Shown in pieces: positions 1-64,000 of a DNA stretch of 64,000 nt. Below the pieces are notes generated by a model. The model saw nothing but the letters and a program-made list of their open reading frames with translations. It made no database searches and had not been told where the DNA came from. This stretch comes from Cognatilysobacter terrigena (GTDB lineage: Bacteria > Pseudomonadota > Gammaproteobacteria > Xanthomonadales > Xanthomonadaceae): NCBI RefSeq assembly GCF_004361065.1, contig NZ_SELT01000013.1, positions 1 to 64,000 on the forward strand, written 5' to 3'. The translations under genes were made by a program, and so were the position numbers. Numbering within the stretch: the stretch's first letter is position 1; each line of letters begins with the position of its first letter.

Positions 1-326
1 TCCCGGGCTCGTTCATCCCGTCGATCGCCGCGATGATGGCGGCGAAGACGACCGCGAGCGACCTCGCGTTGCTGCACCTCGAGGACATGGGCCTTTCCTA
101 CGCGCGCACGCTCGAAGCCTGGCGCGAGCGCTTCCTCGCGGGGTTGCCGCAGGTGCGCGCGCTCGGCTTCGACGACCGCTTCATGCGCATGTGGACGTTC
201 TACCTCGCGTACTGCGAGGGCGGCTTCCGCGAGCGCTCCATCGGCGTCGCGCAGATGCTGTTCGCGCGACCGGGCTACCGGCCGTCGTCGTCGACGCACG
301 ACCGCCGCGTCGCACTGGAGGCGTGA
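1..326 (+). CDS. Cyclopropane-fatty-acyl-phospholipid synthase family protein, C-terminal part (cut by window edge)
   Basis: The reading frame is open from base 3 and ends at TGA 324-326, so only the last 107 or so residues are present. They match the C-terminus of CFA synthases, SAM-dependent methyltransferases that act on unsaturated acyl chains of membrane phospholipids. The visible piece includes PGSFIPSI near the edge (compare the PGG-x-LPS stretch of Cfa), then HLEDMGLSYARTLEAW and a C-terminal FYLAYCEGGFRERSIG segment that is diagnostic of the family. The SAM-binding domain lies outside the window. The stop overlaps the start of the next gene (TGATG), so it is translated in an operon with the DUF2878, DUF1295, CFA-like and lipocalin genes. 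Family assignment is firm; the exact product (cyclopropane or another C1-modified acyl chain) cannot be told from this fragment. Confidence 0.85.
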   Translation, partial: PGSFIPSIAAMMAAKTTASDLALLHLEDMGLSYARTLEAWRERFLAGLPQVRALGFDDRFMRMWTFYLAYCEGGFRERSIGVAQMLFARPGYRPSSSTHDRRVALEA

Positions 327-865
327 TGGCGCGCGTGCTCAACGTCGTCGGCTTCCAGCTCGCGTGGTGGGCGACGGTGCTCGCCGCGTCGCGCGGCGGG
401 GCTGCGCTCGGCGTGCTCGCCTGCGCGGTGTTCGTCATCGTGCAGGCGATGGCGTCGCCGCACCGAGTAGCGGATGTCCGCACGGTGGCGGCCGCCGTCG
501 CGATGGGCCTGCTGTTCGACGGCGCGCTGGTCCGCTCCGGTTGGGTGACCTACGCCGCGGACTCGGGCGTTCTGCCTGCGCCGGCGTGGATCCTCGCGCT
601 GTGGGCCGCCTTCGCGATCACGCTGAACCATGCGCTCGCCGCGCTGCGCCCGAGTATGGCCGCCGTGCTGGGTGCGGTCGGCGGTCCGTTGTCGTATCTC
701 GCCGCGGAGCGTCTCGGTGCGATCGCGTTGGTCGCACCGCGCCCCGCACTCGTCGCACTCGCGTTGGGCTGGGCGTTGGCCACCGGTGCACTAGTCGCCA
801 TCGCGCGACGTGCTCGACGCCTCGAGCACGCCGAGGCCGCGCCACTCGCCGGAGGCGTGCGATGA
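326..865 (+). CDS. DUF2878 family membrane protein
   Basis: This 179-residue protein is mostly hydrophobic, with about five or six predicted membrane segments (near residues 5-45, 50-68, 85-100, 108-125 and 135-160) and a short basic, Arg-rich C-terminus. It matches the DUF2878 family, whose members recur beside CFA synthase and DUF1295 genes; the biochemical function is not established. The ATG at 326 overlaps the stop of the CFA gene by one base, and its own TGA overlaps the ATG of the next gene at 862. I chose 326 rather than an in-frame upstream start because the upstream part lies entirely inside the CFA gene. Inference: it contributes to transport or modification of a membrane lipid made by the neighbouring methyltransferases. 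Confidence 0.8.
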   Translation: MARVLNVVGFQLAWWATVLAASRGGAALGVLACAVFVIVQAMASPHRVADVRTVAAAVAMGLLFDGALVRSGWVTYAADSGVLPAPAWILALWAAFAITLNHALAALRPSMAAVLGAVGGPLSYLAAERLGAIALVAPRPALVALALGWALATGALVAIARRARRLEHAEAAPLAGGVR

Positions 866-1644
866 GTACCGTCGCTGCACTGGGCGTCGTCTGGGTGCTC
901 GCCGCTGTCGCGCAGACGCTCGCGTGGGGCTGGCAGCAGCGGCATCGCAACGCCGGCCTGGTCGACGTGATCTGGTCGGCCGGCGTCGGTGCGTCGGCCG
1001 TCGTGCTGGCCGCGCTGGGCGACGGAGCAGTGTTGCCGCGCGTGCTGGTGGCCGTTCTCGGCGGCGCATGGGGCATGCGCCTCGCGTGGCATCTCGCCCG
1101 GCGCGTGCGCGGTGAACGCGAAGACGGTCGGTACGCGGCGCTGCGCGAACGTTGGGGCGACGGCGGCGCGCGCTGGTTCGGACTGTTCCAGGCGCAGGCG
1201 CTGCTGGTCGTGCTGTTCGCGCTCCCGTTCGCGGCGGTCGCGCGCAATCCAGTGGCGCAGCCGACGATGTTCACCGCTGCGGCGGTCGCGGTCTGGTTGC
1301 TGGCCGTCGTCGGTGAGTCCGTCGCCGATGCGCAACTCGCGCGCTTCCGTGCGGACCCTGCCAATCGCGGCCGCACGATGCGCAGCGGACTCTGGCGCTA
1401 CAGCCGGCATCCCAACTATTTCTTCGAATGGCTGCACTGGTTCGCCTACGTGCTGCTCGCGCAGGGCTCGCCGATCGCCTGGCTCGCGTGGTCCGGCCCG
1501 GTGGTGATGTACGTCTTCCTGCGCTGGCTCAGCGGCATTCCGCATACCGAGCGCCAGGCATTGCGCACGCGTGGCGACGACTACCGCGCCTATCAGCGCA
1601 GCACTCCCATGCTGTTTCCGTGGTTTCCGAAGGAGGCGCCATGA
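862..1644 (+). CDS. DUF1295 (steroid 5-alpha-reductase-like) membrane protein
   Basis: This 260-residue integral membrane protein is of the DUF1295 family, distantly related to steroid 5-alpha reductases and isoprenylcysteine methyltransferases. The C-terminal half carries the family signature: GLWRYSRHPNYFFEW near residues 170-185, then a further membrane helix and a GIPHTERQALRTRGDDYRAYQ tail resembling ICMT and ergosterol-reductase C-termini. Several hydrophobic helices fill the N-terminal half. It starts at 862, overlapping the DUF2878 stop, and ends four bases into the next gene (ATGA overlap at 1641), so it is translationally coupled on both sides. By family it could be an NAD(P)H-dependent reductase of a lipid double bond; the substrate is unknown. 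Its place between two CFA-type genes supports a role in fatty-acid modification. Confidence 0.85.
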   Translation: MSTVAALGVVWVLAAVAQTLAWGWQQRHRNAGLVDVIWSAGVGASAVVLAALGDGAVLPRVLVAVLGGAWGMRLAWHLARRVRGEREDGRYAALRERWGDGGARWFGLFQAQALLVVLFALPFAAVARNPVAQPTMFTAAAVAVWLLAVVGESVADAQLARFRADPANRGRTMRSGLWRYSRHPNYFFEWLHWFAYVLLAQGSPIAWLAWSGPVVMYVFLRWLSGIPHTERQALRTRGDDYRAYQRSTPMLFPWFPKEAP

Positions 1645-2711
1645 GCGCGGTTCTCGACATCGTTCCCGACATGCCCGCCAGCGGCCTGCTCGGCCTCGCC
1701 GAACGCGGCCTGCTGCCCGACGCGATGATTCGCCTCGGCATTCGCCGCTTGTGCGAACAGCGCCTGCGCGACGAACTGGCGGGCGGCATCGACGCGCAGT
1801 CGCGCCGCATGAACGAGCGCCTCGCGCAGCTGCGCACCAGCCCCGTCGCCGTGCATACCGACGACGCCAACCGCCAGCACTACGAACTCCCTGCCGCGTT
1901 CTTCGACGCCTGCCTCGGCGCGCGCCGCAAGTACTCGTGCTGCTACTACCCGACCGGCCGCGAGACGCTCGACCAGGCCGAGGAGGCGATGCTCGCGCTC
2001 TACGCGGAGCGCGCTGGGCTCGCGGACGGCCAGGACATCCTCGAACTCGGCTGCGGCTGGGGCTCGCTCACGCTGTGGATGGCCGAGCGCTATCCGTACG
2101 CACGCATCACCGCGGTGTCGAATTCCCACCGCCAGCGCGAGGCGATCCTCGCGCGCTGCCGCGCGCAGGGCTTCGACAACGTCGACGTGATCACCCGCGA
2201 CGTCAATCACCTCGACCTGCCCAACGACGCGTTCGACCGCTGCGTGTCGATCGAGATGTTCGAGCACATGCGAAACCACGAGCGGCTGATGGCGCGCATC
2301 GCCTCGTGGCTGCGCCCGGCCGGCGCACTGTTCGTGCACGTGTTCTGCCATCGCACCGCGATGTATCCGTTCGAGACCGACGGCGACGACGACTGGATGG
2401 GCCGTCACTTCTTTACCGGCGGCCTGATGCCGGCGGCGGACACGCTGCTGCACCTGCAGCTCGACCTGCAGCTCGACCAGCGCTGGCTCGTCGACGGGCG
2501 CCACTACGAACGCACCGCGAATCACTGGCTGGCGAACCACGACGCACACCGCGACGCCGTCATGGCCTGCCTGCGCGATGCCTACGGCGACGCGGCCGAA
2601 CTCTGGAACCAGCGCTGGCGCATGTTCTGGATGGCCTGCGCCGAGCTGTTCGGTTATCGCGACGGGCAGGAATGGCACGTCGCCCACTACCGCTTCGTCC
2701 GGAACCGCTGA
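1641..2711 (+). CDS. SAM-dependent methyltransferase, CFA/coclaurine N-methyltransferase-like
   Basis: A 356-residue class I methyltransferase of the cyclopropane synthase superfamily, more like the coclaurine N-methyltransferase branch than classical Cfa. The SAM-binding motif I, ILELGCGWGS, lies near residues 133-142, followed by an acidic loop (TRDVNHLDLP), SIEMFEHM, and a C-terminal WRMFWMACAELFGY block typical of the superfamily. The start at 1641 has an AGGAGG Shine-Dalgarno at 1631-1636, though rather close, and overlaps the DUF1295 stop. It is the second CFA-type enzyme of the same operon, so the two probably act on different positions or different substrates. The acceptor cannot be read from sequence; a fatty-acyl or lipid substrate is inferred from context. 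Confidence 0.85.
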   Translation: MSAVLDIVPDMPASGLLGLAERGLLPDAMIRLGIRRLCEQRLRDELAGGIDAQSRRMNERLAQLRTSPVAVHTDDANRQHYELPAAFFDACLGARRKYSCCYYPTGRETLDQAEEAMLALYAERAGLADGQDILELGCGWGSLTLWMAERYPYARITAVSNSHRQREAILARCRAQGFDNVDVITRDVNHLDLPNDAFDRCVSIEMFEHMRNHERLMARIASWLRPAGALFVHVFCHRTAMYPFETDGDDDWMGRHFFTGGLMPAADTLLHLQLDLQLDQRWLVDGRHYERTANHWLANHDAHRDAVMACLRDAYGDAAELWNQRWRMFWMACAELFGYRDGQEWHVAHYRFVRNR

Positions 2712-2712
2712 C

Positions 2713-3264
2713 ATGCGAACGCTCCGTCTCCTCGTCGCCAGCGTCCTCGCACTCGCCGGATGCGCACACACGCCGCCGACGGTGACGCCCGTCGCCCAGG
2801 TCGACCTGCAGCGCTTCATGGGCGACTGGTACGTGATCGCGCACATCCCGTCGTATCCCGAACGCGATGCATACAACGCGGTCGAGTCGTATTCGCTGCG
2901 CCCGGATGGACGCGTCCAGACGCACTTCCGGTATCGAAGCGGAAGCTTCGATGCGCCGGTGCGCACGATGGATCCCGTCGGCACCGTGCAGCCGGGCACC
3001 GGTAACGCGGTCTGGGGCATGCAGTTCGTGTGGCCGATCCAGGCCGAGTACGTGATCGCCGACCTCAGCCCCGACTACACGCTCACGATCATCGCGCGCA
3101 GCAAGCGCGACTACGCGTGGATCATGGCGCGCACGCCGACGATCTCCGATGCCGCGTACGCCGACGCCGTGCAGCGCCTCAAGCAGATGGGCTATCGCAC
3201 CGACGGGCTGCGTCGCGTGCCGCAACGCTGGCCGGAAAAAGATGCCAAAGCCGCTTCACCGTAG
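2713..3264 (+). CDS. blc: Outer-membrane lipocalin, Blc type
   Basis: A 183-residue bacterial lipocalin. The N-terminus is a lipoprotein signal ending in a lipobox (ALAGC near residues 12-16). The lipocalin motif 1, GDWYVIAHIPSYPER, follows near residues 37-51, and the barrel continues with a YVIADLSPDYTLTIIARSKRDYAW stretch that matches Blc strands G-H. Blc proteins sit on the outer membrane, bind fatty acids or lysophospholipids, and are usually stress-induced. The ATG is one base after the methyltransferase stop, so it closes the lipid-modification operon. This fits a role in handling the modified or released acyl chains made by the upstream enzymes. Function by family is well supported; the ligand is inferred. 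Confidence 0.9.
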   Translation: MRTLRLLVASVLALAGCAHTPPTVTPVAQVDLQRFMGDWYVIAHIPSYPERDAYNAVESYSLRPDGRVQTHFRYRSGSFDAPVRTMDPVGTVQPGTGNAVWGMQFVWPIQAEYVIADLSPDYTLTIIARSKRDYAWIMARTPTISDAAYADAVQRLKQMGYRTDGLRRVPQRWPEKDAKAASP

Positions 3265-3270
3265 TTCTCG

Positions 3271-3280
3271 GTACATGTAC
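3271..3280. promoter_or_regulatory. Perfect 10-bp palindrome GTACATGTAC
   Basis: GTACATGTAC is a perfect inverted repeat in the 125-bp gap between the lipocalin and the next gene, seven bases after the lipocalin stop. It could be a dimeric regulator site for the gene at 3390, but no promoter is obvious next to it and a 10-bp palindrome can occur by chance. Confidence 0.2.
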
Positions 3281-3389
3281 TGACCGCGACCTGCGTGCTT
3301 GTGCGCTGGAGCCCGATGCATGCGCGAGCGACGCTCCCGTCGCCGCGCGATCACGCGACGGCATTCCCCCACCGCACGAGGAACGCTCC

Positions 3390-3992
3390 ATGCGCACTCC
3401 AGTCCTGAATCGGCTCGGCGTCCTGCTGCTGGCTTCCGCACTCGCCCTCCCGCTCGCGTCGACCGCCGCGCCCACCGTCTCCACGGTCAGCGGCAACACC
3501 ACTGTCCAGCTGAGCCCCACCTTCACCGGTGCGCTCGCCAGCCTGCACGTCAGCGCCGCCGCGAGCTCGCCCGCACGGTTGAGCGGCGCGAATGCGTCGT
3601 TCCCGATCCCGGGCGGCGAAGTGGATCTCGGCACGGTGAAGGGCGAGATCGAACACAACGGCGGCCTCGATCTCATCGCCGGCGCGCGCAAGGTCAACAT
3701 CAGCAGCTTCGTGATCGACACGACAGGCCCGTCGCCGGTGCTCACCGGGCTGGTCAAGGTCAACGACACGCTGCTCGGTCGCCTCACGCTGTTCGATCTC
3801 GGACTGACGAGCGGACCGCAGGTGAAGCGCAGTGCGTATTCCGGCAAGTTGAAGATCAGCGGCGTGCAGGTGACGCTGTCGGCCGATGCCGCCGCGGCCC
3901 TGAACTCGGTCTTCAATGTCACGGCGTTCACCGCGGGCCTGCCCGTCGGCGTGGCGACGGTCGACAGCTCGTTTGTCGAACCGGATCGTTGA
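3390..3992 (+). CDS. Hypothetical periplasmic protein with signal peptide
   Basis: A 200-residue exported protein that I do not recognise. Residues 1-27 form a Sec signal peptide ending in ASTAA. The mature part is rich in Ser, Thr, Val and Gly with alternating hydrophobic residues, suggesting an all-beta fold; it has no Cys and no catalytic motif. Phrases such as GEVDLGTVKGEIEHNGGLDLIAG and VLTGLVKVNDTLLGRLTLFDL suggest a repeated beta-sandwich pattern similar to bacterial htaA/choice-of-anchor type domains, but this is only an impression. A GAGGAA Shine-Dalgarno precedes the ATG at 3390. It stands between the lipid operon and a peptidase gene and is followed by a strong hairpin. Confidence 0.7.
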   Translation: MRTPVLNRLGVLLLASALALPLASTAAPTVSTVSGNTTVQLSPTFTGALASLHVSAAASSPARLSGANASFPIPGGEVDLGTVKGEIEHNGGLDLIAGARKVNISSFVIDTTGPSPVLTGLVKVNDTLLGRLTLFDLGLTSGPQVKRSAYSGKLKISGVQVTLSADAAAALNSVFNVTAFTAGLPVGVATVDSSFVEPDR

Positions 3993-4011
3993 TCGCAAGA
4001 CGTTGGGATGG

Positions 4012-4042
4012 CGCCCGACGACGGCGATGTCGTCGTCGGGCG
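4012..4042 (+). terminator. Strong 12-bp hairpin after the 3390-3992 gene, no U tract
   Basis: Arms at 4012-4023 and 4031-4042 are perfectly complementary (12 bp, seven-base loop) and begin 19 bases after the stop codon. No run of T follows, so if it terminates transcription it is not a textbook intrinsic terminator. A second hairpin at 4099-4122 reuses the GTCGGGC/GCCCGAC core. Confidence 0.45.
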
Positions 4043-4098
4043 AATCGGGGAGCGTCGTGATGGGTCGGGGAGAGGTTTCGATCGCGCGCTACGCCTTG

Positions 4099-4122
4099 GT
4101 CGGGCATGCAGTCGCGCCCGAC
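4099..4122. repeat. Second hairpin sharing the GTCGGGC core
   Basis: GTCGGGC at 4099-4105 pairs with GCCCGAC at 4116-4122 across a ten-base loop. The same core is inside the 12-bp hairpin at 4012-4042, so the two look like related palindromic units in one intergenic gap. They may be a REP-like pair; only two copies are seen here. Confidence 0.3.
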
Positions 4123-4235
4123 GAACTTGCATCTGAGCCGCCAGATGTCGACTGCCACGGTCACGCGTGCCGTCGAACGGCAGCACACGAGACGTTCCCT
4201 ACGACATGCTCGACGCGCCCATCGGAGGTGCTGTG

Positions 4236-5726
4236 ATGCGTTCCCTGTTGCCCGTGGTGTTCGCCTTCGTCACGACCGCCGCGTCGGCTGCGGCGCCGGA
4301 ACCCGCGCCGCCGCCGTCGCGTCTCGACGGCGCCGCGCTCGTTGCGGATGTCGACGTGCTCGAGAAGGCCTACGTGCGCCTGCATCCCGGGCTGTACCGC
4401 TACGCCTCCGAGGCCGAGGTCGCGCGTCGCTTCGACCGGCTCCGCGGCGAACTTCGTGACGGCGCAACACTGCCCGAGGCGTACGCGGCGTTCTCGCGGT
4501 TCGCGGCCACCGTGAAATGCGGCCACACCTACGCGAACTTTTACAACCAGCCCGCGTCCGTCCGCGCCGCGCTGTTCGAATCGGGCCGCACGCGTCTTCC
4601 GTTCCACTTCCGCTGGCTCGACGGCCGGATGATCGTCGTGCGTGCCGCGCCTCAGGCCGCGATGCTGGTGCCGGGCACTGAAGTCGTTTCGATCGACGGC
4701 GTGCCAGCGAAGAAGGTGCTGGCGGCACTGATGCCGTACGCGCGTGCCGACGGGTCGAACGACGCGAAGCGCGTCGCACAGCTGGAAGTGCTCGGCCACG
4801 AGAAGTACGAACCGTTCGATGTGTTCTTCCCGCTGGCATTCCCTGCGCCGGATGACGACTTCGACCTGGTCGTTCGACCGCCAAGCGAAACGGCGCCTCG
4901 ACGCGTGCGAGTGACCGGCGTCACCTGGGCCGAGCGCCTCGCGATGCGCCCGGACGCCACGAAGAACGAGGCAGCACCCTGGACGCTCGAGCGCATACGC
5001 CCCGACATCGCCGTGCTCGATATGCCGACGTGGGCGTTGTACGACAGCAAGTGGGACTGGAAAGGTTTTCTCGCCGACACACTGACTCGTCTCGAGGCCG
5101 ACCATGTCGCCAATCTCGTCATCGACCTGCGGGCGAACGAGGGCGGCATGGATGTCGGTGACGAACTGCTGGCGCACCTCGTTCGCGATCCGGTCGCGCG
5201 CCCCGTCTACCGCCCTCTCGTGCGATATCGCGTCGTGCCGTCCGACCTGCGTCCCTACCTCGACACCTGGGATCGCTCCTTCGACGACTGGGGCGACGAC
5301 GCGAAACCCTTCGACGATCGCTACTACCTGATGACGCGTTGGCAGCCCGCGGACGGCAGCGACGCGGTCAAGCCCGAGGCGCCGCACTACAACGGCGCGG
5401 TCTACGTACTGACGTCGTCCACGAACAGTTCCGCGACGTTCCAGTTCGCGCAACTCGTGCAAGCGAGCGGGCGCGCGATGCTGGTCGGCGAGCCCACGGG
5501 CGGCAACCTGCGCGGCATCAACGGCAGCGCGTTCTACTTCCTGCGACTGCCGAACTCGGGCATCGAACTCGACCTTCCGCTGGTCGCGCAGATGCCGGTC
5601 ACCCCGCAGCCGGACCGTGGCATCCAGCCCGATATTCCTGCGTTGCCGACACAGGCGTCGATCGCGAACGGAGACGACGTTGCGCTCGCCGCGGTGATTG
5701 CGGAGGTCGACCGCAAGCGGCGCTGA
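4236..5726 (+). CDS. Secreted S41-family (C-terminal-processing-like) serine peptidase
   Basis: A 496-residue protein with a Sec signal peptide (residues 1-19, ending SAAA). Residues about 40-110 form the helical N-terminal region of S41 peptidases with LHPGLYRY and KCGHTY motifs; a short PDZ-like segment follows (LVPGTEVVSIDGVPAKKVL). The catalytic S41 domain covers roughly 270-480: VIDLRANEGG, then TSSTNSSATFQFA (the nucleophile is expected among Ser398/Ser399), then GEPTGGNLRGING. This layout is that of tricorn/CtpA-like peptidases often annotated as S41 family proteins in Lysobacter. The start at 4236 has a GGAGG box at 4225-4229. It lies alone between a hypothetical gene and an S9 peptidase. 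The substrate is unknown; degradation of periplasmic or extracellular peptides is inferred. Confidence 0.85.
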   Translation: MRSLLPVVFAFVTTAASAAAPEPAPPPSRLDGAALVADVDVLEKAYVRLHPGLYRYASEAEVARRFDRLRGELRDGATLPEAYAAFSRFAATVKCGHTYANFYNQPASVRAALFESGRTRLPFHFRWLDGRMIVVRAAPQAAMLVPGTEVVSIDGVPAKKVLAALMPYARADGSNDAKRVAQLEVLGHEKYEPFDVFFPLAFPAPDDDFDLVVRPPSETAPRRVRVTGVTWAERLAMRPDATKNEAAPWTLERIRPDIAVLDMPTWALYDSKWDWKGFLADTLTRLEADHVANLVIDLRANEGGMDVGDELLAHLVRDPVARPVYRPLVRYRVVPSDLRPYLDTWDRSFDDWGDDAKPFDDRYYLMTRWQPADGSDAVKPEAPHYNGAVYVLTSSTNSSATFQFAQLVQASGRAMLVGEPTGGNLRGINGSAFYFLRLPNSGIELDLPLVAQMPVTPQPDRGIQPDIPALPTQASIANGDDVALAAVIAEVDRKRR

Positions 5727-5812
5727 GCGACACATGGTGCGGTCCCGCTTTCGATTGCAGTTGCATGAGTCATCGCAGCGCGGGTTCGAACGCGTGCCGC
5801 TTGGCGCCCGCC

Positions 5813-5818
5813 TATACT
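5813..5818 (+). promoter_or_regulatory. Candidate -10 box TATACT for the S9 peptidase gene
   Basis: TATACT differs from the consensus TATAAT at one base and would place transcription start near 5825, about 30 bases before the ATG at 5856. No good -35 hexamer is seen at 16-18 bases. A small hairpin (CCCCAC 5821-5826 with GTGGGG 5831-5836) lies at the predicted transcript 5' end. Confidence 0.35.
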
Positions 5819-5855
5819 GGCCCCACGGCGGTGGGGACCGCTGAGGGGATGTGGG

Positions 5856-8384
5856 ATGGGGATTTCTGCGCGCCTGCGCCGGACCGCTCTGCAGGGGTTT
5901 TTCTTTCTGTTGATCTCGTTCGTGTGCCTCGCCGCACATGCATCGCGTCGTATCGACGCAGGGGAGGCGCCGAAGCTCAAGCCGGATGAAGGCTTGCTGG
6001 TCCTGGCGGTCGACAGCGATATCGATCTCGAAGCTGTCCGCTTCGAGCGCGAGAAATCGATGTGGAACGGCGGCAGCTTCCGCAACCTGAAGAAGGGCTA
6101 CACGCTGCGCCTGTTCGCCGTGCCGGCGGGGCGCTATGCATGGAAACGTGTGGTCGGCCAATCCTTCGGCTATTTCACGATCTCATTCGACCTCTCGAAC
6201 CAGCCCGACTACGCGTTCGAAGTGAAGCCCGGTCGGGTGAACTACGTTGGCGACCTGGTGTTCCGCTCCACCGGCGCGTTCACGGCCCAGCTGCGCCTCG
6301 CGAACCGATCCCTGGTGGCGATGGACTGGCTGGAGTCGACGCATCCCGCGATCGCCGCTGATCCGTCGCTCGCGTTTGCCTATACCGGCCGCTATCCGGA
6401 CCCCTTCCCGGACTTCTACCGGCAGATTCGTGGCACGGCGACTGCGACACCGAAAGACACGCTGACCGCACCGCCTGCACCTGCGACACCGTTGCCGCTG
6501 CCGCCGCGCGAACTGTGGAAATACGACCGCGTGATCGACGTCGCGATCAGCCCCGGTGGCGACGTCGTCGTCGAAGCGACGCGGGAAGGCGAGAAGCTGT
6601 GGCATCTCGCCGCCATCGATCTTGCGACGAACAAGTCGATCCTGATCGCAACCGCCGACATGCCGTTCGAGGACGTCCAGTGGGAGAGCGATCGCGTGCT
6701 CCTCGCCAATGCGCACACGCCGATCGGTGACGTGTTGCATGCCTTCCATTTCGCTGCGGGGACGGACGGCAAGCCCTTCAACGTGCGGCACGTCGCGGTG
6801 CCGACGTCGGGCGTCGTCGTCGATCTCCTCCCCGAGGAGCCGGGCATGATCCTTTACGAGTCGGTCGCGACCGATGGGCTCGTCGTGCAGCGCCTGCGCC
6901 TCGACGACGACGCAACGGTGCGCGCGTTTCTCAAGGGCCGCTATAAGGATCGGTTGAACGTTGGCGTCGGTCGCGACCTGCGGTGGTTCGCCGACGGGCA
7001 CGGTCGCCTCCGCGCGGCGCTCGCCCGCGATGGCGAGGAGGACGTCGCACTCATGTACGGCGCGGACGGCGTGTACCGCAAGGTCATGCGATATGACGGC
7101 GAATCCGGCTTCCAGCCGTCACGGCTCTCGTACGAAGGCGACCGCTTCTTCGGGTTCCTGGAAGACGGCCGCGCGCAACGCGATCTCGTGGAAATGGACC
7201 CGGCCACGGGCCAGATCGTGCGCACCGTCTACAGCAAGCCCGGCATCGATCTGGTTCATGCGATCTACGACGACAAGCGCGTACCCATCGGCGTCATGTA
7301 CTACCGCGAGGGTCGCCTCGTGACGGAATACTTCGACGAGCGCAACGAACGGCTCGTCGACGTGTTGCGTCGCGCGTTTCCTGATCGTTCGGTGGCCACC
7401 CTCGACCGCAGTCGCGACGCGAAGCGCATGCTGCTGTGGGTGGACGGGATCGATCAGCCCCCGCAGGTGTACCTGCTGGACATCGAAACGCGCCAGGCCT
7501 CGCTGCTGGACGAAATGGCGCCGCAGCTCAGCAAGCGCCGCTTCGCGCCGGCGCATCTGCTGAAGGTGAAAGGCAGCGACGGCCTGCCGGTCGATGCGTT
7601 TCTCACGATGCCGGAGGTGGCCGGGAAGCGACCTCTTGTGGTGATGGCGCACGGTGGACCCATCGGCGTGCAGGACGACCTGCACTTCAATCGCGATGTG
7701 CAGTTCCTTGCATCGCTCGGCTACGCCGTACTGCAGGTGAACTTCCGCGGATCCGACGGCTACGGGAAGGCGTTCCGCGAGGCGGGATATCGCAACTATG
7801 GCCGCATGATCGAAGACGACATCGACGCGGCGTTACGCGCGGCGTTGGCCGCGTATCCGCTCGATTCGGATCGCATGTGCACACTCGGCCTGAGCTACGG
7901 CGGCTATTCGGCCATAGTGTCGACCATCCGCTGGCCCGGACGTTTCCGCTGCGCGATCGATATGTCCGGCGTCAGCGATCTGCCGCTGTTCTTCACTGCG
8001 AGCGACAGCAGCACTGCTGCCAAGACGCGCGAGTACATGGAGAAGATGATCGGCAACCCGAACGGTCCCGCCGACTTGGAAACCATGCGGCAGACATCGC
8101 CGCTGTATCGCTATCAGGAACTCACCGCGCCGCTCATGATCGTGCACGGTCGCGAGGACGAGCGCGTCGACTACGAACATTCGCGACGCCTCGTGCGTCT
8201 GCTCGGCATGGCCAACCGCCCGCCGGTAGTGCTTGCGTTCGAGGATGAGGGCCATGGCCTGGACAAGGTCGAGGATCTCGACAAGGCGTGGACCGGAATC
8301 GCCGGATTCCTGGCGCGGTACCTGCAGCCGTCCGCGCTGCCGGCTGCATCGCCCGCGGCCTCAACCAGTGCCGCGGGACACTAG
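5856..8384 (+). CDS. Secreted S9-family prolyl oligopeptidase/acylaminoacyl-type peptidase
   Basis: An 842-residue protein: a signal peptide (about residues 1-31), then an unusual N-terminal segment to about 200 with a Pro/Ala/Thr linker (residues 190-212), a beta-propeller region to about 570, and an alpha/beta-hydrolase catalytic domain from about 580. The nucleophile motif GLSYGGYS puts the catalytic Ser at about 680; Asp is expected in HGREDERVDY and His in DEGHGL near the end. The HGGP oxyanion motif is at PLVVMAHGGPIG. S9C-like enzymes of this size cleave peptides from blocked or proline-containing ends and are common exported enzymes in Xanthomonadaceae. The ATG at 5856 follows a purine-rich GAGGGGATGTGGG leader. 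It is transcribed alone. Confidence 0.87.
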   Translation: MGISARLRRTALQGFFFLLISFVCLAAHASRRIDAGEAPKLKPDEGLLVLAVDSDIDLEAVRFEREKSMWNGGSFRNLKKGYTLRLFAVPAGRYAWKRVVGQSFGYFTISFDLSNQPDYAFEVKPGRVNYVGDLVFRSTGAFTAQLRLANRSLVAMDWLESTHPAIAADPSLAFAYTGRYPDPFPDFYRQIRGTATATPKDTLTAPPAPATPLPLPPRELWKYDRVIDVAISPGGDVVVEATREGEKLWHLAAIDLATNKSILIATADMPFEDVQWESDRVLLANAHTPIGDVLHAFHFAAGTDGKPFNVRHVAVPTSGVVVDLLPEEPGMILYESVATDGLVVQRLRLDDDATVRAFLKGRYKDRLNVGVGRDLRWFADGHGRLRAALARDGEEDVALMYGADGVYRKVMRYDGESGFQPSRLSYEGDRFFGFLEDGRAQRDLVEMDPATGQIVRTVYSKPGIDLVHAIYDDKRVPIGVMYYREGRLVTEYFDERNERLVDVLRRAFPDRSVATLDRSRDAKRMLLWVDGIDQPPQVYLLDIETRQASLLDEMAPQLSKRRFAPAHLLKVKGSDGLPVDAFLTMPEVAGKRPLVVMAHGGPIGVQDDLHFNRDVQFLASLGYAVLQVNFRGSDGYGKAFREAGYRNYGRMIEDDIDAALRAALAAYPLDSDRMCTLGLSYGGYSAIVSTIRWPGRFRCAIDMSGVSDLPLFFTASDSSTAAKTREYMEKMIGNPNGPADLETMRQTSPLYRYQELTAPLMIVHGREDERVDYEHSRRLVRLLGMANRPPVVLAFEDEGHGLDKVEDLDKAWTGIAGFLARYLQPSALPAASPAASTSAAGH

Positions 8385-8599
8385 CGCGCACCCACGCGGC
8401 AAGGGCAGCGTCGGGAACCCGACGCGTGTCGAGCCGTCCAGACCCGGATGGCATTTCACCTCGGCAACGTAGAGGGTTGTGCTCGCGCTACCGGCCGAAT
8501 CGACGCGACTCCGAGCCGACAACCAACACGCGCCGCATGTTCACCCGCTGGTACGAAGGCAGAGACGTTCGCGCGGCTGTGGAGCGACTTCCGACCCCG

Positions 8600-9175
8600 T
8601 TACTTCACCGGAATCATCAGGTGCTGGTACGGCGTGTCGGGCCACATGACGTAGGGCGTCGCGGTGTCGGGCGATGCGTCCTTCGGGTACATCGCGTAGA
8701 ACGCGGGATCGGCGCCGACGATCATCACGTGCGGTCCGGTCTTGACCCAGTTGTTGGTCGAGGTCGGTGCGGTCGCATACGGATCGGTGTTGCTCGCGTC
8801 GGTGCCGCCTTCGAGCATGTACATGAGGCCGACGCGGCCGGTCGGCGGCGCAGCGTGCGACATCCACGCGTGCGCCCATTCCATGGCTGATTGATCCATG
8901 CACATGGGGTCGGGCCCCGGTGTCGTCGGGTTGTCGGGCATGCAGGTGAAGCCGCCGGTGCCGGTCCGAAGCGTGCGCATCGAACCGTCCTTCTCCATGG
9001 CGACGATCGTCGCGGTCTCGGCGACCTTGTGCGGCGCCGCCGACATCGCGCTCTTGATCATCGCCGCGTCGCCCGGCTGCGGTTTGGATGCGGCCTGTGG
9101 CGGGGCGGCGGATGCCATGCCGGCCGTGATTCCCATCGTGATTCCGAGAATGCAAAGACGCTGCAGTCGCTTCAT
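8600..9175 (-). CDS. Hypothetical exported protein
   Basis: A 191-residue protein starting at 9175 (AAGGAG Shine-Dalgarno on the minus strand at 9183-9188). Residues 1-23 form a signal peptide ending in GMASA. The mature protein contains FTCMPDNPTTPGPDPMCMDQSAMEWAHAW in pieces, with two Cys and eight or more Met residues, and a C-terminal DTPYQHLMIPV. I do not recognise a named family with certainty; similar proteins are annotated as hypothetical in soil proteobacteria. The Met-rich composition could mean metal contact but no clear ligand set is seen. The upstream in-frame extension to 9487 lies in low-quality Arg/Ser-rich sequence and is not used. It is the last minus-strand gene before the convergent S9 peptidase. 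Confidence 0.75.
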   Translation of the reverse strand: MKRLQRLCILGITMGITAGMASAAPPQAASKPQPGDAAMIKSAMSAAPHKVAETATIVAMEKDGSMRTLRTGTGGFTCMPDNPTTPGPDPMCMDQSAMEWAHAWMSHAAPPTGRVGLMYMLEGGTDASNTDPYATAPTSTNNWVKTGPHVMIVGADPAFYAMYPKDASPDTATPYVMWPDTPYQHLMIPVK

Positions 9176-9446
9176 GACGCTCTCCTTGGCAATGGATGCA
9201 GGCCGCCGCGCAAGGCGCGACGCCGCGGCCACTATCCGCCTGTCATCGCCCACGTTGGTGCAGGCGCCGACCTCTCGTCGGCAGGCGCAGGGTGCGAACG
9301 ACGAACGGATCGTCGGGACGTTCTCGAGCGCGTCATCGCATGCGGTCGAGTCTGGTTCGCAACGCATCCGAGGCGGGCAGATGCACGCGAAGCGCTGTTC
9401 GACGCGTGAGCTGACGTCCGCCCGTTCGCGGCTCGAATGTCGCTCC

Positions 9447-10481
9447 CTACGAGTCGGACACGAGCGAGCGAGTGATCTCGGCCGCACTCACGTCGCGCGC
9501 GGAATTGCGCTGTGTGCCGGCCCACATCGGCGTGAAATCGTCGCGACCCAGTGCTTCGGCATGCGCCCGCAGCGGCGCCAGCGCCTGCGACGCCCATGGA
9601 AAGCTCGGCGGAAGATCGGACAGCGGACCCAGATCCCGCATCAGGCGATTGACGAGCCCGCGCGCGGGGCGGCCGCTGAACAGGTTGGTGATCGCGGTCT
9701 CGCGTGACGCGTCGGCCAGCGCGGAACGATGCACGGGCGTCGTCGTGGCTTCGCGGCATGCGAGATAGGCGGTACCGACCTGCACGGCGGACGCGCCGGC
9801 CTCGCGTATCGCGTCGACATCCGCACGCTCGGCAATGCCGCCCGCAGCGACGATAGGCACGCGCAACGCCTTCGACAGCTGCGCGACGAGTTCGCGGGTC
9901 GGCGGCTGCAACGCGAGATCGTCGGACAGGAAATGGCCGCGATGTCCGCCCGCCTCGATGCCCTGCGCGATCACGATGTCGGCGCCGTGCAATTCGAGCC
10001 AGCGCCCTTCGTCGAGGGTCGTTGCCGACGACAGCACTGTTGCGCCCCACGCCTTGATGCGCGCGAGCAGTGAGGCTTCGGGTAGGCCGAAGTGGAAGCT
10101 GACCACGCGTGGGCGATAACGCTCGAGCAGGTCGACGGTGGCGCGGTCGATGGGCCGGCGCGGGCCCGCGGTGCTCGGTGCGGGCAGGCTCAGGCCGAAC
10201 TCGCGGTAGTAGGGCGCGAGTGCGTCGCGCCATCGTTGTTCCTGCGACGCATCCGTCTCGCGCATCGCATGGCAGAAGAAGTTGAGGTTGATCGGCGTGT
10301 CGATCTGCGCGAACCGCTCGAGCGCGCGCTCCAGCTGCTCGCGGCCGAGCAGCGCGCACGGCATCGAGCCCAGTGCGCCGGATTCCGCGGCGGCTATAGC
10401 GAGCGCTTCGTCCTGCACGCCGGCCATTGGCGCCTGGATAATCGGCAGGCGGACACCGAGCGTCGATGCAAGGTCGTTCAC
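9447..10481 (-). CDS. Nitronate monooxygenase-like FMN-dependent oxidoreductase
   Basis: A 344-residue TIM-barrel flavoprotein of the nitronate monooxygenase (2-nitropropane dioxygenase) family. The start IIQAPMAGV is the family N-terminal motif; AQGIEAGGHRG at about residues 172-182 is the phosphate/flavin loop with the conserved catalytic His region; VPIVAAGGIAERADVDAIREAGASAVQVGTAYL in sections forms the FMN-phosphate site. Members oxidise alkyl nitronates such as propionate-3-nitronate using FMN and O2, a detoxification role. It is cytoplasmic. The gene stands between the katG terminator (10531-10556) and a hypothetical gene on the same strand, so it probably has its own promoter. Enzyme family is firm, physiological substrate inferred. 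Confidence 0.88.
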   Translation of the reverse strand: MNDLASTLGVRLPIIQAPMAGVQDEALAIAAAESGALGSMPCALLGREQLERALERFAQIDTPINLNFFCHAMRETDASQEQRWRDALAPYYREFGLSLPAPSTAGPRRPIDRATVDLLERYRPRVVSFHFGLPEASLLARIKAWGATVLSSATTLDEGRWLELHGADIVIAQGIEAGGHRGHFLSDDLALQPPTRELVAQLSKALRVPIVAAGGIAERADVDAIREAGASAVQVGTAYLACREATTTPVHRSALADASRETAITNLFSGRPARGLVNRLMRDLGPLSDLPPSFPWASQALAPLRAHAEALGRDDFTPMWAGTQRNSARDVSAAEITRSLVSDS

Positions 10482-10530
10482 GGCGCGGGCTCCGGATTGG
10501 ATGAGCGCAGTCTAGGCCCCGGGCCAAACA

Positions 10531-10556
10531 AAAAGCCCGGCCGAAGCCGGGCTTTT
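10531..10556 (-). terminator. Intrinsic terminator of katG
   Basis: A perfect 11-bp stem (10531-10541 with 10546-10556) closed by the tetraloop CGAA, with A runs on one side and T runs on the other so that both strands carry a U tail. It begins 20 bases beyond the katG stop codon on the minus strand. It also insulates the nitronate monooxygenase gene from katG transcription. Confidence 0.85.
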
Positions 10557-10575
10557 CGAAACCACAGCGCGCCGA

Positions 10576-13202
<2,627 letters not shown>

Positions 13203-14210
13203 CTACGCCTTCGCGTCGTCGCCCTTGTCCTTTTCCTTGTCCTTACCGTCCTTGCCATCGCCCTTGCGCGATTTGCGCACCTTGGCGACCCAGCCCGCGG
13301 CCGGCACGAGCAGCGTCGTCCAGATCCACTTGCCGTGCTCGTCGAGGAACGAGGTGACCTGCTGACGTGGCGTCACCTGCACGTCGATCGGCTTGCGGAA
13401 CGTGCGCAGCGTGCGCGGCACGGTCTGGCCCTCGAGCGGCACCAGTGCGTCGAGCGCGAGGTTGAGCGTGTGGTGCCCGGGCGCCTGCGGCGTGATTTCC
13501 CACGCCCATTCGGTCACGCCGGATGACACGAGTTGCCGCTCCGGCGTCTGCGCCACAATGCGGAAACCTTCGCCGGTCAGCCGCGCCTGCATCATGTTCG
13601 CGACCTGCACCGATTCGCTCGCGACCTTGCCGGGACCGTCGACGCGTTCGCGCAGCGCCGCCTCGCTCGCATCGGGGCTCACGACCAGCTGCACCAGCAC
13701 GGTCTGCTCGATGTTCACCGCCTGCGGTGCGTTGAACGCGACGTGGCCGGGCTGCAGCTGCGCGAGCAGTCGGTCGACGATCTGTGTCGACGTCGCGGGT
13801 GCAGGCGCGTCGGTGGCGCTCGAAGCCGCGGTCGATGTCGCAGTTGATGCGCCCGTGTTCGACGGTGGAGGCGCGGCGCGATCGTCACGCGAGGCGGGCA
13901 TCGATGCGACGCCCGTGCGCTGCGGTCGCGACGACTGCGGCGCGTCACTCGTTACCGTCGACGCAGGCGAACGCGTGCGGCCGGGACGCACAGAGCCACT
14001 GTGCGCCGGAGTCGTCTCCATCTCCGGTGGCGGCGGTGGCGGCGGAGGCGGAGGTGGCGGAGGCGGAGGTGGCGGCGGGGGAGGCGGAGGAGGTGGTGGA
14101 GGCGGCGGCGGCGGAGAAACATCCGCCTCGGACGCATCGTGCGACGCCGGCATGCCTGCGCATCCGGTCAGCAACAAGGCCATCAGGAAAACGGCAAGCA
14201 CTGCGCGCAT
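13203..14210 (-). CDS. Lipoprotein with ~30-residue polyproline tract, function unknown
   Basis: A 335-residue protein starting at 14210. The signal peptide ends in a lipobox LLLTGC with the lipidated Cys at residue 17. An acidic stub (residues 18-32) leads into about 30 uninterrupted prolines (encoded 14025-14114), followed by a Ser/Thr/Ala/Pro-rich linker to about residue 150. The folded part (150-300) contains VEQTVLVQLVVSPD-like beta strands and a WAWEITPQAPG segment, then a hydrophobic stretch WIWTTLLVPAAGWVAKV that may be a membrane helix, and a Lys/Asp/Gly tail. I do not recognise the family. The proline run may span periplasmic space or peptidoglycan, and its translation should depend on EF-P; both are inferences. 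Monocistronic by position. Confidence 0.75.
   Translation of the reverse strand: MRAVLAVFLMALLLTGCAGMPASHDASEADVSPPPPPPPPPPPPPPPPPPPPPPPPPPPPPPEMETTPAHSGSVRPGRTRSPASTVTSDAPQSSRPQRTGVASMPASRDDRAAPPPSNTGASTATSTAASSATDAPAPATSTQIVDRLLAQLQPGHVAFNAPQAVNIEQTVLVQLVVSPDASEAALRERVDGPGKVASESVQVANMMQARLTGEGFRIVAQTPERQLVSSGVTEWAWEITPQAPGHHTLNLALDALVPLEGQTVPRTLRTFRKPIDVQVTPRQQVTSFLDEHGKWIWTTLLVPAAGWVAKVRKSRKGDGKDGKDKEKDKGDDAKA
14025..14114. repeat. Triplet-repeat tract encoding the polyproline run
   Basis: Thirty successive triplets of type NGG on the plus strand (mostly CGG, AGG and TGG, one GGG), which read as CCN proline codons on the minus strand. Mixed third positions show that the tract is not a pure microsatellite, but it is slippage-prone; in-frame gain or loss would change the number of prolines without breaking the gene. 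Confidence 0.9.
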
Positions 14211-14377
14211 CGATCGCCCCCTTCTCTCGACGCGACGGATGGTAGCGGGCTGCGCACGTGCCCGCTCGCTGCCCGCGATTGCCGTGCCGCACGACCACCC
14301 GCGAGCGTGCGCGCCGCGTGACGCGATGCCGCTGCCGCCTGCGGTAAAACGACACGCGGATATCGCACGGGAACGAC

Positions 14378-15980
14378 ATGAGGACGCTGGGACTCAACCC
14401 CTCGAGGCTGGTCGCTGTCGCCGTCGTCCTCGTGTTCCTCGCAACCGCGTTACCGATCACGCTGTCACTGCTGATGACGCGCGAGCAGGCGCGCATCGAC
14501 CTGGCCCGTCGGGCGTCGTTGTACGCGGGCGATGTGCTGCGCCGGAGCGACGAGGCCGGCGACCAGATCGGTGCGGCGTTCCGGACGCTGGCGAAAGCGG
14601 GCGACCTCGACGGCTGCGGTCCCGCGCTGCGCCGCGTGCTGCAGGGCATCGATGCGCGCGCCAGCTACGTGCAATTCATCGGCCTGATCCGCGGTGACGC
14701 CATGTACTGCGCGTCCTACGGCCCGCAGGATCCGCCGATCGCGCTCGGGCCGGTCGACTACATCTCGGCCAACGGCATGCGCTTCCGCCAGAACGTTCGA
14801 CTGGCGCTCGCGCCCTCGCAGCCGCTGATCGTCATCGACAACGGGCGTTTCGCCGCGGTGCTGCACAAGCAGACGCCCGTGGACAGCATCGTGGCGGAGC
14901 CGGGCGTCTCGCTCGCCGTGGCGTCGCTGTCGAACCGCCGGCTGCTGGCGTCACGCGGCCCGTTCGACCGGGCATGGATGCGCGGCGCGGAGACGCTGGC
15001 GCCCGGCACGCGCCGAAGCTTTGTCGTCAACGGGCATACGGTCGCGCTGTATCGGTCTCCCCGCTACGACGTGGTCGCGGTGGCCTCGCTCGATGCGTCC
15101 AATTACGACGACGCGGTGCAGCGCGCCGCGCGCGTACTCGTGCCATTGGGCGTCGCGGTCGGGCTGGTGCTCGCCTACGTCGCCCATCGCTTCGCACGCG
15201 CACAGATGTCGGCGGCCGCGGCGATCCGCATGGCGCTCGCACGCCGCGAGTTCTTCATCGTGCTGCAACCGATCGTCAGCCTCGACGACCGGCGTTGGGT
15301 CGGCGCCGAGGCGCTGCTGCGGTGGCAACGGCGCGATGGCACGCTCATTCGTCCGGACCTCTTCATTCCCGCGGCGGAAGACGGCGGCCTGATCCCGATG
15401 GTCACCGCGCGTGATCGAGCTGGCCGAACCGGTGCTCACCGCCATCGCGGCACGCGACGACGCATTCTTCCTTTCGATCAACCTCTCGGCGCACGACCTG
15501 CATCGCGAGCAGACGCTCGACCTGCTGCGTGGCCTCGTCGAGCGAAGCGGTGCGAAGCCGGGGCAGTTGCATGTCGAGATCACCGAGCGCGCGTTCGCCA
15601 ACACCTCCAGCGCGTGCGACATGGTGCGGCGCATGCGCGAGCTCGGCCTGCGCGTGTCGATCGACGACTTCGGTACCGGCTATTCAAGCCTTGCCGAGCT
15701 CACCACGTTCGAGCTCGATGCACTGAAGATCGACAGGGCCTTCGTGGAAACCATCGGCAGCAACGCGGCGACCGCGCACGTCGCGTTCCACATCGTCGAG
15801 ATGGCGCGCGGCCTGTCCTTGAGCATGATCGCCGAAGGGGTCGAGAACGAACACCAGGCTGCGATCCTGATGGACTGGCACGTGCCGTGCGCGCAGGGCT
15901 GGCTGTTCGCGAAACCGTTGCCCGTGGCCGAATTCCTCGCCCGGCAGCCGGATGCGATGCGGCGTATGTCGACGAGTTGA
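14378..15980 (+). pseudogene. EAL-domain c-di-GMP phosphodiesterase with periplasmic sensor, split by a frameshift
   Basis: The frame from ATG 14378 encodes a membrane helix (residues 9-30), a periplasmic CSS-motif-like sensor (Cys in DGCGP and YCAS), a second helix near 245-262, and the start of an EAL domain (LQPIVSLDD, AEALLRW, ending GLIPMVTA). At about 15406-15411 the frame is lost; the domain continues in another frame from GTG 15411 (VIELAEPVL, LSINLSAHDL, VEITERAF, SIDDFGTGYSSL, LKIDRAF, IAEGVENEHQ) to TGA 15978-15980. Adding two bases in the short CG run CCGCGCG restores a continuous EAL protein of about 534 residues with all catalytic motifs. So this is either a recent 2-bp deletion or a sequencing/assembly error; the rest shows no decay. 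If intact it would hydrolyse c-di-GMP at the inner membrane. Confidence 0.85.
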
Positions 15981-15982
15981 CG

Positions 15983-17179
15983 TCAGGCGCGGAGTTCGGC
16001 CGGCGTCGCGAGCAGGAAGCCTTGCGCGAAGCGCACGCCGACGTCGCACAGCGCCTGCGCTTCTCCCGCGGTTTCCACGCCTTCGGCCACGACGATGACG
16101 CCGGTGCGCATCGCGAACGCCATCATGCCGGCGACCATCGCCTGCTTGGCGGGATCGCAATCGACGCCGCGCGTCAGGCTCATGTCGAGCTTGGCGATGT
16201 GCGGTGCGAGTTGCAGCACGTGGCGCAGGCTCGCATAGCCCGCGCCGACGTCGTCGATGGCGATTCGCACGCCCGCCGCGCGCAAGCGCATCGCGGCGTC
16301 GACCACGGGCTGGTAATCGTCGACGGCCGCGTGCTCGGTGATTTCGACGACGAGCCGCGACGGATCCACATGCGCCAGTGCTTCGGCGAACTCGCGGCTC
16401 GCGACGGTGTCGGGCGACACGTTGAGCGACAGGAACGCATCGCGCGGCAGACGCCCGAGAAGTGGCAGCGCATTGCGCACCGCGGCGAGTTCGAGCTCGA
16501 CGCCGAGGCCGACTGCCCAGGCTTCGTGGAACCAGATGTCGGGCGTGGCGTGGACGGGCAAGTCGAAGCGTGCGAGCGCTTCGACGCCGATCGCATGTCC
16601 GTCGTCCAGCGCCACGATCGGCTGCACGACCATACGTGGCCCACCCGCGCGGAGCACCGCGTGGATCGCGTCGTGGCGCTGCAGGTGCAAGTCATGCGCC
16701 CGCTGCGATTCATCGAGCTGCACGCCGACGAGGCCCGCGAGGAAATGCATGAAGCCGAGGTCCCGCACGCGGCGCTCCGGCTCGGCCGGAAAGTTGATGC
16801 AGCAGAGCGTCCCCAGCACGCGACCGTCGGGCAGCGCCACCGGCACGCCCATGTACGACTCGATGCCGAGGCGTTCGGTCAGCGGGATGTCGCGCGAACG
16901 CACGTCGACGCGCGCGTCGTACACCGCGTCCGGCAGACACCCCTGCAGGACGCGATGGCAGTAGGTGTCCTCGAGTTCGAAGCGCGCACCGACGGGCAGG
17001 CCGGCGGCGGCGGCGGGGCCGGCCACTGCGCGAACGATTTTGGCGTCCTCGTTCAACTCGGCGAGGAAGCTGACGTGCGCGCCCAGGTAATCGCGCGCGG
17101 ACGCGACGATGCGCTGCACGAACGCGGTCGCGTTGGAATCGAGATGGGCGAGCGGCGACGGAGATGCGTTCGTGTCCAT
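15983..17179 (-). CDS. GAF-EAL protein, predicted c-di-GMP phosphodiesterase
   Basis: A 398-residue soluble protein. Residues about 20-160 form a GAF domain of the type found in bacteriophytochrome-like and metabolic sensors (TYCHRVLQG, YMGVPVALPDGRVLGTLCCI). Residues about 165-395 are an EAL domain with signature VEALARF, the Asn in LSLNVSP, Glu in VVEITEH, the metal-binding pair in IAIDDVGAGYASL, Lys in IAKLDMSL and the Glu/Gln of VVAEGVETAGEAQ and FAQGF, so it should be an active phosphodiesterase. No GGDEF domain is present. I chose the start at 17179 because the homologous part begins right after it. It is convergent with the frameshifted EAL gene, their stops only two bases apart. Confidence 0.88.
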   Translation of the reverse strand: MDTNASPSPLAHLDSNATAFVQRIVASARDYLGAHVSFLAELNEDAKIVRAVAGPAAAAGLPVGARFELEDTYCHRVLQGCLPDAVYDARVDVRSRDIPLTERLGIESYMGVPVALPDGRVLGTLCCINFPAEPERRVRDLGFMHFLAGLVGVQLDESQRAHDLHLQRHDAIHAVLRAGGPRMVVQPIVALDDGHAIGVEALARFDLPVHATPDIWFHEAWAVGLGVELELAAVRNALPLLGRLPRDAFLSLNVSPDTVASREFAEALAHVDPSRLVVEITEHAAVDDYQPVVDAAMRLRAAGVRIAIDDVGAGYASLRHVLQLAPHIAKLDMSLTRGVDCDPAKQAMVAGMMAFAMRTGVIVVAEGVETAGEAQALCDVGVRFAQGFLLATPAELRA

Positions 17180-17551
17180 GCGAAGCAGACCGGCGGATGA
17201 CGTCGACCCTTCCACAGGTCGGGGTGATCGACACGTGAACCGGGCGTGCGCGACATTGGCGGTGGCCGATGGAACGTGCGGCGAGTCACGCATGGACGTG
17301 CTGCATCGCAGCGGTCGAGGCGTAGTCGCGCGCGGTGAGCCCGCTGTCCCCAAAGTCCGCAAAATCAGACGGGGTGGGGCGAATCCCAGTGCGCACGGCG
17401 GTTTGCCGGCCTCAAGAACGGCGAGGGGCGCATAACCCGGCCGCCGTTCGTCGGAAATCGCGCAGATCGTCACAAATCGCGCGTCGACCGCTCCGACTAT
17501 CGCCGGCCAAGGACGCCCTGCGCACGGATGCGGACTCCTCCGGACACCCCC
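17180..17551. other. 372-bp intergenic region, divergent GAF-EAL and PHP-protein genes
   Basis: No gene is supported. The 3' part has two copies of AAATCGCGC (17455-17485 area) and a -10-like GACTAT at 17495-17500 that could start transcription of the downstream gene around 17507. A weak AAGGA at 17509-17513 follows. I looked for a c-di-GMP riboswitch because of the neighbouring EAL genes and saw no match to the known classes. Confidence 0.5.
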
Positions 17552-20341
17552 ATGACCCGAACCGCTCTTGCCGCAGCGCTGGCGCTGGCGTTTGCCACCG
17601 CCGCGTCCGCCACCGAATTCGCCCACCCCGACCACTACGAGTTCGACGCCTCGATCGCGGCGCCGTTCCGCGCGCAGGCCGGGCGGTTCCCGATCCAGCT
17701 GCACTTCGACTATCCGGGCGCCGGCGCGCGCACGGCGGCCGCGTGGACGCTGGACGTCGTCGCGCCGGACGGACGCGTCATCGCCAGCGACCGCGGCCTG
17801 ACCAAGCTCGGCGGCCGCCACGTCGCGGTGCCCTCCTCGTGGAACGGCGGCATGCAGCAGGGCGGCGCGGCACCCGCGGGTTACTACACGCTGCGCCTGC
17901 GCGCGGTGCCGACGGTGGTCGACGCCGCCGACACGCGCCCGATCGCGACGCGCATCGACGAAGCCTTCCGCCTGTTCGGCGACGAAGCCGTCGAACAGAC
18001 CTACGATGTGCAGGTCGGCAACGTCGCACCGGCGCGCATGCCGTCGCTGGTGCCGCTGCGAGTGGGCGCGCAGTCCGCGGTCGCGCCGTCACCGGCTCGC
18101 ACCAGCGGCGCATCGCAGCCGATGCTCGCGCAGTCCGCGGCAACACCGACGCTGACGGCGCAGGCCGCGCCCGCCACCGGCGGCCTGCCGTACACCGTCT
18201 ATTACGGCAACCTGCACAGCCAGACCAACCACAGCGACGGCGGGACGCCGCTCGCCTCGTGCAGCGGCGCTGAAAACCCGCAGGCGGGCACCATGGGCCC
18301 GACCGACGCCTACACGATGATGCAGAACCAGGCGCACGGCGACTTCCTGCTCACGTCCGAACACAACCACATGTTCGACGGCTCGACCGGCACGAACGCG
18401 AGCGCGAACCCCACCACCGCAATCAACCTGTTCAAGAGCGGCCTCAGCGCGGCGAGCAGCTATCGCAGCGCGCATCCCACGTTCCTCGCCCTGTACGGCC
18501 TGGAGTGGGGCGTCATCAGCAACGGCGGCCACCTCAACCTGCTCAACGTCGACGCGCTCGCCGAGTGGGAGACGAACTCCTCGGGCCAGCTGATCGGCGA
18601 AGTGAACACGCCCAAGAGCGACTACCCGGCGCTGTATTCGACGATGAAGTCGCGCGGCTGGATCGGCATGTTCAACCACCCGGCCACCAGCGGGCAGTTC
18701 CTCGTCAACGGCACCGCGCTCGGCTACGACGCGAACGGCGCGCAGGTGATGGTGCTGGCCGAGGTGCTCAACTCGTCGGCGTTCTCGACCAACACCACCG
18801 AAACCGAAACGGGGCGCAGCAGTTACCAGTCGGCGTGGAACATCCTGCTCGAGCGCGGCTACCACGTCGCACCCGCGAGCGACCAGGACAACCACTGCGC
18901 GAACTGGGGCCTGTCCTTCACCAACCGCACCGGCGTGCTGCTACCGAGCGGTGCCGCGCTCAACACGACCAACTTCTACGACGCGCTGAAGGCGCGCCGC
19001 ACGTTCGCCACCGAAGACCGCAGCGGCCAGCTCGTGCTGACTGCGAACGGCCACGTGATGGGCGAGACCTTCAACAACAGCGGCGCGCTCACGCTCACCG
19101 CGAACTACGCGAGCACCAGTGGGCAGACGGCGCAACGCGTGCAGTTCTTCGAAGGCGTGCCGGGCCGCAACGGGACGGTGACGCAGCTCTACGAGGGCAG
19201 CGGCAGCACGACGATCACCCCGGCCAGCGGCGACCACTTCTATTACGTGCAGGTCACGCAGGCGAACGGCCTGCGCCTGTGGTCGGCGCCAGTGTGGGTG
19301 ACGCAGGGCACGGGCGGCGGCGACACCACTGCACCGACGGTGAGCGCGTCCGAATCCGGCACCAGCGGCACGATCACGCTGTCGGCGACGGCCTCGGACA
19401 ACGTCGGCGTGTCGAAGGTCGAGTTCTACGTCGACGGTGCGCTCAAAGGCACCGACACCTCGTCGCCATACTCGATGACGCTGAACTCGACGACGCTCAC
19501 CAACGGCTCGCACACGCTGGTCGCTAAGGCTTACGACGCGGCCGGCAATGTCGGTTCGTCGTCGAGCGTCGCCTTCAGCGTCAGCAACGCCAGCAGCGAT
19601 ACGACGGCACCGACGGTGAGCGCGTCCGAATCCGGCGCCAGCGGCACGATCACGCTGTCCGCAACCGCATCGGACAACGTCGGTGTGTCCAAGGTCGAGT
19701 TCTATGTCGACAGCGCGCTCAAGGGCACGGACACCTCGTCGCCGTACTCGGTGACGCTGGACTCCACCACGCTCGCCAACGGCTCGCACACGCTGGTCGC
19801 CAAGGCTTATGACGCGGCCGGCAACGTCGGTTCGTCGTCGAGCGTGGCGTTCTCGGTGAGCAACACGACGACCGCGACGGAGCTGCTGCAGAACGGCGGC
19901 TTCGAGTCGGGCACGACGGGCTGGTCGGCCAAGGCCGGCAGCATCACCAACGACGCGAGCTATCCCGCTCACTCGGGCAGCTACTACCTGTGGTCGAACG
20001 GCTACGGCACGGCCAACACCGAGTACACGTACCAGACGGTCACGATCCCCTCGACCGCGACCACGGTCACGCTGACCTTCTGGCTGCGCGTGGACAGCAA
20101 CGAGACCACCACGACGACCGCCTACGACACGATGAAGGTGCAGCTGCGCAACTCCAGCAACACCGTGCTGTCGACTCTGGCCACGTACTCCAACCTCAAC
20201 AAGGGCACGAGCTACGTGCAGAAGACGTTCGATGTGTCGAGCTACCGCGGCCAGACGGTGCGCGTGTACTTCGAAGGCGTCGAGGACTCGAGCGTGATCA
20301 CCTCGTTCCTGCTCGACGACGTGTCGCTGAAGTCGAAGTAA
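17552..20341 (+). CDS. Secreted PHP-type metalloesterase-like protein with two Ig-like repeats and a C-terminal adhesion/binding module
   Basis: About 929 residues. A Sec signal peptide (MTRTALAAALALAFATAASA) is followed by an Ig-like N-terminal region, a Thr/Ala-rich linker (near 185-210), and a PHP-like domain with metal ligands in NLHSQTNHSDG (about 220), TSEHNHM (about 270), FNHPATSG (about 375) and ASDQDNH (about 445), as in CehA/McbA-type hydrolases. Two near-identical 92-residue Ig-like modules follow (from about 590 and 682: DNVGVSKVEFYVD, AYDAAGNVGSSSSVAFSV), then a ~150-residue beta-sandwich (LLQNGGFESGTTGW to LLDDVSLKSK) like the C-terminal modules of secreted proteases in Lysobacter and myxobacteria. 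An in-frame ATG at 17528 is an alternative start; the signal peptide favours 17552. It ends at a strong terminator. Substrate unknown. Confidence 0.85.
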   Translation: MTRTALAAALALAFATAASATEFAHPDHYEFDASIAAPFRAQAGRFPIQLHFDYPGAGARTAAAWTLDVVAPDGRVIASDRGLTKLGGRHVAVPSSWNGGMQQGGAAPAGYYTLRLRAVPTVVDAADTRPIATRIDEAFRLFGDEAVEQTYDVQVGNVAPARMPSLVPLRVGAQSAVAPSPARTSGASQPMLAQSAATPTLTAQAAPATGGLPYTVYYGNLHSQTNHSDGGTPLASCSGAENPQAGTMGPTDAYTMMQNQAHGDFLLTSEHNHMFDGSTGTNASANPTTAINLFKSGLSAASSYRSAHPTFLALYGLEWGVISNGGHLNLLNVDALAEWETNSSGQLIGEVNTPKSDYPALYSTMKSRGWIGMFNHPATSGQFLVNGTALGYDANGAQVMVLAEVLNSSAFSTNTTETETGRSSYQSAWNILLERGYHVAPASDQDNHCANWGLSFTNRTGVLLPSGAALNTTNFYDALKARRTFATEDRSGQLVLTANGHVMGETFNNSGALTLTANYASTSGQTAQRVQFFEGVPGRNGTVTQLYEGSGSTTITPASGDHFYYVQVTQANGLRLWSAPVWVTQGTGGGDTTAPTVSASESGTSGTITLSATASDNVGVSKVEFYVDGALKGTDTSSPYSMTLNSTTLTNGSHTLVAKAYDAAGNVGSSSSVAFSVSNASSDTTAPTVSASESGASGTITLSATASDNVGVSKVEFYVDSALKGTDTSSPYSVTLDSTTLANGSHTLVAKAYDAAGNVGSSSSVAFSVSNTTTATELLQNGGFESGTTGWSAKAGSITNDASYPAHSGSYYLWSNGYGTANTEYTYQTVTIPSTATTVTLTFWLRVDSNETTTTTAYDTMKVQLRNSSNTVLSTLATYSNLNKGTSYVQKTFDVSSYRGQTVRVYFEGVEDSSVITSFLLDDVSLKSK
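19331..19594 (+). repeat. Copy 1 of a 276-bp direct repeat (Ig-like module)
   Basis: The stretch starting GCACCGACGGTGAGCGCG recurs with a period of exactly 276 bp (92 codons) at 19607. The encoded modules differ at only a few residues (for example T/A after SG, DGALKG/DSALKG, SMTLNS/SVTLDS), which points to a recent tandem duplication. Confidence 0.9.
19607..19870 (+). repeat. Copy 2 of the 276-bp direct repeat (Ig-like module)
   Basis: Second unit of the tandem pair described at 19331-19594. It ends at FSVSNTTTA, after which the unrelated C-terminal module begins. Such identical neighbours are sites of unequal recombination, so module number may vary between strains. Confidence 0.9.
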
Positions 20342-20363
20342 GACGGTTCGAGTTGCAGTGATC

Positions 20364-20397
20364 CGACGCCCCGGCTCGTCCGGGGCGTCGTTGTTTT
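20364..20397 (+). terminator. Intrinsic terminator between the PHP-protein and SDR genes
   Basis: Perfect 11-bp stem (20364-20374 with 20380-20390), five-base loop CTCGT, and tail TTGTTTT. It starts 22 bases after the stop of the plus-strand gene and abuts the stop of the minus-strand SDR gene, so the tail serves the plus strand while the stem may also slow transcription coming from the right. Confidence 0.85.
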
Positions 20398-21140
20398 CAG
20401 AGCCGGTCGAGGCGCCCGCCGTCGACGCGCACTTCCGCGCCCTGCACGAAGCGCGCATCGTCCGACGCGAGATACGCGACGAGCGCGGCGACATCCTCCG
20501 GCTTGCCGATGTCCCGGTCGTCCAGCGTTTCGAGGCCGCTCTTGACGTTCGGATTCTCGCGCAGCATCGGCGTATCGATCGCTCCGGGCAGGATCACGTT
20601 CGCGCGGATGCCGCGCGCCTTGCCTTCCAGCACCGTCGAGCGCGTCAGCGACACCAGCGCGGCCTTCGCGGCGGCGTAGTTCGCCACATGCGGCGTGGTT
20701 TCCACCGCGTGGATGCTGGAGACGTTGACGATCGCGCCGCCGTCCTTCATGTGCAGGAACGCCTGCTTGGTGAAGAAGAACGCGCCGACCAGATCCACAC
20801 CGAGCACGCGCAGCCAGTCGTCGCCAGTAAGGTCTTCCAGCGCCTTGAACTGCATCAGCCCGGCGTTGTTGACGATGACGTCGATGCGGCCGAAGCGGTC
20901 GAGCACCGACGTCACCGTCGCCTCGACCTGCGCCTCGACGCTCACGTCGCACAGGCTCGCCATGACGTCCGGCGCGCCGGCGTCGTGCACCTGGGGCGCG
21001 GCGGCGTCAAGGTTGGCCTGGTTGTAGTCGACCAGCACCACGCGCGCACCTTCGGCGGCGAAGCGTTTGCAGATCGCGAGGCCGATGCCGCTGGCGCCGC
21101 CGGTGACCAGCGCCACCCTGTTCTCGAAACGTCGCTCCAC
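20397..21140 (-). CDS. Short-chain dehydrogenase/reductase (SDR)
   Basis: A 247-residue classical SDR. The nucleotide-binding motif TGGASGIG is at residues 13-20, an acidic residue after the second strand (VLVDYN) favours NAD, NNAG lies at 91-94, and the catalytic triad is Ser142, Tyr155 and Lys159. The GTG start at 21140 is supported by a GAGGAG Shine-Dalgarno. The C-terminus GAEVRVDGG is the usual SDR ending. The gene begins ten bases downstream of the stop of a GH1-like glycosidase on the same strand, so the two are probably co-transcribed; this suggests oxidation of the released sugar (glucose/galactose dehydrogenase-like), but the substrate is inferred from context only. Confidence 0.87.
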   Translation of the reverse strand: MERRFENRVALVTGGASGIGLAICKRFAAEGARVVLVDYNQANLDAAAPQVHDAGAPDVMASLCDVSVEAQVEATVTSVLDRFGRIDVIVNNAGLMQFKALEDLTGDDWLRVLGVDLVGAFFFTKQAFLHMKDGGAIVNVSSIHAVETTPHVANYAAAKAALVSLTRSTVLEGKARGIRANVILPGAIDTPMLRENPNVKSGLETLDDRDIGKPEDVAALVAYLASDDARFVQGAEVRVDGGRLDRL

Positions 21141-21150
21141 GTGTCGCTCC

Positions 21151-22479
21151 TCAGGTTCCGCTCGTGGCGGCGTTCGCGTCCGCCGTGGCGCGGTCGTCGC
21201 GCTTGGCGGCGGCGTTCGCTTGCTGCTCGGCGTCGTGCTCGGTCGCGTAGTCGGCCGGCATGGTCACGGGCACCTGCAGGCAGACGCTGTTGGTCGGCAG
21301 CACCTGTTGCCAGTCGGCAATGAGCTGCTTGTAGGCCTGGCCGACCGGCCGGATCTTGCGATCGAGGTCGTACAGGCCGACCTCGAACACGCGACCGTTC
21401 GGCTCGCGCAGGGCCGTGTCCCAGTCGATCTGGTCGGTCAGCGAGTACCAGGTGAAACCGACCACCGGCACGCCGTCGTTGCGCACGCGCAGCACGTTGG
21501 CCCACTCCTTCCACAGCCAGTTCACCGCCTCGTCGCCGTTCGGCCCCTGGCGGAGATTGGTCTCGGTGTGCATGACCGGCAGCCGGTAGCGGTCGTGGTA
21601 CTGGCGCGTAATGACGTGGTAGCCGAACACCTCGCCCGATGCGCGCGTGCTGCCGTCGGCGCATACGCGGTGCTCGTTGGTGACGTAGTAGTCGTTCCCC
21701 ATGATGCAGTTGTGCTTGTACTTGTGTGCCATGAAGAAGTGGTACTCGTCGCGCGTCATTCCGTTGTCCATCAGGTACTCGTACATCTCGGAATTGACAC
21801 GGCGCCCGTAATTGAGATCCAGCGAGAGGAAGCGGCGCGCATTCATCACTTCCGCAGGCTGGATCGCCGCCGGGTTCTCGGCATGGAAGTACTCGGACGA
21901 CTCACTCTGGATGAAGATCGCGTCCGGCCGCACCTCGAGGATCGCGCCCATCGCGAGCACGTTCGCCTTGACGATGTTCTTGAGCGCGGTGACGAAGGCC
22001 GTGTCGCTCGCGAGCTCCTCGTTCCACCAGCCGTACAGCGCGGAGAACGCCGCGCAGATGTACATCTCGTTGACCGGCGTATAGAGCTGCACCCAGGGGA
22101 AGCGACGCGCGAAGTCGCCGGCGTAACGCGCGAACAGGGCAGGGAAGTCGGGGTTCTGGAAATTGCCGATCCAGTCGGGCACGCCGAAATGGCAGAGATC
22201 CGTGATCGGCGCGATGTTGCGTCGGCGCAGGTCGGGAAAGGTGATGTCCGCGAACGCCCAGTCGTAGCGGCCGTCGCCCAGCCAGGTCGTGTGGATGGGC
22301 GGGCCGTAGCGCAGCACCGGCACGCCGAGGTCCTGCACCAGGTCGAAGTCGAGCGCCCACTTGTCGTAGTGCCCGCACAGCGCCATCTCGTCGACGCGAT
22401 GCGTGCCGCCGCGAATCGTGGGATAGCTGTTCTCGATGCCGGTGGCGAACAGGAAACTCGGAGGCATGGCGGCGCGCAT
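21151..22479 (-). CDS. Glycoside hydrolase family 1-like protein
   Basis: A 442-residue protein with the (beta/alpha)8 features of GH1 glycosidases: FLFATGIENSYP at residues 9-20 (compare the GH1 N-terminal FLWG segment), an acid/base Glu138 in YTPVNEM (the NEP-type motif with Met instead of Pro), and a likely nucleophile Glu306 in MHTETN; WYSLTDQIDWD corresponds to the aglycone/end region. No signal peptide is seen, so it should be cytoplasmic. After about residue 415 the tail is Ala/Asp/Arg-rich and probably disordered. It belongs to the divergent GH1-related branch found next to sugar dehydrogenases or epimerases rather than to classical beta-glucosidases. It leads a two-gene unit with the SDR. 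Glycosidase fold is likely; specificity unknown. Confidence 0.78.
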   Translation of the reverse strand: MRAAMPPSFLFATGIENSYPTIRGGTHRVDEMALCGHYDKWALDFDLVQDLGVPVLRYGPPIHTTWLGDGRYDWAFADITFPDLRRRNIAPITDLCHFGVPDWIGNFQNPDFPALFARYAGDFARRFPWVQLYTPVNEMYICAAFSALYGWWNEELASDTAFVTALKNIVKANVLAMGAILEVRPDAIFIQSESSEYFHAENPAAIQPAEVMNARRFLSLDLNYGRRVNSEMYEYLMDNGMTRDEYHFFMAHKYKHNCIMGNDYYVTNEHRVCADGSTRASGEVFGYHVITRQYHDRYRLPVMHTETNLRQGPNGDEAVNWLWKEWANVLRVRNDGVPVVGFTWYSLTDQIDWDTALREPNGRVFEVGLYDLDRKIRPVGQAYKQLIADWQQVLPTNSVCLQVPVTMPADYATEHDAEQQANAAAKRDDRATADANAATSGT

Positions 22480-22604
22480 GGACGGGGCCGTCGCAGGCTA
22501 GGCGGGCGGGCGCAGCCGCGGCATGAAAACGCGGCTACGGCCGGATCGACAGGCTCGGCACGTCGCGTGCGCGACGGTGTCCGCCCCAGTCCCGGAGCAC
22601 ACGC

Positions 22605-22952
22605 ATGGCCGCGAACGACACCTCGCCATCGATGGACGAATGCATCGCCCACTGCATCGCCTGCCACGCGCTCTGCGTCGAGACGATGCGCCATTGCCTC
22701 GAACTCGGTGGTGAGCACGCGTCGCCCGATCACATCCTGCTGATGGCGACCTGCGCGGACATCTGCCGCACCAGCGCGGACGCGATGCTGCGCGGTGTCG
22801 ACGTGCACGTGCACACCTGCCGTGCCTGTGCCGAAATCTGCCGGCGCTGCGCCGAGGACTGCGAACGCATGGCCGCCGACGACGCGACGATGCAGCGCTG
22901 CGCCGATGCCTGCCGCCGCTGCGCGGAGTCGTGCGCACGCATGGCGGCATGA
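22605..22952 (+). CDS. Cysteine-rich four-helix-bundle copper-binding protein (Csp/DUF326-like)
   Basis: A 115-residue protein with 16 Cys arranged in helical CxxxC and CxxC patterns (ECIAHCIACHALC, ATCADIC, TCRACAEICRRC, RCADACRRC). This is the signature of the DUF326/Csp family, in which the Cys line the core of a four-helix bundle and store many Cu(I) ions. There is no signal peptide or Tat motif, so it resembles cytosolic Csp3 rather than exported Csp1. The ATG at 22605 has a GGAG about eight bases upstream. It stands alone between the divergent GH1 gene and an esterase gene; no copper exporter or regulator is nearby. Family is well supported, the metal in vivo is inferred. Confidence 0.85.
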   Translation: MAANDTSPSMDECIAHCIACHALCVETMRHCLELGGEHASPDHILLMATCADICRTSADAMLRGVDVHVHTCRACAEICRRCAEDCERMAADDATMQRCADACRRCAESCARMAA

Positions 22953-22958
22953 GGCGGC

Positions 22959-22964
22959 TATAGT
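22959..22964 (+). promoter_or_regulatory. Candidate -10 box TATAGT before the esterase gene
   Basis: TATAGT lies seven bases after the stop of the Cys-rich protein gene and would start transcription near 22971, about 20 bases before the TTG start at 22991. A GGAG at 22980-22983 then serves as Shine-Dalgarno. No clear -35 element. Confidence 0.35.
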
Positions 22965-22990
22965 CCGCGTCCCCGCATCGGAGACGCGAC

Positions 22991-23683
22991 TTGGACCTGC
23001 CCGAACGCATCGAAAAGGAAACCGGCGAATCGCCGCGCTGGTCGGTGATCTGGCTGCACGGCCTCGGCGCGGACGGCAACGACTTCGCGCCGCTCGTGCC
23101 CGAACTGGTGCGTCCGCAGTGGCCGGCGATGCGTTTCGTGTTCCCGCATGCGCCGGTGCAGCCCGTCACCATCAATGGCGGCATGCGCATGCGCTCGTGG
23201 TACGACATCGTGAGCTTCGATCTCACGGGTCGCGCGGATGCAAAGGGCGTGGATGAATCGGTCGCGCGCGTCGACGCGCTGATCGCGCAGGAGATCGAAC
23301 GCGGCGTGCCGGCGTCGCGCATCGTGCTGGCGGGCTTCTCGCAGGGCGGCGCGGTGACGCTCGCCGCGGGCCTGCGTCGCACCGAGCCGCTCGCGGGGCT
23401 GGTCGCGCTGTCGACCTACCTGCCGCTGGGCGTCGATGCGCTCGCACGGCTCGACGAGACGCCCGTCGCCGCGCGCAGCCAGCCCGTGTTCGTCGCGCAC
23501 GGCCGCCAGGACCCCGTCGTGCCGTACGCGGCGGGCGAAGACGCGGCGCGGCGCCTGCGCGCGCTGGGCTTCGCGGTGGACTTCCACGCCTACCCGATGC
23601 AGCACCAGGTCTGCCTCGAGGAGATCGACGCCCTGCGCGGGTGGTTCGACCGCATTCTGGCGACGGATTCAGAAAACCGTTGA
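22991..23683 (+). CDS. Carboxylesterase/phospholipase-type alpha/beta hydrolase
   Basis: A 230-residue cytoplasmic esterase of the carboxylesterase/acyl-protein thioesterase family. WLHGLGADGNDF at residues 21-32 is the oxyanion-hole region, the nucleophile motif GFSQGG lies near 113-118, Asp in GRQDPVVP and His in YPMQHQVC complete the triad. The length matches typical bacterial members (about 220 residues). Translation appears to start at TTG 22991: the residues directly after it match the family N-terminus, no ATG is available until the middle of the domain, and a GGAG box precedes it. It hydrolyses short-chain esters by family; natural substrate unknown. It probably forms its own transcription unit ahead of algR. 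Confidence 0.88.
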   Translation: MDLPERIEKETGESPRWSVIWLHGLGADGNDFAPLVPELVRPQWPAMRFVFPHAPVQPVTINGGMRMRSWYDIVSFDLTGRADAKGVDESVARVDALIAQEIERGVPASRIVLAGFSQGGAVTLAAGLRRTEPLAGLVALSTYLPLGVDALARLDETPVAARSQPVFVAHGRQDPVVPYAAGEDAARRLRALGFAVDFHAYPMQHQVCLEEIDALRGWFDRILATDSENR

Positions 23684-23713
23684 CGCGCACCTTCCACGGA
23701 CGCTCGGGAACGC

Positions 23714-23719
23714 TACTAT
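23714..23719 (+). promoter_or_regulatory. Candidate -10 box TACTAT before algR
   Basis: TACTAT would place transcription start near 23726, about 25 bases before the GTG start at 23751; a strong GGAGGGG Shine-Dalgarno follows at 23741-23747. The -35 region is not recognisable. Confidence 0.3.
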
Positions 23720-23750
23720 CAGTCCCGGGGGGGTATCGACGGAGGGGTAC

Positions 23751-24482
23751 GTGGATACGCTGAATGTTGTAGTCGCCGAAGACGAGCCGTTGGCTCGCGA
23801 CCGTCTGCGCGCCCTGCTCGAAGAGCAGCCGGGCGTGTACGTCGTCGCGACGGCGGCCGACGGCACACAGGCGCTGCAGGCGTGCGCCGAACATCATCCG
23901 GACCTGGTCCTGCTCGACGTGTCGATGCCGGGCATGGACGGGTTGGAAACCGCGCGCCATCTCGCCGCAAGCGAGCCGCGCCCGGCGGTCATCTTCTGCA
24001 CGGCGTACGACGCGCATGCGGTGTCGGCGTTCGAAGCCGAAGCGCTGGATTACCTGGTGAAGCCGGTTCGTCCGGAACGTCTCGCGGCCGCGCTCGATCG
24101 CGTGCGTCGCCTGACGTCCGTGCGCACCAATGGCGACGGCAGCACGCGCAAGCGCACGCACCTGTGCGCGCGCCTTCGCGGCTCGCTGCGCCTGATCCCG
24201 ATCGACGACATCCACTACCTCCAAGCGGAGGAGAAGTACGTCGTCGTGCACCACGCGCGGGGCGAGGACCTGATCGAGGAATCGCTGCGCTCGCTGGAGA
24301 TCGAGTTCGGCGACCGCTTCGTGCGCATCCATCGCAACTGCCTGGTCGCGCGCCACGAGCTGGTCGAACTCAAGCGCAGCCCGGACGGCCATGTGCAGGC
24401 GGTGCTGCGCCACGGCCGCCAGCCGCTGGAAGTCAGCCGTCGCTGCGTCGCCTCGCTGCGCGAGCGCCTCGCGCACCTGTGA
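23751..24482 (+). CDS. algR: LytTR-family response regulator, AlgR-like
   Basis: A 243-residue two-component regulator. The receiver domain (1-120) has the acidic pair Glu10/Asp11, phospho-acceptor Asp56 in LLDVSMPG, Thr in FCTAYD and Lys in LVKPVRP. The C-terminal LytTR DNA-binding domain (about 140-243) contains IDDIHYLQAEEKYVVVHH and FVRIHRNCLVAR, typical of AlgR. The GTG start at 23751 is chosen for its GGAGGGG box and because the receiver strand begins right after it. The gene lies immediately before hemC with one small gene between, the gene order known from Pseudomonas and Xanthomonas for algR, which supports the name. The partner histidine kinase (AlgZ/FimS type) is not found upstream in this window, where an esterase stands instead. 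Confidence 0.88.
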   Translation: MDTLNVVVAEDEPLARDRLRALLEEQPGVYVVATAADGTQALQACAEHHPDLVLLDVSMPGMDGLETARHLAASEPRPAVIFCTAYDAHAVSAFEAEALDYLVKPVRPERLAAALDRVRRLTSVRTNGDGSTRKRTHLCARLRGSLRLIPIDDIHYLQAEEKYVVVHHARGEDLIEESLRSLEIEFGDRFVRIHRNCLVARHELVELKRSPDGHVQAVLRHGRQPLEVSRRCVASLRERLAHL

Positions 24483-24757
24483 GCGAGCAGCCCGCGGGCC
24501 CGCGCCTGGATCCCGCCGCGGCCGAAGCGGCGGCGGAGCGGCTGATGGCGATGCATCGGCTGCAGCAGGACGCCGACACCTACGCCACGGGCCAGAGCCG
24601 CGGCGTCGCGCGGATCTTAATCGTGCTGATCGGTGCGCTCGTCGGCGGTGTCTGCGGCGCGATGATGGGCGCGATGCGGCACCACACGATGGCCGGCGCG
24701 TTCCTGCTCGCCCTCGTCGGCGGCATGCTCGCGCTGGTGCAGAGCCGCCCGCGCTGA
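24479..24757 (+). CDS. Small two-helix membrane protein between algR and hemC
   Basis: A 92-residue protein starting at GTG 24479, overlapping the algR stop (GTGA), so it is translationally coupled. The N-terminal 45 residues are polar and Ala-rich with a helical pattern; residues about 46-65 (ILIVLIGALVGGVCG) and 70-86 (AGAFLLALVGGMLALV) are membrane segments separated by MMGAMRHHTM. I do not recognise a named family. Its conserved-looking place between algR and hemC suggests a link to the signalling system or simple operon membership; no function is claimed. Confidence 0.7.
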   Translation: MSEQPAGPRLDPAAAEAAAERLMAMHRLQQDADTYATGQSRGVARILIVLIGALVGGVCGAMMGAMRHHTMAGAFLLALVGGMLALVQSRPR

Positions 24758-24792
24758 TCACGGCAGCGGTTGGGCGATGACGCCCGATCCGC

Positions 24793-24798
24793 GACAAT
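24793..24798 (+). promoter_or_regulatory. Candidate -10 box GACAAT; hemC mRNA possibly leaderless
   Basis: GACAAT ends six bases before the hemC ATG (24805), so a transcript starting about seven bases downstream of it would begin at the ATG itself. No Shine-Dalgarno is present upstream of hemC. The same arrangement occurs before lptM and ubiE in this window. Confidence 0.4.
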
Positions 24799-24804
24799 GC
24801 CGCG

Positions 24805-25764
24805 ATGACTTCGTCCACGACCGGCGTGCTCCGCATCGCCACCCGCAAGAGCCCGCTCGCGCTGTGGCAGACCGAACACGTCGCCGACCGCCTGCGCGCC
24901 GCGCATCCCGGCCTCACCGTCGAACTCGTGCCGATGAGCACGCGCGGCGATGAAGTGCTGGATCGTTCGCTGGCGGCGATCGGCGGCAAGGGCCTGTTCC
25001 TCAAGGAACTCGAGCTCGCGATGCTGCGCGGCGAGGCCGACTGCGCCGTGCATTCGCTCAAGGACGTGCCGATGGAGCTGGAGCCCGGCTTCACGCTGCC
25101 CGCCATCCTCGAGCGCGCCGATTACGCGGACGCGTTCGTGAGCAACCGCTACGCGAATCTCGACGAACTGCCCGAGCGCGGGGTGGTGGGCACGTCGTCG
25201 CTGCGTCGGCAGGCTCAGCTGCGCGCACGTCGCCCCGACCTCGTGCTGCGCGACCTGCGCGGCAACGTCAACACGCGACTCGCCAAGCTCGACGCCGGCG
25301 ACTACGACGCGATCGTGCTCGCCTGCGCCGGCCTGCAGCGCCTCGGTTTCGACGATCGCATTCGCGCACGTCTCGCGGCGCCGGAGTGGTTGCCGGCACC
25401 GGCGCAGGGCGCGATCGCGATCGAATGCCGCAGAAAGGATGTCGCGACGATCGCGCTGTTCGATGCGTTGAACTGCGCCACCCCGCGCGCCTGCGTCGAG
25501 GCCGAGCGCGCGATGAATCGCGCGCTGCACGGCAGCTGCCATGTGCCGGTCGCCGCGTTTGCGACGCTCGATGGGACGCGCATGCATCTCGAAGGGCTGG
25601 TGGGGTCCGCGGTCGACGGCCGCCATGTGCGTGCGTCCGCGGACGGCGGCATCGATACGCCCGACGCGCTCGGCGAACTCGTCGCGCGCGAACTGCTGGC
25701 GCATGGCGCGTCGGAACTGATCGCCGCGTCGTCCGAGCCGGATACCGGGCCGTTCGTGTCCTGA
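24805..25764 (+). CDS. hemC: Hydroxymethylbilane synthase (porphobilinogen deaminase)
   Basis: A 319-residue enzyme that condenses four porphobilinogen molecules into hydroxymethylbilane in tetrapyrrole synthesis. Family motifs are complete: [12 protein letters not shown] at the N-terminus, the catalytic Asp in AVHSLKDVP, the Arg-rich substrate loop [11 protein letters not shown] and [10 protein letters not shown], and the dipyrromethane cofactor Cys at about residue 245 (LHGSCHVPV). Length is normal. It sits downstream of algR and a small membrane protein gene but with 47 bases between and its own putative promoter. hemD, often next, does not follow; a weak hairpin and a convergent SnoaL-like gene come instead. 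Confidence 0.96.
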
Positions 25765-25771
25765 AGTGGTG

Positions 25772-25794
25772 TCCGGTCGACTCGGACCGGATTT
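25772..25794 (+). terminator. Weak terminator-like hairpin after hemC
   Basis: TCCGGTC (25772-25778) pairs with GACCGGA (25785-25791) over a six-base loop and is followed by only TTT. It lies in the 33-bp space between the convergent hemC and SnoaL-like genes. Confidence 0.45.
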
Positions 25795-25797
25795 ACC

Positions 25798-26187
25798 TCA
25801 GCCTGCCGCGAGCAGGTTCGCGTCGCGGATGAGCCGCCAGGCGCCGTCGGCGCCACGCCGGAACACCGACATCGCATAGCCGCCGCGTTCGTTCGCCCCG
25901 CCGCCATCGAGCGGTTCGATGCGGACCGACAGCCGCGTGACGGTGAACGCGAGATCGCCCGACACCTGCACCTCGCGCACGTCGCCGCTCGAGCGCAGGC
26001 GATGCGTCTTCAGCAGGCCGCGCAGGCCGTCCTCGAACGCGCGCCCGCCCTGCATCGGCTCGCGGCCGGGGACGAGGAATTCGGCGTCCTCCGCCATCAG
26101 CGACAGCACCGTGTCGACATCGCCGGCGGCCGTCGCGTCGTGCCATCTCTGGATCAGCGCGCGGATCGCCTGTTCGTCGGTCGTCAT
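25798..26187 (-). CDS. SnoaL/SgcJ-like (NTF2-fold) protein
   Basis: A 129-residue small alpha+beta protein of the NTF2-like superfamily. The N-terminal helix IRALIQRWHDATAAGDVDTVLSLMAEDAEFLVPG is diagnostic in pattern (seen in parts), and the beta-sheet end WRLIRDANLLAAG is typical of SgcJ/EcaC-like proteins. Starting at 26187 it has a GGAGG box just upstream. It is the last gene of the minus-strand run after the molybdoenzyme anchor gene, 20 bases downstream, so it may be co-transcribed. Such proteins have diverse roles (ketosteroid isomerase-like, polyketide cyclase-like, binding proteins); none can be assigned here. Confidence 0.8.
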   Translation of the reverse strand: MTTDEQAIRALIQRWHDATAAGDVDTVLSLMAEDAEFLVPGREPMQGGRAFEDGLRGLLKTHRLRSSGDVREVQVSGDLAFTVTRLSVRIEPLDGGGANERGGYAMSVFRRGADGAWRLIRDANLLAAG

Positions 26188-26207
26188 CGCGGACCTCCCT
26201 GCGGGAT

Positions 26208-27158
26208 TCAGTAGTACTGCGACACCAGGTGGCGGGCTTCCGCGAAGAACAGCCAGCGCTCGACGAACGCGCCGACGAGCACCGACATCGTCGCGATGAC
26301 CAGCAGCGTCGGCGCTGCGGCGGGAACGACCCACGTCGCGGCCAGCGCGAGCGCGGGCAGGGTGGCGAACGCGATCAGCGCGAACGCACGCAGGCGCGAG
26401 GCATGCTTGCGCGCGAGCACGAACACCATCTCGCGCGTCACGAAGTTGCCTTCGGTGTGTGGGCGCTCGAACACGCGGACCTCGCGCGCCGGCAGGCCGA
26501 TGGCCTCGCCGCGGGTGACGGGGAGCGGCGTCGTATCGATCGCGGACCAGTAGCGCGCCTTGAGCAGTGCGAGCGCGCCGAGGCCGACGATCGTCAGCAG
26601 GAGCGTCGCACGCGATGGCGTCGCGCCGAAAACCGCGCGCAGCGTCAGGAATGCGACTCCGCCAGAGACGAGGGCGAACAGCAGGTAGACCGCGGGCACG
26701 CTGCGATGCGTCCACGCCGGGATCGGCTTGAGCGACGCGTAGATCATCGACGTGCAATAGACGGTCGCAAGCGCGCCGACCGCGAGCAGCACGGCGGCGA
26801 CGGCGAGCACGATGCCACTGGTGAGCGACGGACCACCGAGGTCGATCGCGAGAAAGCGCGGCAGGAACGCGGCGATGAGCAGCAGCGCGGGTACGAACGT
26901 CGCGAGCGACACCACGCCTTCGCGCGACAGCCACGACGTGCGCCACTGCGAGAACGCGCGCCAGGCCCGCAGCGGCTTGCCGAGGTGGCCGACGGAGCAC
27001 AGCAGGCCGATCGTCGACATCAGCACGCCCAGCACGAGCGCCGACAGCAGCGCACGCGGCGAGGTGCCGATCAGTGCCGCAATGCCGCTCCATGCGAGCA
27101 GCCCATAGCCAAGGCCGGAGAGCGTGGTGAAAAAGATGACGGACAGGGCGGGATGCAT
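26208..27158 (-). CDS. DmsC/SoeC-type membrane anchor subunit of a molybdoenzyme
   Basis: A 316-residue polytopic membrane protein with about eight hydrophobic helices, of the DmsC family of quinol/quinone-reactive anchors. Recognisable pieces are MHPALSVIFFTTLSGLGYG at the N-terminus, HLGKPLRAWRAFSQWRTSWLSRE after helix 2 (the conserved HLGxPxRA-SWLSRE signature), and YASLKPIPAWTH after helix 4. It would accept electrons from the iron-sulfur subunit, encoded just upstream (seven bases away), and pass them to or from quinone. Because the catalytic subunit has no Tat signal, the complex should face the cytoplasm, as in SoeABC rather than DmsABC. The start at 27158 is the one that matches the family N-terminus. 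Confidence 0.88.
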   Translation of the reverse strand: MHPALSVIFFTTLSGLGYGLLAWSGIAALIGTSPRALLSALVLGVLMSTIGLLCSVGHLGKPLRAWRAFSQWRTSWLSREGVVSLATFVPALLLIAAFLPRFLAIDLGGPSLTSGIVLAVAAVLLAVGALATVYCTSMIYASLKPIPAWTHRSVPAVYLLFALVSGGVAFLTLRAVFGATPSRATLLLTIVGLGALALLKARYWSAIDTTPLPVTRGEAIGLPAREVRVFERPHTEGNFVTREMVFVLARKHASRLRAFALIAFATLPALALAATWVVPAAAPTLLVIATMSVLVGAFVERWLFFAEARHLVSQYY

Positions 27159-27165
27159 GCGGTCC

Positions 27166-28098
27166 TCAGCGCGACAGCACGCGGTCGAGCCAGCGCAGCA
27201 CGGGCGGCAGTGCCTTCGTGTCGAGCGCTTCCTCGGTGACCGTCGCCGTCGTCGCACCACGACGCGGTCGCGGCGGCAGGTACTTGTTGGTCGGCTTGTA
27301 GCCTAGCGATGCCATCAGATCGACGCCGCCGCGCTCGGCGACCAGCTTCGACACCTTGGACTCGGGATCGGCGAGGTCGCCGAAGTGGCGCGCGCGGGTC
27401 GGGCAGGCCTGCACGCAGGCCGGCTGGCGCTCGGCTTCCGGCAGGTTCTCGTTGTAGATGCGGTCGATGCAGAGCGTGCACTTCTTCATGACGCCCTCGA
27501 CGCTGCTGTACTCGCGCGCGCCGTAGGGGCAGGCCCACGAGCACAGCTTGCAGCCGATGCACTTGCTCTCGTCCACCAGCACGATGCCGTCCTCGGCGCG
27601 CTTGTAGCTCGCGCCGGTCGGGCAGACGGTGACGCAGGCCGGTTCCTCGCAGTGCAGGCAGGAGCGCGGGAAGTGCAGCGTCATCGCCGGTTGCGCGGCT
27701 TCGGCGGCGATTGACATGGAACCGCAGGCCGAGCCGCGCTTTGCGACCGTCGCGTCCGGACTGTCCGCTTGCGCCGGCTGCGCGCGTGCCGCGTCGAGGC
27801 CGACACTCCGGTCGAAATCACCGAGATGCCCCGCATCACGCATCGACGTATCGGACTCCGACGGCGCGGAAATCGGCGCATCGTCGACCAGCACCGCCGC
27901 CAGCTCGTAGCTGTGCACGCGGTTGAACCACACGCCGGTCGGCTTCTCGCCGTAGGGCTTCTCGTCCGGCAGCGGCGCGGCGAATCCGCCTGCGTTCCAT
28001 TCCTTGCAGCTCACCGCGCAGGCGTGGCAGCCGACGCAGGTGTCGAGGTCGATGACCAGCCCGAGCTTCTTCGGCGTCGGCGGCGGCAGCATCGTCAC
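27166..28098 (-). CDS. Four-cluster ferredoxin-type iron-sulfur subunit (DmsB/SoeB-like)
   Basis: A 310-residue electron-transfer subunit with four [4Fe-4S] Cys groups: CVGCHACAVSC at residues 21-31, CLHCEEPACVTVCPTGA, CIGCKLCSWACPYGA, and CTLCIDRI with a late ACVQACPTRA. The protein is longer than usual DmsB/SoeB (about 200-240) because of a roughly 75-residue low-complexity, Asp/Ser/Ala-rich insertion between the first and second Cys groups (about residues 63-138). It begins at GTG 28098; an ATG two codons later (28092) is equally possible. It overlaps the small membrane gene upstream by four bases and sits between the catalytic and anchor genes, so it wires the molybdenum subunit to the membrane quinone site. 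Confidence 0.9.
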   Translation of the reverse strand: MTMLPPPTPKKLGLVIDLDTCVGCHACAVSCKEWNAGGFAAPLPDEKPYGEKPTGVWFNRVHSYELAAVLVDDAPISAPSESDTSMRDAGHLGDFDRSVGLDAARAQPAQADSPDATVAKRGSACGSMSIAAEAAQPAMTLHFPRSCLHCEEPACVTVCPTGASYKRAEDGIVLVDESKCIGCKLCSWACPYGAREYSSVEGVMKKCTLCIDRIYNENLPEAERQPACVQACPTRARHFGDLADPESKVSKLVAERGGVDLMASLGYKPTNKYLPPRPRRGATTATVTEEALDTKALPPVLRWLDRVLSR

Positions 28099-28307
28099 CG
28101 GCGACGCCCTCCGCGCGCGAGCGCGACGCCAACGATGAAGATCGCGAGCGGAATCAGGAGGCTCGGCGCGATCGCCGTCAGCACGCCGCCCATGTCGCGT
28201 GCTTCCGACACGTCGCCGAACGGCTCGATCACGCCGTAGCCGAGCAGGATGATGAGCAGGAAGCCGAGCGCGATGAGCGCGTAGCCGATGATCTTTCGCG
28301 GCGTCAT
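28095..28307 (-). CDS. Small two-helix membrane protein of the molybdoenzyme operon
   Basis: A 70-residue protein with membrane segments at about residues 6-26 (IIGYALIALGFLLIILLGYG) and 45-65, joined by an acidic loop (EPFGDVSEARDMGG), ending in GGRRR. It overlaps the stop of the catalytic subunit (ATGA at 28304-28307) and the start of the iron-sulfur subunit, so all are translationally coupled. I do not recognise a family. A dedicated small subunit between A and B subunits is not part of DmsABC and may be a stabilising or assembly subunit of this complex. Confidence 0.75.
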   Translation of the reverse strand: MTPRKIIGYALIALGFLLIILLGYGVIEPFGDVSEARDMGGVLTAIAPSLLIPLAIFIVGVALARGGRRR

Positions 28308-31189
28308 GAGGCCTCGCGGGTGTCGCGTTCGCGACGGAAATCGGCGCCGTAGCGCAGTGGCGCGTCGTCGACGCGGCCGTGCGGCAGCGGTGCGAACTGC
28401 GGATGCGACTGCGCGTCGTGCGACGCGGACGGCGCGATGCGCACGCGCAGGTCGAACCACGCGGCCTGGCCGGTCACGGGATCGGCGTTCGCGTAGTCGC
28501 CCCTGGGCGTGATGTCGGAGATCAGGTGGTTGAGCAGGAAGCCCTTGGTCGCTTCCGGCGCGTCCTTCGGCAGCTTCCACGCACCACGACGCTTGCCGAT
28601 CGCGTTCCACGTCCACACGGTATCGGGCTGCACGTTCGATGCGGTGCGCGCCTGCACGGTGATCGTGCCGTGGTGCGACGTCACGTCGATCCAGTCCTCA
28701 TCGCCGATGCCATGGCGTTTCGCCGTGTCGGGATGCAGGTAGAGATAGTTGCGCGTGGCGATCTGCCGCAGCCAGGCGTTCTGCGAATGCCAGGCGTGGT
28801 ACATGAACATCGGGCGCTGCGTGATCGCGCTGAGCGGGAAGTCGCGCGACGCCGCATCGCCGAGCTGCGCGTGCTCGAACGGCTCGTACCAGATCGGCAA
28901 GGGATCAAAGTAGGTGGCGACGCGCTCGCGGTGCTCCGGCGGCGGCACGTTCGCGCCATGGCCCTGCGCGGCGAGGCGGAACTTCTGCAGCGTCTCCGAG
29001 TAGAGCTGCTGCACGATCGGCGCGCCACCGCCGAGGAAGCCCATCTGCTGCGCCCAGTCGAGATAGCCGCGGTTGGCCATCTTGTAATAGCGCGCGTGCT
29101 CGGGGATCTCGCTCCGCCAGAAACCGCCGTTGGCGATGTAGGTGTCGAGCTGCGCGGGATTCGGCGCACCTTTCGCTTCCTGCGAACCGTCGGCGCCGCG
29201 CCAACCGGCGAGCAGACCCACACCCGGCGCGCGTTCGTGGCGGACGATGTAGTCGGCGTAGTCGCGGTACTTCGCCGTGCCGTCCTCGTTGACGAGGCCC
29301 GGGAAGCCGAGCCGCGCGCCGAGATCGATCAGCACGCTCTGGAAGCCGCGGATGTCGCGCGGACGGCCCTGCGCATCAGGCTGCGTCGCCGGATCGAACA
29401 GTGGATGGCGGATCGCATCGGCCGCGCCGTCGGCGTCGGAGATCGGGCGATCGAGCAGCGAGATCGAATCGAAGCGCTCGAGATACGTCGGATCAGGGAA
29501 CACGAGGTCGGCGTAGGCGACCATCTCCGACGAGAACGCATCGCAGTAGATGATGCGCGGGATGCGGTACTCGCCGTTCTCATCCTTGTCGGTGAGCCAG
29601 CCGATGGTCTCGGCGGTGTTCATCGACGAGTTCCAGCTCATGTTCGCCATGAACATCATGAGCGTGTCGATCCTGTACGGATCGCGCGCCCAGGCGTTGC
29701 GGATGACGGTGTGCATCATCCCGTGCGCGGCGAGCGGGTAGCTCCACGAGAACGCGTGGTCGATACGGCGCGGCTGGCCGTGTTCGTCGACGACGAGATC
29801 CTCCGGGCCGTGCACGAAACCGAGCGGCGCGGCGTCGAGCACGCCGTTCGCCTGCCGCGCGCGCCCGGGCCGGTTCGGCGGCGGGATCGGTTTCGGAAAC
29901 GGCGGCTGGTAGCGGAACGAGCCGGGCGTATCGACTGCGCCGAGCAGCAGCTGCAGTACGTGCAGCGCGCGGCAGGTGTGGAAGCCATTGCTATGCGCGC
30001 TGATGCCGCGCATGGCGTGCATCGACACGGGGCGGCCGACCATCTCGGCGTGTTCGCGGCCCCATGCATCCGTCCATTGCACCGGCAGACGGATCTCGTG
30101 GTCGAACGCGTTCTCCGCGAGCTCGCGCGCGATGCGACGGATCGTGTCGGCGGGGATGCCGCAGCGTTCGCTGACCGCATCCGGCGAATACTGCGGATCG
30201 AGATAGCGCTCGGCGAGCAGTTGGAACGACGGCACGGCGATGCGGCCGTCGGCCAGCGTGTATTCGCCGACGACCGCGGGCTGCACATCGATCGAATTCG
30301 CGTCGACCGGCACACCGCTCGAACGATCGAAACACAGCGGACGACCTTCGCCATCGCGCGCGAACAGACCGTCATCCGCGGCACCCGGATCGCGGATCAC
30401 CAGCCAGTGCGCGTTCGTGTAGCGCACGAGGTAGTCGAGGTCGATGCGGTCGGTGCGCAGCAGCTCGTGGATCAGCGCGAACGCGAACAGGCCGTCGGTG
30501 CCGGGGCGGATGCCGATCCACTCGTCCGCTATCGCGCCGTAGCCGGTGCGCACAGGATTGACCGACACGATCTTCGCGCCGCGCGCCTTCAGGTGGCCGA
30601 GGCCGAGCTTGATCGGGTTGGAGTCGTGGTCTTCGGCGACGCCCCAGAGCATCAGGTAGCGCGTGCGTTCCCAGTCCGGTTCGCCGAATTCCCAGAAGCT
30701 GCCGCCCAGCGTGTAGAGCCCGCCCGCGGCCATGTTCACCGAGCAGAAGCCGCCGTGTGCGGCGTAGTTCACCGTGCCGAACTGCTGCGCCCACCAGCCG
30801 GTCAGCGCCTGCGATTGGTCGCGGCCGGTGAAGAAGGCCAGCTCGTCCGGATTGCGCTCGCGGATCGGCTTGAGCCAGGACGTCGCGAGGTCGAGCGCCT
30901 CGTCCCAGCTGATCTCCTCGAACTCGCCCTTGCCGCGCTCGCCGACGCGCTTGAGCGGCCGGGAGAGCCGGGCGGGGGAGTAGTGCTGCATGATCCCGGC
31001 GGAGCCCTTGGCGCAGAGGACGCCCTTGTTGACCGGGTGCTCGGGGTTGCCCTGGATGTACCGGATCCGACCGCCCTGCAGCCAGACCTTGATACCGCAG
31101 CGGCAGGCGCACATGTAGCAGGTGGTGGTGCGGACCTCGTCACCCGGTGTCGGGGAGGTGTCGATCACCGGTTCGGAAGGGCCGCGCAT
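28304..31189 (-). CDS. Molybdopterin-dependent oxidoreductase catalytic subunit, SoeA-like (sulfite:quinone oxidoreductase-like)
   Basis: A 961-residue member of the DMSO-reductase superfamily. An N-terminal [4Fe-4S] motif is formed by Cys24, Cys27, Cys31 and Cys59 (TTCYMCACRCG and GVLCAKG). The probable Mo ligand is Cys149 in HGGFCSVNMA, so it belongs to the Cys-ligand group (Nap, Psr/Phs, Ttr, Soe) rather than the Ser-ligand DmsA group. There is no twin-arginine signal: the Cys motif starts at residue 24. With a DmsB-like and a DmsC-like partner downstream this is the organisation of SoeABC, the cytoplasm-facing sulfite dehydrogenase. The start at 31189 is chosen because homology begins there. 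The identity as sulfite oxidiser is inference; tetrathionate or polysulfide chemistry cannot be excluded. Confidence 0.85.
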   Translation of the reverse strand: MRGPSEPVIDTSPTPGDEVRTTTCYMCACRCGIKVWLQGGRIRYIQGNPEHPVNKGVLCAKGSAGIMQHYSPARLSRPLKRVGERGKGEFEEISWDEALDLATSWLKPIRERNPDELAFFTGRDQSQALTGWWAQQFGTVNYAAHGGFCSVNMAAGGLYTLGGSFWEFGEPDWERTRYLMLWGVAEDHDSNPIKLGLGHLKARGAKIVSVNPVRTGYGAIADEWIGIRPGTDGLFAFALIHELLRTDRIDLDYLVRYTNAHWLVIRDPGAADDGLFARDGEGRPLCFDRSSGVPVDANSIDVQPAVVGEYTLADGRIAVPSFQLLAERYLDPQYSPDAVSERCGIPADTIRRIARELAENAFDHEIRLPVQWTDAWGREHAEMVGRPVSMHAMRGISAHSNGFHTCRALHVLQLLLGAVDTPGSFRYQPPFPKPIPPPNRPGRARQANGVLDAAPLGFVHGPEDLVVDEHGQPRRIDHAFSWSYPLAAHGMMHTVIRNAWARDPYRIDTLMMFMANMSWNSSMNTAETIGWLTDKDENGEYRIPRIIYCDAFSSEMVAYADLVFPDPTYLERFDSISLLDRPISDADGAADAIRHPLFDPATQPDAQGRPRDIRGFQSVLIDLGARLGFPGLVNEDGTAKYRDYADYIVRHERAPGVGLLAGWRGADGSQEAKGAPNPAQLDTYIANGGFWRSEIPEHARYYKMANRGYLDWAQQMGFLGGGAPIVQQLYSETLQKFRLAAQGHGANVPPPEHRERVATYFDPLPIWYEPFEHAQLGDAASRDFPLSAITQRPMFMYHAWHSQNAWLRQIATRNYLYLHPDTAKRHGIGDEDWIDVTSHHGTITVQARTASNVQPDTVWTWNAIGKRRGAWKLPKDAPEATKGFLLNHLISDITPRGDYANADPVTGQAAWFDLRVRIAPSASHDAQSHPQFAPLPHGRVDDAPLRYGADFRRERDTREAS

Positions 31190-31351
31190 CGCGCCATTGT
31201 GCCCGACGGGGGCGCCGTCCCGTGCCGCTTCCGGCCTTTCACGATGCTGCGTCCAGCGCGCGGCCACACTGCCGCTCCCCCTCCCGCCCCTAGCCGCTGA
31301 CCTGCGCGGGGTGCCATCCTTAGTCGCAGCCGGCTCCGAGATTGATCCCTG

Positions 31352-32320
31352 ATGGAACGCATCGAACGCATCCACGCCCTGCACCGCATCCTGAGCGCCT
31401 CGCGCTATCCGGTGACGGTGCAGCGCCTGCAGGAAGAGCTGCAGTGCTCGCGCGCGACGGTCTACCGCGACCTCGCCTACCTGCGCGACTACCTGATGGC
31501 GCCCGTCGTCGGTAACGGCGAGGCCGGCTTCCGCTACGACCACAGCGACGGCACGCGCTTCGAGCTGCCGGGCCTGTGGCTGTCGTCCGAAGAACTCTAT
31601 TCACTGCTCGCCGCCCAGCAGTTGCTGGTGCGCTCGGGTGGCGGCGTGCTGTCGAACGCGCTGGCGCCGCTGCAGCAGCGCATCGAGAAACTGCTCGGCG
31701 AGCATGCGGGCGGCCGTCGCGTGCCGGTCGAGCGCGTGCGCGTCATTCCGCATCGCCGCCGTCGCCTCGACGAAGCGAGCTTCCGCAACGTCGCCACCGC
31801 GGTGCTCGACCGTCGCCAGCTGGTGTTCGATTACCGCGCACGTTCGACCGACGAGAAGACCCGTCGCACCGTCTCCCCGCAGCGCCTCACGCACTACCGC
31901 GAGAACTGGTACCTCGACGCCTGGGACCACGAGCGCGAAGCGCTGCGCAGTTTCGCCGTCGACCGCGTGCAGAGCGCCAAGGTGTCCGACGAGCCGGCGA
32001 AAGACGTGCCGGACGAGGAGCTGGATCGCCAGCTGTCGTCGAGCTACGGCATCTTCAGCGGTGCGCCCAAGGGCTGGGCGACGATCCTGTTCTCGCCGAA
32101 GTCCGCGCGCTGGGTCGCCGACGAGCACTGGCATTCGCAGCAGCAGGGCCGGTTCCTGCCGGACGGGCGCTACGAGCTCAAGGTGCCGTACAGCACCGAA
32201 CGCGAGCTGCTGATGGACGTCATGCATTACGGCGCTGATGCCGAGATCGTGGAACCTGCCGCGCTGCGCCAGCAGGCGATCACGCACCTCGAACTCTCGC
32301 TGGGCAAGTACGGGCGCTGA
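31352..32320 (+). CDS. HTH-WYL-domain transcriptional regulator
   Basis: A 322-residue regulator. Residues 1-60 form a winged helix-turn-helix of the HTH_11/DeoR-like type (LHRILSASRYPVTVQRLQEEL, CSRATVYRDLAYLRDYL). A WYL domain occupies about 140-215, with the name-giving region ENWYLDAWDHE and FAVDRVQSAKV, and a C-terminal WCX-like segment ends the protein. WYL domains sense small ligands or nucleic acid. The gene is divergent from the molybdoenzyme operon with 162 bases between the starts, so it may control that operon, but this class often regulates distant targets (for example DNA-damage genes), so the link is only a proximity inference. Confidence 0.88.
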   Translation: MERIERIHALHRILSASRYPVTVQRLQEELQCSRATVYRDLAYLRDYLMAPVVGNGEAGFRYDHSDGTRFELPGLWLSSEELYSLLAAQQLLVRSGGGVLSNALAPLQQRIEKLLGEHAGGRRVPVERVRVIPHRRRRLDEASFRNVATAVLDRRQLVFDYRARSTDEKTRRTVSPQRLTHYRENWYLDAWDHEREALRSFAVDRVQSAKVSDEPAKDVPDEELDRQLSSSYGIFSGAPKGWATILFSPKSARWVADEHWHSQQQGRFLPDGRYELKVPYSTERELLMDVMHYGADAEIVEPAALRQQAITHLELSLGKYGR

Positions 32321-32429
32321 GCGACGCCATCGTCTGTCGATCGGCCGTTCGTCCGGCCAAGCGGTGGCATCGCAGCCCGTGAGATGAGCGGCCGCGATGG
32401 TGGACCCCTGTCCACCACCGACCGCCGTC

Positions 32430-32735
32430 ATGTCGACCGAAGCCCGCGCTCCGCTGTCCGTTCTCGACGAAATTCTCTGCACCGTGCTCGCAGTCGGCAC
32501 GGTGCTGGTCGTGCTGTTGCCGGCAGCGCGGGGCGACTCGGCGCTGGGGTGGCTGCCGATGTGGCTGATCGGCATGCCGGCGGTCGCGTGGTGGGCGTTG
32601 CACGGATTCGCGATGCCGCGTCGTGCGGTCGAGGGCGCGCCGGTGCCCGTCGCGGTGACGTCGCGACGCACGGCTCCGCAGGCGCGTCGTCGCGTGCGTC
32701 CTGCGCATCGCGTCGAGGTTCGCCGCGCGGCGTGA
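32430..32735 (+). CDS. Small membrane protein, unknown function
   Basis: A 101-residue protein with two hydrophobic segments (about residues 12-32 and 38-58) and a long Arg/Ala/Val-rich, strongly basic C-terminal tail (TSRRTAPQARRRVR). It is not recognised as a family. The frame is open from ATG 32397; I prefer the ATG at 32430 (MSTEARAPLS) because the first eleven codons of the longer version look like non-coding sequence, and neither start has a good Shine-Dalgarno. It stands between the WYL regulator and an S9 peptidase. Confidence 0.55.
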   Translation: MSTEARAPLSVLDEILCTVLAVGTVLVVLLPAARGDSALGWLPMWLIGMPAVAWWALHGFAMPRRAVEGAPVPVAVTSRRTAPQARRRVRPAHRVEVRRAA

Positions 32736-32801
32736 CCGTCGTGCGCCGGCGAGGTCCGGCGGCTGTGCTAGCGTCCGGGCTTTCCCGAACCGCCCGACGC
32801 G

Positions 32802-34907
32802 ATGACACGACGTACGACCGGAGTCCTTCTCGCCACCGTACTGGCCACCGCGGGCGCCGCGAGCGCGCAGGAGGCCGCCGTGCAGCAAACCCCCGATCCC
32901 TACCTCTGGCTCGAAGACGTCACCGGCGACCGCGCGCTCGCCTGGGTGCGCGAGCACAACGCCAAGACCGAAGCCGAACTCGCGACGACGACGCGCTTCC
33001 AGTCGCTCGAGACGCAGATCCGCGCGATCCTCGATTCGGACGCGAAGATTCCGGCGGTCGAGAAGATCGGCCCGTACTACTACAACTTCTGGAAGGACGC
33101 GCAGCACGAACGCGGCGTCTGGCGTCGCACCACGCTCGAGGAATACCGCAAGCCGCATCCGCAGTGGGAGACGGTGCTCGACGTCGACGCGCTCAATGCG
33201 AAGGAAAACGCGAAGTGGGTCTTCCACGGCGCGAACTGCCTCAAGCCGGACTACGTGCGCTGCCTCGTCGCGCTGTCGAACGGCGGCGCCGATGCGGACG
33301 TCACGCGCGAGTTCGATCTGTCCACGAAGTCGTTCGTCGACGGCGGCTTTTTCCGCCCCGAAGCCAAGGGCGGCCTCGACTGGATCGACCGCGACCACGT
33401 CTACGTCTACACCGACTTCGGCCCGGGCTCGATGACGCCGTCGGGCTACCCGCGCATCGCCAAGGAGTGGACGCGCGGCACGCCGCTGGCGTCGGCGAAG
33501 ACGGTGTACGAAGGCACCAACGACGACATGTACATCGCGGCGCTGCACGACAGCACGCCGGGCTTCGAGCGCGACTTCGTCAGCCGCACGATCGCCTTCT
33601 ACAACGACGAACTCTTCCTGCGCGGCAAGGACGGAACGCTCACGAAGATCGACGCGCCGAACTCCGCGCAGAAGAGCGTGCACCGCGAATGGCTGACGCT
33701 CGAACTGCGCGAGCCGTACACGGTCAACGGCAAGACCTACGCGGCCGGCAGCCTGCTCGCCACGAAGTTCGACGACTTCATGGCCGGCAAGCGCGACTTC
33801 GAGGTGCTGTTCGCGCCCGATGAGCACAGCTCGCTCGCGAGCGCGACGTGGACGCGCCATCACCTCGTGCTCAACGTGCTCGAGGACGTCAAGAACCGCC
33901 TGAGCGTGCTGACACCGACCGCGAACGGCTGGTCGCGCACGCCGTTCACCGGCGCGCCCGCGTTCGGCACGCTCGGCGTCACCGCGGTCGATCCGGACGA
34001 GAGCGATGCGGTGTGGCTGACGGCGACGGACTACCTCACGCCGACCACGCTCTCGCTCGCCACCGTCGGCCAGCAGCCTGAAGTGCTGAAGACGATGCCG
34101 ACGTTCTTCGACGCGACGAAGGACGTGATCGAACAGCACTTCGCGACGTCGAAGGACGGCACGAAAGTCCCGTACTTCATCGTCCGTCCGAAGGACCTGA
34201 AGCTCGATGGCACGACGCCGACGCTGCTCTACGGCTACGGCGGCTTCGAGATCTCGCTGACGCCCGCGTATTCCGGCGGCGTCGGCAAGGGCTGGCTGGA
34301 GCAGGGCGGCGTCTACGTCGTCGCCAACATCCGCGGCGGCGGCGAGTACGGCCCGCGCTGGCACCAGGCCGCGCTTAAGGCCAATCGCCACAAGGCGTAC
34401 GAGGATTTCGCGGCGGTCGCGCAGGACCTGATCGCACGCAAGATCACGTCGCCCAAGCACCTCGGCATCCAGGGCGGCAGCAACGGCGGCCTGCTGATGG
34501 GCAACATGCTCACGCAGTATCCGGAGCTGTTCGGCGCCGTCGTCGTACAGGTGCCGCTGCTCGACATGAAGCGCTACAGCCACCTGCTGGCGGGTGCGTC
34601 GTGGATGGCGGAGTACGGCGACCCCGACACGTCGGACTGGGACTTCATCCAGCACTTCTCGCCGTACCACCTGTTCGACCCGGCGAAGACGTATCCGCCC
34701 ACGCTGTTCATGACCTCCACGCGCGACGACCGCGTGCATCCGGCGCATGCGCGCAAGATGGCCGCGAAGATGCTCGATGCCGGCAAGAACGTGCGCTACT
34801 ACGAGAACATCGAAGGCGGCCACGGCGGTGCGGCGGACAATGCGCAGCTCGCGCACATGAACGCGCTGGCCTATACGTTCCTGTGGTCGACGCTGGGCGG
34901 CAAGTGA
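32802..34907 (+). CDS. Prolyl oligopeptidase family (S9A) serine peptidase, exported
   Basis: A 701-residue prolyl endopeptidase-like enzyme with a signal peptide (residues 1-22, ending ASAQ). PDPYLWLEDV at residues 31-40 is the family N-terminal motif, a seven-bladed propeller follows to about 430, and the hydrolase domain ends the protein. The nucleophile is Ser560 in GGSNGGLL; Asp is in STRDDRVHPAHARK and His in EGGHGG. The oxyanion part YGYGGF precedes. Length is usual for the family. A -10-like TAGCGT lies at 32769-32774. An intrinsic terminator follows at 34937. It cleaves short proline-containing peptides outside the cytoplasm; adjacent to a second S9A enzyme with different specificity. 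Confidence 0.93.
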   Translation: MTRRTTGVLLATVLATAGAASAQEAAVQQTPDPYLWLEDVTGDRALAWVREHNAKTEAELATTTRFQSLETQIRAILDSDAKIPAVEKIGPYYYNFWKDAQHERGVWRRTTLEEYRKPHPQWETVLDVDALNAKENAKWVFHGANCLKPDYVRCLVALSNGGADADVTREFDLSTKSFVDGGFFRPEAKGGLDWIDRDHVYVYTDFGPGSMTPSGYPRIAKEWTRGTPLASAKTVYEGTNDDMYIAALHDSTPGFERDFVSRTIAFYNDELFLRGKDGTLTKIDAPNSAQKSVHREWLTLELREPYTVNGKTYAAGSLLATKFDDFMAGKRDFEVLFAPDEHSSLASATWTRHHLVLNVLEDVKNRLSVLTPTANGWSRTPFTGAPAFGTLGVTAVDPDESDAVWLTATDYLTPTTLSLATVGQQPEVLKTMPTFFDATKDVIEQHFATSKDGTKVPYFIVRPKDLKLDGTTPTLLYGYGGFEISLTPAYSGGVGKGWLEQGGVYVVANIRGGGEYGPRWHQAALKANRHKAYEDFAAVAQDLIARKITSPKHLGIQGGSNGGLLMGNMLTQYPELFGAVVVQVPLLDMKRYSHLLAGASWMAEYGDPDTSDWDFIQHFSPYHLFDPAKTYPPTLFMTSTRDDRVHPAHARKMAAKMLDAGKNVRYYENIEGGHGGAADNAQLAHMNALAYTFLWSTLGGK

Positions 34908-34936
34908 TCGTCGCCCGCGCAATGGGATGACCGAAC

Positions 34937-34967
34937 GGCCGCCTCCGGGCGGCCTTGTCTTTTTCTT
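34937..34967 (+). terminator. Intrinsic terminator between the two S9A peptidase genes
   Basis: GGCCGCC (34937-34943) pairs with GGCGGCC (34948-34954) over a four-base loop, followed by a T-rich tail TTGTCTTTTTCTT. It ends about 20 bases before the next ATG, so it separates the two peptidase genes or acts as an attenuator in the leader of the second. Confidence 0.8.
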
Positions 34968-34985
34968 GCCGAAAGGAATCGCACA

Positions 34986-37160
34986 ATGCGCACCTTCCTG
35001 ACGCTCCTCACGCTCGCGCTGATGACCACCACTTCGAACGCCGCCAACCTCCCGACGCCGCCCGACGTCGCCAAGAAGCCGCACACCGTCAAGGCGCCGT
35101 TCGGCGCCGAGCGCAGCGACGAGTACTACTGGCTTCGCGACGACACGCGAAAGAATCCGGAAATGCTGGCGTACCTCAACGCGGAGAACGCCTACGTCGA
35201 CGCGTACATGCAGCGCCTGAAGCCGGTCGAGGATCGCCTGTACGATGAGATCGTCGGCCGCATCAAGCAGGACGACAGCTCGGTGCCGTTCCGTCACAAG
35301 GGCTACTGGTACTACTCGCGCTTCGAGGCCGGCAAGGACTACCCGGTACATGCGCGACGCCGCGATGCGCAGGGCGTCGATGCCGCGTCGATCCAGAAGG
35401 CCAATGATGCCGGCGACTTCAAGGACGAGCAGGTGCTGCTCGACGTCAACGCGCTCGCGTCCGGCAAGGACTACTACAGCGTCGGCGTCTACGAGGTCAG
35501 CGAGGACAACCGCCTGCTCGCGTATGCGGACGATGCCGTCGGCCGCCGCCAGTACGTCATCCGCTTCAAGAACCTCGAAACGGGCGAGATCTATCCCGAG
35601 GCCATCGAAGGCGCGTCGCCCGACATCGTCTGGGCCGACGACAGCCGCACGATCTTCTACATCGAGAACGATCCGGAAACGCTGCTGACCAAGCGCGTCA
35701 AGAAGCACGTGCTCGGCACGCCCGTCGCGCAGGACCCGGTCGTCTACGAGGAAGAGGACGACAGCTTCTACATGGGCCTCGATCGCACGCGCGACGACAA
35801 GTTCATCTGCATCTCGATGAGCAGCACGGTGTCCGACGAAATGCGTTGCGCGCCGGCCGCGGACCCGAAGGAGTTCTTCGTGTTCGCGCCGCGCGAGCGC
35901 GACGTCGAATACAGCGCCGATCATTACGCAGGTCGCTGGGTGATCCGCACCAACGAGGCGGGCGCGAAGAACTTCAAGCTCATGACCGCGCCCAGCGAGG
36001 CCCGCTCGCGCAAGGAATGGAAGGAGTGGATCGCGACTAGCGACGATGTCTTCATCGACGACTTCGAGCTGTTCCGCGATTTCACCGCCATCGCCGAGCG
36101 CTCCAACGGTCTCGAACGCCTGCGGGTGCTCAAGGCCGACGGCTCGCAGGAGTACGTCAAGGCCGACGAGCCGGCGTACAGCATGGGCCTGTCGACCAAC
36201 GCCGAGCCCGAGACCGACTGGCTGCGCTACACCTACACCTCGCTCACTACGCCGGCGACGACGTACGAGGTCAACACCCGCACCGGCGAGCGCAACCTGC
36301 TCAAGCAGCAGCCGGTGATCGGTTACGACGCGTCGAAGTACGTCACCGAGCGCGTCTGGGCGACGGCGCGCGACGGCACGAAGATCCCAGTGTCGCTGGT
36401 CTACAAGAAGGGCTTCAAGAAGGACGGGACCGCCGCGCTGTTGCAGTACGGCTATGGCAGCTACGGCGCGTCGATGGATCCGGGCTTCAACCTGCCAGTG
36501 GTGAGCCTGCTCGATCGCGGCGTGGTGTATGCGATCGCGCACATCCGCGGCGGCGAGGAGATGGGGCGTCGCTGGTACGAAGCCGGCAAGCTGTTCAACA
36601 AGAAGAACACCTTCACCGACTTCATCGACGTCACCGACGACCTGGTGAAGCAGGGCTATGCCGCGAAGGATCGCGTTGCCGCATACGGCGGCAGCGCGGG
36701 TGGCCTGCTGATGGGCGCGATCTCGAACATGGCGCCCGACAAGTACCGCCTGATTCTGTCGCAGGTGCCGTTCGTGGACGTGGTGACGACGATGCTCGAT
36801 CCCACCATCCCGCTCACGACCAACGAATACGACGAGTGGGGCAACCCGGAGAAGAAGGACTTCTACGACTACATGCTGTCGTATTCGCCGTACGACAACC
36901 TGTCGAAGCAGGCCTATCCGGCGATGTTCGTCGGCACGGGTCTCTGGGATTCGCAGGTGCAGTACTGGGAGCCGGCGAAGTACGTGGCGCGCCTGCGCGA
37001 TCTTGATACGTCGAACAACCCGATCCTGTTCCGCACCAACATGGACGCGGGCCACGGTGGCAAGTCGGGGCGTTTCCGCCGTTATCGCGAACTCGCCGAG
37101 ATGTACGCGTTCGCGCTCGACCAGCTCCACGTGGCCGATACCGCAACGCCGTTGAAGTGA
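34986..37160 (+). CDS. Oligopeptidase B-like S9A serine peptidase, exported
   Basis: A 724-residue enzyme with a signal peptide (about 1-19). FGAERSDEYYWLRDD at the start is the oligopeptidase B N-terminal motif; the propeller runs to about 450; the catalytic domain has YGYGSYGASMD, nucleophile Ser570 in YGGSAGGLL, Asp in LWDSQVQYWEPAKY region and His in MDAGHGGKSGR. Oligopeptidase B cleaves after Arg and Lys; the acidic S1 determinants were not checked. A GAAAGGAATC Shine-Dalgarno sits before the ATG at 34986. It directly follows a related but shorter S9A gene, separated by an intrinsic terminator, so the two are likely an old tandem pair with separate control. Confidence 0.92.
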   Translation: MRTFLTLLTLALMTTTSNAANLPTPPDVAKKPHTVKAPFGAERSDEYYWLRDDTRKNPEMLAYLNAENAYVDAYMQRLKPVEDRLYDEIVGRIKQDDSSVPFRHKGYWYYSRFEAGKDYPVHARRRDAQGVDAASIQKANDAGDFKDEQVLLDVNALASGKDYYSVGVYEVSEDNRLLAYADDAVGRRQYVIRFKNLETGEIYPEAIEGASPDIVWADDSRTIFYIENDPETLLTKRVKKHVLGTPVAQDPVVYEEEDDSFYMGLDRTRDDKFICISMSSTVSDEMRCAPAADPKEFFVFAPRERDVEYSADHYAGRWVIRTNEAGAKNFKLMTAPSEARSRKEWKEWIATSDDVFIDDFELFRDFTAIAERSNGLERLRVLKADGSQEYVKADEPAYSMGLSTNAEPETDWLRYTYTSLTTPATTYEVNTRTGERNLLKQQPVIGYDASKYVTERVWATARDGTKIPVSLVYKKGFKKDGTAALLQYGYGSYGASMDPGFNLPVVSLLDRGVVYAIAHIRGGEEMGRRWYEAGKLFNKKNTFTDFIDVTDDLVKQGYAAKDRVAAYGGSAGGLLMGAISNMAPDKYRLILSQVPFVDVVTTMLDPTIPLTTNEYDEWGNPEKKDFYDYMLSYSPYDNLSKQAYPAMFVGTGLWDSQVQYWEPAKYVARLRDLDTSNNPILFRTNMDAGHGGKSGRFRRYRELAEMYAFALDQLHVADTATPLK

Positions 37161-37166
37161 CGCCGG

Positions 37167-37191
37167 CGCGCCGCGTTCGCTGCGCGGCGCG
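37167..37191 (+). terminator. GC-rich hairpin directly after the oligopeptidase gene, no U tract
   Basis: CGCGCCGCG (37167-37175) pairs perfectly with CGCGGCGCG (37183-37191) over a seven-base loop, six bases after the stop codon. No T run follows, so it may stabilise the 3' end or terminate with help rather than act as a canonical intrinsic terminator. Confidence 0.45.
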
Positions 37192-37354
37192 ACGAAGGCC
37201 GAGTCGTCTCACGGGCCGCATCCGGATGGCTTCGCGCCGCGTACGCGCGCGGGGCCTGGTCCCACGCGTATCTCCGACGTGCGGTCACCGCCGCGATCCA
37301 CGCGATGGCAGGGTGGCGACACCGCCGGCGCCCGCCCGGCGCGCGGAGTGCGCG

Positions 37355-37843
37355 ATGTCGAACGTGTCCTGGCGTCCCCTCGTGCTCGGCGGCCTGCTCG
37401 CCGGCCTGCTCGACCTCACCTTCGCCTTTTGCTTCGCCGGTGCCTACGGCAAGAGCCCGGTCTTCGTGATGCAGACCATCGCGAGCGGCTGGCTCGGCAA
37501 TGCGGCCTACGACGGCGGCACCGCGACCGCCGCGCTCGGCTTCGTCTCGCACTTCGCCCTCGCGCTGCTGTGGGCCGTCCTGTTCCTGCTCGCGGCGCGG
37601 CGCATGCCCGCGCTGGTCGCGCATCCGGTGGTCGCCGGCATCGCGTTCGGCGTCGTGGTGTTCCTGGTGATGCGCCTCGCGGTGCTGCCACTCTCGGCGT
37701 ATCCCCGCCCGGTGGTGTTCAAGCCGCTGTCGACGGTGCTCGATCTGGCGTCGCACACGCTGCTGTTCGGCGTGCCGATCGCGATCGGGGCACGGCATGC
37801 GCTGCGCGGCGGGCGGATGGTCGGTGCCACTGCGACCGCGTGA
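37355..37843 (+). CDS. Four-helix membrane protein, unknown function
   Basis: A 162-residue integral membrane protein with four hydrophobic segments (about 10-32, 55-78, 85-108 and 130-150). Similar proteins are annotated as hypothetical or DUF1440-like inner-membrane proteins; I do not assign a family with certainty. The ATG at 37355 is chosen because a CGGAG box precedes it at a workable distance and the first helix starts at once; an in-frame extension to 37157 is Arg-rich and unlikely. It lies between the peptidase and lptM on the same strand, 37 bases before lptM, which seems to have its own promoter inside that gap. Confidence 0.75.
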   Translation: MSNVSWRPLVLGGLLAGLLDLTFAFCFAGAYGKSPVFVMQTIASGWLGNAAYDGGTATAALGFVSHFALALLWAVLFLLAARRMPALVAHPVVAGIAFGVVVFLVMRLAVLPLSAYPRPVVFKPLSTVLDLASHTLLFGVPIAIGARHALRGGRMVGATATA

Positions 37844-37868
37844 GCGCGGGGCCGTCGCGGCCTCGCGC

Positions 37869-37874
37869 TACACT
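37869..37874 (+). promoter_or_regulatory. Candidate -10 box TACACT; lptM mRNA possibly leaderless
   Basis: TACACT ends six bases before the lptM ATG (37881), and no Shine-Dalgarno is present, so the transcript would begin at or next to the start codon. The spacer CGCCGC is identical to that before ubiE. No clear -35 element. Confidence 0.4.
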
Positions 37875-37880
37875 CGCCGC

Positions 37881-38126
37881 ATGAAGCCCCGAATCCTCGT
37901 CGTCGCCCTCCTGTCCCTCGGTCTCGCCGCCTGCGGCAACAAGGGTCCGCTCGTGCTCCCGACCGCGCCGCCGCCGGAACAGGCGCCGCCCGTGGAATCG
38001 CCGCCGGCCACGCCGCCGACGCCCGAAACGCTGAACGACCAGCAGAGCGCGACCCCGCCCGAGGGCGACGCCAGCGACGCCGGCAACACCACACCGCCGC
38101 CGTCGAGCCCGCCGCCGACGCCGTAA
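37881..38126 (+). CDS. lptM: LPS translocon maturation chaperone LptM (YifL-like lipoprotein)
   Basis: An 81-residue lipoprotein. The signal peptide ends in the lipobox LGLAAC (Cys18), immediately followed by GNKGPLVLP, which matches the invariant CGxKGPL motif of LptM/YifL. The rest is a Pro-rich, acidic, disordered tail with PP and TPP repeats, longer than in E. coli. LptM is anchored in the outer membrane and assists oxidative maturation of LptD in the LptDE lipopolysaccharide translocon. It directly precedes dapF (four bases), the conserved gene pair in gammaproteobacteria, which strengthens the name. The ATG at 37881 is chosen for the signal peptide; the frame is open upstream without coding character. 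Confidence 0.9.
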
Positions 38127-38130
38127 GGCC

Positions 38131-38967
38131 ATGCGCTTCACCAAGATGCACGGCGCGGGCAACGACTTCGTCGTGCTCGACCTGCGCGACGGCCGCGATG
38201 CGCCGTCGCCGGCGCTGTGCCGCGCGCTCGCCGACCGCCACACCGGCGTCGGCTGCGACCAGATCCTGACGATCGAACGCGCCGACGACGCGTCCGTCGT
38301 CGCGCGCTACGGCATCTTCAACGCCGACGGCAGCCGCGCCGGCCAGTGCGGCAACGGCGCGCGCTGCGTCGCCGCGTGGTTGCGTCGCGATGCGGCGTCC
38401 CGCGGCTCGTCGCTGCCGGAGCGTTTCGACGTCACCAGCCCCGCCGGTCGCCATGCCGTCGAGTTCATCGGCGACGATCGCGTGCGCCTCGACATGGGCC
38501 GGCCGCGCTTCGCGCCCGCCGACGTGCCGCTCGCCGGCTTCGACGCTGCGGACGAGTACGTGTTGCGCGTCGACGATCGCGACGTGCGCTTTTCCGCCGC
38601 GTCGATGGGCAACCCGCATGCGGTGATCCGCGTCGACGACGTCGACATCGCGCCGGTCGACACGCTCGGGCCCGCCGTGCAGCGCGATCCCGCGTTCCCC
38701 GATTCCGTGAACGTCGGTTTCGTGCAGGTCGTCGATCGCGGCCACCTGCGCCTGCGCGTTTACGAGCGCGGCGTCGGTGAAACGCTCGCCTGCGGCAGCG
38801 GCGCCTGCGCGGCCGCGGTGACCGCGATGCGACGCGGCTGGGTCGAGCGCGCTGTCGACGTCGCGCTGCCCGGCGGCACGCTGCGCATCGAATGGCCGTC
38901 GGACGACGGGAGCGTCGCGATGACCGGCCCGGCCGCATTCGTTTTCGAAGGAGATTGGCTCGAATGA
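38131..38967 (+). CDS. dapF: Diaminopimelate epimerase
   Basis: A 278-residue enzyme interconverting LL- and meso-diaminopimelate in lysine and peptidoglycan synthesis. The two catalytic Cys are present: Cys73 in QCGNGARC and Cys221 in [25 protein letters not shown] is the family N-terminus and GVGCDQ a substrate loop. Cofactor-independent and cytoplasmic. The length is typical. It starts four bases after lptM and overlaps the DUF484 gene by four bases (ATGA at 38964), so the lptM-dapF-DUF484-xerC order is that of the classic gammaproteobacterial operon. Confidence 0.97.
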
Positions 38968-39638
38968 CCGACAGCACCGAAAAGCTCGGCGCGCACGAAG
39001 TCGCGACGTGGCTGCGGCGGCATCCCGAATTCCTGCGGCAGTTCCCGGACCTGGCCGCGTCGCTCGTCGTCCCGCGCGAATCGGGCCCGGCCGCGTCGCT
39101 GGCGAGCTACCAGCTCGAAGTGCTGCGCGAGAAGAACCGCGAACTCACGCGTCGCCTGCAGGAGCTGTTCGCGAACGCGCAGGAGAACGAACGCCTGTCC
39201 GTGCGCATCCACCAGCTCACGATCGCGCTGATGCGCCAAGGCACTGCGATGGACACGCTGCGCGCGATGGCGGCGTCGCTCGCGGAAGACTTCAGCGGCG
39301 ACCTCTTGCGCATCGTGCTGCTCAAGCCCATCGACGGCATCGAGCCGGCGGACTGGCTGGACGTCATCGGCCCCGGCGACCTGCGCTTCAAGCCGTTCGC
39401 GGATTTCCTCGCGGGCGACGAGCCGCTGTGCGGCCGCCTGCAGCCGGCCAAGCAGGACGTGCTCTACGGCGATCGCACCGACGACGCGCAGTCCACCGCG
39501 CTGTTCTCGGCGCAGGGCCTCGCGATGGTCGCGGTCGGCAGCCGCGATCCGAACCGTTTCTATCCCGGCATGGGCACGCTGTTCCTGCGCATGATGGGCG
39601 AGTCGCTGGGCGCGGCGCTGTCGAGGTATGTCGACTGA
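38964..39638 (+). CDS. DUF484 family protein (GAF-like)
   Basis: A 224-residue cytoplasmic protein of the DUF484 family. Residues about 10-25 contain [18 protein letters not shown], the diagnostic start; a coiled-coil helix follows ([19 protein letters not shown], about 48-75), then a GAF-like domain ending [17 protein letters not shown]. It has no known enzymatic activity and almost always lies between dapF and xerC. The ATG at 38964 overlaps the dapF stop, with GAAGGAGA upstream; its end overlaps the xerC start by 11 bases. A role in cell division or recombination is suggested only by the conserved location. Confidence 0.92.
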
Positions 39639-40539
39639 CGTCGCCACCGCGGACGTCGCCACGCCGGCGTCCGTCGAGGCGTTCCTCGCGCATCTCGCGG
39701 GCGAACGCCAGGTGTCCGCGCACACGCTCGACGCATACCGACGCGATCTTGCATCGCTGACCGGCTGGTCGACCGCGAAGAGTCTCGCCATCGAGTCGCT
39801 CGACGGCGAACACCTGCGCGCCTTCATCGCCGACGAGCACCGTCGCGGCTGTTCGCCGAAGACGCTACAGCGTCGACTCTCGGCGTGTCGCAGCTTCTAC
39901 GGCTGGATGCTGCGCCACGGTCGCATCGCCGCGAATCCCGTCGCCGGCCTGCGCGCGCCCAAAGCGCCGCGCAAGCTGCCGCGCGTGCTCGATCCGGACG
40001 AAGCGAAGACGCTGGTCGAAACGCCGGTCGACGCGCCGCTGGGCCTGCGCGATCGCGCGCTGCTCGAACTGTTCTATTCGTCCGGCCTGCGCCTGTCGGA
40101 ACTCTGCGGCCTGCGCTGGTCGCAGATCGATCTCGACGACGGCCTCGTCACCGTGCACGGCAAGGGCCGCCGCGAACGCACCGTGCCGGTCGGCTCGCAT
40201 GCGCGCGCCGCGCTGGCCGATTGGCGCGCCTCGACCGGTGCGAAGAACGACGACCCCGTCTTTCCCGGACGCGGCAATGCGTCGATCACGCCGCGCGCGG
40301 TGCAACTGCGCGTGCGCCAGCTCGCCGAACGGCAGGGCCTGTTCAAGCAGGTGCACCCGCACATGCTGCGGCACTCGTTCGCCAGCCACATCCTCGAATC
40401 GTCCGGCGACCTGCGTGGCGTGCAGGAGCTGCTCGGCCATGCCGACCTGTCGACGACGCAGATCTACACGCACCTCGACTACCAGCACCTCGCCAAGGTC
40501 TACGACGCCGCGCACCCGCGCGCGCGACGCAAGCGCTGA
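39628..40539 (+). CDS. xerC: Tyrosine recombinase XerC
   Basis: A 303-residue tyrosine recombinase. The N-terminal SAM-like core-binding domain (about 14-98, VEAFLAHLAGERQVSAHTLDAYRRDL) is followed by the catalytic domain with the Arg in SSGLRLSELCGL, Lys in VHGKGRRERT, the HxxR motif in HPHMLRHSFA, His in LLGHADL and nucleophile Tyr280 in TTQIYTHLD. With XerD it resolves chromosome dimers at dif during division. The start at 39628 overlaps the DUF484 gene by 11 bases; an in-frame ATG slightly later would remove only unconserved residues. Context (dapF-DUF484-xerC) separates it from XerD. It is probably not a phage or integron integrase. Confidence 0.95.
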   Translation: MSTDVATADVATPASVEAFLAHLAGERQVSAHTLDAYRRDLASLTGWSTAKSLAIESLDGEHLRAFIADEHRRGCSPKTLQRRLSACRSFYGWMLRHGRIAANPVAGLRAPKAPRKLPRVLDPDEAKTLVETPVDAPLGLRDRALLELFYSSGLRLSELCGLRWSQIDLDDGLVTVHGKGRRERTVPVGSHARAALADWRASTGAKNDDPVFPGRGNASITPRAVQLRVRQLAERQGLFKQVHPHMLRHSFASHILESSGDLRGVQELLGHADLSTTQIYTHLDYQHLAKVYDAAHPRARRKR

Positions 40540-40554
40540 TCGCGTCAGGCGCCG

Positions 40555-40575
40555 GCCGCTCGTCCGAAGAGCGGC
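40555..40575 (+). terminator. Hairpin after xerC, no U tract
   Basis: GCCGCTC (40555-40561) pairs with GAGCGGC (40569-40575) over a seven-base loop, 15 bases after the xerC stop. The following bases are GTGAGCGCG, so this is at most a non-canonical terminator. Confidence 0.35.
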
Positions 40576-40661
40576 GTGAGCGCGCGGTTCCGGGACCTCC
40601 GGCATAGGCAGACAGCCCGCCCGACCGCGATGCTCGGACATCCCCCAATGGAAGTGGTGCC

Positions 40662-42680
40662 ATGCCGCGTTCCCGTCTTTCGCTCGTCCTCCTCGTCGCT
40701 GCCGGCACCGCGTCCGCCGGCTCGCTGCACGGCATCCTTCCGCAGGACATCAACCGCGACGCCAACGCCTGCACCGACTTCTTCGATTTCGCGAACGGAG
40801 CATGGCGCAAGCAGCATCCGATCCCGAGCTACATGGATCGATGGAGCCGGCGCTGGGAGTCCGGCGAGGTCAACAAGGAGCACGTGCGCGACATCCTTAC
40901 CGAGGTGTCGGCGAAGACGGACTGGCCGCAGGGCAGCGCGCAGCAGCTCTCGGGCGACTACTACGCCGCCTGCATGGACGAGCATGCGATCGACGCGCGC
41001 GGCATGGCGCCCGCGCAGAAGCTGCTCGACGACGTGAGCGGCATGAAGAGCCGCGCCGACGTGCAGCGCGTGATCGGCCACCTCAACGACGTCGGCATCG
41101 CCGCGCCGTTCGCCCTCAACTCCGGGCAGGACCTGCACAACCCGACGCAGGTGGTGGCACAGATCGGCGCGGCCGGCATCGGCATGCCCGACCGCGACTA
41201 CTACCTCAAGCCCGACGCACGCTTCGTCGAAGCGCGCGCGAAATATCTCGAGCATGTCGCGAAGATGTTCGAACTCGCCGGCGCGAAGCCGAACGTCGCC
41301 AAGGCGAACGCGGCCACGGTATTCGCGTTCGAGAAGCGGCTCGCCGAAGCCTCGCTCGACAACGTGGCGCTGCGCGATCCCAAGCAGCAGGACCACACGA
41401 TGACGTTCGCGCAGCTGCAGGCGCTCGCGCCGGCCTTCGACTGGGGCGCGTATTTCGACGCCGCGCGCATCCCGCGCGCCGACCTCAACGTCACCCAGCC
41501 GCGTTTCGTGCAGCAGTTCAACCGCGAACTCGCGTCGACGCCCGTCGACCAGTGGCGCACCTACCTGCGCTGGCAGGTGCTTAATGCGTCCGCCGACACG
41601 CTGCCGACACCCTTCGTCGCCCAGAACTTCGCCTTCTACGGCAAGTACCTGAGCGGCGCGACCGAGATGAAACCTCGCTGGAAGCGCTGCGCGGAGGATA
41701 CCGACGCGCTGCTCGGGGATGCGCTCGGCCATGCCTACGTCGAGAAGTACTTCCCGCCGGAAGCCAAGGCGCGCATGCAGGACATGGTCAAGAACATCCT
41801 GCTCGCCATGCACGACACCATCGACGGGCTCGCATGGATGAGCCCCGAGACCAAGACGAAAGCGCTGGAAAAGCTGTCGACCTTCAATCCGAAGATCGGC
41901 TACCCCGACAAGTGGAAGAGCTACGACGGCGTGCGCCTGTCGCGTGCGTCGTACTGGAACGATCGCGAGGCGGCGCTGCGCTGGAACGTGACCGACGACC
42001 GCGCGCAGATCGGCAAGCCGGTCGATCGCGCGCGCTGGGGCATGACGCCGCCGACGTCGAACGCGTACTACAACCCGCTGCTCAACGAGATCGTGTTCCC
42101 CGCCGGCATCCTGCAGCCGCCGGCGTTCGACGTAAACGCGACCGACGCGGTGAACTACGGCGCGATCGGCGTCGTCATCGGCCACGAGATCAGCCACGGT
42201 TTCGACGACCAGGGCGCGCAGTTCGACGCGCAGGGCCGCCTGCAGAACTGGTGGACGCCGAACGACAACGCGCAGTTCGCCGCCAAGGGGCAGTGCGTCG
42301 TCAAGCAGTTCGACAACACCTTCATCGCACCGGGCCTGCACCACAACGGCAAGCTCGTGCTCGGCGAATCGATCGGCGACCTCGCCGGCGCGAAGATCGC
42401 GTATCGCGCGTATCAGAAGTCGCGCGAGGGCAAGGGTCCGGAGCCGACCATCGACGGCTACACGCCGGAGCAGCAGTTCTTCATCGCCTGGGGCCAGTGG
42501 CGCGGCGACGAAACACGCCCTGAAACGCAGCGCACCATGATCCAGGGCGACCCCCATCCGGTCGCGAAGTACCGCGTCAACGGCCCGCTGTCGAATCTGC
42601 CGGAGTTCCGCGAAGCGTTCGAATGCAAGGCGGGCGACGCCATGGTCCGGCCCGACGCGGATCGCTGCGAGGTCTGGTGA
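40662..42680 (+). CDS. M13-family zinc endopeptidase (neprilysin/PepO-like), exported
   Basis: A 672-residue metallopeptidase with a signal peptide (residues 1-19, ending SAG). CTDFFDFANGAWRKQHPIP at about 36-54 is the M13 N-terminal signature. The zinc site is HEISH (His508, Glu509, His512) with the third ligand Glu569 in GESIGDLAG, and NAYYNP is the substrate-binding motif upstream. Length and order are typical of bacterial M13 enzymes, which cleave peptides up to about 5 kDa in the periplasm or outside the cell. It follows xerC on the same strand but probably has a separate promoter in the 122-bp gap. A very strong hairpin follows the stop. Confidence 0.94.
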   Translation: MPRSRLSLVLLVAAGTASAGSLHGILPQDINRDANACTDFFDFANGAWRKQHPIPSYMDRWSRRWESGEVNKEHVRDILTEVSAKTDWPQGSAQQLSGDYYAACMDEHAIDARGMAPAQKLLDDVSGMKSRADVQRVIGHLNDVGIAAPFALNSGQDLHNPTQVVAQIGAAGIGMPDRDYYLKPDARFVEARAKYLEHVAKMFELAGAKPNVAKANAATVFAFEKRLAEASLDNVALRDPKQQDHTMTFAQLQALAPAFDWGAYFDAARIPRADLNVTQPRFVQQFNRELASTPVDQWRTYLRWQVLNASADTLPTPFVAQNFAFYGKYLSGATEMKPRWKRCAEDTDALLGDALGHAYVEKYFPPEAKARMQDMVKNILLAMHDTIDGLAWMSPETKTKALEKLSTFNPKIGYPDKWKSYDGVRLSRASYWNDREAALRWNVTDDRAQIGKPVDRARWGMTPPTSNAYYNPLLNEIVFPAGILQPPAFDVNATDAVNYGAIGVVIGHEISHGFDDQGAQFDAQGRLQNWWTPNDNAQFAAKGQCVVKQFDNTFIAPGLHHNGKLVLGESIGDLAGAKIAYRAYQKSREGKGPEPTIDGYTPEQQFFIAWGQWRGDETRPETQRTMIQGDPHPVAKYRVNGPLSNLPEFREAFECKAGDAMVRPDADRCEVW

Positions 42681-43201
42681 GCCCGACCGCAGCGACGACG
42701 TGAGCCGCGTCGTCGCTGCGGGGCTGAACGCAGGGCTTCACGTTCACGTACCCCGCTTCGTGCATGATGGATACGCTCCCCGCGACTCCATCAGCGGAGC
42801 AACGACCTCCGGAGGAGGCACAGCGGCGAGCGACCGGATTCCTCGCGGCTTCAATCGCGTAGACCGTACCTGGCGCCCCCGGCACACAACCGAGTCCGCT
42901 CCGCCCTCTGGCGGGATCTGCGCAATCCACGCACTCGGTTGAATTCAATGACTACTGCCATGATCCGGCGCGCCGCAGGCGGGGCGGTTGAGTTCACGCA
43001 CAAACGGGTGGCGCGGTTGAAACGCCTGCGCCGCCGATCGCTCCACATCGCACGACGCGACTGCGAAGGCGGCGCGGTCAGCGCACCCACCCGCCACATG
43101 TCCGACGCCACGATGCGACGCGATCGTCACGTAGGGCGCACGTGCCGCGCCGCGTCGCGCATCGACGACACGTCGAACCTGCGTGCGATGGAGCGTCGCC
43201 C
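42681..43201. other. 521-bp region without a supported gene
   Basis: It begins with the pepO-type hairpin (42687-42721). In the middle is the perfect palindrome TTGAATTCAA (42939-42948). A short plus-strand frame, 42939-43205, would overlap the next gene's GTG by its stop, but it is extremely Arg-rich and has no recognisable start signal, so I do not call it. Nothing else is seen; a promoter for the receiver protein gene should lie at its right end. Confidence 0.5.
42687..42721 (+). terminator. Very strong 14-bp hairpin after the M13 peptidase gene, no U tract
   Basis: Arms 42687-42700 and 42708-42721 are perfectly complementary over 14 bp with a seven-base loop, starting six bases after the stop. 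The sequence contains CGTCGTCG like the hairpin at 4012-4042. The absence of a T tract suggests mRNA 3'-end protection or factor-assisted termination. Confidence 0.5.
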
Positions 43202-43654
43202 GTGACGCGGCGCCTGGAATCGCGGCGCGTGCTCATCGTCGAGGACGAGTTCCTGATGGCCGACGAGTTCGCGCGTTCGTTCGAAGCGGCCGGCGCGGAA
43301 GTCATCGGCCCGTATTCCGTCGTCGAGGACGCGATCGAGGCCGCACGTTGGCAACCGCTCGACGCCGCAGTGCTCGACGTCGTGCTGCTGGAGGAGTCCG
43401 TCGCGCCGGTCGCGGCACTGCTGCGGGCCCGCGGGATTCCATTCCTGTTCGCCACCGGCGTCGAGGCCAATTGCCTGCCGGGCGGCTATGAATCGGTGCC
43501 CGTCGTCGAAAAGCCCTGCGACATCGATGAGCTCGTGACGGCGCTGACCGCGCTGGTCGATTCACGGCCGCGGGCGCTCGATGCGCTGCGCTGCGACACC
43601 GCCGAAACGGACGCCGACGGCGACGCCGTCTACTCGCGGTCCTCGCTGGGCTGA
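43202..43654 (+). CDS. Stand-alone response-regulator receiver protein
   Basis: A 150-residue protein consisting almost only of a CheY-like receiver domain: RRVLIVEDEFLMADEF with the acidic pair at the N-terminus, phospho-acceptor Asp59 in AAVLDVVLLEES, Thr in FLFATGVE and Lys in VVEKPCDIDEL. After about residue 122 a short acidic tail follows (TAETDADGDAV) with no output domain. Such single receivers often act in phosphorelays or as histidine-kinase partners. The GTG start at 43202 is chosen because the domain begins right after it; upstream in-frame sequence is Arg/Ser-rich. No kinase is next to it. It lies 123 bases before hslV, separated by a heat-shock promoter, so it is not part of that operon. 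Confidence 0.85.
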   Translation: MTRRLESRRVLIVEDEFLMADEFARSFEAAGAEVIGPYSVVEDAIEAARWQPLDAAVLDVVLLEESVAPVAALLRARGIPFLFATGVEANCLPGGYESVPVVEKPCDIDELVTALTALVDSRPRALDALRCDTAETDADGDAVYSRSSLG

Positions 43655-43711
43655 CGCGCGGCGTCCGGCCGAACGCAAGCTCTCCGGGCGATCCATGCGG
43701 CACTGGCGCGT

Positions 43712-43740
43712 CTTGAACGCCGAGGCCGCCACCCTCATGT
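43712..43740 (+). promoter_or_regulatory. Sigma-32 (RpoH)-type heat-shock promoter of hslVU
   Basis: CTTGAAC at 43712-43718 matches the -35 consensus CTTGAAA at six of seven bases, and CCTCATGT at 43733-43740 matches the -10 consensus CCCCATNT with one mismatch; the spacer is 14 bases, within the accepted range. Transcription would start near 43746, about 32 bases before the hslV ATG, with a GGAG Shine-Dalgarno at 43768-43771. hslVU is a known RpoH target in proteobacteria. Confidence 0.6.
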
Positions 43741-43777
43741 CGGGTGAACGCCGGCGCCGCCGGCTTCCGGAGCCCGC

Positions 43778-44329
43778 ATGGACCCCTCGCAGAACCCCCA
43801 CGTCTTCCACGCGACGACCATCCTGTCGGTGCGTCGCGATGGGCACGTCGCCGTCGGTGGCGATGGCCAGGTGACGCTCGGCAACACCGTGATGAAGGCG
43901 AACGCGCGCAAGGTGCGTCGCCTCGGCCGCGAAGGCCAGGTGCTCGCCGGCTTCGCCGGCGCCGCGGCCGACGCGTTCACCCTGTTCGAACTCTTCGAAT
44001 CCAAGCTCGAGAAGCATGGCCAGCTCACGCGCGCCGCGGTCGAGATGGCCAAGGACTGGCGCACCGAGCGTCGCCTCGGAAAGCTCGAAGCGCTGTTGTG
44101 CGTCGCCGACAAGGAAACCTCGCTGATCGTCTCCGGCACCGGCGACGTGATCGAGCCCGAGGACGGCATCGTCGCGATCGGCTCGGGCGGTGCGTATGCA
44201 CTGTCCGCCGCGCGCGCGCTTGTCGGGCATACGCAGCTCGACGCCCGCAGCATCGTCACCGAAGCGCTGAACATCGCCGGCGACGTCTGCATCTACACCA
44301 ACCGCAACATCGTGGTCGAAGAGATCTGA
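43778..44329 (+). CDS. hslV: ATP-dependent protease proteolytic subunit HslV (ClpQ)
   Basis: A 183-residue proteasome-related threonine protease subunit that forms a double hexamer with HslU. The mature N-terminus should be Thr13, after a 12-residue propeptide ([12 protein letters not shown]), giving [36 protein letters not shown] and [14 protein letters not shown] are conserved family segments. The propeptide is longer than in E. coli, which loses only Met, but such extensions occur in Xanthomonadaceae. It is cytoplasmic and degrades misfolded and regulatory proteins during heat stress. It is followed by hslU after 42 bases and preceded by the heat-shock promoter. Confidence 0.97.
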
Positions 44330-44371
44330 GCGCACCGCGCCGATCGTCGACTGCCCTATACGAACGTCTCC

Positions 44372-45763
44372 ATGTCCGCGAAACCCGACACCTCCAGTTC
44401 GACCATGACCCCGCGCGAAATCGTGCAGGAGCTCGATCGCCACATCGTCGGCCAGCACGACGCCAAGCGTGCCGTGGCCATCGCGCTGCGCAACCGCTGG
44501 CGTCGCATGCAGCTCGAACCCGAGCTTCGCAACGAAGTGATGCCGAAGAACATCCTGATGATTGGCCCAACCGGCGTCGGCAAGACCGAGATCGCGCGTC
44601 GATTGGCCACGCTCGCGAACGCGCCGTTCGTGAAGGTGGAGGCCACGCGCTTCACCGAGGTCGGCTACGTCGGCAAGGACGTCGAGCAAATCGTCCGCGA
44701 CCTCGCCGACACCGCGGTCAAGATGTATCGCGAGCAGGCCAAGACGCGCGTGCGCACGCAGGCCGAGGAACGCGCGGAAGAGCGCATCCTCGATGCCTTG
44801 CTGCCGCGTCGCGAACGTGGCCCCGTGTTCGGCTTCGAGGACACGCAGGCGCACGACGACGACGCCGAGGAGCAGCGGAAGTACGAGGCCACGCGCACGA
44901 AGCTGCGCAAGCAGCTGCGCACCGGTGCGCTCGACGAGCGCGAGATCGAGATCGAGAGCGCGGTGAACGTCGGCGTCGACATCATGGCGCCGCCGGGCAT
45001 GGAGGAGATGGGCCAGCAGCTGCGCCAGATGTTCTCGCAGGTCGCCGGCGCGAAGACGCACCGCCGCAGCCTGAGCATCGCGACCGCGCGCTCGCAGCTG
45101 ATCGAGGAAGAGGCCGGCAAGCTGGTCAACGAAGAAGACGTGCGCGAGGCCGCGATCGAAGCCTGCGAGCAGCACGGCATCGTCTTCATCGACGAGATCG
45201 ACAAGATCGCCAAGCGCGGCGAGTCCGGCGTCACCGGCGGCGACGTCTCGCGCGAAGGCGTGCAGCGCGACCTGCTGCCGCTGGTCGAGGGCTCGACGGT
45301 GGCGACGAAGTACGGCTCGGTGAAGACGGACCACATCCTGTTCATCGCATCCGGCGCGTTCCACCTGGCCAAGCCCAGCGACCTGATTCCCGAGTTGCAG
45401 GGCCGCTTCCCGATCCGCGTCGAGCTGTCGTCGCTGTCGAAGGACGACTTCGTCAAGATCCTCACCGAGCCGCGCGCGTCGCTGACCACGCAGTACATGG
45501 AGCTGATGCGCACCGAAGGCGTGTCGCTGGTGTTCACGCCGGACGCGGTGGAGCGGCTGGCCGAACTCGCCGCGCTGGTCAACGAGCGCCAGGAGAACAT
45601 CGGCGCGCGTCGCCTGCACACCGTGCTGGAGCGCCTGCTCGACACGCTGAGCTTCGAAGCACCCGATCGCGACGGCCAGTCGGTGACGATCGATCGCGCC
45701 TACGTCGAAACGCACATCGGCGAGCTGGTCAAGGATCCCGACCTGTCGCGCTACATCCTCTGA
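44372..45763 (+). CDS. hslU: ATP-dependent protease ATPase subunit HslU (ClpY)
   Basis: A 463-residue AAA+ unfoldase. The Walker A motif GPTGVGKT has its Lys at residue 71; Walker B is [10 protein letters not shown]; the sensor/arginine region follows [12 protein letters not shown], and the C-terminus PDLSRYIL is the docking tail that inserts between HslV subunits. Between them lies the I-domain (about 110-240), which in this protein has an acidic patch near residues 155-165. An ATG at 44405 (MTPREIV) is an alternative start closer to the usual N-terminus. Its last 13 bases overlap the stop region of the convergent HExxH gene. Confidence 0.97.
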
Positions 45764-46818
45764 GTCGCGCTCGGCGTGCCCGATGCCGGCGTCGACGCGA
45801 GCCGGCGCTGCGTGTCCGCATGTAGCAGCTCGCGCGCGGCGGCCTGCAGCGTGGCCACCGGCACCGTTTCGGGTGAGGCACCGAGTCGCGTGCGTAGGTC
45901 GTCGATGACGCGCTTGTTGGCGTAGTTGTGCGGCGCGTTGGTGTCGTCGCCCTGTGACGTCAGGAAGTAGTGCAGGCGACGCTCGCGCACCTTGTCGGCC
46001 ATCGCGAGCTCGACGAGCTTCGCGCGGTATTCGAGTTCCCAGTTCGCGAGGTTCTTGAAGCGCTGCTTGTCGGCGAAGTGCTGCGCTTCGTGCGCGAGGA
46101 AGACGACACGGAAGTCCTCGCCGTCGACGCCGCCGTCGTAGAGCGGAAGCACGGCGAAGAGTTTGGTATCGGTGGTCCAGCCGCCATTCGCACCGCGGTC
46201 GCACCGCGCGAACGACGACCAGCCGTAGCTCGCGAAATCCGCGAGGAGGTCGACGTCGACCGGCTGCGGGCCGTCCGGCAGCGACACCACGAACGGCCGC
46301 GTCTCCTGCGAATGCCACAGCATCAGCTCACGCAGCGGCGGCGTCACGCCGAGTTGCGCGTGCCAGCCGCGCGCGAGCAGCGTGCGTTCGACGACCGGTT
46401 CGACGTCGTCGAGCGTCGGCGCGGCCTTCGCGTCGACCTTCAGCTGCCCCCGTAGATCCGCAAGCAGTGCGGCTTCGGCTTGCGAGCGCCTGGCCGGCTC
46501 GCGCAGCGCGGCCCACCAGTAGTGCTGGTACGCGCCGAGCACGTCACGCACGACGGGATCGTCGATGGCGGTGGATGCCGGTGCGGGCGGTGGCGTCGCG
46601 CCGAAGCGCGCCTGCAGGCATTGCCGATAGGCGAGGTCCTTGCCGCTCCACTGCGCGTCGGGCACGGAGGCGAGCAGGGCGAGCGCGCGGGGCGCATCGC
46701 CTTCGAACATCGCGGCGGTCGAAGCATCGATCGCGGCCTGCGGCGAGGACGGGCCGGCCGCGTGCAGCGGCGCGGCGAGCAGGAGCAGGGCGGTCAGCAG
46801 GGAAGCGGGACGGGGCAT
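45751..46818 (-). CDS. Exported protein with HExxH motif, putative metallopeptidase
   Basis: A 355-residue protein. The signal peptide ([20 protein letters not shown]) supports the start at 46818; an ATG ten codons upstream (46848) is possible. Residues about 25-70 are Ala-rich and helical. A zincin-like HEAQH motif occurs in [17 protein letters not shown] (about 246-262), followed by a helix [13 protein letters not shown] that could supply the third ligand Glu. The C-terminus is polar. I do not recognise a named peptidase family, so peptidase activity is inferred from the motif alone. It lies 34 bases after an AraC-family regulator on the same strand, so the two may be one unit; its stop overlaps hslU by 13 bases. 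Confidence 0.72.
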
Positions 46819-46852
46819 GGGGGCGCGACGTGGCGGACGAAGCGCCATCCCA

Positions 46853-47548
46853 TCACGCCATTGCGGGTCGGTCTTGAACGCAGTTGAGGCGGCGTCGCAA
46901 TTCAGTGGGTGCCAGGCCCGTCTCCTCGCGGCAGGTGCGGGTGAAATGCGGCTGGTCGGCGAAACCCGCCTCGATGGCGACCTCCGCAAGCGGCCGCTCG
47001 CTTCGCAGCAGCACCAGTGCGCGCTGCCAGCGGATCTCGCGACGCAGTCGCTGCGGCGAGAACCCGTACGCCGCCGCGATCGCGCGACTCGCGTGCGCAG
47101 GCGCGATGTCGAGCGCCGCGGTGATGTCACCGATCGACAGCGCATCGTCGCGAAGGCGCTCGACGAATTCGCGCTGCCAGTTCGGCAGGTCGATACCGGC
47201 ATCGTCCACGCGCGTGCAACTCGCGAGCAGCAGGCCGACACGCTCGGGTGCACGTACGAACACGGCGCGCGCCTCGATGAGCGAAGGCGCACGGAATACA
47301 CCGGGCGTCACGTCGCCGACCAGTGGCGCATTGAGCACGCGTGCACCGTGGCGACCGAAGCGATTGCCGTGCGCCTGCAATGCCGGATGGACGACGATCA
47401 GCCCGGGCTCGCAACGACGCGGGCCGTCGAGTCCGATCTCGACATGCGCGCCGTCGGATACCAGCGCCGCGTAGGCACCGGCATGGCGATGCACCGGCAG
47501 GCCCGAGTCGGGCGCGTGGCGCGTCTCCCTGTGCGGCGTCGGATGCAT
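46853..47548 (-). CDS. AraC-family transcriptional regulator
   Basis: A 231-residue regulator. Residues about 15-95 form an AraC-type cupin sensing domain (HRHAGAYAALVSDGAHVEIGL, VVHPALQAHGNRFG). The DNA-binding domain covers about 130-222 with two helix-turn-helix motifs: ITAALDIAPAHASRAIAAAYG with SPQRLRREIRWQRAL, and LAEVAIEAGFADQPHFTRT with GLAPTELRRR. The protein is shorter than typical AraC members because the sensor is compact. It could regulate the downstream HExxH gene or the divergent/adjacent membrane protein, but no operator is identified. Confidence 0.88.
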   Translation of the reverse strand: MHPTPHRETRHAPDSGLPVHRHAGAYAALVSDGAHVEIGLDGPRRCEPGLIVVHPALQAHGNRFGRHGARVLNAPLVGDVTPGVFRAPSLIEARAVFVRAPERVGLLLASCTRVDDAGIDLPNWQREFVERLRDDALSIGDITAALDIAPAHASRAIAAAYGFSPQRLRREIRWQRALVLLRSERPLAEVAIEAGFADQPHFTRTCREETGLAPTELRRRLNCVQDRPAMA

Positions 47549-47605
47549 GTCGGCCTCGACCGGCGGCGCGCATGCGCCGGTGTCGAGCGTAGCGCGGGCG
47601 CCGCC

Positions 47606-48091
47606 TCAGGGGGGCGACGACGGATCGATGCGCAGCAGGCGGCTGACGATCGGCAGTACGAACCACAGTGCGACGAAGACGACGAGCAGGGCGGCCGCGA
47701 TCGCGAACCCGGCGCGTGCGCCGTCGATGAGCCGCCCGACGAGGTAGGCATCGATGACGAGTGCGGCCATCAGCATCGGCATGCCCGCCATCAGCAGGCG
47801 CGTCGACAGGCGCAGGAAATGCGCGGTGACGAGGCCGGGTGCGGTGAGGCGGTGATACGCCGCGGGCGTCATGATCAACGCGATGGCGACGACGACGAGC
47901 GCGATCGACACGAGGTGCAGCTCCTTTTCCGACTGCGTGAGTGCAGTCTGGAAGCGATCGCTGAAGACCGCGACGAGCTGGAAGCCGAACAGCGCCTGCA
48001 CGCCCGGCAACACCATGCGGCATTCCTCGATCAGGTGATCGGCCGCCTTGGTGAGCGACAACGCTTCGGCGCCTGCGGAACCTTCATGCAT
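47606..48091 (-). CDS. DUF6328 family membrane protein
   Basis: A 161-residue membrane protein. The N-terminal 20 residues are soluble (EALSLTKAADHLIEECRMVLPG), then ALFGFQLVAVFSDRF and four hydrophobic helices (about 30-45, 60-78, 95-115 and 125-150). This matches the DUF6328 family, whose members have the LIEECRMVLPGVQALFGFQL-type start (seen here in parts); function unknown. Start 48091 has a GAGGAGG box. A 16-bp perfect palindrome lies about 80 bases upstream of the ATG (48172-48187), a possible operator. Confidence 0.78.
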   Translation of the reverse strand: MHEGSAGAEALSLTKAADHLIEECRMVLPGVQALFGFQLVAVFSDRFQTALTQSEKELHLVSIALVVVAIALIMTPAAYHRLTAPGLVTAHFLRLSTRLLMAGMPMLMAALVIDAYLVGRLIDGARAGFAIAAALLVVFVALWFVLPIVSRLLRIDPSSPP

Positions 48092-48171
48092 CGGGACAAC
48101 CTCCTCGACCGGACGATGTCGCAGCACGCGTCGCCGCGGCGTAACGGCCGCTCGACGCCGTCGCAGCGCGT

Positions 48172-48187
48172 GCGTCGTGCACGACGC
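48172..48187 (-). promoter_or_regulatory. 16-bp perfect palindrome upstream of the DUF6328 gene
   Basis: GCGTCGTGCACGACGC is a perfect inverted repeat with no spacer, 81-96 bases before the ATG at 48091. Its symmetry and position suit a dimeric repressor or activator site. No protein partner can be named. Confidence 0.3.
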
Positions 48188-48364
48188 GGCAGGCTGAACC
48201 AGACAGCCCCTCGCTGTCGCAACGATGAACCATGCGGGTTTCGAGGCTGTTTTGCGGCATTTTTCGATCGAACGTCGACATCGCACTTCATAAGGTCGCA
48301 CTCGTGACGCACGGGGACATGCATCGCCGCATCCGCGACGAACCCGATGCAGGAGTCGAACAGA

Positions 48365-48802
48365 ATGGCGATCGTGATGATCCAGGGGCCCGACACCGCG
48401 GAGGGCCGACTACCCATCGAGGCCGTGGAAGCCGGCCTCAACGAGCGGGCTCGACAGGCGGGACATGCGCTCCTGCACTACCGCTGCGCGACGGAAGAGC
48501 AGTTGCTTGAACGCCTGTCGCGCATGGACCGCGGCGAGGCCGACATCAACCTGTTCGATCCCGGCGCGTGCGCGACCGATCGCGAGCGCGTGCGCGTCGC
48601 GCTGACGCATCTGCAGGTGCCGTACATCGAGGTCCACGACGACAGCTTCGATCGGCCGGAGCCGGTGCTGCCGGAGGATTCGGGTCCGCGTGTCGCCGTC
48701 GTCAACGGCTACGAGGCGCAGAGCTACACGCTGGCGATGTCGGTCGCGCTGGAGGCGCTGGGCTGCGCCGAATGCGAGAACGAGTTCAACGTGGGGACGT
48801 GA
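48365..48802 (+). CDS. AroQ-like protein (type II dehydroquinase fold), probably not a dehydratase
   Basis: A 145-residue protein whose order of motifs follows type II 3-dehydroquinate dehydratases: MAIVMIQGPDTAEGRLP (compare the NGPNLNLLG start), ALLHYRCATEEQLLERLSRM (compare RQSNHEGELI), ADINLFDPGACATDRERVRVALTHLQVPYIEVHDDSF (compare INPGAYTHTSVALRDA and PVIEVHLSN), seen here in parts. Key catalytic elements differ: the lid Tyr/Arg segment and the PGAYTH motif are altered (PGACAT). So it has the fold but may have a different or lost activity. The ATG at 48365 is preferred over 48347 because an AGGAG box lies between them. It lies just upstream of ubiE. Confidence 0.75.
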   Translation: MAIVMIQGPDTAEGRLPIEAVEAGLNERARQAGHALLHYRCATEEQLLERLSRMDRGEADINLFDPGACATDRERVRVALTHLQVPYIEVHDDSFDRPEPVLPEDSGPRVAVVNGYEAQSYTLAMSVALEALGCAECENEFNVGT

Positions 48803-48826
48803 GCGGCCCCGGGGCGGGCGGGGTGC

Positions 48827-48832
48827 GATAAT
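48827..48832 (+). promoter_or_regulatory. Candidate -10 box GATAAT; ubiE mRNA possibly leaderless
   Basis: GATAAT ends six bases before the ubiE ATG at 48839, so transcription would start at the codon itself. There is no Shine-Dalgarno at a useful distance. The six-base spacer CGCCGC is identical to that before lptM. Confidence 0.45.
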
Positions 48833-48838
48833 CGCCGC

Positions 48839-49597
48839 ATGAACGACGACACCCGCCCCGGCACCACCCATTTCGGCTATCGCGACGTGCCCGTCGGCGA
48901 GAAGCAGAAGCTCGTCGGCGAGGTGTTCTCGTCGGTCGCGTCGAAGTACGACGTGATGAACGACCTGATGTCGCTGGGCATCCACCGCTTGTGGAAGCGC
49001 TACTTCGTCGCGACCGCGCAGGCCAAGCGCGGCGATCGCGTGCTCGACCTCGCCGGCGGCACGGGCGACATCGCGGTGCTGCTCAAGGATCGCGTCGGCG
49101 ATGCGGGCGAAGTGGTGGTCGGCGACATCAACGGCGACATGCTGCGCGTCGGCCGGGACCGCCTGACCGATCGCGGTTTGGTCCGGGGCCTCGACTGGGT
49201 GCAGTGCAACGCCCAGGCGCTGCCGTTCCCGGACAACAGCTTCGACCTCGTCACCATCGCCTTCGGCCTGCGCAACGTCACCGACAAGGACGCCGGCCTG
49301 CGTGAGATGCATCGCGTGCTGCGCCCGGGCGGACAGGCGCGCGTGCTGGAGTTCTCGCAGGTCACGGCCGACTGGTTCCGCCCGATCTACGACTTCCACT
49401 CGTTCAACGTGCTGCCGAAGCTCGGCGCGATGATCGCGGGCGACGAAGGCAGCTACCGCTATCTCGCCGAGAGCATTCGTAAGCACCCGCCGCAGCGCGA
49501 GCTGCAGTCGATGATGGACGCCGCGGGTTTCGTGCGTACGCAGTACCGCAACATGTCGGCGGGCATCGTCGCGATCCACACGGGCTACAAGGCCTGA
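48839..49597 (+). CDS. ubiE: Ubiquinone/menaquinone C-methyltransferase UbiE
   Basis: A 252-residue SAM-dependent C-methyltransferase of quinone synthesis. THFGYRDVPVGEKQKLVGEVFSSVASKYDVMNDLMS, seen in parts, is the UbiE N-terminal signature; the SAM motif VLDLAGGTGD lies at about 68-77; AFGLRNVTDK is the next family motif and EGSYRYLAESIRKHPPQ near the C-terminus is diagnostic. Cytoplasmic, membrane-associated with the Ubi complex. It is likely transcribed on its own and is followed by a strong bidirectional terminator. Confidence 0.96.
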   Translation: MNDDTRPGTTHFGYRDVPVGEKQKLVGEVFSSVASKYDVMNDLMSLGIHRLWKRYFVATAQAKRGDRVLDLAGGTGDIAVLLKDRVGDAGEVVVGDINGDMLRVGRDRLTDRGLVRGLDWVQCNAQALPFPDNSFDLVTIAFGLRNVTDKDAGLREMHRVLRPGGQARVLEFSQVTADWFRPIYDFHSFNVLPKLGAMIAGDEGSYRYLAESIRKHPPQRELQSMMDAAGFVRTQYRNMSAGIVAIHTGYKA

Positions 49598-49639
49598 CGG
49601 CGGCACCGCTGCGATAAGCCGATTGGTGCTGAAAAAACG

Positions 49640-49663
49640 AGAGCCGCCCCGAAGGGCGGCTCT
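49640..49663. terminator. Bidirectional intrinsic terminator between ubiE and the convergent outer-membrane protein gene
   Basis: AGAGCCGCCC (49640-49649) pairs with GGGCGGCTCT (49654-49663) over the loop CGAA; a run of six A precedes and TTTCGTT follows, and these flanks can extend the stem. It serves both convergent genes. Confidence 0.85.
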
Positions 49664-49686
49664 TTCGTTATCCGACCTGGCGAACG

Positions 49687-51879
49687 TTACGGCTGCCAGC
49701 CGTAGCTCATCTTGACGAACACGCCGCGCTGGCTGGCGAACATGCTCGGGTTGTCGTCGTCGAGGAAGCCGCCGACGGTGCCGCCTGCGAACAGCGCGGT
49801 GCGCGGATTGACCTTGTACGAATAGATCAGCTGCGCGCCGATGTCGCGGGCGTGGCGGTTGACCGGATTGACGTACAGCGTCGGGTCCTTGTCGATGTTG
49901 CTGCCCTGTACGGCGATGCGCAGGCGCTGGCGCGGATCCAGCTGCCAGCCGAAGCGCAGGTCGAACACGGTGGCTTCGAACGCGGTGCCGCCGTCGCGAC
50001 GCAGGCTCTGCTGGAACAGGTCGGCATTGACGCTGAGCCCGCGGCCGAACGAGAAGTTGCCGAAGATGTCGAAGTAGCGGCCCTGGCCACGGCTGGACGC
50101 CGCGAGATCGATCTGCGGACCCACGCGGAAATTCGCACCGACCTGCACGCCCGAACGTGGCGTCATGTTGCCGAACAGGTTGACGTACGACTCGTCGAAC
50201 AACTGGTTGTTCCAGAACCGCACACGCGTCAGGCCGTGGATGCCGAAGTTGCTCTGCCACGGGCCATTCGCCTGCACCTGCGCTTCGAGTTCGCGTTCGA
50301 GCAATTGCCCATCGAAGCGATGGGTGATGTCGAAGTCGCTGTAGAACTGCACCTTGGTGATGCTCGAGTCCTTGTCGAAGTACAGGTTATAGCCGCCGCC
50401 GAGCAGCGACTTGTCGTAGCCGACCTGGCCGATGAAGCCGAGGTCCGCACGGAAGCCCGGGTCGATCTGCTCGTGCCAGGTGTTCATGAACCAGTTGCGG
50501 CTGTCGTACGCGTACTCGCCGCGCCAGGCATTGCCCTTGGGCGTGGTGTCGCTCACGTTGAATGCGAGCGGATAGTCCGACTCACTGCGCAGGAACTGCG
50601 CCGTCACCGTGTGGTTGCCCTTCTGCCAGCGGCCGTCGACGCCGGCGACGTCGTTGCTGTAGCCGTCGCCATGGCGCGCGGTCGCGATCACGCCGAGGCT
50701 GGTGCTCGCGTTGAGGTCGTGGCGGTAGCGGCCGACGAAGACGTTGTTCGACTCTTCGAAGATGTCGAAGCTCGAGCCGAGCACGCCGGGCTTGAGCAGC
50801 TGCGTCACCGAATCGCGCGCGAGGAACGCACCGTAGGCGCCACTGCCGGTGCGGCCGGTGGTGCGCACGCCGAAATCCGGATCCGCGATCTGGCGCGTGT
50901 AGAGCACCTGGAACGGCGTGTTGAAGTAGTCCGCGCCTTCCATGAAGAAGGGGCGCTTTTCCGGCTGATACAGCGCGAAATTGCTAGTGAGGTCGAGCTG
51001 CGCCTGGTCGGATTCGACCTGCGAGAAGTCCGGATTGATCGTCGCGTTGAGCGTCAGGTTGGGCGAGGGCGCCCACGACACATCGACGCCCGGCTCGATC
51101 TGCACGCCGTCGCCATGCCACGGGCCGTTGCGCGAATCGCGCGACTGCGCGTCAGTGATCGTGAGCGTCGGCACGATCTCGAGGTTGCGGCCCTGCTGCG
51201 CATCCTGCATGCCCTCGATCTTGGCCGTGTGGCAGAGCAGGCAGTTGCCGCCGCGCGGCACCTTCACGTTCGCGAGCTGGTGGCGGATGTTGCGCGGATA
51301 GTTGCGGAACGCGATCACGCCCCAGCGTCGCGGGCCGGGCGCGCCGCTGAAACGCAGCGTCGAGAACGGAATGCGGATCTCGACGTCGTAGCCGGTGTCG
51401 GTGATGCGGCCGGCGCTGGTCCAGAGGCCGTCCCACGAATCGTCCTCGTTGCTCGTCGCTTCCTCGCGGATCAGGTCCATCTGGATGCCGAGCGGATTGA
51501 CGAAGAACTCGTAGTTGCGACGGTGGTCGTCGAACGTGTCGAGCATGATGCCGACGAAGTCGTCCTTGTAGGCCGCATCGCGATCGGTGAGGTGCGCGCG
51601 GATTTCCTTTGGGTTGTCCTCGGCGTGGAAGGCGAGGTAGACGGCGTCGCGCGTCGTCGCCATGCGCATGGTGGTGCGCACCGGCGCCGGCGTGTTGTCG
51701 GCCGGCGAGATCTCATAGGCGAGGTCGATCGGAACGGCCTGCGACCACGCGGCGTCGTCGAGCTTGCCGTCGATGACGATCTCGCCCTCGATGTGCGGAA
51801 TGCGCGTCACCTCCTGCGCGAACGCGGTCGGGATCAGGAAGGCGGTGGCGAGCGCGAGGGCGGTACGGATCGGCTTCAT
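49687..51879 (-). CDS. CBM9-like/DUF5916 outer-membrane protein with a CXXCH motif
   Basis: A 730-residue exported protein. A signal peptide (1-21, ending AFAQ) is followed by a carbohydrate-binding family 9-like domain (about 27-200: IDGKLDDAAWSQA, DDFVGIMLDTFDDHRRNYEFFVNP in part) and a DUF5916 region that ends in a large beta barrel with an aromatic-type C-terminus (FVKMSYGWQP). Between them lies CLLCH at residues 213-217, a c-type haem attachment motif unusual in this family as I know it. NPDFSQVESDQAQLDLTSNF (in parts) is the DUF5916 hallmark. The gene has its own terminator and probably stands alone. The start at 51879 is fixed by the signal peptide. Function unknown; surface polymer binding or uptake is inferred. 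Confidence 0.83.
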   Translation of the reverse strand: MKPIRTALALATAFLIPTAFAQEVTRIPHIEGEIVIDGKLDDAAWSQAVPIDLAYEISPADNTPAPVRTTMRMATTRDAVYLAFHAEDNPKEIRAHLTDRDAAYKDDFVGIMLDTFDDHRRNYEFFVNPLGIQMDLIREEATSNEDDSWDGLWTSAGRITDTGYDVEIRIPFSTLRFSGAPGPRRWGVIAFRNYPRNIRHQLANVKVPRGGNCLLCHTAKIEGMQDAQQGRNLEIVPTLTITDAQSRDSRNGPWHGDGVQIEPGVDVSWAPSPNLTLNATINPDFSQVESDQAQLDLTSNFALYQPEKRPFFMEGADYFNTPFQVLYTRQIADPDFGVRTTGRTGSGAYGAFLARDSVTQLLKPGVLGSSFDIFEESNNVFVGRYRHDLNASTSLGVIATARHGDGYSNDVAGVDGRWQKGNHTVTAQFLRSESDYPLAFNVSDTTPKGNAWRGEYAYDSRNWFMNTWHEQIDPGFRADLGFIGQVGYDKSLLGGGYNLYFDKDSSITKVQFYSDFDITHRFDGQLLERELEAQVQANGPWQSNFGIHGLTRVRFWNNQLFDESYVNLFGNMTPRSGVQVGANFRVGPQIDLAASSRGQGRYFDIFGNFSFGRGLSVNADLFQQSLRRDGGTAFEATVFDLRFGWQLDPRQRLRIAVQGSNIDKDPTLYVNPVNRHARDIGAQLIYSYKVNPRTALFAGGTVGGFLDDDNPSMFASQRGVFVKMSYGWQP

Positions 51880-52064
51880 CGGGAGTCGGGCTGTGGCGTC
51901 ACGCACCAAGATGCGTCGCAGCGGGTCCGGGTTTAGCCGGCGTCGCCATGACCGATGGCACGTGTCACGCCTTCGGAGGGCGAGCGGAGTGGCGGCGAGG
52001 ATGCGGGAGTGAACGCATGCGGACCCGTGCCGGAAGTCGGGCCGACCTGCGACGGGGCGCGCAG

Positions 52065-52070
52065 TACACT
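52065..52070 (+). promoter_or_regulatory. Candidate -10 box TACACT before the M1 aminopeptidase gene
   Basis: TACACT, the same hexamer as before lptM, lies here 29 bases before the ATG at 52100, giving a predicted leader of about 22 bases. No -35 element is clear. Confidence 0.3.
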
Positions 52071-52099
52071 CGCGGCGACCACCGACGGGCCCCCCAACG

Positions 52100-54055
52100 A
52101 TGCGATCGACCTACTACCTCACCCTCGCCACGCTGGGCCTCGCGCTCAGCGGCGCCATCATGGCCGCGGGCTGCAGCCGCGACGCCGCCGACACCACCGC
52201 CAAGCCGGCCACCGCGGCTGCGCCTGCGCCCGCCAAGGAGGACACGCGTCTGGACGAGCACTCCTACGCCGAGCCCGACAAGGTCAAGACCAAGGACCTC
52301 GCGCTCGAACTGCATGTGGACTTCGACAAGAAGGAACTCTCGGGCAGCGCGACCTACACGCTGGACTGGCTCGACCCGAAGTGGGGCAAGCTCGTGCTCG
52401 ACACGCGCGACCTCACCGTCGAGAAGGTGGTCGGCGAACGCGCCGACGGCAACTGGCGCGACCTGACGTTCGTGCAGTCGCCGCCGGACAAGATCCTCGG
52501 CAGCGCGCTCACCATCGCGGTGCCCGAGCGCAACAAGCGCATCCGCATCACGTACCACACGTCGCCGACCGCGTCGGGCCTGCAGTGGCTTACGCCCGAA
52601 ATGACGGAAGGCAAGAAGACGCCCTTCATGTTCAGCCAGTCGCAGCAGATCCACGCGCGTTCGTGGGTGCCGCTGCAGGACACGACGATGGTGCGCTTCA
52701 CCTACACCGCGCACGTCACCGCGCCGAAGGACGTCATGGTGCTGATGAGCGCCAACAACGATCCGAAGGCCGTGCGCGACGGCGACTACACGTTTGAAAT
52801 GCCGCAGGCGATTCCGTCCTACCTGCTGGCGATCGCCGCGGGCGATCTCGTGTTCGAGCCGACGGGTCCGCGTTCGGGCGTCTGGGCCGAGCCGGCGATG
52901 GCGAAGAAGGCCGCCACGGAGTTCTCCGACACGCCGAAGATGATGGCGACCGCCGAGAAGCTGTACGGCCCGTACCGCTGGGGCCGTTACGACATCCTCG
53001 TGCTGCCGCCGTCGTTCCCGTACGGCGGCATGGAGAACCCGCGCATCACGTTCGCGACGCCGACCGCGATCACCGGCGACAAGTCGCTGGTCTCGCTGAT
53101 CGCGCACGAGCTTTCGCACAGCTGGTCGGGCAACCTCGTCACCTTCGCGCGTTCGCGTGATGCCTGGCTCAACGAAGGCTTCACCACCTACGTCGAGATG
53201 CGCATCGTCGAGGACCTCTACGGCAAGGAACGCGCCGACATGGAAAAGATCGTCGCGCGCAACGAGCTGAAGGAAGAGTTCACCAACGAGAACCTCGACC
53301 GCCAGCCGCTCGCGATCAAGGCCGGCGTTCTGAAGGATCCGGACGACAACCTCACCGGCACCGTGTACACCAAGGGTGCGTGGTTCGCCGAGTTCCTCGA
53401 GACGCGCTTCGGCCGCGAGGCATTCGACGCGTTCCTGCGCGGCTACTTCGACCACTTCGCGTTCCAGTCGATCACCACCGAACAGTTCGCCGACTACGCG
53501 AAGGCCAACCTGCTCGACAAGTACCCCGGCAAGGTCACGCAGGCCGAGTTCGATGCATGGCTGCACGAGCCCGGCATCCCGGCGACCGCGCCGCAGGTGA
53601 CGAGCCCGCGCTTCGATGCTGTCGACAGCGTGCGCAAGGCCTACCTCGACACCGGCAAGCTGCCGGATGCCGCCACGGTCTCGAAGTGGACGACGTACGA
53701 GTACGTGCACTTCATCGAAGGCCTGCCGCAGACGATGAAGCCGGAGCAGCTGGCCGCACTCGATGGCGTGTTCCACTTCACCGGCACGCCGAACGGCGAG
53801 ATCGCGCAGCGCTGGTATCCGCTCGCCGTGCGCAGCGGCTACGTGCAGGCGAACGATGCGATCGCCGAGTTCCTCGCCCGCGTCGGCCGTCGCAAGCTGA
53901 TCATGCCGACCTACGGCGAGCTGGTGAAAACGCCGCAGGGCCTGCAGCTGGCCGAGCAGATCTACGCCAAGGCCAAGCCGGGCTACCACCCGATCACGTC
54001 GGGCAGCGTCGAGCAGGTGATCGCGGACGCCAAGGCGGGCAAGACGACGCACTGA
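52100..54055 (+). CDS. M1-family zinc aminopeptidase (leukotriene A4 hydrolase-like) lipoprotein
   Basis: A 651-residue metallopeptidase. The N-terminus has a lipoprotein-type signal (about 1-25, AAGC) and an Ala/Pro/Lys linker, so the enzyme is probably anchored on a membrane facing the periplasm. The exopeptidase motif GGMEN precedes the zinc site HELSHSWSGN (His336, Glu337, His340) with the third ligand Glu359 in LNEGFTTYVE. The C-terminal helical domain (about 450-650) resembles LTA4 hydrolase/aminopeptidase B. Such enzymes remove N-terminal residues from short peptides. It complements the neighbouring S9, S41 and M13 enzymes. A stem-loop follows the stop. Confidence 0.93.
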   Translation: MRSTYYLTLATLGLALSGAIMAAGCSRDAADTTAKPATAAAPAPAKEDTRLDEHSYAEPDKVKTKDLALELHVDFDKKELSGSATYTLDWLDPKWGKLVLDTRDLTVEKVVGERADGNWRDLTFVQSPPDKILGSALTIAVPERNKRIRITYHTSPTASGLQWLTPEMTEGKKTPFMFSQSQQIHARSWVPLQDTTMVRFTYTAHVTAPKDVMVLMSANNDPKAVRDGDYTFEMPQAIPSYLLAIAAGDLVFEPTGPRSGVWAEPAMAKKAATEFSDTPKMMATAEKLYGPYRWGRYDILVLPPSFPYGGMENPRITFATPTAITGDKSLVSLIAHELSHSWSGNLVTFARSRDAWLNEGFTTYVEMRIVEDLYGKERADMEKIVARNELKEEFTNENLDRQPLAIKAGVLKDPDDNLTGTVYTKGAWFAEFLETRFGREAFDAFLRGYFDHFAFQSITTEQFADYAKANLLDKYPGKVTQAEFDAWLHEPGIPATAPQVTSPRFDAVDSVRKAYLDTGKLPDAATVSKWTTYEYVHFIEGLPQTMKPEQLAALDGVFHFTGTPNGEIAQRWYPLAVRSGYVQANDAIAEFLARVGRRKLIMPTYGELVKTPQGLQLAEQIYAKAKPGYHPITSGSVEQVIADAKAGKTTH

Positions 54056-54077
54056 CCGACGCATCGCGTCTCACCGG

Positions 54078-54105
54078 AGGCCGTCGACCGCAGGGTCGGC
54101 GGCCT
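54078..54105 (+). terminator. Terminator-like hairpin after the M1 aminopeptidase gene
   Basis: Twelve pairs (one G-U) between 54078-54089 and 54094-54105 with a four-base loop, 22 bases after the stop; followed by TCGCGC rather than a T run. Confidence 0.5.
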
Positions 54106-54166
54106 TCGCGCATGTGCAGTTCAGCTGCCGCGCCGTAACGTCGGCGGCGATCGTCAGGAGTCCATC

Positions 54167-54529
54167 ATGCGCCGCATCCTTGCCGCACTTGCGCTGTGCA
54201 CCGCCGCCACCGGAGCGCTCGCCGCACCGCCGGCCTCTACGCAGCGCGAGATCACGCAGCTGTTCGATGCGCTCGATCACTCGGGCTGTCGCTTCAATCG
54301 CAACGGCAGCTGGTACGACGCGCACAAGGCGCGCGCGCACCTGCAGGACAAGTACGACTACCTGCTGCGTCGCGACGCGATCCACAGCACCGACGACTTC
54401 ATCGACCTCGCCGCATCCAAGAGTTCGATGACCGGCCGCGCCTACTTCGTGCAGTGCCCGGGCACCACCGAAGTGCCGAGCGCGACGTGGTTCCGTCGCC
54501 TGCTCGCGGGCCTGCGCGCCAAGCACTGA
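54167..54529 (+). CDS. DUF5329-like small exported protein
   Basis: A 120-residue protein with a signal peptide (1-19, ending GALA). The mature part contains REITQLFDALDHSGCRFNRNGSWYDAHKARAHLQDKYDYLL (in parts) and a second Cys in YFVQCPGT, giving a probable disulfide pair. This pattern (IxxLLxxVexSGCxFxRNGxxYxxxxAxxHL) matches DUF5329, a family of periplasmic proteins of unknown function. It lies after the M1 gene with its own Shine-Dalgarno and is followed 65 bases later by a lipoprotein gene. Confidence 0.82.
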   Translation: MRRILAALALCTAATGALAAPPASTQREITQLFDALDHSGCRFNRNGSWYDAHKARAHLQDKYDYLLRRDAIHSTDDFIDLAASKSSMTGRAYFVQCPGTTEVPSATWFRRLLAGLRAKH

Positions 54530-54594
54530 CGCCACCACGCGCGCTCGCGCGCGAGGCTGTTATCGTCGGCCCCCACCGTCTGGGAGACCGTCCG

Positions 54595-55311
54595 ATGCGT
54601 CGCATGCGCGCCCTTCCGCCCGTGCTGGTCCTTCTGCTCGCCGGTTGCAGCGGAGGCCCGGCGCCGGATCCCGACGCGGCCGCCAAGGCGAAGGCGCAGC
54701 AGGACGCCGCGGCGTCGGCGGACATGGGCAAGCAGCTCGAGTCGCAGCTGGCCTCGGAGAACTGGACGCTCGCGCGCGCCACCTGCGACGTGCTCGCGTT
54801 CCGCTTTCCGCAGAGCGACGAGGTCAAGCGTTTCGCGACGCAGTGCGCCGAGGCCAAGTCGAAGGCCGGCGAGCAGGCGGAGTCGGCGCGCCTCAAGGGC
54901 CTGTGGTCGTACCAGACCACGGCGGTGGGCAAGAGCAAGCAGCTCAATGCGTCGATCTATTCGAAGGATGCCATCGACACCGGCGCCGGCCAGAGCCATG
55001 TGCGCCTGATCTTCCGCGACCATCCGTCGTGGGGCCGCAGCAGTTACCTCGTCCTCGATAACGGCGACTTCAATTGCTACGGCGGTTGCACGCTCAAGAT
55101 GAAGGTCGATGGCAAGCCGCGCACGATGGCCGGCAGCCGACCCAACACCGACGAAGCGATCGCGATGTTCATCACCGACCACCGTGCGCTGTGGCGCACC
55201 GTGCGCAATGCGAAGACGCTCGAGATCACTGTGCCGCTGAAGGGCGCGCCGCCGCAGACCGCGGTGTTCGAAGTCGGCGGGCTGGATCCGTCGTCGATGC
55301 CGGCCTGGTGA
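54595..55311 (+). CDS. Hypothetical lipoprotein
   Basis: A 238-residue lipoprotein: signal peptide with lipobox LLLAGC (Cys18), then an Ala/Lys/Gln-rich helical segment (about 25-60), a Cys pair region (ATCDVLAF, TQCAEAK) and a beta-rich C-terminal domain from about 100 (GLWSYQTTAVGKSKQLNASIYS, HPSWGRSSYLVLDNGDFNCYGGCTLKMKVDG, in parts). Four Cys in the mature part could make two disulfides. No family recognised. The ATG at 54595 follows a GGGAGA box. It precedes the EAL gene by 22 bases, so the two may be co-transcribed. Confidence 0.75.
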   Translation: MRRMRALPPVLVLLLAGCSGGPAPDPDAAAKAKAQQDAAASADMGKQLESQLASENWTLARATCDVLAFRFPQSDEVKRFATQCAEAKSKAGEQAESARLKGLWSYQTTAVGKSKQLNASIYSKDAIDTGAGQSHVRLIFRDHPSWGRSSYLVLDNGDFNCYGGCTLKMKVDGKPRTMAGSRPNTDEAIAMFITDHRALWRTVRNAKTLEITVPLKGAPPQTAVFEVGGLDPSSMPAW

Positions 55312-55333
55312 GGCGCGGAGACATCGCACCGCC

Positions 55334-56116
55334 ATGTACCTGACGCGTTTCTTCGCCGACGATCCCCAACACGGCTGCGCGAACTGCCGGCGCGATGCCG
55401 GCCTGCTCGACCTCGAACTGCACATGGCGTTCCAGCCGATTGTCGACGTCGCGCGTCGCGAGGTGTTCGCCTACGAAGCGCTGGTGCGCGGCCCCGACGG
55501 GCAACCCGCTGCATGGGTGCTCGACCGGATCACGCCCGAAACGCTCTACCGCTTCGACCAGACCTGCCGCGTGCTGGCGATCGACACAGCGTCGAAGCTC
55601 GGCCTTGGCGATGCGCGGCTGTCGATCAATTTCATTCCGAACGCCGTGTACGAGCCGGCGAGCTGCCTGCGCCTCACGTTGGCTGCAGCAGATCGCGTCG
55701 GCCTGCCGATGGATCGCCTGATGTTCGAGCTCACCGAGAGCGAGCGCATCGTCGATCCGCAGCACGCGCTGTCGATCCTCGCGTACTACCACCGCCGCGG
55801 TTTCGTCACTGCCGTCGACGACTTCGGCGCAGGGTTCGCCGGCCTGCAACTGCTCGTGCAGTTCCAGCCGCAGATCCTGAAGATCGACATGGAACTCGTG
55901 CGCGGGATCGACCATCACCGGCCGAGGCAGGCGGTGGTGAGCGGCACGCTCGCGATCGCGCGCGAACTCGGCGCGCAGGTCGTCGCCGAGGGCGTGGAAA
56001 CGGAAGGCGAGTACGCGTGGCTGCGCGCGGCGGGCGTGCGTCTGTTCCAGGGCTACTGGTTCGCACGCCCGCAGATCGAAGCACTGCCCCAGCCCGACTG
56101 GGCGCGCGTGGGCTGA
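55334..56116 (+). CDS. EAL-domain protein, predicted c-di-GMP phosphodiesterase
   Basis: A 260-residue protein that is almost only an EAL domain. The signature is FAYEALVRG; the Asn in LSINFIPNAV, Glu in MFELTESERI, the DD pair in VTAVDDFGAGFAGL, Lys in ILKIDMELV and Glu/Gln of VVAEGVETEGEY and LFQGYWFA are present, so catalysis is plausible. An N-terminal stub holds Cys residues in HGCANCRRD (CxxC) that could bind a metal or act as a redox switch; this CANC stub is reminiscent of BLUF/EAL-type stand-alone proteins but no sensor domain precedes. It follows a lipoprotein gene closely. It is the third EAL gene of the window; no GGDEF cyclase is encoded here. Confidence 0.88.
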   Translation: MYLTRFFADDPQHGCANCRRDAGLLDLELHMAFQPIVDVARREVFAYEALVRGPDGQPAAWVLDRITPETLYRFDQTCRVLAIDTASKLGLGDARLSINFIPNAVYEPASCLRLTLAAADRVGLPMDRLMFELTESERIVDPQHALSILAYYHRRGFVTAVDDFGAGFAGLQLLVQFQPQILKIDMELVRGIDHHRPRQAVVSGTLAIARELGAQVVAEGVETEGEYAWLRAAGVRLFQGYWFARPQIEALPQPDWARVG

Positions 56117-56148
56117 GGCAGCTGCGCGGCGCGATGCCGCGCGATCGA

Positions 56149-57084
56149 TCAGTCGAGCGAGTAGCCGTACTGCTCGCGGAATTCCGACGCGAACTCGTCG
56201 TACGTGAACTTCTGGTTCTGCGTGCCCGGATGGCCAACCTTCAGCGCACCCATCAGGGACGCCATGCGGCCGCAGGTCGGAAGGTCAAGGCCACGCATCA
56301 GTCCGAGGATCAGGCCGGCGCGATACGCGTCGCCGCAGCCCGTCGGATCGACCACCGCACGCTCGCGCGCCGGCGCGATCTCGTGGCATTCGCTCGTCGT
56401 GTGGATCTGCGAACCGCGCGGGCCGCGCGTCGTGATGTACGCACGCACCTTCGATGCGATCGTCGCTTCGCTCCAGCCGGTGCGTTCCTGCAGCAGGTTC
56501 GATTCGTAGTCGTTGACGACGACGTAGTCGGCCAGCTCGATGAAACGGCGGAACTCGTCGCCGTTGAACAGCGGCATCGCCTGGCCCGGATCGAAGATGA
56601 AGGGAATCCCGCAGTCGTGGAATTCCTGCGCGTTCTGCAACATGCCTTCGTAACCGTCCGGCGCGACGATGCCGAACTTGACGCCCGCGACGTCACGCAC
56701 GTGGTTGTCGTGCGAGCGGCTCATCGCGCCCGGATGGAACGCGGTGATCTGGTTGTTGTCGAGGTCGGTCGTAATGAACGCCTGCGGCGTGAACATGTCC
56801 TCGATCTCGCGCACCTGGTCGAGGCGGATGCCGCACTTCTCGAAGTGCGCGCGATACGGCGCGAAGTCCTGGCCGACGGTCGCCATCGGGATCGGATCGC
56901 CGCCGATGAGCTTCAGGTTGTACGCGATGTTGCCGGCGCAGCCGCCGAACTCGCGGCGCATGCGCGGCACCAGGAACGACACATTCAGGATGTGGACCTT
57001 GTCCGGCAGGATGTGGTTCTTGAACTGGTCCGGGAACACCATGATGGTGTCGTAGGCCAGCGAGCCGCAGATCAAGGCTGACAT
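56149..57084 (-). CDS. PfkB-family carbohydrate/nucleoside kinase (adenosine kinase-like)
   Basis: A 311-residue ribokinase-fold kinase. The N-terminus (ALICGSLAYDTIM) and the substrate-binding glycine pair (FGGCAGNIAYNLKLIGG, about 47-63) precede the ATP/anion-hole motif DPTGCGDAYRAGL (about 247-259), where Asp is the catalytic base. The length and the SLAYDTIM start resemble bacterial adenosine kinases/PfkB proteins annotated as such in Xanthomonadaceae. It is cytoplasmic. The start at 57084 matches the family N-terminus. It is divergent from mreB with 266 bases between; a CG-rich stem could form in its leader. Substrate (adenosine or a sugar) is not certain. Confidence 0.87.
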   Translation of the reverse strand: MSALICGSLAYDTIMVFPDQFKNHILPDKVHILNVSFLVPRMRREFGGCAGNIAYNLKLIGGDPIPMATVGQDFAPYRAHFEKCGIRLDQVREIEDMFTPQAFITTDLDNNQITAFHPGAMSRSHDNHVRDVAGVKFGIVAPDGYEGMLQNAQEFHDCGIPFIFDPGQAMPLFNGDEFRRFIELADYVVVNDYESNLLQERTGWSEATIASKVRAYITTRGPRGSQIHTTSECHEIAPARERAVVDPTGCGDAYRAGLILGLMRGLDLPTCGRMASLMGALKVGHPGTQNQKFTYDEFASEFREQYGYSLD

Positions 57085-57134
57085 CGAATACGTCCCCAAA
57101 TAAGTCGCCGCGCCCAGCGCGGCGCGGCGCGTAG

Positions 57135-58397
<1,263 letters not shown>

Positions 58398-58408
58398 TCC
58401 CGCACGAC

Positions 58409-58444
58409 GGGGTGCGGCGATCGCGATCGACGCCGGCACCCCGC
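58409..58444 (+). promoter_or_regulatory. Stem-loop in the mreB-mreC intergenic gap
   Basis: CGGGGTGC (58409-58416) pairs with GCACCCCG (58437-58444); an inner GGCG/CGCC stem extends it around a loop containing the palindrome ATCGCGAT. It lies 12 bases after the mreB stop and 20 before mreC. No U tract. It could attenuate readthrough or protect the mreB mRNA so that MreB is made in excess over MreCD. Confidence 0.4.
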
Positions 58445-58463
58445 AACGCGGACGCGGCCTGCC

Positions 58464-59666
58464 GTGTTCGCCGGGATCGCGAACTCCACTTTCGATCGGC
58501 CCCGCCCGCACGTGCCCGCACCCTCCGCTCCCGCCCGACTCGGGGACGCCGCCGGAACGCTGCGCCTGCTCGCGTATCTCGCGGCGGGAGTCACGCTGGC
58601 GGTGCTCGATCATCGCGGCGGCTGGATGCACCAGCTGCGTGAGCAGATCGGCATCGTCGCCGAACCGGTGCGCGCGGTGGCGGGGCTCCCCGGCCGCATC
58701 ACCGACTCGACCGTCGACAACGTCGCGACCGTCGCGCAGCTCGCGCATCGCAACGACCAGCTGCGTCGTGAGCTCCTGATCTCGCAGGCGCGCGTCGCGC
58801 GACTGTCCACCGTCATCGCCGACAACGCGCGTCTGCGCGCATTGCTCGATGCGGCGCAGCGCGGCGGCCTCGACGTGCAGCTCGCGCCCATCCTCGACGT
58901 CGACCTCGACCCCACGCACCAGCGCGTCATCCTCGACGCCGGCGCGCGCGATTCGGTGCGCGAGGGTCAGAGCGTCATCGATGCGTACGGGCTGCTCGGC
59001 CAGGTCACGCATGTCGGCGCGATCCATTCCGACGTGCTGCTCATCACCGATCCCGACCATGCGGTGCCGGTCGCGGTCGCGCGCAACGGCGTGCGACTGG
59101 TCGCGTACGGCACGGGGCGCAGTGATCTGCTGTCGCTCGCGAACATTCCGCTGTCGAGCGACATCAAGGTCGGCGACACCATCGTGACTTCGGGCCTCGG
59201 CGGACGTTTCCCGCCGGGCTTCCCGGTCGGCCGCATCATTGCGTTGCGACCCGACGAAAGCCGCGCGTTCCTGGAAGGCGACGTGCGCCCGGCGGCGCAG
59301 CTCGATCGGGGTCGTGAAGTGCTGCTGCTGCGCACAAACCGCGTGAGCCTGCCGCCGCCGCCGTTGCCGCCGCAGGCATCGACCGGCGCGCCGGGCACGA
59401 TCGGGATGGCGGGCGAGGGCGGCGCACTGCCCGCGACGAACGCGACCGGAACGGCAAATCCGTCGACATCGACGCCGACGCAAACCACGTCGCCTGCGAC
59501 ATCGAGTGCGCCGGGCAATACGGCGCGTCCGGCGACGTCCGGTGCATCGCAACCTGCAACGCCGCGCACGACGTCGCCGCAGCCGGCCGCGAGCGGGACG
59601 CAACCGACACCGGCATCGCCGACGTCGACACCGCCGCAAGGCACCACGCCACCGAGGGTTCGCTGA
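58464..59666 (+). CDS. mreC: Rod shape-determining protein MreC with long low-complexity tail
   Basis: A 400-residue bitopic protein. A membrane helix lies near residues 34-48 (preceded by a 30-residue cytoplasmic tail), a coiled coil at about 85-128, then the MreC beta-barrel core (AYGLLGQVTHVGAIHSDVLLITDPDHAVPV, GLGGRFPPGFPVGRI, in parts) to about 290. The last roughly 105 residues are Thr/Ser/Pro/Ala-rich and probably disordered, an extension longer than in E. coli. The GTG start at 58464 is the only one giving the N-terminal tail before the helix. It links MreB, MreD and PBP2 in the periplasm. Its stop overlaps mreD (ATGA type). Confidence 0.95.
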   Translation: MFAGIANSTFDRPRPHVPAPSAPARLGDAAGTLRLLAYLAAGVTLAVLDHRGGWMHQLREQIGIVAEPVRAVAGLPGRITDSTVDNVATVAQLAHRNDQLRRELLISQARVARLSTVIADNARLRALLDAAQRGGLDVQLAPILDVDLDPTHQRVILDAGARDSVREGQSVIDAYGLLGQVTHVGAIHSDVLLITDPDHAVPVAVARNGVRLVAYGTGRSDLLSLANIPLSSDIKVGDTIVTSGLGGRFPPGFPVGRIIALRPDESRAFLEGDVRPAAQLDRGREVLLLRTNRVSLPPPPLPPQASTGAPGTIGMAGEGGALPATNATGTANPSTSTPTQTTSPATSSAPGNTARPATSGASQPATPRTTSPQPAASGTQPTPASPTSTPPQGTTPPRVR

Positions 59667-60151
59667 TGCGCGCGTACCCCCGCTGGATTCTCTACGTCAG
59701 CCTGATCGTCGCGTTGCTGCTCGGGCTGCTGCCGTTGCCCGTGGCCGTCGGGCCGCTGCGCCCGTTCTGGATCGCGCTGGTACTCGCGTACTGGCTGATC
59801 GAAGACCCGGATCGCGTCGGGCTCGGGTTCGCCTTCATCGTCGGCCTCATCGCCGACGTGGTGTACGGCGGCCTGCTGGGCGAGCAGGCGATCCGGCTCG
59901 TCATCCTCGCCTTCATCGTGCAGCGCTTCCGCGCGCGCTTGCGGTTCTTCCCGCTGTCGCAGCAGGCGCTCACGCTGGGTGCGTTGCTGCTCAACGATCG
60001 CATCGTCAGCGCCGGCCTGCATCTCGCGCTCGGTGAGCCGACGATGCCGATGCCGTACTGGTTCGCACCGATCACCGGCATGCTGCTGTGGCCGCCGGTG
60101 TTCCTGATCCTCGACGCGCTGCGCCTCGGCGCATGGCGGCGTCGCCGATGA
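59666..60151 (+). CDS. mreD: Rod shape-determining protein MreD
   Basis: A 161-residue inner-membrane protein with about five helices, the standard MreD size. PFWIALVLAYWLIEDPDRVGLGFAFIVGLIADVVYGGLLGEQA, in parts, is the family signature. It starts at 59666, overlapping the mreC stop by one base, and its own stop overlaps the mrdA ATG at 60148 (ATGA), so the four genes are translationally coupled. It is part of the elongasome with MreC, PBP2 and RodA. Confidence 0.93.
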   Translation: MRAYPRWILYVSLIVALLLGLLPLPVAVGPLRPFWIALVLAYWLIEDPDRVGLGFAFIVGLIADVVYGGLLGEQAIRLVILAFIVQRFRARLRFFPLSQQALTLGALLLNDRIVSAGLHLALGEPTMPMPYWFAPITGMLLWPPVFLILDALRLGAWRRRR

Positions 60152-62286
60152 AATCGCGCATGTCCGCCGGCCTGCGTCGCAGTCGTCGCATGAAGAATGC
60201 GGGCGCGGAGGCGGCGCAGTTCCGCGCGCGCGCGTTCGTCGCGATGCTGTGCATCTTCACCGCGCTGCTCGGCCTCGGCGGCTGGTACTTCCGGCTGCAG
60301 GTGCTGCAGCACGAAGACTTCGTGACGCGTTCGGAAGCCAATCGCATCAAGCTGCGTCCGATCGTGCCAGGTCGCGGCCTCATCTACGACCGCAAGGGTC
60401 GAATCCTCGCCGACAACGTGCCGGCATGGCGCCTGGACGTCACGCCCAGCGAGGCGGGCGACACGACGAAGTGGTTGCCGCAGATCGCGCGCATCATCGA
60501 ACTCGCGCCCGAGGACATCGAGCGCTTCGACAACGCGCGCAAGGGTTCGCGCGGGTTCAAGCCGATCACGCTGAAGATGCGTCTGTCGGAAGAAGAGGCG
60601 GCGCGGTTCGCGGTCGATCGCTGGCGGTATCCCGGCATCGAACTCGTGTCGTATCTCAATCGACGCTATCCGTACGGCGAGCTGACCGCGCACGTGATCG
60701 GCTACGTCGGCCGCGTCGACGAAGCCGATGCGAAGAACCTCGGTCCCGGCTTCGACGCGCTCACGCACATCGGCAAGACCGGCCTCGAGCGCGCGTACGA
60801 GGAACAGCTGCGCGGCAAGATCGGCTACGAGAAGGTCGAGACGAACGTCGAAGGCCGTCCGCTGCGCACGGTCGGCCGCGTGCCGGCGCAACCGGGCACC
60901 GATCTTCGCCTGTCGGTCGACATCGACCTGCAGCAGGCGATGGTGACCGCGTTCGGCGACATGGACGGCGCGGCGGTGGCGGTCGATCCACGCACCGGCG
61001 ACGTGCTCGCGATGGTGTCGCTGCCGTCGTACGACGCGAACCTGTTCGTCAACGGCATCTCGCACCAGAGCTACAAGGCGCTGACGACGAATCCGTCGCG
61101 CCCGCTGTTTAATCGCCCGGTGCTCGGCGGCGGCCCGCCCGGTTCGACGATCAAGCCGTTGTTCGGCCTCGCGGGCCTCGACAGCGGCCTGCGCACGCCG
61201 GAATCGGCGGTGTTCTCGACCGGCGAATTCCACATTCCCGGCCAGAGGCGCGGCTATCGCGACGCGCACGGCGCTGCGGGCTGGACCGATCTCAGGAAGT
61301 CGATCGCGCAGTCGGTCAACTTCTACTACTACAAGCTCGCGTTCGACATGGGCATCGACAAGTTCGATGCGTACATGCGCCGGTTCGGCTTTGGCCAAAA
61401 GTCGGGCATCGACCTGCTGGGCGAAAACATCGGCATCGTGCCGTCGCCGCAATGGAAGGCCAAGCGCAGCAAGGAGCCGTGGTACGCGGGCGAAACCGTG
61501 ATCGCGGGCATCGGCCAGGGCTACTGGGTGGCGACGGTGCTGCAGCTCGCGCGCGGCACGGCGGCGATCGCGAACGGCGGCGCGCTGAATCCGTTGCATC
61601 TCGTGATGTCGACGCGCGATCGCTACAACGGCCCGTGGATGCCGACGCCGCATCCGCCGGGCGCGCGCATCACCGAGAGCGAAGCGCATCTCCGCGCCGT
61701 GCAGGAAGGCATGATCGCGACCGTGCATGGCGGCGGCACCGCGACCAACGTCGCGCGCGGTGCGACGTACCTGATGGCGGGCAAGACCGGTACCGCGCAG
61801 AAGGTCGGCCGACAGGGCGGTCGTAACGTCGATCCGCATGCGCTGCCGTACAACCTGCGCCACCAGGCGCTGTTCATCGCGTACGCACCGGCTGATAACC
61901 CGCGCATCGCGATCGCGGTGTCGGTGGAGCATGGCGGCTTCGGTGCGTCGTCGGCTGCGCCGATCGCGCGCAAGGTGTTCGATGCGTGGTTGCTCGGCAA
62001 GATGCCAGAGCCCACCGAGGGCGTGACTCGTTCGCCGCAGGGGGGCGCGCCGCTGGATTACGTGCCGGAAGCAGAGGTCGCTGCGCCCGTCGCGAAGCCT
62101 GCCGCGCCGGCGAGGACGCCTGTGGCGCCGACGCCCGCCGTCCCGCCTGCGCCGGACGATGAGGAACCCGCACCCGCATCCCCCGATCCGTTGCCGACCG
62201 GCAAGCCCGTCGCCGCTGCACGCGGCGAAGCGGCGGCGCGCAAGGCGCTCGCGGTGCTGCAGCAGCTCCAGGGTGGCGCGCGATGA
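60148..62286 (+). CDS. mrdA: Penicillin-binding protein 2 (elongation-specific transpeptidase)
   Basis: A 712-residue class B PBP. A cytoplasmic N-tail and one membrane helix (about 30-52), a pedestal domain with LRPIVPGRGLIYDRKGRILADN (in part), and the transpeptidase domain with the active-site Ser333 in GSTIKP, the SVN motif in QSVNFYYYKL and the KTG triad with Lys546 in AGKTGTAQ. All three penicillin-binding motifs are intact. The last 75 or so residues form a Pro/Ala-rich, disordered tail (after about 635), longer than in E. coli. It starts at 60148, overlapping the mreD stop, and overlaps rodA by four bases at the end. Confidence 0.96.
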   Translation: MKSRMSAGLRRSRRMKNAGAEAAQFRARAFVAMLCIFTALLGLGGWYFRLQVLQHEDFVTRSEANRIKLRPIVPGRGLIYDRKGRILADNVPAWRLDVTPSEAGDTTKWLPQIARIIELAPEDIERFDNARKGSRGFKPITLKMRLSEEEAARFAVDRWRYPGIELVSYLNRRYPYGELTAHVIGYVGRVDEADAKNLGPGFDALTHIGKTGLERAYEEQLRGKIGYEKVETNVEGRPLRTVGRVPAQPGTDLRLSVDIDLQQAMVTAFGDMDGAAVAVDPRTGDVLAMVSLPSYDANLFVNGISHQSYKALTTNPSRPLFNRPVLGGGPPGSTIKPLFGLAGLDSGLRTPESAVFSTGEFHIPGQRRGYRDAHGAAGWTDLRKSIAQSVNFYYYKLAFDMGIDKFDAYMRRFGFGQKSGIDLLGENIGIVPSPQWKAKRSKEPWYAGETVIAGIGQGYWVATVLQLARGTAAIANGGALNPLHLVMSTRDRYNGPWMPTPHPPGARITESEAHLRAVQEGMIATVHGGGTATNVARGATYLMAGKTGTAQKVGRQGGRNVDPHALPYNLRHQALFIAYAPADNPRIAIAVSVEHGGFGASSAAPIARKVFDAWLLGKMPEPTEGVTRSPQGGAPLDYVPEAEVAAPVAKPAAPARTPVAPTPAVPPAPDDEEPAPASPDPLPTGKPVAAARGEAAARKALAVLQQLQGGAR

Positions 62287-63392
62287 TCCTGCTGCGCTGG
62301 CTCTACGACATGGGGCTGCGCTTCACGCGCACCATTGATCTGCCGTTGCTCGGCGCGCTGCTCGCGCTTATGGCGATCGGCATGGCGGTGATCTACAGCG
62401 CGGGCGATGGCTCGATGCGCATGGTCATCGCGCGCGGCGCGCACTACGGCCTCGGCCTCGGCGCGATGTGGGCGATCTCCCGTATCCCGGTGCACCAGCT
62501 GCGCAACTGGACGCCGTATCTCTACGGCGCTTCGATCATTCCTTTGTTCGTCGTGCTGCTGGTCGGCAGCGGCAAACACGGCAACCTCTGGATCAATCTC
62601 GGCGTCTTCTATTTCCAGCCGTCGGAAGTGCTCAAGCTGAGCCTGCCGATGATGGTCGCCTGGTATCTCAATCGACGTCCGCTGCCGCCGAACCTCAAGG
62701 TGACGCTGGTCGCGGCGACGATCATCGCGGTGCCGACGCTGCTCATCCTCAAGCAGCCTGACTTCGGCACGGCGATGCTGGTCGCGTTGAGCGGCGCGTT
62801 CGTGCTCTATCTCGCCGGGTTGTCGTGGTGGTGGTTTGTCGCCGCGGGCGCAGGTGTCGCAAGCGTCGCGCCGGTGGCGTGGTTCTTCCTACTGCGGCCG
62901 TACCAGAAGGACCGCATCCTCACCTTCCTCAATCCCGAATCCGATCCGCTCGGCGCGGGCTGGAACATCATCCAGTCGAAGATCGCGATCGGCGCCGGCG
63001 GCTTCACCGGCAAGGGCTGGATGCACGGCTCGCAGTCGCACCTCAACTACCTGCCCGAACACACCACGGACTTCGTGTTCGCAGTACTGAGCGAGGAGTT
63101 CGGCTGGATCGGCGTGATCACGGTGATCGCGCTGTATCTGTTCGTCATCGGCCGCTGCCTGTGGATCGCGGTCGAAGCGCGTGACGGGTATTCGCGCCTG
63201 ATCGCCGGCGCGCTCGCGATGGCGTTCTGCGTGTACGTCATCGTCAACGGCGGGATGATCGCCGGGCTGTTGCCGGTGGTCGGCGTGCCGATGCCGTTGC
63301 TGAGCTATGGCGGCACGTCGGCGGTGTCGCTGCTGGCCGGCCTGGGCGTGGTGATGGCGGTGAAGGCGCATCGGCCGACGTACGGGCGCTGA
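62283..63392 (+). CDS. rodA: Rod shape-determining protein RodA (SEDS glycosyltransferase)
   Basis: A 369-residue polytopic SEDS protein with ten predicted helices that polymerises lipid II during elongation with PBP2. Family motifs: WINLGVFYFQPSEVLKLSL (about 104-122), LKQPDFGTAMLVA, GWNIIQSKIAIGAGG, LPEHTTDFVFAVLSEEFGW, and GVPMPLLSYGGTS near the C-terminus. The catalytic Asp is expected in TTDFVF. It overlaps mrdA by four bases and is the last gene of the rod operon; a stem-loop without U tract follows. Confidence 0.96.
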   Translation: MILLRWLYDMGLRFTRTIDLPLLGALLALMAIGMAVIYSAGDGSMRMVIARGAHYGLGLGAMWAISRIPVHQLRNWTPYLYGASIIPLFVVLLVGSGKHGNLWINLGVFYFQPSEVLKLSLPMMVAWYLNRRPLPPNLKVTLVAATIIAVPTLLILKQPDFGTAMLVALSGAFVLYLAGLSWWWFVAAGAGVASVAPVAWFFLLRPYQKDRILTFLNPESDPLGAGWNIIQSKIAIGAGGFTGKGWMHGSQSHLNYLPEHTTDFVFAVLSEEFGWIGVITVIALYLFVIGRCLWIAVEARDGYSRLIAGALAMAFCVYVIVNGGMIAGLLPVVGVPMPLLSYGGTSAVSLLAGLGVVMAVKAHRPTYGR

Positions 63393-63397
63393 GGGTT

Positions 63398-63417
63398 TCC
63401 GGGGTTGCCGCCCCGGA
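63398..63417 (+). terminator. Stem-loop after rodA, no U tract
   Basis: TCCGGGG (63398-63404) pairs with CCCCGGA (63411-63417) over a six-base loop, five bases after the rodA stop, followed by TGGATTGAGG. A second perfect stem, CGGACTT (63439-63445) with AAGTCCG (63454-63460), lies in the leader of the next gene. Confidence 0.4.
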
Positions 63418-63485
63418 TGGATTGAGGGATGGTGTCCCCGGACTTGACAGGGGAAGTCCGTCCTCAGCCATCGAAAGGAACTCGT

Positions 63486-64000
63486 ATGACCGCTCAACGT
63501 CATCGCCTCGCGCAGGCGATCGTCGCCGCGCTGGCCGTCGCCGCGCTGCCTGCCTTCGCGCAGGACGCCACGCCGACCGCCGATACCTCCGCCAAGCAGC
63601 TCGACACCGTGCAGATCACGGGTTCGCGCGTGCGCGGCCGCACCGCCGCCGACACCGCCGCACCGGTCGACGTCATCCGCCGCGAGGAACTCGAAGCCAC
63701 GGGTGCGCAGGAAGTCGGCCAGATCCTGCAGATGCTCGAACCGAGCTTCAACTTCTCGCGCACCACCGTGTCGGACGGCACCGACATCCTGCGTCCCGCC
63801 ACGCTGCGCGCGCTCGGCCCCGACCAGGTGCTCGTGCTCGTCAACGGCAAGCGTCGCCATCAGCAGGCCTTGGTCAACGTGCAGCAGACCATCGGCCGCG
63901 GTTCCGCCGGTACCGACATCAACGCCATTCCGCTCGGTGCGATCGAGCGCATCGAAGTGCTGCGCGACGGTGCCGCCGCGCAGTACGGCTCCGACGCGAT
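63486..64000 (+). CDS. TonB-dependent receptor, N-terminal part (cut by window edge)
   Basis: The frame opens at ATG 63486, with AAAGGAA just upstream, and runs off the right edge after 171 codons. Residues 1-24 are a signal peptide (AALAVAALPAFAQ). LDTVQITGSRVRGRTAADTAAPVDV in parts is a TonB-box-like start followed by the plug domain: REELEATGAQEVGQILQMLEPSFNF, LRALGPDQVLVLVNGKRRH and INAIPLGAIERIEVLRDGAAAQYGSDA in parts. This plug pattern is typical of the large TonB-dependent receptors of Xanthomonadaceae. The barrel is outside the window. Substrate cannot be told; it has its own leader 93 bases after rodA. Confidence 0.93.
   Translation, partial: MTAQRHRLAQAIVAALAVAALPAFAQDATPTADTSAKQLDTVQITGSRVRGRTAADTAAPVDVIRREELEATGAQEVGQILQMLEPSFNFSRTTVSDGTDILRPATLRALGPDQVLVLVNGKRRHQQALVNVQQTIGRGSAGTDINAIPLGAIERIEVLRDGAAAQYGSDA

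Follow-up and report, generated by a model that had tools for sequence, protein, structure and literature searches.

A putative SoeABC-type sulfite:quinone oxidoreductase operon with a Xanthomonadaceae-specific small membrane protein in Cognatilysobacter terrigena

Sulfite:quinone oxidoreductases of the SoeABC type are known mainly from sulfur oxidisers and roseobacters. Among molybdoenzymes of comparable layout, the catalytic subunit of DmsABC and YnfFGH is exported by the Tat pathway, and PhsABC, PsrABC and TtrABC are periplasmic. For the Soe complex, sections of one paper propose that SoeC is inverted and faces the cytoplasm, with SoeAB on the N-side of the membrane, and describe TtrAB as periplasmic (PMC8076601). 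In Ruegeria pomeroyi, soeABC is reported beside pta and tauR in a passage of one study (PMC4334477), and part of another reports higher soeABC expression in conditions that the authors presume to be richer in sulfite (PMC9769926). Putative soeABC operons were present in 75 of 75 Thioalkalivibrio strains studied, according to passages of a paper in which the soeABC sequences did not all fall in one group and the evidence for activity was then only genetic (PMC6382920). Searches of the open-access PMC literature for soeABC with Lysobacter, or with 'sulfite dehydrogenase' and Xanthomonadaceae, returned nothing.

The operon described here lies in a 64,000-nucleotide stretch of the Xanthomonadaceae bacterium Cognatilysobacter terrigena (contig NZ_SELT01000013.1, positions 1 to 64,000), which we call the window. 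Its four genes, in the order A-S-B-C, are all on the minus strand at the coordinates first assigned to them (Table 1), with overlaps of 4 nt at both A/S and S/B. By Pfam, A has molybdopterin domains, B has ferredoxin domains and C matches DmsC, with no hit for S. For A and B, every NCBIfam score stayed below the cut-off of the model, and C and S were without a match in that scan. A SnoaL/DUF4440-like gene also lies 3' of soeC in two congeners (L032 and L033). A 973-aa antisense ORF across soeA was set aside as a high-GC artefact. By comparison with papers rather than sequences, the locus shares with SoeABC of Allochromatium vinosum, Aquifex aeolicus and R. pomeroyi the A-B-C order, a Cys-ligated Mo subunit without a visible Tat signal, a 16-Cys B subunit and a DmsC/NrfD-type anchor of eight helices predicted to face the cytoplasm. 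It differs by the 70-aa membrane gene inserted between A and B. We interpret the locus as probably encoding a cytoplasm-facing SoeABC-type sulfite:quinone oxidoreductase, with S as a family-specific accessory membrane protein.

Table 1 Features of the soe-like operon and adjoining genes in the window.
Feature	Position	Strand	Remarks
A, soeA-like catalytic subunit	31189-28304	minus	961 aa; [4Fe-4S] cysteines 24/27/31/59, Mo ligand Cys149
S, 70-aa two-helix membrane protein	28307-28095	minus	basic ends, acidic loop; both ends predicted cytoplasmic
B, soeB-like iron-sulfur subunit	28098-27166	minus	310 aa, GTG start, four [4Fe-4S] motifs
Variable loop of SoeB, residues 69-133	27700..27894	minus	low model confidence, non-repeat DNA
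C, soeC-like membrane anchor	27158-26208	minus	316 aa, DmsC/NrfD type, 8 long helices
SnoaL/DUF4440 protein	25798..26187	minus	directly downstream of soeC
HTH/WYL regulator	31352..32320	plus	divergent from soeA, adjoining

Alignment of the catalytic subunit with reference molybdoenzymes places Cys149 in the Mo-ligand column. The residue in this column is cysteine in all 40 SoeA-like rows and likewise in NapA, the 8 Phs/Psr-like rows and the 3 Ttr-like ones; it is serine in E. coli DmsA and YnfE, and FdnG has a recoded stop there. Judged by eye, no twin-arginine signal was seen at the N-terminus (MRGPSEPVIDTSPTPGDEVRTTTCYMC...). Thus, the first-pass annotation of A as a subunit without a Tat signal and with Cys149 as its probable Mo ligand holds on both counts. 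In a tree of 55 rows, obtained by a quick search without bootstrap and with long outgroup branches, all 40 SoeA-like rows (the window and 39 others) formed one clade with an SH-aLRT of 100. Outside it fell 8 rows of Phs/Psr-like and 3 of Ttr-like proteins, all scoring below the curated cut-offs of those families, together with DmsA, YnfE, NapA and FdnG of E. coli. The clade includes Thioalkalivibrio thiocyanoxidans ARh2, Ectothiorhodospira, Thiofilum, Thiothrix and Thiobacillus, and we named it from these sulfur-oxidiser relatives and from papers, the A. vinosum and Aquifex SoeA sequences not being in the tree. Lysobacter antibioticus (L181) groups inside the rows of the window's family, which points to Xanthomonadaceae (Lysobacteraceae) as that family. 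The phylogeny that had been suggested as a check therefore sets A within the SoeA-like clade and apart from the Phs/Psr, Ttr and NapA rows.

PhsABC, PsrABC and TtrABC resemble the present complex in combining a Cys-ligated Mo enzyme with an NrfD-type anchor, and the complex could work as they do on another substrate, whether by using some other sulfur oxyanion or by running as a reductase. Among NCBIfam models PhsA does score highest, although its 204.7 bits fall short of the cut-off of 694, and the top PDB entry is 2vpw, a polysulfide/thiosulfate reductase. However, the tree puts A on a branch separate from the Phs/Psr-like and Ttr-like rows, by which we rejected a Phs, Psr or Ttr assignment within the limits of the long outgroup branches, and the lack of a Tat signal by eye and the inverted anchor described below argue against a periplasmic reductase. 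We consider a substrate other than sulfite improbable.

A is single-copy in its own genome. At a threshold of E 1e-50, soeA-like matches turned up in 73 of the 149 genomes related to the window's, and at 1e-80 in 119 of 370 genomes of the class. Among 585 confirmed relatives, the 80 best-scoring loci, listed by name, included T. thiocyanoxidans ARh2, Ectothiorhodospira shaposhnikovii, Thiofilum flexile and Thiobacillus and Thiothrix entries. Identity to the window's A is 53-57% in these listed sulfur oxidisers and mostly 58-66% in alphaproteobacterial relatives. On a plasmid of Azospirillum, a relative of A with 63% identity is accompanied by B, C, a small gene of hypothetical product and the sulfite-releasing xsc; transporter and phosphate acetyltransferase-type genes lie upstream. 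A tblastn search over 112 loci longer than 8 kb found xsc-like sequences in 5 (the query's own included, and one at 27% identity) and SLC13-like sequences in 10, again counting the query's own. The occurrence of related genes in sulfur oxidisers and close to xsc agrees with the described SoeABC systems. As a local sulfite source, sought through xsc as the sole gene, nothing was found in the window's genome (no match at E 1e-150), which departs from those systems and is a point in favour of another substrate; xsc occurs in 2 of the 149 relatives, neither of which has a soeA match. MobA was recognised weakly, with no match in the genome at E 1e-20 and a full-length divergent copy at E 2.5e-17 in a laxer search. 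Taken together, the tree, the Mo ligand, the anchor charge and the related genes found in sulfur oxidisers or next to xsc support the earlier reading of a sulfite-oxidising SoeABC-type complex.

The iron-sulfur subunit contains 16 cysteines that are invariant in the 30 rows aligned and make up four [4Fe-4S] motifs. Between the first and second cysteine groups lies a loop of 112 residues in the window and 110-113 in three congeners, with lengths graded across the family. Outside the family the same stretch spans 46-55 residues in 44 of 47 measurable rows (of 121), the exceptions being L058, L059 and L071 with 66-79, of which the last two represent one place; the long loop therefore also distinguishes the window from described SoeABC. 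Residues 70-133 have pLDDT values below 50 in the structure model. A repeated element as the origin of the insert was ruled out, the next best genomic match covering about 43 bp at 84% (E 5e-4). The first-pass annotation had reported an insertion of about 75 residues in an expanded subunit. About 60 extra residues are present, close to that figure, and the expansion is a family-specific variable loop, modelled with low confidence, in which no domain was recognised.

The model of C contains eight long helices with a mean pLDDT of 88.6. Among solved structures it comes closest in fold to ActC of alternative complex III and to PsrC, with E below 0.001 for ActC alone. The loops after helices 2, 4, 6 and 8 show an excess of lysine and arginine in 55 of 55 SoeC-like rows, a count somewhat favoured by the greater length of the loops assigned to the cytoplasm (84 versus 54 residues in the window). 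In E. coli DmsC the pattern is reversed (2 versus 7). Because the charge pattern is opposite to that of DmsC, SoeC is predicted to be inserted upside down relative to DmsC and to face the cytoplasm, in agreement with the arrangement put forward in PMC8076601. The Pfam match upholds the earlier label of a DmsC-type anchor, and this anchor family and the three-subunit layout are what the window has in common with DmsABC and YnfFGH. A DmsABC-type reductase would nevertheless carry a serine rather than a cysteine ligand and an anchor the opposite way round, and A lies far from DmsA and YnfE in the tree. Given the cysteine ligand, the lack of a Tat signal by eye and the opposite anchor topology, we ruled out this reading and regard it as having almost no chance of being correct.

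S is a real gene and is linked to soe genes in the genomes searched. It encodes two hydrophobic segments, is 70 aa long without gaps in the window and four congeners (L031, L032, L033 and L224), and shows dN/dS values of 0.31-0.46 in all 10 pairs of these sequences. The segments and the 4-nt overlaps on both sides bear out the first description of S as a two-helix protein coupled between A and B. As a tblastn query at E 1e-3, the window's S matched 11 of 40 loci, 26 of the 40 being from the family. Of 52 family operons, 27 have an S-type two-segment ORF of 67-89 aa in the A-B interval and 25 lack one; the 52 loci comprise 51 plus L. antibioticus, each with A and B, and exclude L217 and L225, where B is absent from the stretch. 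In the 121 non-family rows, the sole two-segment ORF in the A-B slot was that of L057, at a slightly stricter hydrophobicity cut. A six-frame search of these rows and four further loci with an S profile returned nothing under E 0.1, L057 included, and 26 family loci matched below 1e-4.

Two genome searches used the same profile, built from 27 S sequences that all come from soe loci, and scored limited first-look candidates per genome, so that rare copies elsewhere could escape them. Among the 149 relatives there were 27 strong matches (E 1.7e-13 or better; next best 0.003), every one of which adjoins soeA or sits no more than about 2 kb away across an SLC13 gene. Among the 370 class genomes, nearly all non-family, the sole strong match was the window's own, with three weak ones at 1e-4 to 7e-4. 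Mapping S onto the family tree requires 8 changes in its presence; the main S clade (support 92) comprises 20 rows, of which 19 carry the gene. Against Pfam and NCBIfam, the best E values of the 27 members were scattered (0.0036 for the most frequent Pfam family and 0.0012 for NCBIfam), with the window's own below cut-off. The profile's best PDB match had E 0.02, and no family was assigned. In open-access PMC literature, no SoeD was tied to sulfite and no 'small membrane protein' appeared among the SoeA/sulfite dehydrogenase operon matches listed.

These results show that the small gene is conserved in close relatives, as the first-pass annotation had proposed checking, and they do not support, in the form given, its wider claim of a previously unnamed fourth subunit. 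Since S occurs in 27 of 52 family operons and 0 of 121 non-family rows, it is a lineage-specific accessory of Xanthomonadaceae operons and not a general fourth Soe subunit. Its absence from the non-family rows indicates that the Soe complex exists without S elsewhere, and its absence from 25 family operons indicates that it is dispensable. S recalls the CydX/CbdX-type small subunits as a tiny membrane protein tied to a respiratory operon, a likeness of style; CydX has one helix, against two in S.

We lean slightly towards S being physically part of the complex. The less favoured but still substantial alternative is that the complex is SoeABC as described and S a separate small membrane protein, whether an assembly helper, transport-related or unrelated, that is kept for co-expression. 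Its occurrence in merely part of the family and in no other rows fits this, as does its fast evolution (mean column identity 40%). Furthermore, in 15 of 52 family operons, 3 of them with S, the A|B slot is filled by an SLC13/CitMHS permease, a protein hardly expected to be a structural subunit. On the other hand, no strong S match was found away from soe, and the gene overlaps its neighbours on both sides. The SoeB loop is also longer in S-bearing than in S-less operons (median 82 in 27 loci versus 52 in 22 loci, p 1.8e-4, uncorrected for phylogenetic relatedness), in a comparison of the 49 measurable of 52 family loci that leaves out L054, L212 and L221, all S-less. In 9 of the 52 family operons, all without S, a YbjQ gene separates B from C, and five operons have neither S, SLC13 nor YbjQ. 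We do not claim mutual exclusion of S with SLC13 or YbjQ: the raw Fisher p values of 0.005 and 0.0006 gave way to non-significant medians of 1 and 0.5 when phylogenetically independent pairs were used. A bolder and rather unlikely proposal would make S a genuine fourth subunit, SoeD, of the Xanthomonadaceae SoeABC, binding SoeC and the enlarged SoeB loop and tuning quinone access or membrane docking, with sister lineages swapping in an SLC13 permease or YbjQ. If true, this would make SoeABC a modular complex with interchangeable partners.

Our best reading is a SoeABC complex, drawn from clade, ligands, topology and context, with an accessory role for S drawn solely from linkage, coupling and selection. 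In such a complex, SoeA, with Mo-bisMGD bound by Cys149 and one [4Fe-4S] cluster, would oxidise sulfite to sulfate in the cytoplasm. SoeB would relay the two electrons via four [4Fe-4S] clusters, and SoeC, from its upside-down orientation relative to DmsC, would pass them to quinone. The computations show the clade, the cofactor residues, the inverted charge pattern and the linkage of S to soe genes, and from there we infer sulfite as the substrate, quinone as the acceptor and the type of cofactor. In what is probably a heterotroph, the complex would most likely remove toxic sulfite and save its electrons. The S hairpin would most likely be a small subunit packed onto SoeC or onto the face of SoeB turned towards the membrane. 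S represents a soe-linked family without a database name, and as a candidate accessory subunit in a respiratory molybdoenzyme it lends itself to testing. With a soeA-like gene in 73 of 149 relatives, cytoplasmic sulfite oxidation would be widespread in a family seldom discussed for it.

SoeA, the catalytic subunit of the predicted sulfite:quinone oxidoreductase, carries in-frame inserts in several loci of the family (L211, L207, L222 and further loci), at two main sites. In window numbering, these lie after residue 291 (up to 134 residues) and after residue 781 (up to 83 residues); the window SoeA has none of these inserts. For MobA, four of the seven congeners gave a full-length match of a weakness similar to that in the window's own genome, two gave a stronger match, and G007 gave only a partial one.

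Coordinates of the features discussed
Feature	Location	Remark
MobA	G000:C3:66545-67057	divergent match, E 2.5e-17 (window's own genome)
SnoaL/DUF4440 gene	window 25798-26187	immediately 3' of soeC
soeABC + xsc	L100 7863-14817	single gene run, Azospirillum plasmid

The SnoaL/DUF4440 gene also follows soeC in two congeners. On the Azospirillum plasmid, a 122-residue protein that matched no Pfam family is encoded between soeC and the sulfite-releasing enzyme gene xsc.

In 9 of the 52 family loci (e.g., L044, L047, L046, L041), soeB and soeC are separated by a gene of the YbjQ family, and none of the 52 combines this gene in one operon with S, the gene for the 70-residue two-helix membrane protein. 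The soeA-soeB slot is occupied by an SLC13/CitMHS permease gene in 15 of the 52 (e.g., L050, L038, L051, L053), and the L050 permease also matches Na_sulph_symp. A role for this permease in sulfate or sulfite transport is possible.
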